A stretch of DNA of 55,346 nt, from the NCBI GenBank assembly GCA_027491355.1, contig JAIXWI010000043.1, forward strand, positions 1 to 55,346. Reading direction: 5' to 3'. Below, piece after piece: positions 1 to 55,346 of the stretch (position 1 is its first letter; each line of letters opens with the position of its first letter). The position numbers and the translations under genes are program-made. The notes beneath the pieces were generated by a model. The model was not told the origin of the DNA. It did not search any database and saw only the letters and a program-made list of their open reading frames with translations. Source of the DNA: Bacteroidota bacterium (GTDB taxonomy: Bacteria > Bacteroidota > Bacteroidia > UKL13-3).

Positions 1-1586
1 ACCGAACGGTACAAGGCTTTGTGTTCGAAAAACAAAACTGGATTTGGATCTGAAATGGATGCCGTTAACAAGCCTTTGGCATCTGATGGTGTGGATGGGT
101 AAACTATTTTCAAACCAGGTACATGAAAAAACCAAGCTTCATTGCTCTGTGAATGGAAAGGGCCAGCTCCTCCAGAAGTACCTGTTGGCATTCTCACCAC
201 CACATCGGCTGCTTGTCCCCAACGGTAATGACTTTTGGCTAAATTGTTTACTATTTGGTTGAAACCAACGCTCACAAAATCGGCAAACTGCATTTCAACC
301 ATGGCTTTCATGCCTTTGATGGCCAATCCATAGCCTGCACCTATGATGGCACTTTCGCACAAAGGCGTATTCCTGACCCTGCCTCTACCAAATTCCTCTA
401 AAAACCCTTGGGTAATTTTAAATACCCCGCCATAGTCGGCTATGTCTTGTCCCATTAACACCAAATTTGGATGTTGGTGCATGGCTTGTTTGAGTCCATC
501 ACTGATGGCGTCTACATATCTTTTTTTGCTAGTGGCCGTATGTTGAGGTAATACTTGAACATGTTGTAAATGTTCAAAGTCTGCAACTATGTGTTGTTCA
601 TTAACCGGCGCATAAATATCGTTCAATTCCTCATCCAAATTCGGCACCAAATCTGGTAGGTTCAACACCGTTTCAACTCCTGCATCAATTTCTTGTTTGA
701 TTTCAGCTTTGATGGCATCAATTTGTGTTTGATCCAATATGCCTTGCGCTAACAGGTATTGTTCGTAATTGGCAACCGGATCTTTTTTAGCCCATTCATC
801 AAACAATTCTTGTGGCACATACTTGGTACCTGAAGCTTCTTCATGACCCCTCATTCTAAAAGTCATGCATTCCAATAAAACTGGTCTTGGATTGTTGCGA
901 ATGGATGTTGCCAAATTCTTAACCGTATCGTAAACCTCTAAAATATTATTGCCATCTACTTGATAGGCTTCCATGCCATAACCTATGCCTTTGTCTGTAA
1001 AACTTTTGAACTTGAATTGTTGGTTTGAAGGGGTTGATAAACCATAGCCATTGTTTTCAATTAAAAAAACCACTGGCAATTGCCATACAGCAGCAGTGTT
1101 CAAGGCCTCGTGAAAATCGCCTTCGCTAGCTCCACCATCACCGCTGAACACAACAGTTACTTTTTGTTCTTCTTTGAGCAAGCTAGCCAAAGCAATGCCA
1201 TCAGCTACACCTAGCATGGCGCCCAAATGAGAAATCATGCCTACAATATGGTACTCGTTGGTTCCAAAGTGAAAAGACCTTTCTCTTCCTTTAGAAAATC
1301 CTTCAAACTTTCCTTGCCATTGGGCAAATAGCTTGTCAAATGGAATGTTTCTTCCGGTAAAAATTCCCAAATTTCTGTGCAAGGGTAAAATGTATTCTTC
1401 AGGCTCCAATGCCGATACTGTACCCACGCTAATGGCCTCCTGACCTATACCAGAAAACCATTTACTCACTTTGCCCTGCCTGAGTAAAATGAGCATTTTT
1501 TCCTCGATCATGCGAGGCTTGATGATTGCTTTGTAAAGTGAGGTCAATACCTCATTGCTGTAGTTCCTACGATTAAACTCCATCAT
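1..1586 (-). CDS. 2-oxoacid dehydrogenase E1, fused alpha/beta subunits (3' truncated)
   Basis: Thiamine-diphosphate-dependent E1 component of a pyruvate or branched-chain 2-oxoacid dehydrogenase complex, which decarboxylates the 2-oxoacid and passes the acyl group to lipoyl-E2. About 528 codons are present; the C-terminus lies beyond the window edge (fused family members are usually about 650-680 aa). The alpha half occupies roughly residues 15-320 and carries the ThDP motif as GDGGASEGDFHEA followed by IENNGYG. The beta half starts near residue 355 (KRYVDAISDGLKQAM, then LMGQDIADYGG and GTSGGAGPFHSQ). The start is one of two tandem ATGs (1586 or 1583), six bases after a TACTTTTG promoter box. 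The alpha/beta fusion is common in Bacteroidota. Whether the substrate is pyruvate or branched-chain 2-oxoacids cannot be decided from this fragment. Confidence 0.93.
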   Translation of the reverse strand, partial: MMEFNRRNYSNEVLTSLYKAIIKPRMIEEKMLILLRQGKVSKWFSGIGQEAISVGTVSALEPEEYILPLHRNLGIFTGRNIPFDKLFAQWQGKFEGFSKGRERSFHFGTNEYHIVGMISHLGAMLGVADGIALASLLKEEQKVTVVFSGDGGASEGDFHEALNTAAVWQLPVVFLIENNGYGLSTPSNQQFKFKSFTDKGIGYGMEAYQVDGNNILEVYDTVKNLATSIRNNPRPVLLECMTFRMRGHEEASGTKYVPQELFDEWAKKDPVANYEQYLLAQGILDQTQIDAIKAEIKQEIDAGVETVLNLPDLVPNLDEELNDIYAPVNEQHIVADFEHLQHVQVLPQHTATSKKRYVDAISDGLKQAMHQHPNLVLMGQDIADYGGVFKITQGFLEEFGRGRVRNTPLCESAIIGAGYGLAIKGMKAMVEMQFADFVSVGFNQIVNNLAKSHYRWGQAADVVVRMPTGTSGGAGPFHSQSNEAWFFHVPGLKIVYPSTPSDAKGLLTASISDPNPVLFFEHKALYRS

Positions 1587-1592
1587 ATCTGA

Positions 1593-1600
1593 CAAAAGTA
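1593..1600 (-). promoter_or_regulatory. -7 box TACTTTTG upstream of E1 gene
   Basis: Exact match to the Bacteroidota TAnnTTTG element on the minus strand, ending 6 nt before the first ATG. A TTTG lies 12 nt further upstream. If the usual start-site spacing applies, the transcript would be leaderless or nearly so. Confidence 0.55.
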
Positions 1601-1695
1601 AGCGGAAATTCTCAAATTGAGAGGTATTTGGCCTTTAATTTGCAGGTAAGGCATTAACTGGCTAAAAAAGCCAAAACAAAACCATAAATTGTAAC

Positions 1696-2148
1696 ATGAA
1701 AAAGTTTGCATTCGTTTGTTTCTTCTTTTTACTCATTGGCTTCAAGATTCAAGGTCAAACATTACAATGGTACCAATGGAATGAAGGGTACCCACTTGCA
1801 AAAAAACAGGGTAAGATTATTTTGGTTGATGCATATACCGATTGGTGTGGCTGGTGCAAAAAAATGGACCGTGATACATACAGCAATCCAGACATCATAC
1901 AAACCCTCAATAAAGATTTCATTGCCATTAAGTTCAATCCTGAACACAGAGATTCTGTTTATTGGGTTGACAGTACAATGTATACCGCAGCCGACTTCTT
2001 TAACCAATTAACCAGGGGGGAACGAACCGGTTACCCAACCACTTATTTTATCAATCCAATTAAAAAAAGTTTATTTATAGACCCTGGATACCATGATGCA
2101 ACAACATTCTCTGGTATTCTTAAACAAGTTTTAAAAGACTATAAATAA
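1696..2148 (+). CDS. Secreted thioredoxin-family protein
   Basis: 150-aa thioredoxin-fold protein with an N-terminal signal peptide (hydrophobic residues about 4-18, cleavage probably after IQGQ). The redox-active CxxC is in DWCGWCKKMD near residues 50-59, and the thioredoxin-type cis-proline loop is in TGYPTTYFI near residues 112-120. It resembles the thioredoxin_7/DUF255 proteins that Bacteroidota export to the periplasm as disulfide reductases or isomerases; the specific partner is unknown. It is divergent from the E1 gene, and a weak promoter-like TTAATTTG lies about 50 nt upstream. The ATG start gives a normal signal peptide. Confidence 0.85.
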   Translation: MKKFAFVCFFFLLIGFKIQGQTLQWYQWNEGYPLAKKQGKIILVDAYTDWCGWCKKMDRDTYSNPDIIQTLNKDFIAIKFNPEHRDSVYWVDSTMYTAADFFNQLTRGERTGYPTTYFINPIKKSLFIDPGYHDATTFSGILKQVLKDYK

Positions 2149-2167
2149 TTTCTTGCGAGCATTTCAT

Positions 2168-2175
2168 TAAGTTTG
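2168..2175 (+). promoter_or_regulatory. -7 box TAAGTTTG upstream of purF
   Basis: Exact TAnnTTTG match 10 nt before the purF ATG, with a TTG 12 nt further upstream. It suggests purF has its own promoter within the 37-nt gap after the thioredoxin gene. Confidence 0.5.
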
Positions 2176-2185
2176 CAACTACTTT

Positions 2186-4081
2186 ATGAGCGATCCAATC
2201 AAACACGAGTGCGGAATTGCACTCATTCGACTTCTCAAACCTCTTAGTTTTTACCAGGAAAAATATGGGTCTTCGCTTTACGGACTCAAAAAATTATACC
2301 TGCTCATGGAAAAGCAACACAACCGTGGGCAAGATGGCGCAGGCTTGGGTGTAATAAAATTCAATCCAGAACCAGGAGAAACCTATATTTTTAGACAAAG
2401 GGCAAATGGCAGTGGAGCCATAGCTGAAATTTTCGACAAGGTTTCACAAAAAATTTCTAAGTCAGGAAACGAACAACAAACCAAAGACCCTGAATACCTT
2501 AAAAAATATGCCCCATTTGTTGGTGAATTGTACTTGGGTCATTTGAGGTATGGAACGCATGGCGGCAATAGTGTAGACTTGTGCCATCCTTTTATCAGAG
2601 AAAACAATTGGATGAGCAGAAACCTCATGCTAGCGGGTAACTTTAACCTGACCAACGTAGATGAACTGTTCCAACTATTGATTGATTTAGGACAACACCC
2701 TAGAGAAAAAGCCGATACAGTAACTATGCTTGAAAAAATGGGGCATTTCTTAGACGAAGAAGTTCAAAGAAATTTTACCCGTTTTAAATTAGAAGGCAAA
2801 GACAACCAATCCATCACCAAATTAATTGCTGAAAACATCAATGTAGAAAGCATCCTCAAACGTGCGCTCAAAGAAGCAGATGGTGGTTATGTAATGGCTG
2901 GAACCATTGGTCATGGCGATGCTTTTGTGGTGAGAGATCCAAACGGAATCAGACCTTGCTTCTACTACCAAGACGATGAAATTTGTGTGGTAACAAGTGA
3001 AAAACCAGCCATTATGACCGGTTTTAACATTCCTTACAAAGCTGTCAAAGAATTAGGCCCTGGAAACGCCTTGATGATATACCAATCAGGCAAAATTGAA
3101 GAGGTAAACATCATGCCTGCAGGAGAGAAAAAATCTTGTTCATTTGAGCGCATTTATTTTTCTAGAGGCAACGACCGCGAGATATACCAAGAACGCAAAC
3201 AATTGGGTTATTTATTAGGACCCAAAATTTTAGAAGCTGTTCAGTATGATTTTAAAAACACGGTGTTCTCATACATTCCAAATACTGCAGCAGTAGCTTT
3301 TTACGGCATGATAGATGGCATGAACGATTTGCTAGACGAATGGAAAGCGAATGAAATTAAAAAACTGGGTGCTGATTTAGAAACCGACAAGCTCAAAGAA
3401 ATTTTAGCTTTCAGACCAAGACGCGAACGTTTGGCTGTTAAAGACGCCAAACTCAGAACGTTCATTACAGATGATGCACACCGAGAAGACATGGTTGCAC
3501 ATGTCTATGATGTTACTTACGGAATCATCAAAAACCAACAAGACACATTGGTAGTTATTGACGACTCTATCGTTAGAGGTACCACACTCAAAACAAGTAT
3601 CCTCAGAATTTTAGACCGTTTGCATCCTAAAAAAATCATCATTGTATCTTCTTCACCTCAAATTCGTTACCCTGATTGTTACGGCATTGACATGAGCCGC
3701 ATGAAAGATTTTGTGGCATTCCAAGCAATGGTTGCATTGATCAAAGAGCGCAAACTAGAACACCGTTTGCAAGAAGTGTATGATTTGTGTAAGGCACAAG
3801 AAAACTTGCCTAAAGAACAACTAGTAAACCATGTAAAATCTTTGTACGACCATTTTACAGACGAAGAAATTAGTAATAAAATTGCACAGATTGTTACCCC
3901 AGATCAAATAGAGGCTGAAGTAGCTGTCATTTTCCAAAGCATAGAAGGCTTACACAAGGCTTGTCCTAACCACAGTGGCGACTGGTATTTTAGCGGCAAT
4001 TACCCAACTCCTGGAGGCAACAAAGTGGTATGCAAAGCATTTATGTTGTACATGGAAGGCGACAGTTCAAGAGCCTATTAA
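2186..4081 (+). CDS. purF: Amidophosphoribosyltransferase, long Bacteroidota form
   Basis: Catalyses the first committed step of purine synthesis, PRPP plus glutamine to 5-phosphoribosylamine. The class II glutaminase nucleophile is Cys9 in HECGIALI, implying removal of an 8-residue propeptide. Other glutaminase motifs are NRGQDGAG near 47-54, HLRYGTHG and GNFNLTN. The phosphoribosyltransferase half carries the diagnostic PRPP loop [12 protein letters not shown] near residues 453-466. At 631 aa it is about 120-150 residues longer than classical PurF (470-510 aa), with an insertion near 370-410 and a C-terminal extension after about 525. Bacteroidota often carry this long form, sometimes beside a standard PurF, so it could be a specialised paralogue. 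lptB starts 25 nt downstream and is probably cotranscribed. Confidence 0.88.
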
Positions 4082-4106
4082 ACAAACTCAATTAGCTCCC
4101 AAAAAG

Positions 4107-4829
4107 ATGAAATTAAGAAGTGAAAATTTGGTCAAACGCTACAAAAAAAGAACCGTGGTGAACCATGTTTCTATTGAAGTGGAACAAGGTGAATGTGTGG
4201 GCTTATTAGGACCAAATGGAGCGGGCAAAACAACTACCTTTTACATGACTGTTGGTTTAATTAAACCTGATGAAGGGAAAGTGTTTTTACACGACGAAGA
4301 CATTACTGCTTTGCCTATGTATAAAAGAGCGCAAAAAGGGCTTGGCTATTTGGCGCAAGAAGCTTCTATTTTCAGAACACTTTCAGTAGAGGACAACATC
4401 AAAGCGGTTTTAGAAATGACCAACTTGAGCAAAGCCGAACAAGCAGAAAAATTGGAATCTTTGATGGAAGAGTTTGGCTTGAACCGAGTGCGTAAAAGCA
4501 TGGGTAATGTATTGAGTGGTGGCGAAAGAAGACGTACAGAAATTGCCCGTGCATTGGCCGTAAACCCAAAATTTATTTTATTAGATGAACCCTTTGCCGG
4601 CATTGACCCCATTGCCGTTGAAGACATTCAGCAAATAGTTGCTAAACTCAAACACAAAAACATAGGCATTTTAATTACCGACCACAATGTACATGAAACC
4701 CTGTCTATTGTTGACCGTGCTTATTTGTTGTTTGAAGGTAAAATTTTAAAGGCCGGAACAGCGCAAGAATTAGCCGACGACGAAATGGTTAGAAAAGTAT
4801 ATTTAGGTCAAAACTTTGTACTGAGGTAG
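4107..4829 (+). CDS. lptB: Lipopolysaccharide export ABC ATPase LptB
   Basis: 240-aa cytoplasmic ATPase of the LptB2FGC complex, which extracts LPS from the inner membrane and drives it across the Lpt bridge. All ABC motifs are visible: Walker [10 protein letters not shown] (35-43), Q-loop [17 protein letters not shown] (about 81-97), signature LSGGERRR (136-143), Walker B FILLDEP (156-162) followed by FAGIDPIAV, and the H-loop TDHNV. The Q-loop and FAGIDP segments are the LptB forms and separate it from amino-acid transporter ATPases. I chose the ATG at 4107 because an upstream extension would lie inside purF and adds residues not found in LptB. It follows purF by 25 nt. Confidence 0.93.
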
Positions 4830-4892
4830 TCTTGTAAACAATGCAAATTAATTTTTAAAAAATCGCTTACCTTTACATTAAATCTGAAGCGC

Positions 4893-5111
4893 ATGAAGCA
4901 GTCAATCAAAACTTTTACCATTGTGTCATTCTTTTTAATTTCTGGCTTTGTAGGTTCTTCATGTAACAGTGATGCACCGCTTAACAAACAAGAAGAAATT
5001 GCTGTTGAAGAACAACTCAAAAAAGACCAAGAAGCAATGGATTCTTTGGAGCAAGCCATCAATGCTTTAATGGATTCTACAGGAAATATAGAGGAAAACG
5101 ATTCGCTTTAA
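4893..5111 (+). CDS. Small putative lipoprotein
   Basis: 72-aa protein with a charged N-terminus (MKQSIK), a hydrophobic stretch at about 8-21 and a loose lipobox ending in Cys24 (GSSCNSD). The mature part is short, acidic and probably helical (about residues 33-62, rich in Glu, Gln and Leu). A TACCTTTA box lies about 16 nt upstream of the ATG. Its 3' end is 2 bp from the convergent GGGP synthase gene. No family was recognised; lipoproteins of this type are common and poorly conserved in Bacteroidota. Confidence 0.65.
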   Translation: MKQSIKTFTIVSFFLISGFVGSSCNSDAPLNKQEEIAVEEQLKKDQEAMDSLEQAINALMDSTGNIEENDSL

Positions 5112-5113
5112 AG

Positions 5114-5860
5114 CTAATTGTTCAATGCGTGAACCGCACTTGCTATTGCCTCAATTAAACTTGGGTTTTGTTCAAACGCATTGCCAACTACCACTACATC
5201 AGCACCTGCCAAGCAGGCTTCAATAGCTTGAGCCGCTGTGCGAATGCCTCCACCTACAAATAATGGCAATTGAACTGAGGCGCTTACTGCCTGAATCATG
5301 TCAACTGAAACGGGCCAATTGGCACCACTCCCTGCATCCATGTAAATTGTTTTTAATCCTAACATTTCTCCGGCCATTGCGGTAGTAGCCGCTATGTTGT
5401 TTTTGTTTTTAGGAATAGGCATGGTATTGCTCATGTACATTACACTACTGGTACTTCCACCCTCAATGAGCATATAACCTGTAGGTATAACCTCTATGCC
5501 TGTTCTTTTAATTTCTGGTGCGGCCAAAACATGTTTTCCGATGAGTAAGTCAGGATTACGACCTGATATCAAACTCAACAATAAAATAGCATCTGCATCT
5601 TGATGAATTTGCATGTTATTTCCGGGAAACAATACAACCGGAATTTTAGTACTCAATTTTATTTGTTTGATGCATTCATTCCAAAATCCATTGGTAATTA
5701 AACTGCCACCAACTAAAATTAAATCAACAGCATTTGCTTCACACATTGAAAGTGTTTGTTCCAATGATTTACTTTCTGTTATGCTGTCCGGATCAATTAA
5801 TACCGCTAAGCGCTTTTTGCTGTTGTGTTGTAATTGATGTAATAGATTTTGTTTAGCCAT
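5114..5860 (-). CDS. Geranylgeranylglyceryl/heptaprenylglyceryl phosphate synthase family protein
   Basis: 248-aa TIM-barrel prenyltransferase that joins a polyprenyl diphosphate to sn-glycerol-1-phosphate through an ether bond, the first step of archaeal-type lipid synthesis. Family motifs in order: LIDPDS near the N-terminus, LVGGS, VLFPGN, GYMLIEGGSTSSV, MDAGSGAN, FVGGGIRTAAQA and ADVVVVGNAFE, the last two forming the phosphate-binding loops. Its length and sequence fit the group II enzymes known from Bacteroidota and Thaumarchaeota rather than Bacillus PcrB. The prenyl chain length cannot be read from sequence, and the physiological product in Bacteroidota is unsettled. It converges on the small lipoprotein gene and is monocistronic. 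Confidence 0.9.
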   Translation of the reverse strand: MAKQNLLHQLQHNSKKRLAVLIDPDSITESKSLEQTLSMCEANAVDLILVGGSLITNGFWNECIKQIKLSTKIPVVLFPGNNMQIHQDADAILLLSLISGRNPDLLIGKHVLAAPEIKRTGIEVIPTGYMLIEGGSTSSVMYMSNTMPIPKNKNNIAATTAMAGEMLGLKTIYMDAGSGANWPVSVDMIQAVSASVQLPLFVGGGIRTAAQAIEACLAGADVVVVGNAFEQNPSLIEAIASAVHALNN

Positions 5861-6456
5861 GTTGATAGGTATAACAAATAAAAGCTATTTTGATTGATTT
5901 TTACGCAAACACACTTCTCTAATAAAAGAAAATTTAGGAGAATTAAAATTAATTTTTTGTGACAAAGTCGCTAACCATGCGTTTTAAAGTAGATCTGTAT
6001 CTTTTTGAAGACAAATTACTGATAATGAATAGTTTCTCCAAAACCCAAAAGCCATGGTATACAAGGGAGGCAATGTGAATAACTATTGTTATAAACAAGT
6101 CAACCGCCCTATTTTACTAAGCCACTTAGAAATTAACATAGGGGAGTGTTGAAATTGTAGTTTGATATTGGCAAAATTGAATGAGATTTTTGAAAGGAAG
6201 CAAAACGAAAAATGTTTTGTTTCAAACGGAATACGAGTTCTTTTGAGTTTGCACTGATTCAGCATTTCCAGACAATCTGCCGGTCTTCATATTTGCCTTA
6301 ACGCTTTTCTGACCCTCCTTGATACTTTTAACCAGCAGTGAACAATCGGAAACATTCTAATTAAATGTTAAAAATTGTTCTAAGGATAATTTGCCCCCCT
6401 AACTCAACATAACAAGCTTTCCAAAAACGATCCCAATAACCATAAAAAAATAGTAC
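5861..6456. other. 596-bp gene-poor region between divergent GGGPS and nrdJ genes
   Basis: The only stretch over 300 bp without a confident gene. It must contain both divergent promoters: CAAATAAA at 5876-5883 is a near-match to a minus-strand -7 box, and GGATAATTTGCC near 6385 is a weak plus-strand candidate. Two short open frames are present: 5959-6078 (+, 39 codons from GTG, or 33 from the ATG at 5977) and 6222-6356 (-, 44 sense codons, no early ATG). Neither has a recognisable family. I found no clear cobalamin riboswitch core despite the B12-dependent gene downstream. Confidence 0.5.
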
Positions 6457-9400
6457 ATGAGCCGCAGCAAAAAAAACAACACTCAAAATGGACTCAAATT
6501 TGAGCGCCATTTTACAAAAGATGGCGTAAGTCCATACGACATGTTCCAGTACGATTACCGTACTTCCGTTATTAAAAATCCAAACGGTAGTGTGGTATTT
6601 GAAATGAAAGATGTAGAAGTACCTAATTTCTGGAGCCAAGTTGCAACAGATGTACTTGCACAAAAATATTTCAGAAAAGCAGGAGTTCCTCAGGCCGACG
6701 GAAGTTCAGGCAGAGAAACCAGCTTGAAACAAGTTGCGCACCGAATGGCGCATTGCTGGAGAAAATGGGGTGAAGATTATGGTTATTTCGACACCACTGA
6801 TGATGCGCAAGTATTTTATGATGAGCTTGTATACATGATTATGGGTCAATATGCGGCGCCCAATTCACCTCAATGGTTCAATACCGGCTTACACAGTTCA
6901 TATGGTATTACGGGTAAACCTCAAGGACACTATTTTGTAAATCCTAAAACCGGTAAATTAGAAAAATCAAGCTCAGCTTACGAAAGACCTCAGCCACATG
7001 CTTGCTTCATCTTATCAGTTGATGATGATTTAGTCAATGAAGGCGGTATCATGGATTTATGGGTTCGTGAAGCCAGAATTTTCAAATATGGTTCAGGTGT
7101 GGGTACCAATTTCTCAAGAATAAGAGGTTCACAAGAAAAACTAAGTGGTGGTGGTTCATCATCAGGCTTGATGAGTTTCTTGAAAATAGGCGACCGTGCT
7201 GCAGGTGCCATTAAATCTGGTGGTACAACCAGAAGAGCTGCCAAAATGGTATGCTTGGATTTAGACCATCCAGAAATCATTGAGTTCATTAACTGGAAAA
7301 AAGACGAAGAAAAGAAAGTAGCTGCTTTGATTGCAGCTGGATATCCGAGCGATTATGAAGGTGAAGCTTATGCTACAGTTTCTGGTCAGAATTCAAACAA
7401 TTCGGTGCGCATACCAAATGAGTTCTTCACTGCACTTAACAATGGTACAAATTGGGACTTAAAAGCACGTACTGATGGAAAAGTCATGAAGAGTGTACCT
7501 GCCAAAGAAATTTGGGACATGGTTGCAGATGCAGCTTGGGCATGCGCTGACCCTGGTGTACAATACGATTCTACCATCAACGAATGGCATACTTGTCCTG
7601 AAGGTGGAAGGATCAATGCTTCTAATCCTTGCTCAGAATACATGTTCTTAGACAATACTGCATGTAATTTGGCCAGTTTAAACTTGATGCGTTATTTCAA
7701 TGCAGAAACGCTTGAGTTCGACGTAAAAGGGTTTGAGCATTCATCAAGGGTTTGGACCACCGTATTAGAAATTTCTGTTTTGATGGCACAATTCCCATCT
7801 CAAGAAGTAGCACAATTGTCATATGAATACCGCACCTTAGGATTGGGGTATGCCAATTTAGGCTCTATGTTAATGGTTGCAGGAATTCCTTACGATTCAC
7901 CTAAAGCTTATGCAATTTGCGGTGCAGTAACAGCTATATTGAATGGCGTTGCTTACCAAACTTCTGCTGAAATGGCCAAATACTTGGGCGCTTTCGCTAA
8001 ATACGAAGACAACAAAGAACACATGATGCGTGTCATGCGCAACCACCGCTATGCTGCTTACAATGCAACAGAAGCATACGAAGGATTAACCGTTAAACCA
8101 ATTGGCATTGACCCACAATATTGCCCTGATTACATGTTAACAGCTGCAACTGCTGCTTGGGACAAAGCTGTACAAATGGGTGAAGAGTACGGATACAGAA
8201 ATGCGCAAGCAACTGTTATTGCCCCTACCGGAACCATTGGTTTGGTAATGGATTGCGATACCACCGGTATTGAGCCTGACTTTGCCTTGGTAAAGTTCAA
8301 AAAATTATCGGGTGGTGGTTATTTTAAAATCATCAACCAAAGTGTACCTGCTGCATTGAAAAACTTGGGTTATTCTGCTGCAGAAACTGATGACATTATC
8401 AAGTACGCAATTGGTTCTGCAACATTGAAAGGCGCTCCTTATATCAATACAGAATCATTGAAGTTCTGTGGCTTTACAGAAGAAGAAATTGAGAAATTAG
8501 ACAAAGCAGTTGCTGGTGCATTCGAAATTGGATTTGCGTTCAATGTTTGGACCGTTGGCGAAGATTGCTTGAAACGCCTTGGATTTACTCCTGAAGAATA
8601 CAATAGCCCAAGTTTTAATTTACTTAGGAAATTGAATTTTACCAGAAAAGAAATTGAAGCAGCAAACGACTTTATCTGTGGTACCATGACAGTAGAAGGT
8701 GCTCCGCATTTAAAAGACGAACATTTACCTGTATTTGATTGTGCCAACAAGTGTGGCAACAAAGGTGAAAGATACATTGCGGCTCAAGGTCATATTAGAA
8801 TGATGGCTGCGGCTCAACCTTTTTTGAGTGGTGCTATTTCAAAAACAATCAACTTGCCAAACGAAGCCAATGTAGAAGATATCAAAGACTGCTACTACTT
8901 AAGCTGGAGCCTTGGATTAAAAGCAAACGCCCTGTACAGAGACGGTTGTAAGTTGTCTCAACCATTGAGCAACAAATCTGATGTGAAAGACGAAGAAGAT
9001 GTCCAAGAAGTAGTAGAAAGTGTATTGGGTTCAGACGCTCACAAACCAGTTGGCGAATTAAGTCCAGAGCAAGTATTGGAAGCTGCAACTGCTATCCTTA
9101 ACCGCACACAAGACACTGCTTTCAAACACAAGTTAGCTGGAGTAGTTGCCAGAAAAGCATTGCCAGGCAAAAGAAGTGGTTTCACTCAAAAAGCAACAGT
9201 TGGTGGTCAAACCATCTTTGTAAGAACTGGTGAATACGAAGACGGAACATTAGGAGAAATCTTTGTTGACTTGCACAAAGAAGGTGCTACACTCAGAAGT
9301 TTGATGAACTGTTTCTCTATTGCAGTTTCATTAGGTTTACAATATGGTGTTCCTTTAGAAGAATATGTAGACAAGTTTACATTCACACGTTTTGAACCAG

Positions 9401-9798
9401 CTGGTATGGTTACAGGACACGACAATATCAAGAATGCTACATCCATCATTGATTACATGTTTAGAATGTTAGGATTTGAATACTTAGGTCGTGAAGATTT
9501 CATTCAAGTACCAGCTACCGAAACCCAAAGACAACACCTTGCGGTAAACTTACACAAACAAGCAACCGAAAAAATGACCATGCCTGTTGTAAGCCCGATT
9601 GCAGTAGCAAAACCAGCTCCTGTTGCAGCAGAAGCTTCAGAAGATAAAATGGCCAGTGCTAATATGCCTGATATGCAAAACGAAATGAACAAGCGTATGG
9701 GCGACTCACCTGCCTGTCCAACATGTGGTCACATTACCATTAGAAGTGGTGCTTGTTACAAATGTTTGAACTGTGGCACTCAAACAGGTTGCAGCTAG
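6457..9798 (+). CDS. nrdJ: Adenosylcobalamin-dependent (class II) ribonucleotide reductase
   Basis: 1,113-aa enzyme reducing ribonucleotides to deoxyribonucleotides with an adenosylcobalamin-generated thiyl radical, so it works with or without oxygen. Visible features include the N-terminal substrate-side cysteine region ([12 protein letters not shown], about residue 185), the active-site finger-loop block [19 protein letters not shown] (about 390-410), [20 protein letters not shown] (about 590), a TSCPD-type domain near 910-1020, and a C-terminal cysteine cluster (CPTCGH...[13 protein letters not shown], about 1087-1112) that in this family re-reduces the active site or binds zinc. Its length matches long NrdJ proteins. 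A strong terminator follows the stop. No class I RNR genes are seen in this window. Confidence 0.95.
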
Positions 9799-9820
9799 AC
9801 CCCAAAATTTTACTCTAAAC

Positions 9821-9853
9821 AAAAAGGGCAGGTGTTTTACACCTGCCCTTTTT
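9821..9853. terminator. Bidirectional intrinsic terminator between nrdJ and guaB
   Basis: Near-perfect inverted repeat with arms AAAAAGGGCAGGTG and CACCTGCCCTTTTT around a TTTTA loop. It has a T-run on both strands and sits between convergent genes, so it should stop transcription in both directions. Confidence 0.92.
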
Positions 9854-9873
9854 GTATTGTTAAACTGTTGCTA

Positions 9874-11349
9874 TTAATTTCTGCTGTAATTGGGTGCTTC
9901 TTTGGTAATGGTAATGTCATGTGCATGACTTTCTTTGGCGCCTGCTGTTGTTATTTTTACAAACTTACCATTTGCTTGTAAGTCTTCTACGCTTGCAGTT
10001 CCACAATATCCCATACCAGCTCTCAAACCGCCAATAAATTGGTATACTACCTCTTTTAAATGACCTTTGTAAGGAACAATACCCACTATACCCTCAGGTA
10101 CTAATTTTGCAATTTCATCTTCTGCATCTTGGAAATAACGGTCTTTGCTGCCTTGTTTCATGGCTTCAATTGAACCCATTCCTCTGTATGATTTAAATTT
10201 TCTGCCTTCATAAATAATGGTTTCGCCTGGGCTTTCTTCAACACCTGCAAAAATAGAACCGCTCATGACAGTGCTAGCGCCAGCGGCAAGGGCCTTTACA
10301 AGGTCACCACTGTAACGAATACCTCCGTCAGCAATAACAGGAACACCAGTTCCTTGGATTGCTTTAGCTGCATCATAAACAGCTGTTAACTGAGGCACAC
10401 CAATACCAGCAATGATTCGGGTTGTACAAATAGAACCAGGACCTACGCCAACTTTAACTGCATCTACACCTACACCAACCAATGCTTTGGCTGCCTCTGC
10501 TGTGGCAATGTTACCGGCTACAATGTCTATTTCAGTGAATTGTTTGCGTATGCGAGCAACTTCATTCATAACACCTCTTGAATGACCATGTGCTGTATCA
10601 ATGATTACCAAATCAACGCCGGCTTTAATTAATGCTGAAATACGTTCTTCAGTTTCAGCTGCTACACCTACAGCAGCACCAACTATCAACCTTCCCAATT
10701 TGTCTTTACATGCCATTGGGTGATCTTTTACCTTTAAAATATCTTTGTAGGTGATCAAGCCTTTTAAAATACCCTCTTTATCTATTACGGGTAATTTTTC
10801 AATTTTGTGTTCCTGCAAAATACTTTCGGCCATTTTTAAATCAGTGCCTTCAGGTGCAGTGATTAAGTTTTGAGAAGTCATTATTTCATTGACCCTTTTA
10901 GAAAGGTCTTTCTCAAATCTCAAATCACGGTTGGTTAATATACCCACCAATTTACCATGGTCATTGACAATTGGAATACCCCCAATTTTATTCTCAACCA
11001 TCATTTGAGTAGCATCTTTGAGGGTGGCTCCTTCGTGGAGTGTTACAGGATCTATGATCATACCACTCTCACTTCTTTTTACTTTACGCACCTCGTCGGC
11101 CTGACGGGCAATGCTCATGTTCTTATGCAAAATACCTACGCCACCTTGTTGTGCTAGGGCAATAGCTAACCTCGATTCAGTTACAGTATCCATGGCTGCA
11201 GAGAGCATAGGAATATTGATGCGAATATTTCTGGTTAATTGCGAAGATGTATTGACATCTCTTGGAAGTACTTCAGAGTATGCTGGCAAAAGCAAAACAT
11301 CGTCATAAGTAAGACCTTCTCCGTAAAATTTGTGGGAATCGTTAAACAT
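9874..11349 (-). CDS. guaB: IMP dehydrogenase
   Basis: 491-aa enzyme oxidising IMP to XMP with NAD+, the rate-limiting step of GMP synthesis. The TIM barrel is interrupted at about residues 95-215 by two CBS domains ([23 protein letters not shown] and the second copy with [15 protein letters not shown]), which typically bind adenine nucleotides. The catalytic loop is [13 protein letters not shown], with the nucleophilic Cys near residue 306. The flap includes KSYRGMGS, and [11 protein letters not shown] is the phosphate-binding segment. The length is typical. The gene is preceded by one of the best promoters in the window and ends at a shared terminator. Confidence 0.96.
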
Positions 11350-11377
11350 GGCAAATAAAGAATGATTATTTGCCGGG

Positions 11378-11408
11378 CAAAGATAACCGAATATTTACCA
11401 ACACCAAA
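11378..11408 (-). promoter_or_regulatory. guaB promoter, TTTG-N19-TATCTTTG
   Basis: On the minus strand TTTG (11408-11405) is followed after 19 nt by TATCTTTG (11385-11378), the consensus spacing for Bacteroidota housekeeping promoters. The guaB ATG is 28 nt downstream. A perfect 6-1-6 inverted repeat, TTTGCCGGGCAAA (11369-11381), overlaps the end of the -7 box and the expected start site. Confidence 0.75.
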
Positions 11409-11451
11409 AAATCGTGTAGGTTAATTGAAGAAGGCCGAAAATAAGCAGGTT

Positions 11452-12663
11452 TTAGAAGGTTCTACCCTCGTTGTTTTTTAAACGACTGGCCAAATAAATG
11501 GCTAAAAATCCCATGAGAATAGATAAATAACCAACATATTGGTAGTTCATTAATTTACCACTCATTTCATCTTTTACTACAATCAAACCTGCTAGCAATG
11601 AACCCAAACCCGCCATTAATTGCTGCAAAGAAGAGTTAATACTCATAAAGCTTCCTCTAAATTTTGGATTGACAGATGCTGTAATCATGGCTTGCATGGG
11701 AATCATTCGGCCACTCACAAAAATAAAAAAGATAGCTGCTACCGATAAGGCTATGTAAATAGATACCGGAGGCATATTGGTGATTGCAAAAACTGGCAAT
11801 GCACATAGCGAAGCAAAAATGGCGAAGATTTTGAACTTGCCATATTTATCGGACATTTTACCGATGTAAGGTGAAGTAAAAATGGTTGCTGCACCTCCAA
11901 CCAAATAAATGTATTGCAACTGTGACTCTGAAAAACCAACATTGGCTACCATAGATGGGCTAATGAATGGAATAATGGCAAAATGACCCAACATCATCAC
12001 CATGGATAGGAAAATGGCTCTTCGCTGGTTTGCATCTTCCAAAATATTTGCAAACACTTTTAAGAGTGGTTGTTTTTGGTCTCTGTCTGACAGGTGCGCG
12101 CTGATGGCAGGCAACATGCGGTAAACCAACACAAATATGAATAAACCCAAAATTGCTAAAAACAAAAAGGGTGCTTGCCAGCCAAAACTACTGTGTGAAG
12201 CAATAAACAAACCAAATGGTACACCCGCAATTGATGCAACAGAAAACGACGACATAACTATTCCCATAGCTTGCCCCCTGCGTTCAAATGGAATTAAATC
12301 ACCTACAATTGACATGACTGTTGCGCCTATTACACCACCAAATAAACCTGTAAAAATTCTTGCTGCAATTAACAAGTAATAACTGTTAGCCATGCCACAC
12401 AAAAATGTACCTATTATGAAACCAGCGTACATAAATAACAAAGATTTTTTTCTATCAAATTTATCAATGATCATTGAAGACATCATACCAGAAACAAATG
12501 CACTGAAAGTATAACTCGATACAACTATACTGAATTCTTTGGGGCTAATTTCAAACAAACGCATTAATTGTGGACCTAATGGCATCATGATCATAAAATC
12601 CATGATATTGGTGAAATTGATGGCAGCCAGAACCAACAATATGATTTTCTCTTTTTTACTCAT
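11452..12663 (-). CDS. MFS transporter
   Basis: 403-aa major facilitator superfamily permease with about 12 predicted membrane helices. After helix 2 it has IDKFDRKKSLLF, the MFS motif A region between helices 2 and 3, and GKMSDKYGKFKIF is the equivalent loop in the second half. It resembles the DHA1/arabinose-efflux-like group, proton-coupled exporters of drugs or sugars; the substrate is not predictable. I placed the start at MSKKEKI (12663); an in-frame ATG at 12678 would add five residues, and longer versions would run into the divergent pentapeptide gene. It lies downstream of guaB's promoter region and is transcribed in the same direction as guaB. Confidence 0.85.
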   Translation of the reverse strand: MSKKEKIILLVLAAINFTNIMDFMIMMPLGPQLMRLFEISPKEFSIVVSSYTFSAFVSGMMSSMIIDKFDRKKSLLFMYAGFIIGTFLCGMANSYYLLIAARIFTGLFGGVIGATVMSIVGDLIPFERRGQAMGIVMSSFSVASIAGVPFGLFIASHSSFGWQAPFLFLAILGLFIFVLVYRMLPAISAHLSDRDQKQPLLKVFANILEDANQRRAIFLSMVMMLGHFAIIPFISPSMVANVGFSESQLQYIYLVGGAATIFTSPYIGKMSDKYGKFKIFAIFASLCALPVFAITNMPPVSIYIALSVAAIFFIFVSGRMIPMQAMITASVNPKFRGSFMSINSSLQQLMAGLGSLLAGLIVVKDEMSGKLMNYQYVGYLSILMGFLAIYLASRLKNNEGRTF

Positions 12664-12753
12664 TGGGGCAACAAACATCGTTAAAATATGGTCATTTAAA
12701 AAAAGAGGTTGTAGTAATTCAATTGAAGATAACCGATCATCGTACATTCTGCT

Positions 12754-12761
12754 TAGCTTTG
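12754..12761 (+). promoter_or_regulatory. -7 box TAGCTTTG upstream of pentapeptide gene
   Basis: Exact TAnnTTTG match ending 5 nt before the ATG at 12767. It supports that start over any upstream extension and predicts a very short or absent leader. Confidence 0.5.
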
Positions 12762-12766
12762 AAAGA

Positions 12767-13330
12767 ATGGATAGCAACACTTTTGAAGACCAAATTTTTC
12801 AGGATAAGATGCCAGAAAAAGGAACATTTAACCATTGCAAATTTACTAACCTGGATTTTAAAGAAGCCAATTTGAGTGAATATGTATTTAGTGAATGTGT
12901 GTTCGAAAACTGTGATTTTACTTTAGCAAAAAGTAAGCAAACAGCATTTATGAATGTGCAGTTCATTGGTTGTAAATTATTGGGATTTAATTTTGAAAGT
13001 TGTAAGGATTTTTTATTTGAGGTTCGTTTTGAAAATTGTTTGCTCAACTTGGCCAATTTTTACAAGAAAAAACTGAAGCAAAGTGTTTTTAAAAATTGTG
13101 TTTTAAAGGAAGCTGACTTTACTTCAGCCAATTTAAATAAAGCCCAGTTTATAGATTGTGATTTATTAGGTGCAATTTTTATAGCGTGCAACTTAGAGGA
13201 ATGTGATTTCCGTAGTGCTTTGCATTTTTCTATTGATCCAGAAAAAAATCAAATGAAAAAAGCTAAATTTTCATTGAATAATTTAGAGGGCTTATTGCAG
13301 AAGTACGAACTCAAAATAGAACTAAATTAA
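12767..13330 (+). CDS. Pentapeptide repeat protein
   Basis: 187-aa protein built almost entirely of pentapeptide repeats with Phe or Leu at the centre every five residues (for example CKFTNLDFKEANLSEYVF, then CVLKEADFTSANLNKAQF). Such repeats form a right-handed quadrilateral beta-helix. The layout, with many Cys at repeat corners, resembles the Qnr/McbG class, some of which protect DNA gyrase by mimicking DNA, but most relatives have unknown function. The start at 12767 is supported by a -7 box immediately upstream. It is divergent from the MFS gene and lies 17 nt upstream of the P-type ATPase gene, so the two are probably cotranscribed. Confidence 0.85.
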   Translation: MDSNTFEDQIFQDKMPEKGTFNHCKFTNLDFKEANLSEYVFSECVFENCDFTLAKSKQTAFMNVQFIGCKLLGFNFESCKDFLFEVRFENCLLNLANFYKKKLKQSVFKNCVLKEADFTSANLNKAQFIDCDLLGAIFIACNLEECDFRSALHFSIDPEKNQMKKAKFSLNNLEGLLQKYELKIELN

Positions 13331-13347
13331 ACTTGTACCCCTATTAA

Positions 13348-15876
13348 ATGAACCAAGACCCCGCTAAAATTTTCTGGAATAAAACTGCTGACTTTTGGAT
13401 GAAACATTTTCAAACAAGCGAGAATGGCTATTCCGAGGAGCAAGTAAAATGTCTGACTGAACAATACAAACCAAAGGCAATGAGTGAACATACAGTTCTC
13501 AAAGAACTGAAAACATTTTTGTTGCAATTCAAAAGCCCTTTGATGTTGATGTTGATATTCGCTGTTTTGTTGTCTTCATTTTTAGGAGATACTTCAGATG
13601 TTTTAATCATATTATTTATTGTATTGTCTACCGGAATACTGAGTTATTTTCAGGAGAGAAATGCTCACAATACTATCAAAAAATTGCAATCGCTGATTGC
13701 CCATCAGTGTTCGGTTTTTAGAAATGGTAAAACATTCGAAATAGCGAGTGAAAAATTATTACCCGGAGACCTTGTAGTTTTTGCTGCAGGTAATTTAATT
13801 CCAGCAGATTGTTTGATCATTGAATGCAACGAATTGCATGTGAATGAATCGAGTATAACGGGTGAATCTTTTCCTGTCAGAAAGAACACTGATACCAGTA
13901 GTACAGATAGTATACTCAGCCAACGAAACAATTGTTTATGGATGGGCACCAATGTTATCAGTGGAACTGCAAAAGCAATTGTCATTCATACCAATGAACA
14001 AACATTGTTCAATCAGCTAGTGGTTAGTAATCAAGAAAATATTCCAACAAGTTTTGAAAAAGGCATCAATGATTTTGGCCTATTCTTGATGAAGATAACA
14101 ATGATACTAGCTGTCTTTATTTTTTGTGTAAACATCTATTTACATGAGAATTTATTCGATGCAGGACTGTTTGCGTTGGCACTTGCAGTTGGCATGGCAC
14201 CGGAATTACTTCCTGCCATTACAACCATTGCAATGAGTGCAGGTGCTAAAAGATTATTGGCTAAAAAAGTAATCGTAAAAAAATTAAACGCCATTCAAAA
14301 TTTAGGTGAAATTGACCTGCTGTGTACCGATAAAACTGGCACATTGACTGCAGGAAAAATTACCATCCATAACATTGTCAATGCTTGGGGTACGCCCGAT
14401 AAAATTATTCAGAATTATGCTTGTTGGAATGCCTGTTTAGAGGGTGGATACAGCAACCCCATAGACGAAGCTCTAAAACAATCTGTTAATAACAGCATCC
14501 CATTGCCTGTTAAATTAGCAGAATTACCTTACGATTTTAAACGTAAAAGATTGAGCGTATTGGTACAACAAGAAAGCAATAATTTACTCATTACGAAGGG
14601 GGCATTCCCTGAAATAATTAGCATTTGTTCGCATATTCAAAATAAACTAGCACAGCATGAAAACATTGCACAATACCTTGGTTTAATTAATGAACAATTT
14701 AAAACACATGCGGCAGCTGGATTCAGAGTGATAGCCGTTTGCTATAAAGCAACAGGCACAAATCAGCTGCATGTTGCAGATGAAAGTGACATGATTTTTG
14801 GTGGTTTTGTGTTATTAACTGACCCTGTAAAAACTGGTATTCATGAAACGATACAACAACTCAATGCACTCGGAATTGATTTAAAAATAATTACGGGTGA
14901 TAACCAAATGGTAGCACATGCACTTGGATTGCAATTGGGTATCCTAAACCCCAGTATTCTAAGTGGAAAAGATTTGGCAAGTGCATCAGCTGAAGCCATA
15001 CCAATGCTAGTTCACGAGCACCAAATATTTGCAGAAATAGATCCACAACAAAAAGAACAAATTATTTTAGCACTCAAGCACAAACACACAGTTGCTTACA
15101 TGGGTGATGGGATCAATGATGTTGCTGCTTTGCATGCTGCTGATATAGGCATTTCTGTTGACAATGCTGTAGATGTTGCCAAAGAAGCTGCCGATTTTGT
15201 ATTGCTTGAAAAAAACCTTGATGTAATCATAGAAGGTATCAAAGAAGGGCGTAAAACTTTTGCCAATACATTAAAATACATTTTTATCAATACAGGATCT
15301 ACATTTGGTAACATGTTCAGCGTAGCTGGAGCCTCCTTATTGTTGCCATTTTTACCCATGTTACCTAAGCAAATTTTATTGACTAATTTCATTACTGACT
15401 TCCCATATTTATCAATTGCTTCAGACAATGTTGATGCAGAACAGCTAAAAAGACCAGGTAAATGGCATATCAAAACCATTCGGAATTACATGATAATTTT
15501 TGGTTTACACAGTTCTATTTTTGACATGCTGACCTTTTTTGTTTTATGGAAAGGATTAAAAGTTACGGCTCAGGGTTTTCAAACGGCTTGGTTTGTTGAA
15601 TCCATTTTAACTGAGTTGTTTATTTTATTTATCATCAGAACCCATCAAAACTTTTTTAAAAGTTTACCAGGCAAATGGTTGTTCATCATGAGTGCAATAG
15701 GATTGATATTGACTTTAATACTGCCTTATTTGAGCTTTGCAGAAAGTTTAGGATTGGTTCCATTGCCAATTTGGCAATTAGGTATTTTGTTTGCCATAGT
15801 TAGTGCTTACATACTCACAGCAGATGTTTTAAAAGTATGGTTTTTTAAATCACAATTGAACAAACAAACAGTTTGA
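13348..15876 (+). CDS. mgtA: Magnesium-translocating P-type ATPase (MgtA-like, P3B)
   Basis: 842-aa inner-membrane cation pump. The phosphorylation motif is LCTDKTGTLT, with the catalytic Asp near residue 328. The actuator TGE motif lies in SSITGESFPV, and the hinge is YMGDGINDVAALHAADIG. MAPELLPAITTIAMSAGAKR in helix 4, followed by VIVKKLNAIQNLGEIDLL, is characteristic of the MgtA/MgtB P3B group rather than Ca2+ or Na+/K+ pumps. About ten membrane helices are expected. It is slightly shorter than E. coli MgtA (898 aa). No Mg2+-sensing leader is possible in the 17-nt gap upstream. Its TGA overlaps the next gene's ATG. Confidence 0.9.
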   Translation: MNQDPAKIFWNKTADFWMKHFQTSENGYSEEQVKCLTEQYKPKAMSEHTVLKELKTFLLQFKSPLMLMLIFAVLLSSFLGDTSDVLIILFIVLSTGILSYFQERNAHNTIKKLQSLIAHQCSVFRNGKTFEIASEKLLPGDLVVFAAGNLIPADCLIIECNELHVNESSITGESFPVRKNTDTSSTDSILSQRNNCLWMGTNVISGTAKAIVIHTNEQTLFNQLVVSNQENIPTSFEKGINDFGLFLMKITMILAVFIFCVNIYLHENLFDAGLFALALAVGMAPELLPAITTIAMSAGAKRLLAKKVIVKKLNAIQNLGEIDLLCTDKTGTLTAGKITIHNIVNAWGTPDKIIQNYACWNACLEGGYSNPIDEALKQSVNNSIPLPVKLAELPYDFKRKRLSVLVQQESNNLLITKGAFPEIISICSHIQNKLAQHENIAQYLGLINEQFKTHAAAGFRVIAVCYKATGTNQLHVADESDMIFGGFVLLTDPVKTGIHETIQQLNALGIDLKIITGDNQMVAHALGLQLGILNPSILSGKDLASASAEAIPMLVHEHQIFAEIDPQQKEQIILALKHKHTVAYMGDGINDVAALHAADIGISVDNAVDVAKEAADFVLLEKNLDVIIEGIKEGRKTFANTLKYIFINTGSTFGNMFSVAGASLLLPFLPMLPKQILLTNFITDFPYLSIASDNVDAEQLKRPGKWHIKTIRNYMIIFGLHSSIFDMLTFFVLWKGLKVTAQGFQTAWFVESILTELFILFIIRTHQNFFKSLPGKWLFIMSAIGLILTLILPYLSFAESLGLVPLPIWQLGILFAIVSAYILTADVLKVWFFKSQLNKQTV

Positions 15877-16382
15877 TGCGCGTAAGTACTTTTCTTAATA
15901 ACAATCCAGTCAAAGGAAAAGCTATTTGTGAGGCATTGCTTCAGGCAATGTTAAATGAAGAAATAAATATAAAGTCATTGTTAGATGAAATGCCAACTCT
16001 TAAAATTGCTGATAAAGGCAATTGTATGGCAGCAATTGTTAAGTATACTGCTTTAAATCCATTACTTTTTCCTTATGCATTGACACCATACTTAAACCAT
16101 TACTTAAGCAACCAACCTCCTCGTGTGCAGTGGGAATGCGCTCAATGTATTGCATTGTTGACTCCAGTGTATGATGTAGAATGGATAACACATACCAAAG
16201 CCTTACTCCGCAATGCCAAACAAGGAGGTACAGTAGTGAGATGGAGTGCAGCAAATGCATTGGTGGCAATTTATGTATCCAATAAAACTAAATACGCTGA
16301 TTTGAAGACTGAAATAGCACAACTCATTTTATTAGAACAAAAAAATAACATTCAAAAAATATACAAACAGGTTTTTAAATAG
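15876..16382 (+). CDS. HEAT-like repeat protein coupled to mgtA
   Basis: 168-aa soluble protein, all-helical in appearance, with repeat-like units such as RVQWECAQCIALLTP and VRWSAANALVAIYV that look like HEAT or armadillo helices. No signal peptide or membrane segment is visible. The ATG at 15876 overlaps the mgtA stop as TGATG, so translation is likely coupled and the protein may act with the pump, but this is inferred from position only. HEAT-repeat proteins of this size usually bind other proteins; no catalytic motif was found. Confidence 0.75.
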   Translation: MRVSTFLNNNPVKGKAICEALLQAMLNEEINIKSLLDEMPTLKIADKGNCMAAIVKYTALNPLLFPYALTPYLNHYLSNQPPRVQWECAQCIALLTPVYDVEWITHTKALLRNAKQGGTVVRWSAANALVAIYVSNKTKYADLKTEIAQLILLEQKNNIQKIYKQVFK

Positions 16383-16412
16383 CAGAAGCTATGGTTTAGG
16401 CTGTTTTTAAAC

Positions 16413-16420
16413 TACTTTTG
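16413..16420 (+). promoter_or_regulatory. -7 box TACTTTTG upstream of TauE-like gene
   Basis: Exact TAnnTTTG match ending 5 nt before the TTG start at 16426, so transcription would begin at or next to the start codon. Confidence 0.5.
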
Positions 16421-16425
16421 CAACA

Positions 16426-17151
16426 TTGGAACAACAGGTATTGTTTTTGCTATTGGCATTCATTGCCGAAATTTTAGGCACAGTTGGTGGATTTGGCTCC
16501 TCTTTGTTTTTTATACCCATTGCCAGTTATTTTATAGATTTTCAATCTGCTTTGGGAATCACTGCACTGTTTCATTTATCCAGCAATGTGTCTAAGTTAA
16601 CTTTGTTTCGAACGGGTATCGACAAAAAACTCATTTATCAAATAGGGGTTCCGTCAGTGGTATTTGTTTTTTTAGGCGCATACATGAGCAAATTGGTTGC
16701 AACCGAATTGTTAAAAAACATACTCACTGTTTTTTTAATTGTTCTCAGTGTGTTGCTGTTGTTGTATGAAAATATCAATTGGAAAATGAATTTAAAAAAC
16801 AACCTCATTGGTGGTTCAGTTTCTGGTTTCTTAGCAGGAATAATAGGAACAGGAGGAGCAATCAGAGGTTTGTTGTTGACCTCTTTTAAATTACCCATTC
16901 ACACGTTTATTGCAACCTCGGCACTCATAGATTTATTGGTAGATTCTTCTAGAACCATCGTTTATGGTTTAAATGGATTCATACATGTTCACGATTTGTT
17001 TTTACTACCCTGGTTATTTCTAACCAGCTTTATTGGCACATGGGTAGGCAAATTGATTTTGAACAAAGTTGATTATAAGAAATTTAGAACCCTTGTTTTG
17101 CTCTTGATTTTAATGACCGGACTGCTTGAATTGACAATGGCATTTTCTTAA
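16426..17151 (+). CDS. TauE/SafE family permease
   Basis: 241-aa membrane protein of the TauE/SafE (DUF81) family, exporters or importers of sulfite, sulfoacetate or related organic anions. Seven to eight hydrophobic helices are visible; the conserved glycine-rich half-signatures are LGTVGGFGSSLFFIP near residues 16-30 and SGFLAGIIGTGGAIRGLLL near 131-150, the twofold repeat expected for this fold. The frame has no ATG before about residue 86 and an in-frame stop sits at 16408, so it must start at the TTG at 16426. It is convergent with the next gene, one base between stop codons. Confidence 0.85.
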   Translation: MEQQVLFLLLAFIAEILGTVGGFGSSLFFIPIASYFIDFQSALGITALFHLSSNVSKLTLFRTGIDKKLIYQIGVPSVVFVFLGAYMSKLVATELLKNILTVFLIVLSVLLLLYENINWKMNLKNNLIGGSVSGFLAGIIGTGGAIRGLLLTSFKLPIHTFIATSALIDLLVDSSRTIVYGLNGFIHVHDLFLLPWLFLTSFIGTWVGKLILNKVDYKKFRTLVLLLILMTGLLELTMAFS

Positions 17152-17152
17152 A

Positions 17153-17884
17153 TTAAAGCTTATCTTTATCTAGGTAATCCACCACTAACCAAGGCAAATA
17201 TGCCAATGAAAAATTGGCAAGTGCAACAAATTCAGCAAAGAAAATATACCAAGGCCATGGTCCTAAATAATCAAGAATACTTGCTGTTGGTGGCTTATTA
17301 CAAATCCAAAAATAATTGGCATCCAATAAAACATTCACTAAAGCAGCAAACACCATAAATACATTGATACCAATCATGGCCTTGATGACATGCTTGAATT
17401 GTGGACGCATTTGGTAAACAACCGCTGCATATACCAAAGCCAATATCATTCCAGTATGACCAATCCAATACCTGAAATATAAAAAATGCGGATAGTCTTC
17501 TTTTAAATCAGGGGTAATACTGGCTTGTAACATACCTGCTAATGCCCAAAAATAAAGCAATTCAAACCACCACTGCCTGCGCCACACCATTACCATTACT
17601 ACTGTTAAATTTGCAAAACGGCATAACTGCAAAGGCAGGTCTTTTTGCAATGAATAATTTCCTGACATGGCTACCAATACATTCCATGCCAACAAACTAC
17701 AAGCTATAACAATTCCTATTGCAGCACCTAGCCTGTACTGGGCTTTTTCTGTTAGGTAATGTTTGCTGTATAATGGCAAAAAAACAATACAAGTAAAAGA
17801 AACAAACAATGCAGCCCAATGACTGGGACTCCAGTGTTTGAATTCATTGTATTGATGCAGGTATTGGGCAATTATTTCTTGCAT
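17153..17884 (-). CDS. TIGR02206-family integral membrane protein
   Basis: 243-aa protein with about seven membrane helices, of the YwaF/TIGR02206 family. Family landmarks are DLPLQLCRFANL near residues 82-93, FWALAGMLQASITPDL, and near the C-terminus the strongly conserved DANYFWICNKPPTASILDYL and GPWPWYI. The family has no established biochemical function. The Rieske protein gene ends 6 nt upstream on the same strand, so the two form an operon and may act together at the membrane. The gene converges with the TauE-like gene without a terminator. Confidence 0.82.
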   Translation of the reverse strand: MQEIIAQYLHQYNEFKHWSPSHWAALFVSFTCIVFLPLYSKHYLTEKAQYRLGAAIGIVIACSLLAWNVLVAMSGNYSLQKDLPLQLCRFANLTVVMVMVWRRQWWFELLYFWALAGMLQASITPDLKEDYPHFLYFRYWIGHTGMILALVYAAVVYQMRPQFKHVIKAMIGINVFMVFAALVNVLLDANYFWICNKPPTASILDYLGPWPWYIFFAEFVALANFSLAYLPWLVVDYLDKDKL

Positions 17885-17890
17885 AAGTTA

Positions 17891-18238
17891 TTAAAATTGC
17901 CACCATTTTTTTTCGATTCCAATGTATATGCCATCCTTTTTTTCTTGAACAGGATAGGTTGCCACAAAATCGCCTTGTTGATTGGCTCCTCTTCCTGTAA
18001 CAGGATTGTATTTGTAACGGTGAACAGGACATACAATCATGCCCTCTTCATCACAAAAACCAGATCCAAGTCTTGCACCAGCATGCGGACATTTATCATC
18101 TGTAGCGTAAAATTTTCCATTGATATGCGCTAAGCAAATGCGTTTACCCTCAATGTCGATGGTGCGGAGTGTATTGTTTGCTTGAGGTAATGAACCATGC
18201 AATGCATAGTCATATACCTTGATAAATTTTACAGCCAT
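17891..18238 (-). CDS. Rieske-type [2Fe-2S] protein
   Basis: 115-aa single-domain Rieske ferredoxin. The cluster ligands are visible as CPHAGARL (Cys/His pair, about residues 50-57) and CPVHRYKYN (second pair, about 70-78), with the Rieske spacing of about 17 residues between them. There is no signal peptide or membrane anchor, so it is probably cytoplasmic, like the NirD or dioxygenase ferredoxin type rather than a bc1 subunit. It is the first gene of a two-gene unit with the TIGR02206 membrane protein, and is divergent from pgk. Its electron partner is unknown. Confidence 0.88.
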
Positions 18239-18300
18239 GTTTTAAAAATAACTGTTCGGCACCAAACTTCCATAAGTTATTAAATTTTTCAAGCAGACTT

Positions 18301-18330
18301 TTTGTGCCCCCAAAAGAAAGCATACATTTG
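18301..18330 (+). promoter_or_regulatory. pgk promoter, TTTG-N18-TACATTTG
   Basis: TTTG at 18301-18304 and TACATTTG at 18323-18330, separated by 18 nt, 21 nt upstream of the pgk ATG. It lies within any longer reading of the gene, so it also supports the start at 18352. Confidence 0.7.
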
Positions 18331-18351
18331 CAGCACCAAATAATTCGTAAC

Positions 18352-19572
18352 ATGCTAACTGTTGACAACTTAAATTTTTCAGGTAAAAAAGCCTTGATTC
18401 GAGTAGATTTCAATGTTCCATTAGACAAAACTTCTTTTACTGTAACTGATGATGCACGCATCAGAGCAACCATTCCTACTATTCAAAAAATATTGGCAGA
18501 TGGTGGATCTTGTATACTAATGAGCCATTTAGGAAGACCATTGAAAAAATTAAACGAGGATGGAAGCGTTGCATTTGATAAATTCACTTTGAAACACGTT
18601 GTTGGAAAACTAAGCGAGTTAACCGGAAAACCTGTTCAATTTGCCAGTGATTGTATTGGACCAGATGCAATAGAAATGGCCAATCAGTTAAAGGTAGGTG
18701 AATTGTTGTTATTAGAAAACTTACGCTTTTACAAAGAAGAAGAAAGAGGTGACCTTGATTTTGCTCAAAAATTAAGTAAGCTTGGAGATATTTATGTGAA
18801 CGATGCATTTGGTACTGCGCACAGGGCACATGCCTCAACTGCTATCATTGCTCAGTTTTTCCCTAAAGCTGCTTGTTTTGGGTATGTGATGGCAAGAGAA
18901 ATTGAAAATGCTCAAAAAGTAATGCAAGGAGCTGAGAGGCCATTTACCGCTATCACTGGCGGTGCTAAAGTTTCTGATAAACTGTTGATTCTTGAAAACC
19001 TGATTGAAAAAGTAGATTATTTAATCATTGGGGGCGGCATGGCTTATACTTTTTTAAAAGCGCAAGGTTACGAAATTGGTTCGAGTTTATGTGAAGACGA
19101 CCGTTTAGACCTTTGCAAAGATTTGATGGAAAAGGCAAAACACAAAGGTATTCAATTGTTATTACCTGAAGACTCTATAGTTGCAGAAGCGTTCAGCAAT
19201 GAAGCTGCTTACAAGCAATGCAGCAACCAACTCATTGAAAAGGGTTGGATGGGTCTAGACATCGGAGAAAAAGCTGTTGCCTCTTTTTCAGAGGCCATCA
19301 AGGCATCCAAAACCATTCTATGGAATGGGCCTATGGGTGTGTTTGAAATGAGTCATTTTGAAAACGGCACAAAAGCGGTAGGCGCTGCTGTAGTTGAAGC
19401 AAGTAAAAAAGGTGCTTTTAGTTTAATTGGCGGCGGAGACAGTGCTGCTGCAGTTGCTAAATTTGGCTATGAAAATGAAGTGAGTTATATCAGTACTGGT
19501 GGTGGTGCTTTGCTAGAATATTTTGAAGGCAAACAATTACCTGGTATTGCTGCAATTGAAGCGGTGTGCTAA
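18352..19572 (+). CDS. pgk: Phosphoglycerate kinase
   Basis: 406-aa glycolytic enzyme transferring phosphate from 1,3-bisphosphoglycerate to ADP. Motifs: RVDFNVPLD near residues 16-24 (3-phosphoglycerate binding), [19 protein letters not shown], the hinge and nucleotide regions [15 protein letters not shown] and [11 protein letters not shown], and the C-terminal [13 protein letters not shown] and [15 protein letters not shown]. Length is normal for the family (about 390-415 aa). The ATG at 18352 is preferred over an upstream GTG because the promoter lies between them. The last codons overlap the GTG start of the VanZ-like gene. Confidence 0.96.
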
Positions 19573-19976
19573 AGAAAATTTTTGCATTTGGCCCTGCAAT
19601 TGTGTGGGCGTTTTTTATTCTGGTTGGTTGTATTGTTAATGTGAGTCAGTTTCCTAAAGTTCACTTAAATTGGTTCAGTTTTGGCATAGACAAACTTGCC
19701 CATTTTGTACTTTTTGGAACGCAAGCATTGTTACTCAATATTGCTTGGGTTCATTTACAAAAAAACAAAATTTGGTATGGCATTGGGGCCCTCATAAGTG
19801 CGGTATATGGTGTTTTGATTGAACAATTACAAGGCTCTTTTTTTATATACAGAACCTATGAACTAGAAGACATGTACGCCAATTGTCTTGGCGCATTTTG
19901 TTACAGTCTTGGATTGTTTGTATTTGATAAATACTTTAAAATGGCAGTTGCCAAGTTTTGGCCGAGTCGAATGTAA
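19566..19976 (+). CDS. VanZ-family membrane protein
   Basis: 136-aa protein with four hydrophobic helices in the VanZ arrangement. Family marks are [10 protein letters not shown] near residues 40-49 after the first helix and [22 protein letters not shown] near 85-106, ending in the conserved acidic Asp and Asn of the ED..AN segment. VanZ gives low-level teicoplanin resistance in enterococci; the role in Bacteroidota is unknown. It probably starts with GTG at 19566, overlapping the pgk stop by 7 nt, so it is likely translated after pgk. Its last 41 nt overlap the convergent menC gene. Confidence 0.82.
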
Positions 19977-20973
19977 GTAAACCCGCAGCAGCCGTAAAAG
20001 GTGACTCAAAATTATTGGTATACAAACTGCCAGTTCCTAAACCTTGAGGAATAGTGGTACAGGTGCTACTACACCATTGTGCTATTCTGTTGAGTCCTAT
20101 ATTTGATTCCAATGCTGAGGTTGCCCACCAACCTTTATTGTAATGATGCGCCAAACGTATCCACTCATTGGCATTGGTAATTCCGCCTATGAGTGTCGGT
20201 TTTAAAATCAAGTAATCGGGCATACAGCTTTTCATTAACGTATTGCCTTCTGACCAAACATCTATGCCAATTAATTCTTCATCCAAAGCAATTGGAATGG
20301 CACTTTCCTGAACTATAGTTGCCATAGCATCCCAGTTACCTTTTGGAATAGGCTGTTCAATGCTATGTATTTGGAAATGACTCAATGCCTCTAATTTTGT
20401 TACTGCATCTGAAATAGAAAATGCACCATTGGCATCTAACCTGATGTGCACTTTACTTGCATCATATTGCTTTCTAAATTGACTGAGCATGCTACACTCT
20501 TGCTCAAAATCCAATGCACCAACTTTGAATTTAATATGTGAATAGCCTTGCTGTGCCTTTGCAATTGCCTGCTCAAACATTTGGTCTATTTGATTCATCC
20601 ATACCAAACCATTAATAGGAATAGGTACTCCTTTTACCCAATTATTGGGTTCAAATAATTGACGACCTCCATTGTGAAAATCTGCAATGGCTGTTTCTAA
20701 ACCAAAATGCAATGCTGGCCATGACTCTAATTCTAAAGATTTTAATGGTTTGCCTTGAGCCAGTTCATTCAAACAAAATTGTAAATGTGCTTCAAATTCA
20801 GGAACAGCATCTATACTTAAACCTGCCAGTGGAGAGGCTTCGCCTATTCCTCTTTTTGTTCCGTCTGATACTTGAATCAAATAAGCAATATGTGTATGAA
20901 TAGCCCCTCTTGATGTTCGGGCATCAAACGCAAACTGAAGGGGATATTTGGTATAAGAATATATTAAATTCAT
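19936..20973 (-). CDS. menC: o-Succinylbenzoate synthase (enolase superfamily)
   Basis: 345-aa enolase-superfamily enzyme, most likely dehydrating SHCHC to o-succinylbenzoate in menaquinone synthesis. The active-site pattern is HIKFKVG (KxK base), RLDANGAF, SIEQPI and ALDEELIG (the three metal-binding acids), and LILKPTLIGG (second Lys). The assignment over dipeptide epimerase rests mainly on context: its ATG overlaps the menA stop as ATGA. I chose the ATG at 20973; a TTG two codons upstream is less likely. The 3' end overlaps the VanZ-like gene on the other strand. Confidence 0.85.
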   Translation of the reverse strand: MNLIYSYTKYPLQFAFDARTSRGAIHTHIAYLIQVSDGTKRGIGEASPLAGLSIDAVPEFEAHLQFCLNELAQGKPLKSLELESWPALHFGLETAIADFHNGGRQLFEPNNWVKGVPIPINGLVWMNQIDQMFEQAIAKAQQGYSHIKFKVGALDFEQECSMLSQFRKQYDASKVHIRLDANGAFSISDAVTKLEALSHFQIHSIEQPIPKGNWDAMATIVQESAIPIALDEELIGIDVWSEGNTLMKSCMPDYLILKPTLIGGITNANEWIRLAHHYNKGWWATSALESNIGLNRIAQWCSSTCTTIPQGLGTGSLYTNNFESPFTAAAGLLTFDSAKTWQLPF

Positions 20974-21881
20974 GACCAAAAGAAACCTGCATATAGAGAA
21001 ATGGCCAGTAGAAATGTACTCAATGAAAGTTGTTTGAGCAATGGGTCAAAGTCTTCAGGTAATTTACATTTACTGATTTTCCAAATATGTATAATGAATG
21101 CAACAAAAGGTAATACCAAATAAGCACTATCAATGCCTGATTTTTGTGCAAAATAACTACAACTTACCATTGACAATATGATCAATACAAAATGGTAACG
21201 TTTTGCCATGCTTAAACCAATGCGAACGGCTATAGAAAATTTACCAGCCAATTGATCTGCTTCAATATCTCTCATGTTATTGATATTTAAAACTCCAACA
21301 GCTAACATACCAAAACATACTGCAAGCCAAACAGCTTCAATAGCCACAACTCCAGTTTGTAGAAAAGCTGTCCCAAATACACCCAATCCACCAAAAAAAA
21401 CAAATACAGATAAATCGCCTAAACCTCTGTATCCATATGGCCTTTTACCATTGGTATAATAAATGGCTGCAGCAATTGCTAAAATACCCATACCCAAAAA
21501 AACAAGAGCTGCTGTAAACCCTATGAAAGGGTAACTACTGAACAACAATGAAATGCCTGAAAAGAAAGCAAGTACAGCAACAAAAAATAAAGCTTTCTTC
21601 ATTAAATTGGCACTGATTTGACCACTCTGAACGGCTCTAGATGGGCCTTTTCTTTTGGCATTGTCTGCTCCATGTATGCTATCGCCATAGTCATTGGCTA
21701 GGTTCGACAAAATTTGCAAAAACAAAGCTGTTAACAATGTAAAAAAGAAAACTGTTGCATCTAAACTGTTGTGCAACTCTGCAATCAAAGTGCCAGCAAA
21801 CACACAAGAGAAAGATAAAAATAAGGTTCTTAACCGAATAGCTTTCAGCCATATTTTAAAAGTGGTGCTTGATTTTTGCAT
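20970..21881 (-). CDS. menA: 1,4-dihydroxy-2-naphthoate polyprenyltransferase
   Basis: 303-aa UbiA-superfamily membrane prenyltransferase that attaches the polyprenyl tail to DHNA, giving demethylmenaquinone. The first aspartate-rich motif is LANDYGDSIHGADNAKRKGP near residues 62-81, and the second is NINNMRDIEADQLAGK near 199-214; both bind Mg2+-diphosphate. About eight to nine membrane helices are expected. The first-motif form is typical of MenA. It is the upstream partner of menC, with a 4-nt overlap, and lies 10 nt downstream of the O-methyltransferase gene, so the three probably form one operon. Confidence 0.92.
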   Translation of the reverse strand: MQKSSTTFKIWLKAIRLRTLFLSFSCVFAGTLIAELHNSLDATVFFFTLLTALFLQILSNLANDYGDSIHGADNAKRKGPSRAVQSGQISANLMKKALFFVAVLAFFSGISLLFSSYPFIGFTAALVFLGMGILAIAAAIYYTNGKRPYGYRGLGDLSVFVFFGGLGVFGTAFLQTGVVAIEAVWLAVCFGMLAVGVLNINNMRDIEADQLAGKFSIAVRIGLSMAKRYHFVLIILSMVSCSYFAQKSGIDSAYLVLPFVAFIIHIWKISKCKLPEDFDPLLKQLSLSTFLLAISLYAGFFWS

Positions 21882-21891
21882 AAATAATTAC

Positions 21892-22536
21892 TTATCGTTT
21901 TCGAATCAAATAAAGTCCATCGCGAATGGGCAACAATACTTTTTCAATGCGTTCATCAGCTTTAATTTTCTCGTTAAAGGCATGTAATAATATGGTATCT
22001 TTATCTGTTTGTAATGCTGCTTCATCTACTACTTTACCACTCCACAAAACATTGTCTACCAAAATAAATCCGCCTGGTTTGAGGTGATCCATAACCAAAT
22101 CAAAATATTTGGCATAACTTTTTTTATCGGCATCAATAAATACCAAATCAAAATGTTTTGGTAAGGTTCTGATAATTTGGTAAGCATCTCCAATGATCAA
22201 TTGGATGTTGTTTTCTAAACCTGCTTCTTTAAAAAAATACAGGGCTTGGTTTTCAATTTCTGGATTCACATCAATGGTAATGAGCTTCCCGTTTGGAGCC
22301 AAACCTTCTGCCAAACAAATGGCAGAATATCCTGTAAAGGTTCCTATTTCTAAAACATGTGTTGGTTTGAGCAAGTGACTAATGGCGGCTAACACTCTAC
22401 CTTGTAAATGTCCACTGAGCATACGAGGCTGCAATACGTTTGCATGTGTATAACGGTTCAATTGTTTGAGCACGCTCGATTCTTCCGAACTGTGCTGTTC
22501 ACAATACTCATGTATTGAATTGCTTGTATTGTCCAT
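21892..22536 (-). CDS. Class I SAM-dependent O-methyltransferase (CCoAMT type)
   Basis: 214-aa O-methyltransferase of the caffeoyl-CoA/catechol O-methyltransferase family. SAM motif I is VLEIGTFTGYSAICLAEGL near residues 61-79, followed by LITIDVNPE. FDLVFIDADKKSYAKYFD carries the metal-binding Asp and catalytic Lys of the family, and ILVDNVLWSGKVVD is the next metal-ligand segment. The natural substrate in Bacteroidota is not known; catechol-type molecules are expected. The start codon lies 3 nt after the sprA stop, and the gene is followed by menA-menC. Confidence 0.9.
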   Translation of the reverse strand: MDNTSNSIHEYCEQHSSEESSVLKQLNRYTHANVLQPRMLSGHLQGRVLAAISHLLKPTHVLEIGTFTGYSAICLAEGLAPNGKLITIDVNPEIENQALYFFKEAGLENNIQLIIGDAYQIIRTLPKHFDLVFIDADKKSYAKYFDLVMDHLKPGGFILVDNVLWSGKVVDEAALQTDKDTILLHAFNEKIKADERIEKVLLPIRDGLYLIRKR

Positions 22537-22539
22537 TTT

Positions 22540-25500
22540 TTATTGAATGGTATAACGTAATGAGAATCCTCCGCTTGTAATAATTGTAGGGAAAGAATTT
22601 GAAGTAAACGGATTGGTTTGTTTGCGGTCGTAAAAAATTCTGAGCATCAGCTTCTCATTGATCATGTAATCAATGGTTGGTTTGATGCTAATAACCGATT
22701 GTCCTAATACCGGATCATTGCTAGGCCTATCTAAATTTCTAATTCTTGTAATGTTTTCTCTAACAGAAATATCTAGTCTGAAGTTGATATCATTGTCAAG
22801 TACCAGTTTTCTGCCACCCGTTCTAAAAGGTAATTCTAATTTATTGGTTTTGTAACCTATACCAAACACAAATTCAGAACCTTTTTGTTCACTCACTTGC
22901 CTATTGCCTATGGCAAAATTTAAGGTTCTGTCTAAATTGTATTTGAATGTAGTAGTTAAATTATTCACCAAAGTAACGTCTATCCCAATCAATGGCCCAA
23001 ATCTTTCAATCAAAGAAATATTACGGATTACAATATTGGGTAAGTAATCTGAACTTTGCGCAAAATTTCGCATGGTATCAACTACTGTTTGAAAACCTGC
23101 AATTGAATAAGAACTTTGGTAACCATGTTGTAGGTTGATATTTGAAACATGTTCCTTTAAAAATTCAAGTTTACTCAAACCACCATAGGTAATTCTCCAA
23201 TTGGGCAATGGGAAATTATGGAAAGGAGACAAAGCATAACGCTCTGCTGATTGACCACTGTATGCTGCTAAAAACGCAGGAATCAAAACATCTTGATTGA
23301 ACTTACCCAAACCTGGGGGGAAAGAATCGTTCAAACCCAGAGGTAAACCCCTTTCGGCTGCCAACCTTTTTGCAATGGTAATTCTATTGGCTGCAAACTG
23401 TTTAAAAACATCACTCACGCCCTGGTCATCTTCTTTTGAAAATGCAGTATTGATCATAATGAAACTGATATTGTAATTACCCGATTCCATAGCAGGGCCA
23501 AAGTCTCTGTAGGTATTGCTATCTTCATCATACCTAAAGAATGCTGTTAAGTTTTTCGAATAGCTTTTGCTTGCAGACAATTCAATTCTAAAATCTGAAA
23601 TGGGTTCAACCAAAGCCCTGGCGTTCATATTTTCTTGGTAATTCATTAGGTATGGATTAACCACTCGTGGGTCTTTGCTGACCCATTTGTTATCTGCAGC
23701 TCTAAAACGGTAGCCCGGGTCTTGTATTCCAAGTATAAAATCCCAACCTGGTGCACCAAGATCTGCGTTCTGTCCTAAATAACCTGGCCTTGGGTTAAAA
23801 CCTGGTAATTGTGTACCTTGAGTAATGCTATAAGAGCCACTCATGTTTTTAACCGATGTTATAAATTTAACAGGAACACTTAACCAAAAAGGCACAGCTT
23901 GCGATTTTGCTGGTGCAGCTTTGTCTGTTTTGCCTTCTCCCTTTTGGGCATTTCCTTTAGAAGACTGATTGTTGGATCCTGCTCCTGGAGTAAGTACTCT
24001 TCTGAATAAACCAACCTTGTTATAAAGTTGCACAAAATTCATATTCAAGTTCCATTGATCCTGTCTTGAATTTTGAATGGTATTACCCAAACTATCTGCA
24101 GCAGGTGGCGCTTGTAACCATTGGTAGTTAACTGAATAACTATAACTGAATTGGGTAATCCAACTCATGAATGGCAATTTATTGATTGGGATATTGTAAT
24201 TGAGTCGAATATTTTGATCAAATTTGGTTGTACGTCCTCCATTCCAGAAATTTTTATAGATACTATCCCTTTTCTCTGGAGTGTCATCAGCTATTCGGCC
24301 TGATGGTTCATCTATTCTCGCATCAGCAGTTGCATTGTAATCAATTTTTACATTTCTAGTTAAATCATACCTGAATTCATAATAACGTTTAGTGGTAAAC
24401 ATCTTATCATACATTACAGGTAAACTTTCTGTTCTGGTATCATTGATTCTATTCAATAATTCACCGTACCTCCTGTCTGCCTCAACGCGCATTCCAATCA
24501 TGGCCGGCATGATATTAAAGTTAAATTCTTTGATCAAGGTCAAATAACTTGATTTTATAAATTTAAAAGGCTCTATGGGTTTATTGGTAAACGTGTAATT
24601 GTATGTTGCAATACCTTTGTATAGCTGAAGCCAATTGTATGACAATGTTTGGTTTCGTCTAAAGGTTTCGTTGAAAGAAAAAGTAAAACTCAAATTTTCG
24701 ATGTCCCAAGGCATCGCTTTTTTTGTGCCACTTCTGTTTTTTCTGACATTCGTAAAATTGAAACCTCTTCGCATGGTATAATCATCAGCAGCTCGGCTAA
24801 TTTGCTGAATTCTTTCGGGATTAGAGGTTTCATCAATTTCTTTTTGAAGTTGTGTATCTGGGTTCAAGGGGTTGTAAAAAGGCCTGATTAAAGTTGTTCC
24901 GTACGAAAAGAAAAAAGGAATAGAAATGCCGCTTTTCATTGGAAAAAATTTACCTAATTCGAAATTGGTTTGTAAATCGTATTGGTAATCGTCGCTCATG
25001 CTTCTATCGAGCAATTTTTTATCAATACCACCCCAACCTACACTCTTGTACATTCCAGTAACTTGTACGTTTCCAAAATCTGCTAATTTAGCTTGTAATT
25101 TACCTGTAGCAGCATCACCACCTCTAGTACTAAAATCAGTTAACCTCAATTCATTGAACCAAACCTCTGAACATTTTGGCAATCCATCATCAGTTGTACT
25201 AGAATTACTCAATCGTTTTGGATTCCTAATACCCACCATAAACACCCTAACCTGACTGTAATCAGGCTGACCAACCACTGTATAATTTGCGTTGCCTACA
25301 GGCCTTGAATACCTACCTGAAAAAGCAAAATTGGCGTTATTTCTGGCAATTTTAGTATTAATCATTTCCTCTAAAACAACATTCAGCTCATTCTCAGAAG
25401 GCCATATTGCCGACGGATCAGAAACATTGTTTTCTGTAAATGTGAGCGGAACTTCATATTCATAATAGTTGGTGGTTAAATCTGTACCAAATCTTAAGAA

Positions 25501-28500
25501 TGCTACCAATTCACCTTGTTTTAGTTTGTCTCTACTTTCTGCATGCACAAACATGCGAAGACTACCATACTGTCTTAAATCAACTGTTGTGTTTTTAAAA
25601 ACTGCTCTTGCATCTCCATCTTTTAAATTGCAAGTTAAAACACTCAACGATTGTTCATTTTGTTGAATTGGGTTGGGTGAACTGAAGTCAATTTCGCGCA
25701 AAATACCAGGTGGCATGGTATATGGAATTGGAACCCTTTTGCTGTTTTTTTCAATGTTCACAGTTGAAACTACAAATTGCGTATTGTCTGTTGGATCTAT
25801 TGGTTTGTGCTCACCTCCAGTTTCAAGACTGTTTAAATATTTTCTCCAATCAGCTCTAACCAATTGTAAACTTGCAAAACGCATATTGGTTGGTTCACTA
25901 AAACCATGCATGAAAAGGCGAATGAAACGAATAGATTTAAAATCAGAAATATCTCCAACTTTTCTTTCAAATTCACGTACTGGAATTTTTAATTGGTACC
26001 ATTTTTCGGGGGCATAATCACCGTTAATAAACCTTGCATTGGCTGTAAGTGTATCAGTTACATAATTTTTTCCGATAACAAAAGCATCTCTGCTGACTTC
26101 AATTTTATATTGAAAATAAGATTCAACATCATTTACAGTATAATCTCTATTCAAATCTTCATTATCTGGAACATTGGTAGCTGCGGTTGGATATTGTTCA
26201 GGCGATTGGTCTACTGTTGGGGAATTACCTTGGTGATTGTTGAATTTCTTGTAACGGTCTACTACACTTAATTGATTGTTATCATAATCTGTTCCTAGGT
26301 AATAATGGTAATTGTCATTAGATGGATCTTGAAGTGCCTGTTGATACACTGCAGAACCTGTTCCAAAACGTGCAGCAATTTTTTTCAAGTATGAATTATC
26401 AAAAAAGCTACGCTCTTCCACATCATCCAAACCGTCTAGTCCAATGTCTTGTGTTTGTCTGACATTAGGCTCTGCATCAAATGCATAATTGATTACCGGA
26501 GCCCTTGGTACTTTACCCCATATGGTAGAATCAGCCAATGATTGTTGCTGTTGTGTTTTATTTTTAGGCAAACCATTTTCAGCTGAACGTCTTCCATCCT
26601 TCAATACATCCTCCGATATGTTTCCTAAATTCAAATACAAATATCCTTTGTCTGTACTATTAGGTTTGTCAGCGAATGGATCCATTACCCATAGTTCAAT
26701 ATAATCTATGTTTGCTTGTTCAAAATCGTTTTGGTCAATTTTTCGCATGATTCCAGCCCAATTATTGGACGGATTTTTTAAGCTTCCATCTTCATTTAAA
26801 TCTTCGATGCTGTAATTATAAGGGCCTTTTTCTGAAGGGAAATAAGCCAAATCTAGGGTTGGTAAGGTGGTAGGTAATCCTTGTTGAATTTGCTTACTTG
26901 GAAAAACATCCGTTTGTAACACTTCTCTAACCTTATGACTAGACATGGCATCTGGGTCGGATTTCAAATGAGAAGGAGTAAACGCATCATTTCTATAAAA
27001 CGTTGTTGCAATAGTATACCAAGCTAAATTAGCGCGTTTGAAACCATAGTCTAACTTATTAAGTGTATTACCCTCCGGAAACAAATCGGGTTGACCTTGA
27101 GGAGTACTTGCCAATGCCCAAGTGTTTCCCATTCTCAAATCGAATGGTGTTTCTGCACCTTCAAAATCATCAACATAAGCAGTTCCTTTTTGACTCAAAG
27201 AACTCTGAATGCCGGGAATTAGTCTGGCATACTCACCAGCAACTGTTATGGTAGATGTTTCTTTGGTTTCAATAAAAGGCAATTTATCTACCATTTTTGT
27301 CAACAACCTAGAGTTGCGTGTATAAGCTCCGTCAAAACCTACCACTAAATTTGAAATTGGCTCCTCTCCTATGTTAACTTTTGGGGTCAAAGGCCTTTCG
27401 GTCATAAACATAAATGTTGAGCCCAATACCAAATCTTTGCTGTGTTTGTAATCGAAACGTGCGCCCATCATACTGCGCTGTTGCACCTGAAAAAGGTTGT
27501 TACTTTCTGAAGAAACTCTGATGATTGCTCCTGAATTCAGTAAGGCAGCATTGACAATTTTAACCCTACCTAAGTTGTAATCTACAATGAAATCTGAATT
27601 CTCTACCAATTGCGCTCCATTAGCTGTTACCCTAACTGAACCCCTTGGCACATTTGTGGAACCCAAAGTTATTTCATTGGTACTTGAACCTTGGTAACTT
27701 CCTCTTAAGAAAAATTTATTGAATTGGGGTTGTTGTACAGCCGAAAACCTTGTTGAATCATATAAAGAATAGAAACAATAATAATTGGCTAGGGCAGCAT
27801 CTTTTTGGAATTTTTGTTGTAAATAAGTACCAAATGGTTCAGTACTTGGCAAGAATATTCTTCCGGTTTGTGAATTGACAGTAACACCCTCAATGAAGTC
27901 AAACAAACCATCCGATACTTTTTCTTGTTGTGTATTCAGTTGATCTAATTGAAATACATTGAGCAAAGGGATACCCGTTAACAACGGTTCATTTTTAACT
28001 GGTAAATAGTTTAAATCAGCACCTGAAGGGTCATCGGCATAAACAATATTGAGCTTGAAATCTTTTTGTTGAATCTGAAATGCCCCTAATGAATACACAT
28101 TTTTCATCATCAAGTCCCACATTGGTAAATCAGGTCTTTGAGAAGGACCTTTGATCATTTTCAAAAACATGATTTCAGGTACAGCCGTATTTCGAGGAAC
28201 ATCTAAACTAAATTCTCCTACTTTAAATGGAATACCATTGATTGTTCCCTCATATGCTACTGATAGCACATCGTCATTATTGAGTGCTTGGTTCAATGAA
28301 ATATAACCTAAGCGTTGATTGAAACTAAATTCATTGGGTCCTAGTTGACGAGCAAAATTGATAATTTGGTATTGAGTAATTGGCAACAACTGGGTTTGTG
28401 ATTCGTCGGCCTTTAGTTGATTTTGTATTTGATAACTTGCCCTCAAAACGCCTGCTTTATTGGCATCGCCATTCCCATTTAAATATTGATACAAACTGTT

Positions 28501-29694
28501 AACTTCATTTCCTAAACTTCCTCTTGAAGCATTAATTGACCAATTTTTATTATCCCTTTTATTTGTTTCGCTTAAGTCGGAAAAACCAATTACATCTCTT
28601 GATTGTTCAAAAGAACCTGTTCTGTTTGTAACCCAAACCTCAACCCTTGTAATGACTACCGGTGAACCAATAAAAGGTAAATTACTCAACCATTTTTCAT
28701 AATTATCTCTGAAGTAATGCGACAAGAAATAATGCCTATTCATGTCGTAGTTATCACCCTGAATATCAAACCTAGTTGTTACTGAACCACCTGCCAATTC
28801 TGTTTCTTGGGTTTTTCCTCTTTGTTGAGAAACAACTCCTGTAACAGTTAACTTACCAAACTGAAAAGTACCTTTTACACCAAACAAACTTTGACTTCCC
28901 TGAATCAAAGCTGATTGCAATGGGAGTCCAACATTTCCTAACTCAATTTTTTTGATGATATCATCCTCTTTTCCTGCATAATCGAGTTTCATTTGATTTT
29001 CAAACTCAAAAGTTGCTTCAGTATCATAATTGAGGTTGAGCCTCATTTTTTCACCAATGGCTCCACTTACGTTCAATTGAATTTTTTGTCTAAAATCAAA
29101 CTGACCTGTACTTTGCTGTCTCAAAGAAAAAGCAGGGTTGCGAACTGTATTGAAATTTCCTGAAAAAATTAATTCTGCAGTTCCTCTTGGTTTGATATCG
29201 ATGATGCCATTTCCAAAAATACGATCTATTACTTTGTTACTGATATTGAGTTGAGGTATGATACCAGTACCTCTGGTAAAATTTTGTGCTTGTGCTCTTT
29301 GTCTAAAATATGCTGCGTTATTGAGTTTACTTTCTTTTTTGAATTGCTCACTCACCTTGATACTACTTGGCAACTTATAATCAGCCGAACCAATCTTTGA
29401 TGAATACTTGTAATCCATCTTATCTGGGTCTAACTCAAATTTCTGTTTGATATTGGCTGGATCACTTAAATCTAAAGGATGTTTGGGGCCATACAATTGG
29501 TAAGACTTTTTGTCCTTTATAGGATAGGGTAAATCTGCTTTGCCAGTATCAACTTCTTCTGAATCAGGTACTAAAACATAAAAATCGGGCAATAGCTTTG
29601 TATGAGCTAGGGGCAATGAAGACCATGCCAATGTATAAACAAAGGCAAAAATAACCGAGAGGTTTATATAAAGACTTTTTTTACTACTGTACAA
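22540..29694 (-). CDS. sprA: T9SS outer-membrane translocon SprA
   Basis: 2,384-aa protein that forms the very large outer-membrane barrel through which type IX secretion substrates leave the cell; in gliding Bacteroidota it exports SprB-type adhesins. The N-terminus (KKSLYINLSVIFAFVYTLAWSS) is a signal peptide. The rest is rich in alternating beta-strand sequence with many aromatic strand ends, and finishes GGFSLRYTIQ, typical of barrel closure. Length matches SprA/SovP (about 2,300-2,500 aa). The frame has no ATG until about residue 93 and a stop lies 15 nt upstream at the end of ruvA, so it must start with TTG at 29694. Neighbouring ruvA is a frequent arrangement in the phylum. Confidence 0.95.
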   Translation of the reverse strand: MYSSKKSLYINLSVIFAFVYTLAWSSLPLAHTKLLPDFYVLVPDSEEVDTGKADLPYPIKDKKSYQLYGPKHPLDLSDPANIKQKFELDPDKMDYKYSSKIGSADYKLPSSIKVSEQFKKESKLNNAAYFRQRAQAQNFTRGTGIIPQLNISNKVIDRIFGNGIIDIKPRGTAELIFSGNFNTVRNPAFSLRQQSTGQFDFRQKIQLNVSGAIGEKMRLNLNYDTEATFEFENQMKLDYAGKEDDIIKKIELGNVGLPLQSALIQGSQSLFGVKGTFQFGKLTVTGVVSQQRGKTQETELAGGSVTTRFDIQGDNYDMNRHYFLSHYFRDNYEKWLSNLPFIGSPVVITRVEVWVTNRTGSFEQSRDVIGFSDLSETNKRDNKNWSINASRGSLGNEVNSLYQYLNGNGDANKAGVLRASYQIQNQLKADESQTQLLPITQYQIINFARQLGPNEFSFNQRLGYISLNQALNNDDVLSVAYEGTINGIPFKVGEFSLDVPRNTAVPEIMFLKMIKGPSQRPDLPMWDLMMKNVYSLGAFQIQQKDFKLNIVYADDPSGADLNYLPVKNEPLLTGIPLLNVFQLDQLNTQQEKVSDGLFDFIEGVTVNSQTGRIFLPSTEPFGTYLQQKFQKDAALANYYCFYSLYDSTRFSAVQQPQFNKFFLRGSYQGSSTNEITLGSTNVPRGSVRVTANGAQLVENSDFIVDYNLGRVKIVNAALLNSGAIIRVSSESNNLFQVQQRSMMGARFDYKHSKDLVLGSTFMFMTERPLTPKVNIGEEPISNLVVGFDGAYTRNSRLLTKMVDKLPFIETKETSTITVAGEYARLIPGIQSSLSQKGTAYVDDFEGAETPFDLRMGNTWALASTPQGQPDLFPEGNTLNKLDYGFKRANLAWYTIATTFYRNDAFTPSHLKSDPDAMSSHKVREVLQTDVFPSKQIQQGLPTTLPTLDLAYFPSEKGPYNYSIEDLNEDGSLKNPSNNWAGIMRKIDQNDFEQANIDYIELWVMDPFADKPNSTDKGYLYLNLGNISEDVLKDGRRSAENGLPKNKTQQQQSLADSTIWGKVPRAPVINYAFDAEPNVRQTQDIGLDGLDDVEERSFFDNSYLKKIAARFGTGSAVYQQALQDPSNDNYHYYLGTDYDNNQLSVVDRYKKFNNHQGNSPTVDQSPEQYPTAATNVPDNEDLNRDYTVNDVESYFQYKIEVSRDAFVIGKNYVTDTLTANARFINGDYAPEKWYQLKIPVREFERKVGDISDFKSIRFIRLFMHGFSEPTNMRFASLQLVRADWRKYLNSLETGGEHKPIDPTDNTQFVVSTVNIEKNSKRVPIPYTMPPGILREIDFSSPNPIQQNEQSLSVLTCNLKDGDARAVFKNTTVDLRQYGSLRMFVHAESRDKLKQGELVAFLRFGTDLTTNYYEYEVPLTFTENNVSDPSAIWPSENELNVVLEEMINTKIARNNANFAFSGRYSRPVGNANYTVVGQPDYSQVRVFMVGIRNPKRLSNSSTTDDGLPKCSEVWFNELRLTDFSTRGGDAATGKLQAKLADFGNVQVTGMYKSVGWGGIDKKLLDRSMSDDYQYDLQTNFELGKFFPMKSGISIPFFFSYGTTLIRPFYNPLNPDTQLQKEIDETSNPERIQQISRAADDYTMRRGFNFTNVRKNRSGTKKAMPWDIENLSFTFSFNETFRRNQTLSYNWLQLYKGIATYNYTFTNKPIEPFKFIKSSYLTLIKEFNFNIMPAMIGMRVEADRRYGELLNRINDTRTESLPVMYDKMFTTKRYYEFRYDLTRNVKIDYNATADARIDEPSGRIADDTPEKRDSIYKNFWNGGRTTKFDQNIRLNYNIPINKLPFMSWITQFSYSYSVNYQWLQAPPAADSLGNTIQNSRQDQWNLNMNFVQLYNKVGLFRRVLTPGAGSNNQSSKGNAQKGEGKTDKAAPAKSQAVPFWLSVPVKFITSVKNMSGSYSITQGTQLPGFNPRPGYLGQNADLGAPGWDFILGIQDPGYRFRAADNKWVSKDPRVVNPYLMNYQENMNARALVEPISDFRIELSASKSYSKNLTAFFRYDEDSNTYRDFGPAMESGNYNISFIMINTAFSKEDDQGVSDVFKQFAANRITIAKRLAAERGLPLGLNDSFPPGLGKFNQDVLIPAFLAAYSGQSAERYALSPFHNFPLPNWRITYGGLSKLEFLKEHVSNINLQHGYQSSYSIAGFQTVVDTMRNFAQSSDYLPNIVIRNISLIERFGPLIGIDVTLVNNLTTTFKYNLDRTLNFAIGNRQVSEQKGSEFVFGIGYKTNKLELPFRTGGRKLVLDNDINFRLDISVRENITRIRNLDRPSNDPVLGQSVISIKPTIDYMINEKLMLRIFYDRKQTNPFTSNSFPTIITSGGFSLRYTIQ

Positions 29695-29709
29695 AGTAGA
29701 TGTTTCCCA

Positions 29710-30294
29710 TCAAAGAATTTTTAAAGTTAATTTTACCAATTGTTCAACGCTCAAATTAGGATTTTGTTGCCTGATCTTGTTGAGACCCTTCTCGGATTCA
29801 ACTTTAGAGAAACCAAGCATTTGTAATGCTGCCAATGCTTCCTCAACTTCTTTGTTTGCAACCTGCAAACCAGAACCAAGGCCTGTATCGCCAATTTTTT
29901 TCAATTTGTCTTGCAAATCAATCACCAATCTTTGTGCAGTTTTAGGCCCTATACCTTTAATGGTCTTAAGCAAAGCCCAATTACCCGCTAAAATTGCTTG
30001 GGTAATTTCTTGTACTTTCAGGCTGGATAGTATCACCCTTGCAGTATTGGCCCCAACCCCACTAACTGAAATGAGCTGCAAAAACAATTGTCGCTCACTT
30101 TCCTCAGCAAACCCAAATAAAGTATGGCTGTCTTCCTTGATACTCAGGTAAGTTAATAATTTTACCTGTTCAACTTCACCCAACAAACCATAGGTATTGA
30201 AGGAAATTTGTATTCCATAACCAATGCCATTGCAATCTATTACTACATAGGCTGGCGAGCGATATGTTATTTTTCCTTGTATATGTGTTATCAC
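29710..30294 (-). CDS. ruvA: Holliday junction branch-migration protein RuvA
   Basis: 194-aa DNA-binding subunit of RuvAB, which recognises four-way junctions and loads the RuvB helicase. The N-terminal OB-fold domain starts ITHIQGKITYRSPAYVVIDCNGIGYG. Two helix-hairpin-helix motifs follow, LISVSGVGANTARVILS near residues 73-89 and LKTIKGIGPKTAQRLVIDL near 108-126. Domain III (EEALAALQMLGFSKVES to the end) contacts RuvB. Length is normal. The start is GTG at 30294, giving the expected MITHI N-terminus. sprA begins 15 nt after its stop and is probably cotranscribed. Confidence 0.95.
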   Translation of the reverse strand: MITHIQGKITYRSPAYVVIDCNGIGYGIQISFNTYGLLGEVEQVKLLTYLSIKEDSHTLFGFAEESERQLFLQLISVSGVGANTARVILSSLKVQEITQAILAGNWALLKTIKGIGPKTAQRLVIDLQDKLKKIGDTGLGSGLQVANKEVEEALAALQMLGFSKVESEKGLNKIRQQNPNLSVEQLVKLTLKIL

Positions 30295-30375
30295 AATTGT
30301 TTTGCTTGACTCGCAAAATAATAAAATCTTTGAAATTCAAAAGCGCTATCTTACAATCAAATTCAAATAGTGTTT

Positions 30376-30693
30376 ATGAAAAACACCCTTATTTTGTTGA
30401 GCTACCTTGTGATGATAGCTTTGGGAGCTATTTCTTGTCAGTGCGTAGGGTATAAAAAAATAGAACAACCATGGGAAAATGGCAGACTAAAAGCTTCAGG
30501 ATGGCAGAAAAATAGTCTTAAAACCGGTCAATGGAAAAATTACAGCGTTACAGGTTGGCTTGAGTCGAGAGAAAAATGGACCAATGGTAACTTAAAATGG
30601 ACCATTTTTTATAACGAAAAACACCAAAAAATTTCATGGAAAAATAACAAAGGAGAAGAAAAATACTTCAAATCTTGCGGTTGTAACCGTTAA
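30376..30693 (+). CDS. Small secreted/lipoprotein with MORN-like repeats
   Basis: 105-aa protein with an N-terminal signal (MKNTLILLSYLVMIALGAISCQC) whose Cys near position 21 could be lipidated. The mature part has two to three MORN/YwqK-like units, for example WENGRLKASGWQKN, LKTGQWKNYSVTGWLESREKW and NGNLKWTIFYNE. It ends in a pair of cysteines (SCGCNR). Related repeats occur in many Bacteroidota secreted proteins of unknown role. The ATG at 30376 is chosen over a GTG two codons upstream. Its TAA shares bases with the stop of convergent apaG. Confidence 0.7.
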   Translation: MKNTLILLSYLVMIALGAISCQCVGYKKIEQPWENGRLKASGWQKNSLKTGQWKNYSVTGWLESREKWTNGNLKWTIFYNEKHQKISWKNNKGEEKYFKSCGCNR

Positions 30694-31076
30694 TTGAGCT
30701 GGTAGGGTGCTATCAAATCAAAAGCTGGAATTTGAACATCAATGATTTTACCATCAATGAGGCGTTCCATTTGGTAGGTGCCTTTCATTCGTCCTATTGT
30801 TGAATTCAATGCGCATCCTGAAACATACCTAAACGTTTCTCCTGGTTCTAAAACAGGTTGTTGTCCTACAACTCCCTCCCCTTCAACTTCCATATCCCCA
30901 TCAAGCGGGTCGGTAATTAACCAATGTCTTCTTAATAATTTTACAGTATGATCTCCTAAATTACTGATACGTATTTTATAGAGAAACATCCTACAAAGTC
31001 TGTCCTCGTCCAGCTGCTCACCGTTAAAAGAGGTTTCTACCTCAATCTGAATTTGATTTGTAATTGCAAGAGGCAT
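30690..31076 (-). CDS. apaG: ApaG-family protein
   Basis: 128-aa single-domain protein of the ApaG/DUF525 family, with a fibronectin-III-like beta-sandwich fold. Conserved segments are FLYKIRISNLGDHTVKLLRRHW near residues 30-51, VVGQQPVLEPGETFRYVSG near 69-87, and GRMKGTYQMERLIDG near 95-109. Length fits E. coli ApaG (125 aa). Genetics links ApaG to Co2+ resistance and Mg2+ efflux and the fold occurs in F-box proteins, but its biochemical activity is unsettled. I chose the ATG at 31076, which gives the usual N-terminus. Confidence 0.9.
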   Translation of the reverse strand: MPLAITNQIQIEVETSFNGEQLDEDRLCRMFLYKIRISNLGDHTVKLLRRHWLITDPLDGDMEVEGEGVVGQQPVLEPGETFRYVSGCALNSTIGRMKGTYQMERLIDGKIIDVQIPAFDLIAPYQLN

Positions 31077-31188
31077 GTTCAAATTTTTAACAATATAAAA
31101 AACACAAACCAAGGTTCAAAATCTTGAACATAAAATGACATTAAATTAACCTGAAAGTCATGTTGAGTTTAGAAAATTGTATTGTACA

Positions 31189-32034
31189 ATGTCAAACAAT
31201 CCTAGAAAAATATATTTGGCATGCATATCAGATGTTCATCTTGGCACATTTGGATGCAAGGCTAAAGAATTGAATCGTTACTTAAAAAGTATTGACCCCG
31301 AAATCTTGATATTAAATGGGGACATTGTTGATATATGGCAATTCAGTAAAAGCTATTGGCCAAACTCCCACATGAAAATCATTCAAAGGATTCTCAAAAT
31401 GATGGGTAAAGGAACCAAAGTGTATTACCTAACCGGAAACCACGACGAAATGCTCAGAAAGTTTGCCGATTTCAGTATGCATAATTTTGAACTGTGTAAC
31501 AAATTGGTATTGCAACTAGACGATCAAAAAGCTTGGTTTTTTCATGGCGATGTCTTTGATATCACTATGAAACATAGCAAATGGCTGGCTAAATTAGGGG
31601 CCATTGGTTACGATACGCTCATCTTATTAAATGCATTTGTAAATTGGATCAGCGTGAAATTAGGTAGAGAAAAATTGTCAATCTCTAAGCAAATCAAAAA
31701 CGGCTTTAAACAGGCATTGAAATTCATTGCTGATTTTGAGCAAACAGCCATAGAATTAGCCCTTGAAAAAGAATACAATTACGTTGTATGTGGACACATA
31801 CATCAACCACAAATTAGGGAAGTTGAAAAGCATGGAAAAAAAATTACATACCTCAACAGCGGCGATTGGGTGGAGAATTTAACAGCACTTGAATACCATA
31901 ACAAAGAATGGAAATTGGTTACCTACCACGAATTATTTGATACCGATAGTGATTGGGCTGATGAGGTGGACGCTGCAGTTGATTTAAACCAATACACCAA
32001 TATTGAAATGCTTTACCAAACCATTATAAAATGA
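31189..32034 (+). CDS. LpxH-like metallophosphoesterase
   Basis: 281-aa calcineurin-like phosphoesterase. Metal-binding motifs appear in order: SDVHLG (about residues 14-19), NGDIVDIW (about 43-50), LTGNHDE (about 80-86), FFHGDVFD (about 119-126) and CGHIHQP (about 200-206). The arrangement is that of UDP-2,3-diacylglucosamine pyrophosphatases, yet a canonical Bacteroidota LpxH is encoded at 35623, so this is a paralogue that may act on another nucleotide-linked or lipid-linked pyrophosphate. Its TGA overlaps the ATG of the following glycosyltransferase (ATGA), indicating joint function. The start is the ATG at 31189. Confidence 0.85.
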   Translation: MSNNPRKIYLACISDVHLGTFGCKAKELNRYLKSIDPEILILNGDIVDIWQFSKSYWPNSHMKIIQRILKMMGKGTKVYYLTGNHDEMLRKFADFSMHNFELCNKLVLQLDDQKAWFFHGDVFDITMKHSKWLAKLGAIGYDTLILLNAFVNWISVKLGREKLSISKQIKNGFKQALKFIADFEQTAIELALEKEYNYVVCGHIHQPQIREVEKHGKKITYLNSGDWVENLTALEYHNKEWKLVTYHELFDTDSDWADEVDAAVDLNQYTNIEMLYQTIIK

Positions 32035-33038
32035 AAATTTTATTTGCCATACAAGGAACCGGTAACGGTCATTTAAGCCGTGCTAAAGAAATCATTCCTC
32101 ATTTATTAAAACATGGTGAACTTGATTTATTAGTAAGCGGGAACCAGAATGAGGTTCAATTACCACATTTAATTAAGTTCAAAAAAAATGGGATTGGTTT
32201 TACTTTTGGCAAAAAAGGGGGTATAGACTTATATGATTCAATCAAACAATTGAAGCCTTTTGATTTTTTTAAAGACATATACCAACTACCTGTAGAAAAT
32301 TACAATTTAGTTATCAATGATTTTGAGCCTGTTTCAGCATGGGCATGTAAGTTAAAGAAAATTCCCTGTGTTGGACTGAGTCACCAGGCTGCTTTTTTAT
32401 CGCCCAAAACTCCAAAAATTGAAAGCAAAGACCCTTTTTCACCTTGGATTTTAAAAAATTATGCGCCAGTAAGCAGTAAAATTGGCTTTCATTTTCAAGC
32501 ATACGATACATTTATAAAAACGCCAGTCATTAGGAGTTTAATCAGAAAAAATGGCCTAAGCAACAAAGGTCATATCACTGTTTATCTGCCAGCATACAGC
32601 GATGAAATTGTGACAAAATTTTTCAATAGAATTCCTGATATTGAATGGCATGTTTTTAGCAAACACAGCAAAAAAGGCTACTACGCAAACAATGTAAGCA
32701 TACAGCCCATTCACAATTTAGCATTTATTGAAAGCTTATGTAGCAGTGATGGATTAATTACCAATGGAGGATTTGAAAGCCCGGCAGAGGCCATGTATTT
32801 GAAGAAAAAACTCATGGTTATTCCAATGAACAATCAGTACGAACAACTTTGTAATGCCAAAGCTTTGAAATTAATGGGCATAACTGTACTGAATAAAATA
32901 GATGATGCTTTTTACAACAGTTTAATCAATTGGTTGGAATATGCCTGTCCAGTAAATGTAAATTATTACGATACTGTTGAACAAACCATAGAAGAACTCA
33001 TTTATAAAACAGTACCTGATTTAAAATTAGCTTTATAA
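32031..33038 (+). CDS. TIGR00661-like glycosyltransferase
   Basis: 335-aa GT-B fold glycosyltransferase of the MurG/UGT-like type. The N-terminus KILFAIQGTGNGHLSRAKEII is the glycine-rich acceptor-side loop, characteristic of the TIGR00661 (MJ1255-like) family. The C-terminal donor-binding region is LITNGGFESPAEAMYLKKKL near residues 243-262 followed by NNQYEQLCNAKAL. There is no signal peptide; it probably acts at the cytoplasmic face of the membrane. It is translationally coupled to the LpxH-like phosphoesterase. The sugar and acceptor are unknown, a glycolipid being the likeliest. Confidence 0.85.
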   Translation: MKILFAIQGTGNGHLSRAKEIIPHLLKHGELDLLVSGNQNEVQLPHLIKFKKNGIGFTFGKKGGIDLYDSIKQLKPFDFFKDIYQLPVENYNLVINDFEPVSAWACKLKKIPCVGLSHQAAFLSPKTPKIESKDPFSPWILKNYAPVSSKIGFHFQAYDTFIKTPVIRSLIRKNGLSNKGHITVYLPAYSDEIVTKFFNRIPDIEWHVFSKHSKKGYYANNVSIQPIHNLAFIESLCSSDGLITNGGFESPAEAMYLKKKLMVIPMNNQYEQLCNAKALKLMGITVLNKIDDAFYNSLINWLEYACPVNVNYYDTVEQTIEELIYKTVPDLKLAL

Positions 33039-33060
33039 CTGACAATTGCACCAAGCATTC

Positions 33061-33068
33061 TATCTTTG
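33061..33068 (+). promoter_or_regulatory. -7 box TATCTTTG upstream of conserved unknown gene
   Basis: Exact TAnnTTTG match ending 5 nt before the ATG at 33074, with a TTG 12 nt further upstream. It predicts an almost leaderless transcript. Confidence 0.5.
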
Positions 33069-33073
33069 TATGT

Positions 33074-33646
33074 ATGCAAGAACTTGAGCCTTTTTATAGA
33101 TGGCGTGACATATACCAAAGTGAAAACGATAGCAACTCACCATTTTATGGCAGAGAATACAGTGAATTTGAATTTACCAATCAGGTATACAATTATGTCA
33201 TCCATCCACAATGGGATGAATTTGGATCACCAACTCTGTATGTAAAAATACTATACGCAGATTACCAGAAACAGGTTGCTATTTTAGAACTCATTGGTGA
33301 ATGGAATGATGCCATACACAACGATGTCATGTTTTTAAAGCGGGAAGTGGCTGAACCACTCAATATGGCAGGAATTAACAAGTTTATTTTAATTGGAGAA
33401 AACATCATGAACTTTCACAGTTCAGACGATAGCTATTATGAAGAATGGTACCAAGATGTAGAATCAGAGGAAGGTTGGATTGTTGCTGTTAATTTCCACC
33501 CGCATGTACTGGAAGAATTCAAGCAAAACAACCTTGATTACTACCTAATATTCGGTGGAGAACTAGACCAATTCAATTGGCGAAAATTCAATCCATTGCA
33601 GTTGTATAGTGAAGTACAAAAAATTATTAACCACCGTTTGGGTTAA
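33074..33646 (+). CDS. Conserved protein of unknown function
   Basis: 190-aa soluble, acidic protein without signal peptide or membrane segment. It has an aromatic-rich N-terminus (FYRWRDIYQSENDSNSPFYG), a central segment VAILELIGEWNDAIHNDVMFLK, and an aromatic/acidic stretch (FHSSDDSYYEEWYQDVE) near 115-131. The pattern looks like a folded alpha/beta enzyme-like domain, but I recognise no catalytic motif. I believe similar proteins occur in other Bacteroidota, though this rests on memory, not a search. It has its own -7 box and converges on prfA with a 5-bp gap. Confidence 0.75.
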   Translation: MQELEPFYRWRDIYQSENDSNSPFYGREYSEFEFTNQVYNYVIHPQWDEFGSPTLYVKILYADYQKQVAILELIGEWNDAIHNDVMFLKREVAEPLNMAGINKFILIGENIMNFHSSDDSYYEEWYQDVESEEGWIVAVNFHPHVLEEFKQNNLDYYLIFGGELDQFNWRKFNPLQLYSEVQKIINHRLG

Positions 33647-33651
33647 CAAGC

Positions 33652-34725
33652 TTAATCTCCAAATCCTTCTTTGAGTTTTTCAGCGTTTTCAGCAATTTGC
33701 AATTGGTCAATAAACTCTTGAATTTCTCCGCTCATTACCTCTGGTAAATTGTATTTGGTAAAGTTTATTCGGTGATCGGTTACCCTAGATTGCGGATAAT
33801 TATATGTTCTAATTTTAGCTGAACGGTCTCCTGTTGAAACCATTGTTTTCCTTCTACTTGAAATGGCATCATTGTGTTTTTGAAGCTCAATTTCATACAA
33901 TTTGGTTCTTAACATTTGCATGGCCCTTTCTCTGTTACCATTCTGTGTTCTTTCAACCTGACATACAACCACAATACCTGAAGGCTTATGGGTTAACATC
34001 ACTTTACTTTCTACTTTGTTAACGTTCTGTCCTCCGGCTCCACCTGAGCGGGCAGTTTGCATTTCAATATCAGCTGGATTGAGTTCAAAATCTACTTCTT
34101 CTGCTTCTGGCAATACCACCACAGTGGCAGCAGACGTATGAACTCGCCCTTGGGTTTCAGTATCAGGAACTCGTTGAACCCTGTGAACACCGCTTTCATA
34201 CTTTAAAATGCCATATACTTCATCGCCTGTTACTTCAATAATAACTTCTTTGTAACCACCTGCTGTACCATCTGTAAAATCTACAACTTCGGTTTTCCAG
34301 CCTCTCTTTTCACAGAAATACATATACATTCTGTATAAATCTCCTGCAAAAATACTGGCCTCGTCACCACCAGTCCCCGCTCTTATTTCGAGCACTGCAT
34401 TTTTAAGATCTTCTGGTTCTTTTGGAATGAGAAGTATTCTAATTTCTTCTTCCATTGGTTGAAGCAATGGCTCCAATTCATCTAATTCTGCTTTGGCCAT
34501 TTCGCGCATTTCTTCGTCCTTTTCGGTTTTTAGAATTTCTTTTGCGCCTGCCAAATTCCCAACCAAATTTCTATACTCAAAATACTTATCTACAATAGGC
34601 TGTAGCCCTTTGTATTCTCTGTTCAATTGGGTAAAACGTTTCATATCTGCAACAACATCTGGTTGACTGAGCGTTTCCTCAACTTGCTTAAACCTATTGT
34701 AAATTGCTTCTAATTTATCTAACAT
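33652..34725 (-). CDS. prfA: Peptide chain release factor 1
   Basis: 357-aa class I release factor that reads UAA and UAG and triggers peptide release. The catalytic GGQ is in [15 protein letters not shown] near residues 224-238. The codon-recognition tripeptide of RF1 (PxT) appears as PDT in [15 protein letters not shown] near 183-197, distinguishing it from RF2 (SPF). The N-terminal helical domain and domain 2 ([14 protein letters not shown]) are intact. Length is typical. A TATCTTTG box lies 17 nt upstream of the ATG. The gene converges with the conserved unknown gene with 5 bp between stops. Confidence 0.96.
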
Positions 34726-34742
34726 GTGCTTTATTTAGGGGG

Positions 34743-34750
34743 CAAAGATA
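34743..34750 (-). promoter_or_regulatory. -7 box TATCTTTG upstream of prfA
   Basis: Exact TAnnTTTG match on the minus strand, 17 nt before the prfA ATG at 34725. No TTG at the usual upstream spacing was found. Confidence 0.5.
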
Positions 34751-34792
34751 AGTTCAAATTTGATTATTCCATTGGTTATTCAAATTGCGTTT

Positions 34793-35623
34793 TTATTCTA
34801 AATGTTTAAACCGCCTGATTTGATTGGGCTGAACTAGCAAAATGTGTTTGTTCAAGATACTGAATTGTGTTATGTCCTTTTCGGTACAAATAAGTACTTG
34901 CTTTCTTTGTCCACCAGGCCTTAACTCAGTTACCACACTCTCTTTCAGAACGTACAATATATCTTTTTCAGATTGCAAAAATTGTACCCCCTCTATTTGA
35001 ATCTTTTTGACAAAACTCCCAAATATGTCAAATACAACTATTCCTGAAATTTGGTCTACCAATAAAACCTTGTTGCCATCATCTATACAAGCTATTGGAA
35101 TAATTTCATTAGCGTCTATGTACTGTCTGCAATTACCACTACTTTGAATGAGGGAACCCATTTTATCGAACTTTTTTAATTGAAAGTCACCCAAATCAAA
35201 TACCCAAATTCCATTGTCAAAGCTTCTACCTATGCAAGCTGCTTGGGTAACTCCCCAATCAGATAAATTCAATTGACCTCTGTATGCCAAGTTATTGTCA
35301 AGAATTACAACTTGATTCAACGCTTTGTAAAACAAATAAATTTCAAGCGGATTACTTACATCTACAGCATCAATAGTACCTGAAAAAGTATAATTTAAAG
35401 TAGCTATGCGTTCAAAATTTGCATTGTACTTAAACAACTGGTTGGTTGGTGTAACTATATAAAAATTACCCATTCTGTCGGCTTGAACAACTTTACTTTT
35501 TACAGGCAAAACCTGAACCATTTGCCAATTAGCTGGGTCTTGCGCAAACATAGAACCAGTAATGAAAACCAAGTAAAACAATAAGTAATTTCTAATTGCG
35601 GTATACATGTATGGCATTGCCAT
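34793..35623 (-). CDS. Secreted propeller-like protein of unknown function
   Basis: 276-aa exported protein. The N-terminus has a hydrophobic segment (NYLLFYLVFITGSMFAQ) with cleavage probably after MFAQ. The mature region consists of repeated beta-strand units of about 40-45 residues ending in patterns such as FYIVTPTNQLFKYNANFE, QVVILDNNLAYRGQLNL and IWVFDLGDFQLKKFDKMG, as in NHL-like six-bladed propellers. No catalytic site is visible. Its ATG (35623) overlaps the lpxH stop as TAATG, so it is translated after lpxH, but a direct role in lipid A metabolism is not implied. An internal ATG at about 35605 is an alternative start. Confidence 0.75.
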   Translation of the reverse strand: MAMPYMYTAIRNYLLFYLVFITGSMFAQDPANWQMVQVLPVKSKVVQADRMGNFYIVTPTNQLFKYNANFERIATLNYTFSGTIDAVDVSNPLEIYLFYKALNQVVILDNNLAYRGQLNLSDWGVTQAACIGRSFDNGIWVFDLGDFQLKKFDKMGSLIQSSGNCRQYIDANEIIPIACIDDGNKVLLVDQISGIVVFDIFGSFVKKIQIEGVQFLQSEKDILYVLKESVVTELRPGGQRKQVLICTEKDITQFSILNKHILLVQPNQIRRFKHLE

Positions 35624-36372
35624 TATTTCTCAAATTTTTTTAAGTATACGCCTGTTGCATCAACAACCAAGTAAGTATAATCTTTGATCCAATCTCCGAG
35701 ATTAATGTATGACGCTGTTTCATTTAATTGATAAACCATTGGCAAATGTCTATGTCCAAAAATAAAATAATCTATTGAATGGGTTTCAAGATAGCGCTGA
35801 CAGAATTGTATAAGGTATTCTTTGTCATTATAAAAATCTGCGTCTTTTGAACCTGTTTTCTGTTTACTACGACGACTCAACCAATTGGCAATACCAATTC
35901 CTATTGAAGGGTGAAACCAAGCAAAAAAACGTTGAAAAAACCAATTCCTATAAACCCATAAAATGAGCTTAAATTTTAGCTGTCCTGGTCCTAAACCATC
36001 TCCATGTCCAATAAAAAATTGTTTGCCATAAAAATTACAAACAATGGGCTCGTTGTGAACATGTACACCTAACTCCTTTTCAAAATAACCGAATTGCCAT
36101 AAATCATGGTTACCGTGAAAAAAATGTACTGGGATGCCCGCATCTGTAAATTCCGCAATTTTACCTTGAATTCTTACAAAGCCTTTTGGTATAACCAATT
36201 TGTATTCAAACCAAAAGTCAAAGATGTCGCCAACTATGTAAAGTGCTGCACAATCCGGCTGAATATGCTCCAACCATTGTACAATGGTTTTTTCCCGCTC
36301 TTTTGAAGTAGCATGATCTGGTATTCCTAAATGAAAATCAGAAGCAAAATATATTTTTTTAGCACTCGACAA
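35623..36372 (-). CDS. lpxH: UDP-2,3-diacylglucosamine diphosphatase
   Basis: 249-aa membrane-associated metallophosphoesterase that cleaves UDP-2,3-diacylglucosamine to lipid X in lipid A synthesis. Metal motifs are SDFHLG (about residues 11-16), VGDIFDFWFEYK (about 47-58), FHGNHDLWQFGYFE (about 79-92), IGHGDGLGPG (about 112-121) and FGHRHLP (about 200-206). The central aromatic, basic region (RNWFFQRFFAWFHPS) is the lipid-binding insertion seen in Bacteroidota LpxH. There is no ATG in frame near the start; TTG at 36372 follows the LUD gene stop by 4 nt. It is the penultimate gene of the unknown-ftsH-LUD-lpxH-propeller cluster. Confidence 0.9.
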   Translation of the reverse strand: MSSAKKIYFASDFHLGIPDHATSKEREKTIVQWLEHIQPDCAALYIVGDIFDFWFEYKLVIPKGFVRIQGKIAEFTDAGIPVHFFHGNHDLWQFGYFEKELGVHVHNEPIVCNFYGKQFFIGHGDGLGPGQLKFKLILWVYRNWFFQRFFAWFHPSIGIGIANWLSRRSKQKTGSKDADFYNDKEYLIQFCQRYLETHSIDYFIFGHRHLPMVYQLNETASYINLGDWIKDYTYLVVDATGVYLKKFEK

Positions 36373-36376
36373 TGTG

Positions 36377-37051
36377 TTAAGCTAGTTTGGTATCGTCTAT
36401 AAAAAACAAATACATAGCTGTTGGACCCGCACCACTATGAATAAGTGGAGGCATTTGTCCGGGAATTTCAGCAGGCAATTCCATTGTCTTTACAGGACCT
36501 GTTATAAAACTATAAAGTGAGGGTGTTTTTCGACCATATTTGTTTCTCAAAACTTGTAAACCATCTCTTATTTCTGGTACCAATTGAGAACGCTTTACAA
36601 TGAAAACCTGTTCTGGTGCAATTACTGTCATTGCTCTGGAATTTTTATAACTGCTTACCAATACACTCCCTGTTCTAGCTATCAAGGCCTCACATCCTGC
36701 AATGGCAACTTGAATTTTTTCAATTTGGTCTTTTGATCCGTAATGGGAAATACCACTTTCGTTGAGTAGGTTTTGAATTTCATCTTCCCATGAAAAAATA
36801 TACTTCCACTTCTTGAGTTCAATTAAATCTAAGAGTTTGTCTATACAATCAAATTGATTGTCGCAAAATATAAATTGACCGCCAGCTTCAGTATAGGATT
36901 TAACAAAAGTTTCAGCTAAAGTTTCTTCTTTGAACAAAGCAAAAATATTCGATTCAAAATCTATGCTTTGATACAAACTCTTCGACTTGGTATTCAATGC
37001 CAAGCGAACCTTTTTAAGGATTTTCTCTTTAGATGTTACTTGTTGTTCCAA
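36377..37051 (-). CDS. LUD-domain protein (LutC-like)
   Basis: 224-aa member of the LUD/LutC (YkgG) family. The family core is AIAGCEALIARTGSVLVSS near residues 113-131, followed by AMTVIAPEQVFIVKRSQLVPEIRDGLQ and SFITGPVKTMEL. LutC acts in lactate utilisation with LutA and LutB, neither of which is here. The C-terminal segment after ITGP differs from the usual TADIE-type ending and contains AEIPGQMPPLIHSGAGP before the final strand. It starts with TTG at 37051 (an in-frame stop lies at 37061-37063 and no ATG is available), 15 nt after the ftsH stop. Its linkage to ftsH recurs in Bacteroidota and suggests a stress or housekeeping role. Confidence 0.8.
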   Translation of the reverse strand: MEQQVTSKEKILKKVRLALNTKSKSLYQSIDFESNIFALFKEETLAETFVKSYTEAGGQFIFCDNQFDCIDKLLDLIELKKWKYIFSWEDEIQNLLNESGISHYGSKDQIEKIQVAIAGCEALIARTGSVLVSSYKNSRAMTVIAPEQVFIVKRSQLVPEIRDGLQVLRNKYGRKTPSLYSFITGPVKTMELPAEIPGQMPPLIHSGAGPTAMYLFFIDDTKLA

Positions 37052-37066
37052 TAATGCAAATTACAA

Positions 37067-39094
37067 TTAATTGCTCAAATTATCATTATCATCGGCTGGT
37101 AATTGCGCTACATGCGCTTTCACTTCCTCCTCAACAACTAACGTTTCAACTACCTTGTCAAATGGTCTCGGACCAAGTAATTCTGCCAAATCATGTTGGA
37201 ACAAAATCTCTCTTTCTAATAACACTTTTGCAAGGTATTCGAGTTTACTCATTTTTTCTTGAAGAAGGGCTTTTGTAGCTTGGTAGCATTCATCTATCAA
37301 TGCACGCACTTCCATGTCAATCATCTCAGCTGTTTTATCGCTGTATGGTTTGGTAAAACCATATTCTTGATTTGGGTCATGAAATGACACGTTGCCAACT
37401 TTTGGATTCATCCCATATATGGTAACCATGCTATAAGCCATTTTGGTAATTCTTTCCAAATCGTTTTGTGCACCAGTACTGATTCTGCCAAATATTAACT
37501 CTTCAGCAGCTCTTCCACCTAAAGTCATACACATCATGTTTTTGAGTTGTTCAGTAGTATACAAATACTGGTCTTTAGGCAAGTATTGAGCATACCCTAG
37601 GGCTGCAACACCTCTTGGAACAATGCTTACTTTTACTAACGGATCTAGTCCTTCTAAAAACCAACCAACTATAGCATGTCCTGATTCATGGTAGGCGATG
37701 ATTTGTTTTTCTTCAGGAGAAATAATTTTATTTTTCTTTTCAAGTCCTCCAATTACCCTGTCTACAGCATCTTGAAAATCTTGCATGTTAATTGCAGTTT
37801 TATTTTTTCTTGCTGCAATCAAAGCGGCTTCATTACAAATATTTGCTATATCAGCCCCAGCAAATCCTGCAGTTTGAGTTGCTAAGCGTTCAGGGCTCAC
37901 GTCCGTGTCTAATTTCAATGGTTTTAAATGTACTTTAAAAATTTCTGCCCGTCCATTTAAATCAGGCTTGTCTATAGAAATTTGACGATCAAACCTTCCC
38001 GGTCTTAACAATGCCGCATCTAAAATATCAGGCCTGTTGGTTGCGGCTAAAATAATTACTCCTAAATCTGTTGCAAAACCATCCATCTCGGTTAACAATT
38101 GGTTCAAGGTATTTTCTCTTTCATCATTGCCACCTTGCATCAGGTTTTTACCCCTTGCTCTACCAACAGCATCTATTTCATCTATGAAAATAATACATGG
38201 TGCTTTTTCTTTCGCTTGTTTAAACAAATCTCTTACCCTGCTGGCACCAACACCCACAAACATTTCTACAAAATCAGAACCAGACAAAGAAAAGAACGGA
38301 ACACCCGCCTCACCTGCTACTGCTTTAGCCAATAGTGTTTTACCAGTTCCCGGAGGGCCTACCAATAGCGCTCCCTTAGGAATTTTACCACCTAAATTTG
38401 TGTACTTTTTTGGGTTTTTTAAGAAGTCAACAATCTCCATTACTTCAACCTTGGCTTCATCTAAACCCGCAACATCTTTGAAGGTAACTTTTACCATGGT
38501 ATCCTTGTCAAACAATTGTGCACGACTTTTACCAATGTTGAATAACTGCCCTCCTCCAGATGGACCACCAGTCATTCTTCTCATAATGAACATGTAAATT
38601 GCAACCAGCACCATAATTGGCAATAACCAAGTAAACAAGAAATCACCGAAATAATTGTTTTGCGTTACATACTCTATGGCAATTTGCTCGTTAATAGGAA
38701 AATCTTTTTGTCTTTCACGCATGTCTGTTTCAAAAGATGAAACATCACCAATTTCAAAGTAATACTGAGGACCTACATCTTCCCCTAAAATACTTCGACT
38801 GCTCAATTCTTTGTATTTTTCATTTTTGAGTACTTCCTTCTTTAAATAAATTTCTGCATTTGATTTATTAACCACTACTACCTTTTCCACATCATGAGCC
38901 ATTAACATTTTAGTTATAAACTCTTGTTTGGTTGTTTTAACCGCAACATTTTTAGGTAAAAAAGTCAATGCTATAAAAACTACTACTACAATGGCGTAAA
39001 TCCAATTTAAATTGAATTTGGGCATTTGCGGCACCTTAGGTTTTTTATTGTTGGAATTTCTGTTTTGAGAGTCTTCTGATTGAGGAGATGTCAT
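37067..39094 (-). CDS. ftsH: ATP-dependent zinc metalloprotease FtsH
   Basis: 675-aa inner-membrane AAA+ protease degrading misfolded membrane proteins and regulators. Order: cytoplasmic N-terminus, TM1 (about 30-45), periplasmic domain, TM2 (about 150-168), AAA module with Walker A GPPGTGKT (about 243-250), Walker B IIFIDEID, the second region of homology RPDILDAALLRPGRFDR, and the M41 zinc site HESGHAI (about 466-472). The C-terminal tail is acidic. Length is normal for Bacteroidota. It sits between a conserved unknown gene upstream (gap 37 nt) and the LUD gene (15 nt downstream), all on the minus strand. Confidence 0.97.
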   Translation of the reverse strand: MTSPQSEDSQNRNSNNKKPKVPQMPKFNLNWIYAIVVVVFIALTFLPKNVAVKTTKQEFITKMLMAHDVEKVVVVNKSNAEIYLKKEVLKNEKYKELSSRSILGEDVGPQYYFEIGDVSSFETDMRERQKDFPINEQIAIEYVTQNNYFGDFLFTWLLPIMVLVAIYMFIMRRMTGGPSGGGQLFNIGKSRAQLFDKDTMVKVTFKDVAGLDEAKVEVMEIVDFLKNPKKYTNLGGKIPKGALLVGPPGTGKTLLAKAVAGEAGVPFFSLSGSDFVEMFVGVGASRVRDLFKQAKEKAPCIIFIDEIDAVGRARGKNLMQGGNDERENTLNQLLTEMDGFATDLGVIILAATNRPDILDAALLRPGRFDRQISIDKPDLNGRAEIFKVHLKPLKLDTDVSPERLATQTAGFAGADIANICNEAALIAARKNKTAINMQDFQDAVDRVIGGLEKKNKIISPEEKQIIAYHESGHAIVGWFLEGLDPLVKVSIVPRGVAALGYAQYLPKDQYLYTTEQLKNMMCMTLGGRAAEELIFGRISTGAQNDLERITKMAYSMVTIYGMNPKVGNVSFHDPNQEYGFTKPYSDKTAEMIDMEVRALIDECYQATKALLQEKMSKLEYLAKVLLEREILFQHDLAELLGPRPFDKVVETLVVEEEVKAHVAQLPADDNDNLSN

Positions 39095-39131
39095 GTTGTT
39101 ATGGAGTTGTTTGCGGTTTTAATTGAATATG

Positions 39132-39629
39132 CTATTTGGTTGTGTTCAGTACTGAGGGAAAAAACCAACTTTCTCTTATTGGTTTTAACCATGATTGAGT
39201 AAAGCTTATTTTATCCGACACTAAATTATCGAAATACAAGGTATTTTCATCTATTTGCCCTTGATTTAGTTTTTCGGCTACCTCTTGCTTGTTGGTTTTA
39301 ACGACTGTTCCATTAATGAAAAGGAAAATTGATAACCTGTTGAAGAAATCCATCCCAGTCATTTCTGACAATTCGCGCACAATACCTACAGATTTATCTA
39401 TGCCACAACCACTGATTTCATGAGCTGATTCATCAACCATAAATACTATAAAATAATTGTGGAACAACTGTGCTGACGCTAACAATTTGTTTTGATGAGC
39501 AGTCCAAGAAGATGTAAATGCATTGAGTTTATTCTGTATTTCTGCTGCATGAATTGGAGAAATGCTAGCTGAAGCCGCATAAATCCATACCCTTGCATGG
39601 TCTGCTAAAAGATTGAAATTGTCTGTCAT
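39132..39629 (-). CDS. Conserved protein of unknown function upstream of ftsH
   Basis: 165-aa soluble protein. N-terminus MTDNFNLLADHARVWIYAAS; a middle segment HNYFIVFMVDESAHEISGCGIDKSV; later MTGMDFFNRLSIFLFINGTVV. Hydrophobic strands and amphipathic helices alternate; I see no Walker motif. Similar Bacteroidota proteins are, as I recall, sometimes labelled ABC transporter ATPase, a label the sequence does not justify. The start is the ATG at 39629; an upstream TTG (39653) would add eight residues. It lies 37 nt upstream of ftsH on the same strand and is probably in its operon. Confidence 0.75.
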   Translation of the reverse strand: MTDNFNLLADHARVWIYAASASISPIHAAEIQNKLNAFTSSWTAHQNKLLASAQLFHNYFIVFMVDESAHEISGCGIDKSVGIVRELSEMTGMDFFNRLSIFLFINGTVVKTNKQEVAEKLNQGQIDENTLYFDNLVSDKISFTQSWLKPIRESWFFPSVLNTTK

Positions 39630-39763
39630 AATCTGAGAAGTAAATTTTACCAAAAATCAAGCCATTGACAATATGGCAGAAACACTTGAACAAAATTACT
39701 TAAAATTAGCAATTTAACGGAAGCCCCAAATTATTTAGTATTTTCGAGGACAATCATTTATAA

Positions 39764-41017
39764 ATGAATCACACCCAAGCAAGTACAATTGTAATAGTTG
39801 GAGCAGGCCCAGCCGGTTGTGCTACTTCCTTGTTTTTAAGTAAACTTCAAATTCCACATACCATCATTGAAAAAAACTGTTTTCCAAGAGATAAAGTTTG
39901 TGGCGATGCGCTCAGTGGCAAAGTTGTACAAGTTCTAAAGCAGCTTGATCCAAATCTTGTTCATCAATTTCAGAGCAAGCCAGAGCATTTTTTGCCGAGT
40001 TGGGGGGTTCAATTTGTAGCACCCAATGGCAAATCAATAGACATTCCATTTAAAAAAGACATGCAAAATGAACCTCACGCGCCAGGATTCATTAGCAAAA
40101 GAATGGATTTTGATGCTACTTTATTTTCATGGCTGGATACCCAATATGCAACTATACTCTCTGAAACAACTTTAACAGATATTGTTAAGGAAAAGGACGG
40201 ACTTTGTATCAGTATTCAAAAAAACAATGCCATTCAAAAAATAACTGGTGTGAAAATGCTAGTAGGTGCAGATGGAGATCGGTCAATAGTAGGGAAAAAA
40301 CTCATAGGTAGAAAAAAAGAAAACAAGCATTATTGTGCTGGGATAAGGGCTTATTACAATGGCGTCTCAGGCCTTCATGAACAAAACTTTATCGAGTTGC
40401 ACTTTTTAAATGACTTGTTGCCGGGCTATTTATGGATTTTTCCACTTCCAAACGGACAAGCAAATGTTGGTGCAGGCATGTTAAGCGCAAGCATATCAGC
40501 AAAAAAAATCAATTTAAAGGAAAGTATGTTCAAAGCAATTGAAAACAATCCTGCTCTGAAGGAAAGATTTAAAAATGCTGATTTAGTAGGAAAAATTGAA
40601 GGATGGGGTTTGCCATTAGGTTCTAAAAAAAGACCCCTCTCAGGAGACCATTTTTTACTAACTGGAGATGCCGGTAGTTTAATTGATCCTTTTACTGGAG
40701 AGGGTATTGGAAATGCTATGTACAGTGGTATGTTGGCTGCCAAACACATTCAAAAATGTTTTGAAAAAAATCAATTTAAAGCCGCATTTAACCTACAATA
40801 TGATGAGGCTTTTTATGAAAGGCAGTGGGAGGAATTGAAATTGAGCCATACCATGCAAAAAATGGTGAAGTTTCCTTGGCTTTTTAATTTTGTTGTAAAC
40901 AAAGCACACAAGAATAAACTACTCAGAGAAACCATTAGTTGTATGTTCGAGGACTTAGACATGCGCGCTAAACTTCGCAACCCACTTTTTTACTTGAAAC
41001 TAATTGTCAATGACTGA
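39764..41017 (+). CDS. Geranylgeranyl-reductase-family FAD oxidoreductase
   Basis: 417-aa flavoprotein of the geranylgeranyl reductase/p-hydroxybenzoate hydroxylase superfamily. The N-terminal Rossmann FAD motif is IVGAGPAGCATSLFLSK near residues 11-27, followed by RDKVCGDALSGKV, the family's conserved Cys-containing loop. The second FAD motif is LLTGDAGSLIDPFTGEGIGNAM near 301-322. Archaeal relatives saturate isoprenoid lipid chains and plant relatives saturate phytyl groups; in Bacteroidota the substrate is unknown and could be a menaquinone tail, a polyprenyl lipid or something unrelated. A TATTTTCG near-promoter lies upstream. Its last 18 nt overlap the convergent glycosyltransferase gene. 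Confidence 0.85.
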   Translation: MNHTQASTIVIVGAGPAGCATSLFLSKLQIPHTIIEKNCFPRDKVCGDALSGKVVQVLKQLDPNLVHQFQSKPEHFLPSWGVQFVAPNGKSIDIPFKKDMQNEPHAPGFISKRMDFDATLFSWLDTQYATILSETTLTDIVKEKDGLCISIQKNNAIQKITGVKMLVGADGDRSIVGKKLIGRKKENKHYCAGIRAYYNGVSGLHEQNFIELHFLNDLLPGYLWIFPLPNGQANVGAGMLSASISAKKINLKESMFKAIENNPALKERFKNADLVGKIEGWGLPLGSKKRPLSGDHFLLTGDAGSLIDPFTGEGIGNAMYSGMLAAKHIQKCFEKNQFKAAFNLQYDEAFYERQWEELKLSHTMQKMVKFPWLFNFVVNKAHKNKLLRETISCMFEDLDMRAKLRNPLFYLKLIVND

Positions 41018-42142
41018 TTTTTGGTCTTGTAAAAATTGAATCAATTGTTGCACATTCATCTGGGTATCAAATGAAGCCTTCAATATGCTATTTCTATTTT
41101 GTATGTCTTGATTGCTAAAAGGCGTATCCATCAATTTGGTAACAGAATCTTGCATTTCTTTTGCAGTATTGACTATTGTTGTTAAGCCTTCTAAACCCGT
41201 AGCTTCTACCATTTGATTGTTCACCAATACATGCCGTCCTAAGTACAAAACATTGATTAATTTGAGTTTGATACCAGTAGGTTGAAATGTTGGCATGACA
41301 TTGATTTGAGCATCAGCAATGAGTTGGTTGATTTGTTCTTGACCGATATTTTCAAGCAATGAAATATGTGGATATTTAAGTACAGCATTTTTTAACGCTG
41401 TGTTTGCACCAGAACCAGCAATTATGAGTTTAACAGGTATTTTGGAAAACACATCGTTCACTAGAAACATTGCCGCATGATGGTTTTCAGCAACACTCAA
41501 TTTACCATGGTAAAAGCAAAAATCAGATGCCCCCATTTTACTCTTGACTTCAGTGTTTGCATGGAAAGCAGGGAGTAAAAAAACTTTAGCACCAAAAGTA
41601 GGAACTAACCTGCGAACATCGTTTTCAGAAATGGCAAAAATTAGTTGAGCATGGTGTATTTTTTTTTGATAAAGTCTCAATAAAAAAGCTTCCGTTTTAA
41701 AGTAAATCTTTTTAAGCAAACCTGATTCTTGATGTGCTAATAAATTGTAATAATCGTGTTCTATGTTATGCATTCTAAGCATTTTAAAACGCGAATGCAA
41801 TGCAGGATGATTGATAAAAAAAGAACTATGAATGGCTTCAAACAAAATTGGTGCATCATCCTGCAATAAATTATGAAGCAACTGAGCAGATGAACGCGTA
41901 GCAACAATGTAAGGCAACCAACACCTAAAACTAAACCTTTTTCTTTTGTAATAGGTAACTTTTTGACAATACTTTTCTAATTCTTGATGAGCCAATCGCT
42001 CTCCATACTGAAACAAATGCAAATGAATTTGAATGCCATTTTCATGTAGCATTTTAATTTTATAAAAAACATCTATCACACCTCCATAGTTTGCAGGATA
42101 AGGCACATCAAAGGCTACAATATGGAGTGTTTTTAATTGCAT
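41000..42142 (-). CDS. Glycosyltransferase, group 1 (GT4-like)
   Basis: 380-aa GT-B glycosyltransferase with no signal peptide. The N-terminal glycine loop is FDVPYPANYGGVIDVFYK near residues 10-27, and MLRMHNIEHDYYNLLA near 119-134 is the acceptor-domain histidine region. The donor domain begins with FCFYHGKLSVAENHHAA near 207-223 and includes LIIAGSGA; the usual EX7E region is poorly preserved (INVMPTFQPTGIKLKLINVLYLG). It overlaps the upstream glycosyltransferase gene by 10 nt, so the two are coupled and probably build the same surface glycan. Confidence 0.85.
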   Translation of the reverse strand: MQLKTLHIVAFDVPYPANYGGVIDVFYKIKMLHENGIQIHLHLFQYGERLAHQELEKYCQKVTYYKRKRFSFRCWLPYIVATRSSAQLLHNLLQDDAPILFEAIHSSFFINHPALHSRFKMLRMHNIEHDYYNLLAHQESGLLKKIYFKTEAFLLRLYQKKIHHAQLIFAISENDVRRLVPTFGAKVFLLPAFHANTEVKSKMGASDFCFYHGKLSVAENHHAAMFLVNDVFSKIPVKLIIAGSGANTALKNAVLKYPHISLLENIGQEQINQLIADAQINVMPTFQPTGIKLKLINVLYLGRHVLVNNQMVEATGLEGLTTIVNTAKEMQDSVTKLMDTPFSNQDIQNRNSILKASFDTQMNVQQLIQFLQDQKSVIDN

Positions 42143-43230
42143 AATTGTTGGTAATAGCTTACCAATTTTGTTGATTCAACTTGTAAATTAAAAACCTTAG
42201 ACGCCTTTAAACAATTTTCTTTAAGCGTTTCATACAAATTTTTATTGCTAAGCAATTGTTCAACAGCAGTTACAATTGAATCCGTATTGCAATCCAACAA
42301 CAATGCTACAGGGTATACTTCATTGATTTTTTGATAGGCAATAAAATTTGCACATAACTGAGGAATGCCAGCATGCATGTAATCAAAAAATTTATTGGCC
42401 AATGAAAATTGATAGCTAAGTCCGTTGGGTTCTAATAAATTGTATGCAATGGTAGCCTGCTCTGTAATTGCTTTTAGCCCTGAAGGTTCTATAAATCCCC
42501 AAAATTTTACCTTTTCTTGTAAACCTTCTTGTGCAACTAAATTCCTAAGTTCCTGACTCAAATCACCTTCACCAACTATCCATAAAAGTACCGGTAATTG
42601 ATGAACTGCTAGCACCAATTGCTCAAGTCCTCTACCTTGATTCAATGCCCCTTGGTACAATAAAATTGGCGGGTTATGCTGAATATTTTGTTTTTGATTG
42701 TTGGAGAGCAATGGGGGTACATTGCTGATGGTTTTGAATACAGCTTGGTACCTGTTACTGAGCTCCAATGCCAAATCGTCTGCAACCGTATACACCAAAT
42801 CACACTGTTCAATACAAGCATTACCAATTGAATCCCAGAGGAAACGGCTAATGTTTCGATGGTGTAATTCGGGTACTTCAACAAAATATTCATGTGCATC
42901 GTGAACCAATTTAACACCTTTCATTTTGGCTACTATAAAATTGGGCAATAAAGTATCGTGGTCTATGGCTACATAACAATCTGCTGGCTTTGAAATTAAA
43001 AAGAAAAACAACCTAATTTGGAACTCTATATAAAAAAGTTTGCCTTTGTTGAACCAACATTTGAAACGGAACTGATCAAATGACATTGGTTTGAGTGGAA
43101 CTGAATTGGGCAAAACTCTTCCAACCAATACAACATCAAAACCAGCTTCAACAAGGCAGTTGCCATGTCTTTGCATGCGTTGATCATATGAAAGGTCGTT
43201 GGAAACGGAAAATACGATGCGTTTTTTCAA
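42133..43230 (-). CDS. Glycosyltransferase, group 1 (GT4-like)
   Basis: Glycosyltransferase of about 365 aa. The N-terminus KKRIVFSVSNDLSYDQRMQRHGNCL is the typical opening of a Bacteroidota GT4 family. KLVHDAHEYFVEVPE is the acceptor-domain motif; PILLYQGALNQGRGLEQLV starts the donor domain; LLEPNGLSYQFSLANKFFDYMHAGIP is the EX7E-like nucleotide-sugar region. There is no ATG in frame; I prefer the TTG at 43230, which begins LKKRIVFS, but a TTG at 43281 giving 17 more residues is possible. It precedes and overlaps the second glycosyltransferase and is divergent from rimP. Confidence 0.85.
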   Translation of the reverse strand: MKKRIVFSVSNDLSYDQRMQRHGNCLVEAGFDVVLVGRVLPNSVPLKPMSFDQFRFKCWFNKGKLFYIEFQIRLFFFLISKPADCYVAIDHDTLLPNFIVAKMKGVKLVHDAHEYFVEVPELHHRNISRFLWDSIGNACIEQCDLVYTVADDLALELSNRYQAVFKTISNVPPLLSNNQKQNIQHNPPILLYQGALNQGRGLEQLVLAVHQLPVLLWIVGEGDLSQELRNLVAQEGLQEKVKFWGFIEPSGLKAITEQATIAYNLLEPNGLSYQFSLANKFFDYMHAGIPQLCANFIAYQKINEVYPVALLLDCNTDSIVTAVEQLLSNKNLYETLKENCLKASKVFNLQVESTKLVSYYQQLCN

Positions 43231-43405
43231 TTTGGCACAATGCAGGTTGAGGTCGCAATATAAAACAATCCATAAATTCAAGTTGATTCATCATTCAAAC
43301 CCAAAACTCTGTTTGAAATTTTTAATTTACAAAACAATGTAACAATTTGATTAGAAGGTATTTAATTAAATTATTACAGCTTTACAGACCACAAATTTTG
43401 AGTTT

Positions 43406-43438
43406 TTTGAATATTTGGTAGAATTATACTTACTTTTG
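43406..43438 (+). promoter_or_regulatory. rimP-nusA-infB promoter, TTTG-N21-TACTTTTG
   Basis: TTTG at 43406-43409 and TACTTTTG at 43431-43438, 21 nt apart. The predicted start near 43444 gives a leader of about 47 nt that contains little beyond the hairpin at 43454-43476. Confidence 0.7.
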
Positions 43439-43453
43439 TTGCATCATTTTTAC

Positions 43454-43480
43454 AGAGGGGACCGAAAGTCCCCTCTTTTA
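43454..43480 (+). terminator. Terminator-like hairpin in the rimP leader (possible attenuator)
   Basis: Perfect 9-bp stem AGAGGGGAC/GTCCCCTCT with a CGAAA loop (43454-43476), followed by a short T-run (43477-43479) and an AT-rich stretch. It is positioned between the promoter and the rimP ATG (43491), so in its folded form it could end transcription of the rimP-nusA-infB operon before it starts. NusA and its operon are under attenuation control in other bacteria. A role in translation control or RNA stability is equally possible. Confidence 0.65.
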
Positions 43481-43490
43481 TTAATTGTAT

Positions 43491-43958
43491 ATGCAAATAG
43501 CTGAACAAATAAAATCCTGGGGAACTGAATTCTTACCTGCAGATGTATATGTGGTAGAAGTTGATTACAAAGTAGGCAACAAAAAGTTATCAGTATTCCT
43601 TGATGCAGATCAGGCATTGACAATAGAACAGTGTCGTTTGTTCAATCGGTTTCTTTCGGAGCAACTGGATGGTCTAGACTTTGGAGACCAAGCATACACA
43701 CTTGAGGTATCTTCTCCGGGAGTTGACAGACCATTGAAAATGCAGAGACAATACCCAAAACACATTGGTAGAGAAATCTCTATCAAGTTGAAAGCTCAAA
43801 ACACCATTCTTGGAAAATTAATGAAGGTAGAGACAGATGCCATCACTGTTTTACTCAAGGATGCAAAAAAAGGATACAAAGCAAAAGAACCGATTGAAAA
43901 AGCAATCCTTTTTTCAGATATCGAAGAGAGCACAATCATGGTTTCATTCAATTCATAA
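43491..43958 (+). CDS. rimP: Ribosome maturation factor RimP
   Basis: 155-aa 30S assembly factor. The N-terminal domain contains EVDYKVGNKKLSVFLDADQALTIEQC near residues 22-47 and the signature YTLEVSSPGVDRPLK near 68-82. The C-terminal SH3-like domain starts about residue 85 (YPKHIGREISIKL). Length is normal (140-155 aa). I chose the ATG at 43491; a TTG two codons upstream is unnecessary. It is first in the conserved rimP-nusA-infB operon, 18 nt before nusA. Confidence 0.95.
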   Translation: MQIAEQIKSWGTEFLPADVYVVEVDYKVGNKKLSVFLDADQALTIEQCRLFNRFLSEQLDGLDFGDQAYTLEVSSPGVDRPLKMQRQYPKHIGREISIKLKAQNTILGKLMKVETDAITVLLKDAKKGYKAKEPIEKAILFSDIEESTIMVSFNS

Positions 43959-43976
43959 AATAAACATACAAAGTAT

Positions 43977-45218
43977 ATGCATAGTTCAGGATTAATCGAC
44001 TCGTTTAGTGAGTTTAAAGAATTCAAAAACATTGACCGTGCTACCATGCAAAGGGTGCTGGAAGATGTATTTAGAGGCATGTTAAGAAAAAAGTTTAACA
44101 GCGACGAAAATTTTGACGTTATCATCAACGACAAAAGTGGTGACTTAGAAATTTGGCACAACAGAACCATTGTTCATGATGGGGAGGTTGAAAACCCAAA
44201 TACAGAAATTGCTTACCAAGATGCGTTAAAAATTGAACCAGATTTTGAAATTGGAGAATATGTAACTACCGAGGTAGACATTTTAAAGGAATTTGGTAGA
44301 AGGGCTGTTTTATCTGCACGTCAAACATTGCTTTCTAAAGTATTAGAATTGGAAAAAGATGAATTGTACAAAAAGTACAAAGACCGTGTGGGTGAAATCA
44401 TTACAGGTGAGGTTTACCAAATCTGGAAAAAAGAAATCATGATTTTAGATGACGAAGGCAATGAATTGATCCTACCTAAAAATGAAATGATTCAAGCCGA
44501 CCATTACAAAAAAGGTGATGCCATTAGAGCTGTTGTATTGAAAGTAGAAATGCACAATGGTACACCAAGAATTATCTTGTCTAGAACCTCTCCAGTATTC
44601 TTGGAACGCTTGTTTGAGCAAGAAGTACCAGAAATCATTGATGGTTTAATCAGCATCAAGAAAATTGTACGTGAACCAGGAGAAAGGGCCAAAGTAGCTG
44701 TAGAAAGTTACGATGACAGAATTGACCCAGTTGGTGCTTGTGTTGGAATGAAGGGGTCTAGAATACACGGAATTGTAAGGGAATTGAGAAACGAAAATAT
44801 TGATGTTATTAATTTCACAACCAATCCTTCTTTGTTGGTTCAAAGAGCATTGAGCCCTGCTAAAATTTCTGGAATTAAAATTGAAGAAGACAGAAAAAGG
44901 GTAGCAGTTACCATCAAAGCAGATCAAGTTTCACTGGCAATTGGCAAAGGTGGACACAATATTAAATTGGCTGGTAAATTAGCTGGATATGAAATTGACG
45001 TTTACAGAGAAACAGAACATGAAGAGGAAGACATTGACTTAGAGGAATTCAGTGACGAAATTGATAGCTGGATCATTGATGAGTTGAAAGGAATCGGTTG
45101 TGATACTGCAAAAAGTGTATTGGCTATTTCAGTTGAAGATTTAGTAAGAAGAACCGAGCTGGAAGAAGAAACTGTCATTGAAATAAGAAAAATTCTAGAA
45201 ACAGAATTCGAACAATAG
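43977..45218 (+). CDS. nusA: Transcription termination/antitermination factor NusA
   Basis: 413-aa RNA polymerase-binding factor. Residues 1-125 form the polymerase-binding domain (MQRVLEDVFRGMLRKKFNSD near 23-42). The S1 domain follows (GEIITGEVYQIWKKE near 138). KH1 contains RIDPVGACVGMKGSRIHGIV near 250-269, and KH2 contains VSLAIGKGGHNIKLAGKLAGYEIDV near 316-340. A short helix-hairpin-helix-like C-terminal domain (IDELKGIGCDTAKSVLAIS) is present, fewer acidic repeats than E. coli NusA (495 aa). A long hairpin follows the stop. Confidence 0.95.
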   Translation: MHSSGLIDSFSEFKEFKNIDRATMQRVLEDVFRGMLRKKFNSDENFDVIINDKSGDLEIWHNRTIVHDGEVENPNTEIAYQDALKIEPDFEIGEYVTTEVDILKEFGRRAVLSARQTLLSKVLELEKDELYKKYKDRVGEIITGEVYQIWKKEIMILDDEGNELILPKNEMIQADHYKKGDAIRAVVLKVEMHNGTPRIILSRTSPVFLERLFEQEVPEIIDGLISIKKIVREPGERAKVAVESYDDRIDPVGACVGMKGSRIHGIVRELRNENIDVINFTTNPSLLVQRALSPAKISGIKIEEDRKRVAVTIKADQVSLAIGKGGHNIKLAGKLAGYEIDVYRETEHEEEDIDLEEFSDEIDSWIIDELKGIGCDTAKSVLAISVEDLVRRTELEEETVIEIRKILETEFEQ

Positions 45219-45244
45219 GATTTTAAAGAAATTTTTCTTTCGAG

Positions 45245-45307
45245 GGCCTGATTTTACTGATTATTTGTAATTAAATTTACTTATAATCAAGTATTTTCAG
45301 GCCTTTT
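45245..45307 (+). other. Long imperfect hairpin between nusA and infB
   Basis: The arms GGCCTG and CAGGCC, extended inward through TACT-GATTAT and ATAATCAAGTA with a bulge and a short mismatched run, pair over roughly 20 bp around an AT-rich loop of about 18 nt, followed by TTTT. It could be a leaky terminator, a processing site or an RNA regulator of infB expression. Confidence 0.5.
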
Positions 45308-45324
45308 AATTGATAATCAATTAA
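45306..45324. promoter_or_regulatory. 19-bp palindrome upstream of infB
   Basis: Perfect 9-1-9 inverted repeat: TTAATTGAT, a central A, then ATCAATTAA. It ends 7 nt before a near-consensus -7 box GATATTTG (45332-45339), about 44 nt before the infB ATG. Its placement in the promoter spacer suggests a protein-binding operator, although AT-rich DNA gives such symmetry by chance more often than balanced DNA. Confidence 0.4.
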
Positions 45325-45367
45325 TATACCCGATATTTGCAGGTAATTATAGAACCATTAGCGCATA

Positions 45368-48277
45368 ATGAGCGAAACATCAGGAACAAAAAGACTCAAT
45401 GTAGTTGTTAAAGAACTCAATGTAGGAATGACCACATTGGTTGATTTTTTAGCAAAAAAAGGGCATGTCGTTGAAGCCAAACCAACCACCAAACTTACAG
45501 AGGAACAATACGTTACTTTGCTTTCTGAATTTTCTTCAGAAAAGAAAGTTAAACAAGAAGCTAACAAACTTGGTAAAGATAGGATCAAACCAAAAGACGT
45601 GGTGCATGAAATTGCCAAGCCAAAGCCTGTCATATTGGAAGAGGAAGAGGAAGAAGATGGCATCCTTATCAAGTCTGAACTGGTGAACAAAGGCATCAAG
45701 GCTGAAGCTGAAAAACCAGAAGAAAAAAAAGAAGAACTACCTGTTGTTGAAGTTGCTGCACCAACAATTGCTGAAGCAACTGAAAAAGCAAGCAGCAACG
45801 ATGAATTACCTAAATTCAAAGTAATAGGCAAAATAGAATTACCAGGTAAAAAAGCCAAAACCAAAAAGGCTGAACCTGAGCCTCCAATAACTGAGCAACC
45901 AAAAGAAACGCCAATAGAGGTGCCAGTAATTGAAGTTCCATCAGAACCTGAGGCAGTTTCAGAAAATATTGCTCCAATTGAAGCATCCTCACCTGTTGAA
46001 CCAGAAGCTGAGGCTAAAGCTTTTGAAACCAAATATGAAAAATTAGATGGTTTAAAAGTAATGGGTAAAATTGTTTTGAAGGCCGATCCACCCAAAAAAG
46101 CTCAGCCGGTTGCTTCAAGCGATAACTTAGATCAAAAGAAAAAGAGAAAAAGAAAAACTGTTGGTGGGCCATCTGACAACAAACCATCCAATCCAAATCA
46201 ACCGAACAGTCAACCAAATCAAAATAGACCTAATCAACCTGGTCAAGGTAATTTTAATAGAACTGGGAATAGCCCTAACTACAAAGGTAACAATCCATAT
46301 AACAAAGGTGGGTTCAATAGAGGTACAAACAATACCCCTGGAGCACCTAAAACAGAGGTAAGCGAAAAAGAAATTCAAGACAAATTAAAAGCAACCTTAG
46401 CTCGTTTAAATCCTGGAAGCAAAAATCCTAATTTAGGTGCAGTTAGGTCTAAAATTAGAAAACAAAAACGTGACTCTCAGGCAGCAGAAAGAGAAGAAGC
46501 AGCATTACAAGAACAACAAGAACAGAACAAATTAAGAGTAACCGAATTTGTTACTGCAAATGAATTGGCAAAAATGATGAATTTGCAGATTACGCAAATT
46601 ATCAGTGCTTGTATGAGCTTAGGCATGATGGTTTCTATTAACCAAAGATTAGATGCTGAAACCATTGCCATTGTTGCTGAAGAATTTGGTTATGAGGTAG
46701 AATTTGTTTCTGCTGAGGTCCAAGAAGCTGTTGAGGAAGAGATAGATGATCCTGAAATGCTTTTACCAAGAGCACCTATTGTTACTGTAATGGGTCACGT
46801 AGACCATGGTAAAACATCTTTATTAGATTATATCCGAAGAGCCAATGTGGTAAGTGGTGAAGCTGGTGGTATTACACAGCATATAGGAGCCTATGAGGTG
46901 AAACTTGAAAGTGGTAAAAAGATAACCTTTTTAGATACACCTGGTCACGAGGCATTTACTGCTATGCGTGCAAGAGGTGCTAAAATAACAGACATCGTTA
47001 TCATAGTAATTGCCGCTGATGACAGTGTGATGCCACAAACTAAAGAAGCAATCAGCCACTCTTTGGCAGCAGGGGTTCCTATTATTTTTGCCATCAATAA
47101 AATTGACCGTGAAGGTGCAAATCCTGATAAAATAAGAGAGCAACTTTCGGCCATGAATATTTTAGTAGAAGAATGGGGAGGAAAGTACCAATGTCAAGAA
47201 ATTTCAGCTAAAAAAGGTTTGAATATAGAGGCCTTGTTAGAAAAAGTATTGTTAGAAGCTGAAATGCTAGATTTGAAAGCCAATCCTAACAAGCGTGCAA
47301 CAGGCAGTGTCATAGAATCTACGCTGGATAAAGGTAGAGGAATTGTAACTACAGTAATGGTACAAAGTGGCACCATGCAAGTGGGTGACCCTTTGTTAGC
47401 GGGTGTATACAGTGGTAAAGTAAAAGCCATGTTTGATGAGCGGGGCAAAAAAATGGTCAAAGCGGGACCAAGTACTCCTGTCGTAATATTAGGATTTGAT
47501 GGTGCTCCACAAGCTGGTGACCGTTTTATCATTACAAAAAATGACCAAGAGGCCAGAGAAATCTCAACCAAACGTCAACAATTGCAACGCGAACAAGGAA
47601 TCAGAACACATAAACACATTACCTTGGATGAAATTGGAAGAAGATTGGCAATTGGCAACTTCAAAGAATTGAAAGTCATTGTAAAAGGAGACGTAGATGG
47701 TTCTGTTGAGGCCTTGAGTGATTCCTTGATTAAATTGTCTACAGAAGAAGTTCAAGTTAGTGTTATCTATAAAGGTGTTGGACAAATTTCTGAGAGTGAT
47801 GTCATGCTGGCATCTGCTTCAGATGCAATCATTGTCGGATTCCAAGTAAGACCTAGTCCACAAGCTAGAAAATTGGCTGAAACCGAATCGATTGATATCA
47901 GATTGTACTCAATTATCTACAAAGCAATTGAAGAAATCAATGGTGCAATTGAAGGTTTATTGGCGCCTAAATTAGAGGAGAAAATTCTTGGAAATGCTCA
48001 AATCAGAGAGGTTTTCAAAATTTCAAAAGTTGGAACGGTTGCTGGTTGTATGGTTACAGATGGTAAAATTCCAAGAAACGCAAAAATCAGACTCATCAGA
48101 GATGGTGTGGTTGTGTTTACTGGTTCATTGTCTTCACTTAAACGTTTCAAAGACGATGTAAAAGAAGTAAGCAGTGGATATGATTGCGGATTAACCATCC
48201 ACAACTACAATGATTTAAGAGAAGGCGACAACGTAGAAGCCTATGACGAAGTTGAAGTTAAACGAACATTGAAATAA
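45368..48277 (+). CDS. infB: Translation initiation factor IF-2
   Basis: 969-aa GTPase that recruits fMet-tRNA to the 30S subunit. The N-terminal IF2N helix is [23 protein letters not shown] near residues 9-31. Residues 80-240 are an acidic, Pro/Glu/Lys-rich linker, and 255-340 an Asn/Gln/Pro/Gly-rich linker with [20 protein letters not shown] second IF2N-like segment lies near 390-440. The G domain starts about 470: G1 [10 protein letters not shown]2 [16 protein letters not shown]3 DTPGHEAF, G4 NKID. Domains II-IV follow to the end, including the fMet-tRNA-binding C-terminal region. Long N-terminal linkers are normal in Bacteroidota. A strong terminator follows. Confidence 0.96.
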
Positions 48278-48278
48278 C

Positions 48279-48309
48279 AAAAAAGCCGACCATTGGGTCG
48301 GCTTTTTTT
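48279..48309. terminator. Bidirectional intrinsic terminator between infB and maeB
   Basis: Stem AAAAAAGCCGACC/GGTCGGCTTTTTT with an ATTG loop and T-runs on both strands, 1 nt after the infB stop and 17 nt from the end of the convergent maeB gene. Confidence 0.93.
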
Positions 48310-48326
48310 ATGGGTCAAATTCTGAT

Positions 48327-50585
48327 TTATTGCTTTTCTTGAGCATCTACAACAGCAATGGTAACCATATTCACTATCTCTCTGATGCTGCTACCTATTT
48401 GTAAAATATGAGCTGACTTTTTTAGCCCTAATAATACCGGACCAATGGCTTCTGCTGCACCCAATGCTTGTAACATTTTGTAAGTAATATTTCCACTTGA
48501 CAATGAAGGAAAAATAAAGGTATTTACCGGCTCTCCATTCAACTCACTGAAAGGAAAATTTTCTTTCAATAGTTTTTGGTTCATGGCAATGTTAGCTTGA
48601 ATTTCTCCATCTACTACCATTTGAGGATACATTGCTTTGAGTGCGCTTCTCACTTCAGCCATTTTGGAAGGAACTTCACCTGATGCTGAACCAAAATTAC
48701 TATATGAAAGTAATGCTGTCTTAGGTTGAATATTGAATTTTTTTACTGCTGCATTTGCCAATGCTGTAATATCGATGAGTTCTTTCACGGTGGGGTCTGG
48801 ATTGACTGTACAATCAGCAAAAAACAATGGGCCCTTTTTACTCAACATGATATACATACCGGCAACAACAGAAGTATGCTCTTCTTTACCTAAAATTTGC
48901 AAAGCTGGTCTGATGGTTGAAGGATAATTTTTAGTAAGGCCAGAAATCATAGCATCTGCCTCACCAGTTTCAACCATCATTGGTGCAAAATAACTTCTGT
49001 CCCTAACCAATTTCTTGGCTTCATACAAAGTGATGCCCTTTCTTTGACGTTTTTGGAACAAAATAGCTGCAAAAGCATTTCGCTTTTCTTCATGTTCCAT
49101 TGGGTCTATTATTTGAACATCTCCTAATTTGATGTCGTGCTCCGCAATAATTTGCTCAATTTTTGAACGGTTACCCAGTAAAATAGGAATAGCAATTCCC
49201 TCGTCTTTTACAATTTGAGCTGCTCTTAATATTTTATAATTATCAGCTTCACTGAATACTACGCGTTTCGGTGCTTGCTTGGCTTTGTCTGTAAGAGCTC
49301 GCATAAAATTACTCTCATTTCCTAAGCGGTTTAACAAGGTATTGTGATATGCTTCCCAATCTTTGATTGGATGTTTTGCAACTCCACTATCCATAGCAGC
49401 TTTAGCAACAGCAGGCGAAACTGTTGTAATAAGTCGCGGATCTATGGGTTTAGGAATGATATAAGATCTACCAAACGTTACATTTTTTTCTTCATATGCA
49501 AGCAATACCATTTCGGGTACAGGCTCTTTGGCTAACTTAGCCAAAGCGTGTACTGCGGCAATCTTCATTTCCTCATTAATTTTAGTAGCTCTTACATCAA
49601 GAGCACCTCTAAAAATATAAGGAAAACCCAATACATTGTTTACTTGATTAGGATGGTCGCTTCTACCCGTACACATGATGATATCTGGCCTTGAAGCCAT
49701 TGCTAAATCATATTGTATTTCCGGATTTGGGTTAGCCAATGCAAAAACTATGCAGTCTTTGTTCATGCTCCTGATCATATCTTGAGTAACAACATCTGCC
49801 TTTGATAAACCAACAAATACATCTGCGTTTTGTAAAGCATCTGTTAGGGTATGGATGTCTCTATCAGTAGCAAATTGTTGCTTGATTGAATCCAATGCTG
49901 GATTGTCTTTTCTAATCACACCTTTGCTATCGCACATCACTAAATTTTCAGGTGAAACACCAAGGGCTAACATTATTTTGGCACAGCTGATAGCCGAAGC
50001 TCCTGCACCATTGTAAACAACTTTAACTTTTGAAATTTCTTTGCCTACCAGTTCCAATGCATTCAACAATGCTGCACCTGTAATGATTGCTGTTCCATGT
50101 TGGTCATCGTGCATGATTGGAATATCCAATTCTTCTTTGAGGCGGGTTTCAATTTCAAAGCATTCTGGTGCTTTGATGTCTTCTAAATTGATGCCTCCAA
50201 AAGTACATGAGATGTTCTTTACAGTTTGAATAAAGGACTCAACATCTTTGGTATTGACTTCTATATCAAAAACATCAATATCTGCAAATATCTTAAACAA
50301 CACCCCTTTGCCCTCCATTACAGGTTTTGAGGCTTCTGCACCAATATCACCTAAACCTAAAACAGCCGTTCCATTAGAAATAACTGCAACCAAATTCCCT
50401 TTGGCTGTATATTTGTAAATGTCTTCAGAATTTTCTGCAATGGCTAAACAGGGTTCTGCAACTCCTGGTGAATAGGCCAAACTCAAATCTCTTTTAGTAT
50501 TTGTAGGCTTGGTAGGTACAACAGCAATTTTGCCGGGTCTGCCTTTGCTGTGGTATTTTAACGCGTCTTCTTTTAATGAACTCAT
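48327..50585 (-). CDS. maeB: NADP-dependent malic enzyme with phosphotransacetylase-like domain
   Basis: 752-aa two-domain protein. Residues 1-410 are malic enzyme, converting malate to pyruvate, CO2 and [16 protein letters not shown] near 34-44, the metal/catalytic segment [19 protein letters not shown] near 155-173, and the Rossmann loop [18 protein letters not shown] near 190-207. Residues about 430-752 match the phosphate acetyltransferase fold ([19 protein letters not shown], then the C-terminal [14 protein letters not shown]). In other MaeB proteins this domain is usually not a working transacetylase but responds to acetyl-CoA. Length fits MaeB (about 760 aa). The LOG gene ends 15 nt upstream, on the same strand. 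Confidence 0.94.
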
Positions 50586-50600
50586 GAATGGTTTAATCTG

Positions 50601-51308
50601 TTAAAAATTTGGTTTGATACTCATCTCTGCATAGTAATCAATAATTGCGCCCACTGCTTCATCTGCAGTGTCAACCAATTTGAATAAGAACAAATCTTCC
50701 TCGTTGATGTTTTTCTCTTTTTTACACATGGTTTCTTTGAGCCAGTCTATGAGTCCACCCCAATATTCTGTTCCAACTAAAACAACCGGGAAACGAGCTA
50801 CTTTATGAGTTTGAATCAAGGTCAACGACTCAAATAACTCGTCAAGTGTGCCAAAACCTCCTGGCATTGCTATAAAGCCTTGAGCATATTTTACAAACAT
50901 CACTTTTCTGACAAAAAAGTAGTCAAAGTTGATGTTTTTATCTTGATCAATGTACTTGTTATGAAATTGTTCGAATGGCAATACAATATTGAGACCTACT
51001 GACTTCCCCCCTGCTTCATATGCACCTTTGTTTCCAGCTTCCATTATTCCTGGTCCACCACCAGTAATTACCCCAAAACCTACTTTTACCAGTTTTTTTG
51101 CAATTTCTTCTGCCAATAAATAATACTTGTTGTCGTTTTTGGTACGTGCAGATCCAAAAATGGAAACACATGGCCCAATTTTACTCATTTTCTCGAAGCC
51201 CTCTACAAACTCCGCCATGATTTTAAAAGTGGCCCAACTATCGCTCACTTTGATTTCAGGCCAATCCTTTTTTTGGAAAGCCAATTTAATGCGTTCTTCT
51301 TCTGTCAT
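50601..51308 (-). CDS. LOG-family protein (TIGR00730, nucleotide 5'-monophosphate phosphoribohydrolase type)
   Basis: 235-aa Rossmann-fold protein of the LOG/YgdH family. The two diagnostic motifs are VITGGGPGIMEAGNKGAYEAGG near residues 79-100 and PGGFGTLDELFESLTLIQ near 148-165 (PGGxGTxxE). Relatives hydrolyse cytokinin riboside 5'-monophosphate or purine/pyrimidine nucleoside monophosphates into base plus ribose-5-phosphate; the in vivo substrate in Bacteroidota is unproven. It lies between yqeY and maeB on the minus strand, 15 nt before maeB, probably cotranscribed with both. Confidence 0.9.
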   Translation of the reverse strand: MTEEERIKLAFQKKDWPEIKVSDSWATFKIMAEFVEGFEKMSKIGPCVSIFGSARTKNDNKYYLLAEEIAKKLVKVGFGVITGGGPGIMEAGNKGAYEAGGKSVGLNIVLPFEQFHNKYIDQDKNINFDYFFVRKVMFVKYAQGFIAMPGGFGTLDELFESLTLIQTHKVARFPVVLVGTEYWGGLIDWLKETMCKKEKNINEEDLFLFKLVDTADEAVGAIIDYYAEMSIKPNF

Positions 51309-51348
51309 TTTATAAAAATTTAAGGGCTATGAGCCCACATGAAATGAA

Positions 51349-51798
51349 TTAAGACAACAATTCTTTCAGACTTGCCGAAATGATTTTACCGTCAGCTCTG
51401 CCCGCAAAGTGTTTCATTGCAATTGGCATTACTTTAGAAAAATCTGCTGCTGAAGTTGCTCCATTTGCTTGAAGCAATGCTGTTAATTCTTGTTTGATTT
51501 GCTCAGGTGATAACTGGGCAGGTAAATATTTTTCAATTACGGTTAATTCTTCTGATTCGGTTTTAGCCAAATCTGTTCTGCCGTTTTGTACATAAATATC
51601 TAACGATTCTTTTCTTTGTTTGGCCAGTTTTTGAAAAATTTTAATGGCTTGCTCATCTGAAACAATACCATTGGCTCCGGCCTCTGAACCAGCCAGCAAC
51701 AATGCCGACTTTAAACCACGCAATGCCCTAAGACTGGCTTCGTCTTTGGCTTTCATTGCTGTAATGATGTCTGCGTTTACTTTTTCTTGTAAAGTCAT
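51349..51798 (-). CDS. YqeY/GatB-like domain protein
   Basis: 149-aa helical protein of the YqeY family, homologous to the tail domain of GatB and possibly tRNA-binding. Conserved segments are TAMKAKDEASLRALRGLKSAL near residues 13-33, RKESLDIYVQNGRTDLAKTES near 62-82, and VIEKYLPAQLSPEQI near 88-102. The C-terminal region FAGRADGKIISASLKELLS is the end typical of the family (GxxxGKxV-like). Length is normal. It precedes the LOG gene by 40 nt. Its detailed function is unknown, though linkage to amidotransferase-dependent tRNA charging is often proposed. Confidence 0.92.
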   Translation of the reverse strand: MTLQEKVNADIITAMKAKDEASLRALRGLKSALLLAGSEAGANGIVSDEQAIKIFQKLAKQRKESLDIYVQNGRTDLAKTESEELTVIEKYLPAQLSPEQIKQELTALLQANGATSAADFSKVMPIAMKHFAGRADGKIISASLKELLS

Positions 51799-51851
51799 GG
51801 TCTATTTCTTAACTATCAAATGAAGTCAATATTATTGGCTAATACAACTTT

Positions 51852-52640
51852 CTATTTTTTCTTTGTAATAAATTTACTGCCTTTTCCTAAGAAAAAGCTG
51901 AAAGTATCACTTCTTAATCCCAATCTCAAAGTTTCTAACGGAATGATGTCGTTTGGTGCGATGTTTCCTAAATTTACATTAGCTCCAACAAGTTTGATAA
52001 AATAGGTTTGCTGAGCTTTTTGAGGTGCCTCCCAAATAATTTTTTCTTCAGGTATTTTGGTTAAAATTTCCTGAACCAGGCCTTCTCTCACTTCTCCGCT
52101 ACTTCTGTAAACACCAACATTCCCAGCTTCTCTTGCCTCGGCTATTACTTTCCAAGCACCAGCAGCCAGCTCACTTTGCATGAGTTCTATCCATTGGTAA
52201 GGAGGAATGATTTTTTCTACATCTTTACTACCTACCTCACTAAGAACAGTTACATGCTTGCTAAGTTTAGCAATGAGTTCCAATTTCATGTCATGTGGCA
52301 GCTCAATTGAACCATCTGAAATCTCTGCATGTTGCATGCCATATTTTTCAAGCATTTTGATGTAATCTTCAAATTGATTGCGAACCAAATAAGCTTCAAA
52401 AAGTGTACCGCCAAAATAAACAATCATGCCATTTGATTGATAGAGCTTAATTTTCTCTTGCAAGTTTGGGGTCACATAGGATGTTCCAAATCCTAACTTA
52501 ACTATATCTGTATAAGTTCCACTGACTGCAATCATGTCTTCAGCCTCACGCATGCTCAAGCCTTTATCCATTACCATTGTAAGTCCTGAATTTCTAGGCT
52601 TGATAGGCCTCTCTGGAATATGTTTTAACTTAAAGTTCAT
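51852..52640 (-). CDS. ComA-family phosphosulfolactate synthase
   Basis: 262-aa TIM-barrel enzyme of the ComA family, which adds sulfite to phosphoenolpyruvate, giving phosphosulfolactate (first step of archaeal coenzyme M synthesis). Family segments: RPIKPRNSGLTMVMDKGLS near residues 11-29, VKLGFGTSYV near 48-57, YFGGTLFEAYL near 75-85, ISDGSIELP near 107-115, VLSEVGSKD near 132-140, and EAREAGNVGVYRSSGEVR near 169-186. Bacteroidota do not make coenzyme M; the product could feed sulfolactate or the cysteate used for sulfonolipids. This is inference from chemistry, not from a linked pathway: no ComB or ComC is nearby. Confidence 0.88.
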   Translation of the reverse strand: MNFKLKHIPERPIKPRNSGLTMVMDKGLSMREAEDMIAVSGTYTDIVKLGFGTSYVTPNLQEKIKLYQSNGMIVYFGGTLFEAYLVRNQFEDYIKMLEKYGMQHAEISDGSIELPHDMKLELIAKLSKHVTVLSEVGSKDVEKIIPPYQWIELMQSELAAGAWKVIAEAREAGNVGVYRSSGEVREGLVQEILTKIPEEKIIWEAPQKAQQTYFIKLVGANVNLGNIAPNDIIPLETLRLGLRSDTFSFFLGKGSKFITKKK

Positions 52641-52684
52641 TGTAAAGTGCGCAAATTAAAGCTTTTAAAACAAGATGTTTCAAC

Positions 52685-54094
52685 TCAATCTGTTGATTTT
52701 GGACGATAAATATCAACCAGGTGTAAATAGTCAGGAATAAGTGTCAATTCTGGATAGGTTTTAAACACGTGATTGTGTTCTTCAAAATTGATTTGCAATG
52801 CTTTTTCAAACTGCACAAGCGCTTCTTTAGCTTTTCCTGCTTTCTGAAGTACCAATGCCAATCTGTAATAGCAAGCATATGAATCGGGGTTGTAAGACAA
52901 AGCCTTTCTGAGTAATTGCTCAGCCCCACTATAATCTGCTGCTGTGTAAAGTACAAAAGACCAGTCAATCCAAGCCTCAACAAATGAAGGATCAATTTCT
53001 GTTATTTTTTCAAATGTTCCCATTGCATCATTTGATAAATCCAATGAAAATTCGCATTCACCCAATACCATCAAGTATTCAATATTGTCTGTCTCTAACA
53101 ATACTGCACGTTTAAAAAATTGTAAGGCATCTTTTCCTTTATTGTCCTTGTACAATGTTAAGCCAATTCCAAACCAAGCTTCTGCCAAATTTGGGTTTGA
53201 CAAGCTGGCTTTTTTATACAAAGTCCTTGATTGCTCGTAATCTCCTTTTCGTTCATAACATCCTGCTAAATTGCAAAGGGTTATTCCATCCTCTCCTTCC
53301 TCATCTATGACCTCTTGATAGGTTGAAATTGCATCATCAAACAACTCCATTTCAACCAATGCATTTGCTTTATTAAATTTAGCTACCGTATATGTTTCAT
53401 CAATAACCAAACAATAATCAAATGCTTCAATAGCCTCTTTAAAATGGTTAAGTTTGGTGTGTATGACCCCCAAATTGTACCAAGCGGTTGCATTGTAAGG
53501 CTCAATGTCTATTAATTGATTGAGCAATGCAATGGCCTCTTCATATCTGTATAACAAATCAAGGCAGTTAGCTGTTTCGTAATATGCTTGTTCATTGGCA
53601 ACATCTAACTTAATAATTTCCTTGAAGTAGTAAATGGCCTCTGAAAACAAATCATGGTCTTGGAATATGAAACCAATTTCAAACAAACAATCTGTTAATT
53701 CATCGGTAAATTGTATTGCCTTTTCAAAACAATGTTTGGCAGATGAAGCATCGTCTAAACCCAGTAAAACCTCTCCTTTGAGTAAGTATACCTCTGAATT
53801 ACAAGGCTCGTAAATTGCTGCTTTATCTAATTCCACAAGGGCTAAATCATGCCTATCTGTGTGTAAATAAACTTCTGCCAATTTGACCCAAAAGCCAACA
53901 TGTTGAGGATACATGTCTAGCCCATAATGTATAGCTGATTCAGCCTTTTTATATTTTTCCTGCTGTAAATAATGCTCTGCTATCATTTCTATTGCATCAG
54001 GTTCAAAATAGTCTTTGGTTCTATTCCTGAGCATTTTCTCGTAGCGTTGAACAAAATTGCTGGTTTCCTCTCCTAAAAAATCATTTCCTTCCAT
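52685..54094 (-). CDS. Tetratricopeptide repeat protein
   Basis: 469-aa protein consisting mostly of TPR units of 34 residues, about eleven to twelve from residue 25 to 445. Typical units are EAIYYFKEIIKLDVANEQAY, ATAWYNLGVIHTKLNHFKEA and ALVQFEKALQINFEEHNH. There is no signal peptide or membrane helix, so it is probably cytoplasmic. Such arrays bind other proteins; no partner can be named. A TATTTTTG box lies 19 nt upstream of the ATG. It is divergent from the M1 peptidase gene. The ComA-like gene starts 44 nt after its stop. Confidence 0.9.
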   Translation of the reverse strand: MEGNDFLGEETSNFVQRYEKMLRNRTKDYFEPDAIEMIAEHYLQQEKYKKAESAIHYGLDMYPQHVGFWVKLAEVYLHTDRHDLALVELDKAAIYEPCNSEVYLLKGEVLLGLDDASSAKHCFEKAIQFTDELTDCLFEIGFIFQDHDLFSEAIYYFKEIIKLDVANEQAYYETANCLDLLYRYEEAIALLNQLIDIEPYNATAWYNLGVIHTKLNHFKEAIEAFDYCLVIDETYTVAKFNKANALVEMELFDDAISTYQEVIDEEGEDGITLCNLAGCYERKGDYEQSRTLYKKASLSNPNLAEAWFGIGLTLYKDNKGKDALQFFKRAVLLETDNIEYLMVLGECEFSLDLSNDAMGTFEKITEIDPSFVEAWIDWSFVLYTAADYSGAEQLLRKALSYNPDSYACYYRLALVLQKAGKAKEALVQFEKALQINFEEHNHVFKTYPELTLIPDYLHLVDIYRPKSTD

Positions 54095-54113
54095 GGCAAT
54101 TCATTTAACTATT

Positions 54114-54121
54114 CAAAAATA
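54114..54121 (-). promoter_or_regulatory. -7 box TATTTTTG upstream of TPR gene
   Basis: Exact TAnnTTTG match on the minus strand, 19 nt before the TPR gene's ATG. No upstream TTG at the usual distance was found. Confidence 0.45.
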
Positions 54122-54180
54122 ACTGAAAGTTCTTTAGTCAGATGCCTATTATCTCCTTTTTTTTTACAATTTTTGAACCA

Positions 54181-55346
54181 ATGGTTAAAAGTATAAATTG
54201 GAAAAAAAGTATCTTTTTAGTATACTCTCTATTGGTGATCTGCCCCTTCATTCAATCACAAAGCTTGCCAATCATTCAAAATCAGGCAAATTGGCAGCAA
54301 CATGTTAGTTATTCAATTGATGTTAAATTGGATGATGTTCGTCAAATGTTAACTGGTTATGAAGAGTTTATATACACGAACAACTCGCCCAATGCATTGA
54401 ACGAAATATACATTCATTTGTGGCCCAATGCATACAAAAACAACAAAACTGCATTGGTTAAACAAGAATTAGAAAATAAAAACACCAACCTTTATTACGC
54501 AACTGATAAAGATAGAGGATGGATAGATTCTTTACAGCCTTCAATCAACGGCAAACCCGTAACATTGATATTTGAAAAAGAAATAGATTATGCTAAGATT
54601 ATACTTAGTCAACCACTTTTGCCAGGCCAACAACTGGTTTTTTCTACCCCTTTTAAAGTAAAAATACCCGGTAGCGTATTTAGCAGAATGGGGGTAGAAG
54701 ACAGTATTTACTGCATTACGCAATGGTTCCCAAAACCAGCAGTATACGATGTAAACGGCTGGAACCCCATGCCATATCTAGACCAAGGTGAATTTTATAG
54801 TGAATTTGGAAAGTTTACAGTAAACATAGAGGTTCCTAAAGAATATGTAGTTGCTGCGACTGGCGTTTTAGAAAACAAAGTAGAACAAGAATGGCTCAAC
54901 AACAAAATTTCAAATTCATACCTAGAAAATCCCTCTACAACAGCCTATAAAAGATTACAATTTGTTCAAGATAGTGTACATGATTTTGCATGGTTTGCCT
55001 CTAAAAAATTTAAAATTTCAAAAAGTGGAGTGCGGTTGCCAAGTGGTAAATTTGTGGAAACATGGATATACGCACCTAAAGCATCCAAAGAAAGTTTAAA
55101 ACAAGGCCTCAGTTATGCCAATGAAGGTGTTGAATTTTATAGTAAAAAAGTGGGAGAATATCCCTACTCAATTGCCAGCGTAGTTATAACACCTCTTGAA
55201 GCAGGAGGAGGAATGGAATACCCAACCATAACTAACTGCCAAAGTATAGATAAGACAACTATTATACATGAAATTGGACACAATTGGTTTTACGGCATTT
55301 TGGGATCAAACGAGCGCAATTATCCTTGGATGGATGAAAGCATCAA
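54181..55346 (+). CDS. M1-family metallopeptidase (3' truncated)
   Basis: About 388 codons of a secreted zinc aminopeptidase; the gene runs off the window. The N-terminus has a signal peptide (KSIFLVYSLLVICPFIQSQS). An N-terminal beta domain follows (SYSIDVKLDDVRQMLTGYEE, and YIHLWPN near residues 79-85). The substrate-binding motif corresponding to GxMEN is GGGMEYP near 342-348, and the catalytic zinc motif is HEIGHNW at about 363-369. The DESI segment at the edge (WMDESI) is the conserved region after the third zinc ligand. No stop interrupts the frame from 54181 to 55346. Confidence 0.9.
   Translation, partial: MVKSINWKKSIFLVYSLLVICPFIQSQSLPIIQNQANWQQHVSYSIDVKLDDVRQMLTGYEEFIYTNNSPNALNEIYIHLWPNAYKNNKTALVKQELENKNTNLYYATDKDRGWIDSLQPSINGKPVTLIFEKEIDYAKIILSQPLLPGQQLVFSTPFKVKIPGSVFSRMGVEDSIYCITQWFPKPAVYDVNGWNPMPYLDQGEFYSEFGKFTVNIEVPKEYVVAATGVLENKVEQEWLNNKISNSYLENPSTTAYKRLQFVQDSVHDFAWFASKKFKISKSGVRLPSGKFVETWIYAPKASKESLKQGLSYANEGVEFYSKKVGEYPYSIASVVITPLEAGGGMEYPTITNCQSIDKTTIIHEIGHNWFYGILGSNERNYPWMDESI

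Follow-up and report, generated by a model that had tools for sequence, protein, structure and literature searches.

The rimP-nusA-infB operon of contig JAIXWI010000043.1 is preceded by a putative promoter and, close behind it, a terminator hairpin, and a hairpin of this kind stands upstream of rimP in most of the Bacteroidota sampled here. The leader is probably a cis-acting transcription attenuator that operates with no antiterminator, most likely through feedback termination stimulated by NusA.

Layout of the rimP leader

The window, i.e. the whole 55,346-nt stretch of DNA that was analysed, includes the following features in and around the leader.

42133-43281, minus strand: glycosyltransferase-like gene upstream of the hairpin, divergent from rimP
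43406-43409, plus strand: putative -33 element TTTG, read from the sequence, with a 21-nt spacer before the -7 box
43431-43438, plus strand: putative -7 element TACTTTTG (TAnnTTTG), read from the sequence; the box recurs in Bacteroidia leaders
43444-43453, plus strand: predicted 5' tail of the transcript, ~10 nt, counted from a putative start site
43454-43476, plus strand: terminator hairpin with a 9-bp stem and CGAAA loop, assigned from sequence, folding, and conservation and covariation in Bacteroidota
43477-43484, plus strand: T-rich tract TTTATTAA, probable release region, assigned from sequence and T enrichment across 84 leaders
43491-43958, plus strand: rimP, first gene of the controlled operon (NCBIfam RimP models; PF02576)
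43977-45218, plus strand: nusA, likely source of the feedback protein (NCBIfam TIGR01953, E = 4e-113)
45368-48277, plus strand: infB, encoding IF2 (NCBIfam TIGR00487, E = 2e-241)

Direct reading confirmed the arrangement described in the initial annotation, in which TTTG-N21-TACTTTTG is followed after about 15 nt (exactly 15 nt from the end of the box to the start of the stem) by a 9-bp stem with a CGAAA loop, and by the rimP ATG (43491) 14 nt after the stem. The arms, AGAGGGGAC at 43454-43462 and GTCCCCTCT at 43468-43476, pair perfectly around the loop at 43463-43467. A T-rich tract does follow the stem, but the term 'T-run' used for it was slightly generous, as the tract is broken by an A (TTT-A-TT, with four T before the A if the last stem base is counted). 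A second TTTG at 43414-43417 could serve as an alternative -33 element. The promoter box, the stem and the T-rich tract occupy the whole predicted 47-nt leader of rimP-nusA-infB, a length that is itself a prediction since the transcription start is predicted. The putative 5' tail is too short, and too rich in A/T, for an antiterminator role. When the 40 nt at 43445-43484 were folded, they formed the hairpin alone (-16.5 kcal/mol, z = -5.0), a result equalled by none of 200 shuffles, and the hairpin is the best-ranked terminator-like site on the plus strand within 36-55 kb.

The products of the three genes had been named correctly as RimP, NusA and IF2, as judged by the NCBIfam models. The glycosyltransferase-like gene lies on the minus strand, and the hairpin therefore cannot terminate it. 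At the other end of the operon, infB and a malic-enzyme-like gene converge, and their ends are separated by a strong hairpin with 13 pairs and a T-rich tail (48279-48308). A and T runs on its flanks allow this hairpin to work as a terminator in both directions at the close of the operon.

Conservation, covariation and arm polarity of the stem

RimP was located in 58 relatives, in 198 genomes from across the phylum, and again in 30 of these 198, and the regions 5' of rimP were read at 169 loci, 92 from the same class (Bacteroidia) and 77 from other Bacteroidota classes. A hairpin was scored as terminator-like if it had a stem of at least 6 pairs, at least 4 of them G-C, with a T-rich tail, at most 150 nt upstream of rimP. 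The scan detected such a hairpin in 87 of the 92 Bacteroidia (88 after adding species L040) and in 51 of 77 species of the other classes, counts that hinge on the scan thresholds and derive from loci that share kinship and hence are not independent events. The background of the same scan on dinucleotide shuffles was 0.4% for Bacteroidia and 1.8% for the other classes. Among control upstream regions from the same genomes, a terminator-like hairpin was found for groES in 1 of 19 and for rho in 0 of 23, and none was found upstream of the 31 other long ORFs of the window. Two of the five Bacteroidia that escaped the scan carry the exact stem: at L040 it adjoins a mis-assigned start codon, and at L045 the T tract after it is weak. 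At L023, from the same family as the window, rimP starts 86 nt away from the hairpin, an additional segment lying between the T tract and the gene. Four genomes (G163, G214 and G250 of family f52, and G203) gave no RimP (PF02576) match despite a reported completeness of 99-100%; rimP may be lost or very divergent in these genomes, three of which represent one family.

The initial annotation had proposed an alignment across relatives as a check for conservation and covariation of the stem, and both were strongly in evidence. Counts were taken from a local-pair alignment, as MAFFT misplaced the 5' arms. Across 82 distinct hairpins from Bacteroidia, standard pairs made up 94.7% of cells, compared with 86% in shuffles (maximum 87.5% in 500 shuffles), and at most 72% were paired in slid versions of the alignment. 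Double-change cells numbered 71, against at most 26 in the 500 shuffles, and there were 24 further pair types, against at most 19. The stem variants in Bacteroidia include GAAGGGAACG/CGTTCCCTTC, GAGGGAAC/GTTCCCTC, GAGGCACGC/GCGTGCCTC and AGCGGGGAC/GTCCCCGCT, and the loops differ in both sequence and length (mostly 3 to 5). Structure is thus the conserved property of the rimP leader hairpin.

The exact 16-nt stem, with a loop of 3-7 nt, was found in 76 of 296 Bacteroidia genomes and in single copy in 75 of these 76, while a reversed control pattern occurred in 4 of the 296. In the genome of the window the stem is unique, even with 3 mismatches allowed. A multi-copy RNA motif is excluded by this uniqueness and by the single copy in 75 of 76 genomes. 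When 30 exact-stem loci were read, RimP was encoded 10-30 nt downstream at 29. The sole genome with two exact copies (G411) has them on two different contigs. At L257, an identical GAGGGGAC...GTCCCCTC stem at ~1500-1520 lies away from rimP and overlaps the end of a long ORF, the product of which has a C-terminus that looks like a secretion sorting domain; this hairpin is probably an ordinary 3' terminator.

The 5' arm is G-rich in 82 of 85 Bacteroidia hairpins, whereas in the other Bacteroidota classes it is C-rich in 20 and G-rich in 21. Stems from these classes include TCGCCC...GGGCGA, AAAGTCCCGC...GCGGGACTTT and AAAGTGGGG...CCCCACTTT, and at L063, L088, L062 and L112 the G-rich and C-rich arms are exchanged relative to Bacteroidia. 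The exchange suggests that the stem was replaced at a fixed place. Other-class stems either arose more than once or were repeatedly substituted at one position, and on either origin the terminator at the rimP leader would be the thing that selection keeps. One sequence-specific motif for the whole phylum is excluded, as arm polarity reverses, and the reversal argues against the earlier idea of a conserved G-rich motif read by a regulator.

Proposed attenuation and alternative explanations

The conserved hairpins carry the hallmarks of terminators. In 84 leaders, with stems chosen without any T requirement, the T fraction over the seven positions that follow the last G-C pair was, in order, 0.96, 0.85, 0.87, 0.82, 0.73, 0.75 and 0.86 and then fell to 0.38 at the eighth, which defines a conserved T tract of 7 nt. 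Of 84 Bacteroidia leaders, 83 have a TAnnTT[T/C]G box in the 45 nt that precede the stem, compared with 5% of shuffled 45-mers. The median distance from box to stem was 23 nt, which implies a 5' tail of ~17 nt at the median and 10 nt in the window. The claim that no alternative antiterminator strand is obvious holds well beyond the window: among the 83 leaders with a recognisable promoter box, none had a 5' tail able to pair with the 5' arm (at least 4 bp, 3 of them G-C), and an antiterminator within the 5' tail was accordingly rejected.

The proposed attenuator would work as follows. Transcription would start ~10 nt before the stem from a Bacteroidota housekeeping-type promoter (TTTG/TAnnTTTG), and RNA polymerase would make the hairpin almost at once. 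Part of the complexes would dissociate on reaching the U tract, ~40 nt downstream of the start, and the remaining polymerases would read through into rimP-nusA-infB. As no other RNA structure competes with the hairpin, the proportion of read-through must depend on factors that act on the polymerase. NusA is a known stimulator of hairpin-dependent termination and, being the operon's own product, appears the most likely factor; high NusA would increase hairpin-dependent termination and thereby lower expression of its own operon.

The computed data do not distinguish an effect of NusA on read-through from one of NusG, the ribosome or stress, and the strength of the hairpin (-16.5 kcal/mol) counts against the NusA model. 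The U tracts of rimP leaders tend to be more interrupted than those at 3' ends, with an uninterrupted run of at least 6 in 24% and 56%, respectively, but the difference is not significant (p = 0.10). An attenuator that is real but has its read-through set otherwise, by NusG, RimP, a ribosomal protein, a sequence-specific RNA-binding protein or growth-dependent polymerase speed, is the chief competitor, if a rather unlikely one. The Bacteroidia stem is conserved in sequence beyond the bare needs of a terminator, as the exact 16-nt stem in 76 of 296 genomes attests, and Naville and Gautheret, when describing such leaders, proposed a motif-reading protein on the basis of sequence conservation (PMC2965389). 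Set against this, the frequent reversal of arm polarity (20 C-rich and 21 G-rich) means that no single motif is read phylum-wide, and NusA is both a product of the operon and an established stimulator of termination at hairpins.

Readings without attenuation fare worse. That the hairpin acts after transcription, by protecting the mRNA 5' end or tuning rimP translation, is improbable: it would make up nearly the entire 5' UTR and the start codon is close (median 16 nt from the stem), yet this distance can be as short as 9 or as long as 116 nt, the U tract directly behind the stem is conserved, and a U tract is unneeded for 5' protection or a translation block. Such variation in distance suits a terminator better than a ribosome block. 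It is more improbable still that the promoter and hairpin form a unit yielding a separate trans-acting RNA of ~40 nt. Promoter and terminator would be self-sufficient, and the E. coli greA leader RNA, once released, is reported to be active in trans (cited in PMC2965389), but the 5' tail and loop are unconserved and leave little sequence for target pairing, and the unit precedes rimP at 29 of the 30 loci read. A chance hairpin, or a terminator of the upstream gene, is already refuted by the comparative data. Terminator-like patterns in the region are only modestly above shuffles (22 found, 14 expected), but conservation and covariation oppose chance. Among 74 loci tested, the hairpin is kept where the upstream gene is divergent (45 loci, including the window) as well as where it is codirectional (29 loci), and it is therefore not that gene's terminator; the promoter box, moreover, sits between the upstream gene and the hairpin. 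A terminator of the upstream gene was ruled out, since that gene is divergent here and at most loci.

Autoregulated attenuation, as suggested in the initial annotation, is supported by the conservation and covariation of the stem, the absence of an antiterminator and a precedent in B. subtilis (PMC12288461), with NusA as the probable effector. A broader possibility, advanced tentatively, is that the smallest possible attenuator, a promoter and a terminator alone, governs the NusA operon across Bacteroidota and decides within ~40 nt of initiation. The stem would have been replaced between classes while the terminator persisted, and hairpin formation itself, rather than any motif, would sense NusA activity.

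Comparison with known rimP and nusA leaders

Terminators in front of rimP are known from other phyla. Naville and Gautheret (2010) placed rimP at the top of the genes that have leader terminators, and described the 'rimP-leader' as a G-rich/C-rich hairpin with a T stretch, 4-130 nt from the gene, with no visible antiterminator, and as the most ubiquitous transcription attenuator (PMC2965389). NusA was proposed there as the factor for rimP leaders generally; Firmicutes and Gammaproteobacteria are named, and Bacteroidetes are absent from the main text of that paper (PMC2965389). The window shares with this kind a terminator hairpin and T stretch directly upstream of rimP-nusA-infB, a G-rich 5' arm and C-rich 3' arm with a GGG...CCC core (AGAGGGGAC...GTCCCCTCT), and the lack of an alternative antiterminator pairing. 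The published motif is GGGc...gCCC, compared with GAGGGGAC...GTCCCCTC here, and about half of the other-class hairpins fall outside the description of a G-rich 5' and C-rich 3' arm. In E. coli K-12, CCCCGATTTATCGGGG-T6 and then GGGC-TTTA-GGCCC-T7 lie at the same place upstream of rimP.

The closest mechanistic parallel is B. subtilis nusA, for which autoregulation by NusA-stimulated termination in the 5' leader has been reviewed (PMC12288461). The same operon is involved and a terminator again lies in the leader, but autoregulation was shown by experiment in B. subtilis, while its counterpart in the window is proposed from sequence comparison. The B. subtilis leader, at 180 nt, is far longer than the Bacteroidota leaders, and the window differs further in having a strong hairpin near the predicted start site. 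NusA-dependent sites are typically suboptimal, with a weak hairpin or an interrupted U tract; the window combines a strong hairpin with an interrupted U tract. According to Mondal et al. in 2016, B. subtilis nusA autoregulation reportedly requires no antiterminator.

Within the Bacteroidota, a transcriptome study of Flavobacterium psychrophilum (2021) counted rimP among the genes preceded by structured 5' elements that are conserved across Flavobacteriaceae and have no Rfam match (PMC9723704). That element belongs to the same phylum and gene as the window and was seen as a structured, transcribed 5' region; the main text of the study mentions it in a single sentence that gives neither its sequence nor a mechanism nor any wider distribution. 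No Rfam family matched the window at its gathering cut-off, and none matched 43280-43620 at E up to 10. Rfam RF01770 (rimP), a 102-position model named for the same gene, was rejected, as its gathering cut-off (47 bits) was not reached and the genome search gave no match at the site. No report of Bacteroides RNA ends in the rimP leader was found in the main texts of the open literature searched.

On sequence grounds, the window element is a member of the rimP-leader kind in a Bacteroidota form. The kind itself and the suggestion of NusA (2010) were already known, as was the structured Flavobacteriaceae rimP element (2021); the new findings are the spread of the leader through Bacteroidota, its minimal layout and the reversal of arm polarity in other classes. 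The rimP leader is thereby extended to Bacteroidota with strong comparative evidence, and offers a naturally tiny model for the study of factor-dependent intrinsic termination, from a phylum with a little-studied polymerase and promoters; the shortness of the leader makes it readily amenable to reporter assays and to work with purified proteins.
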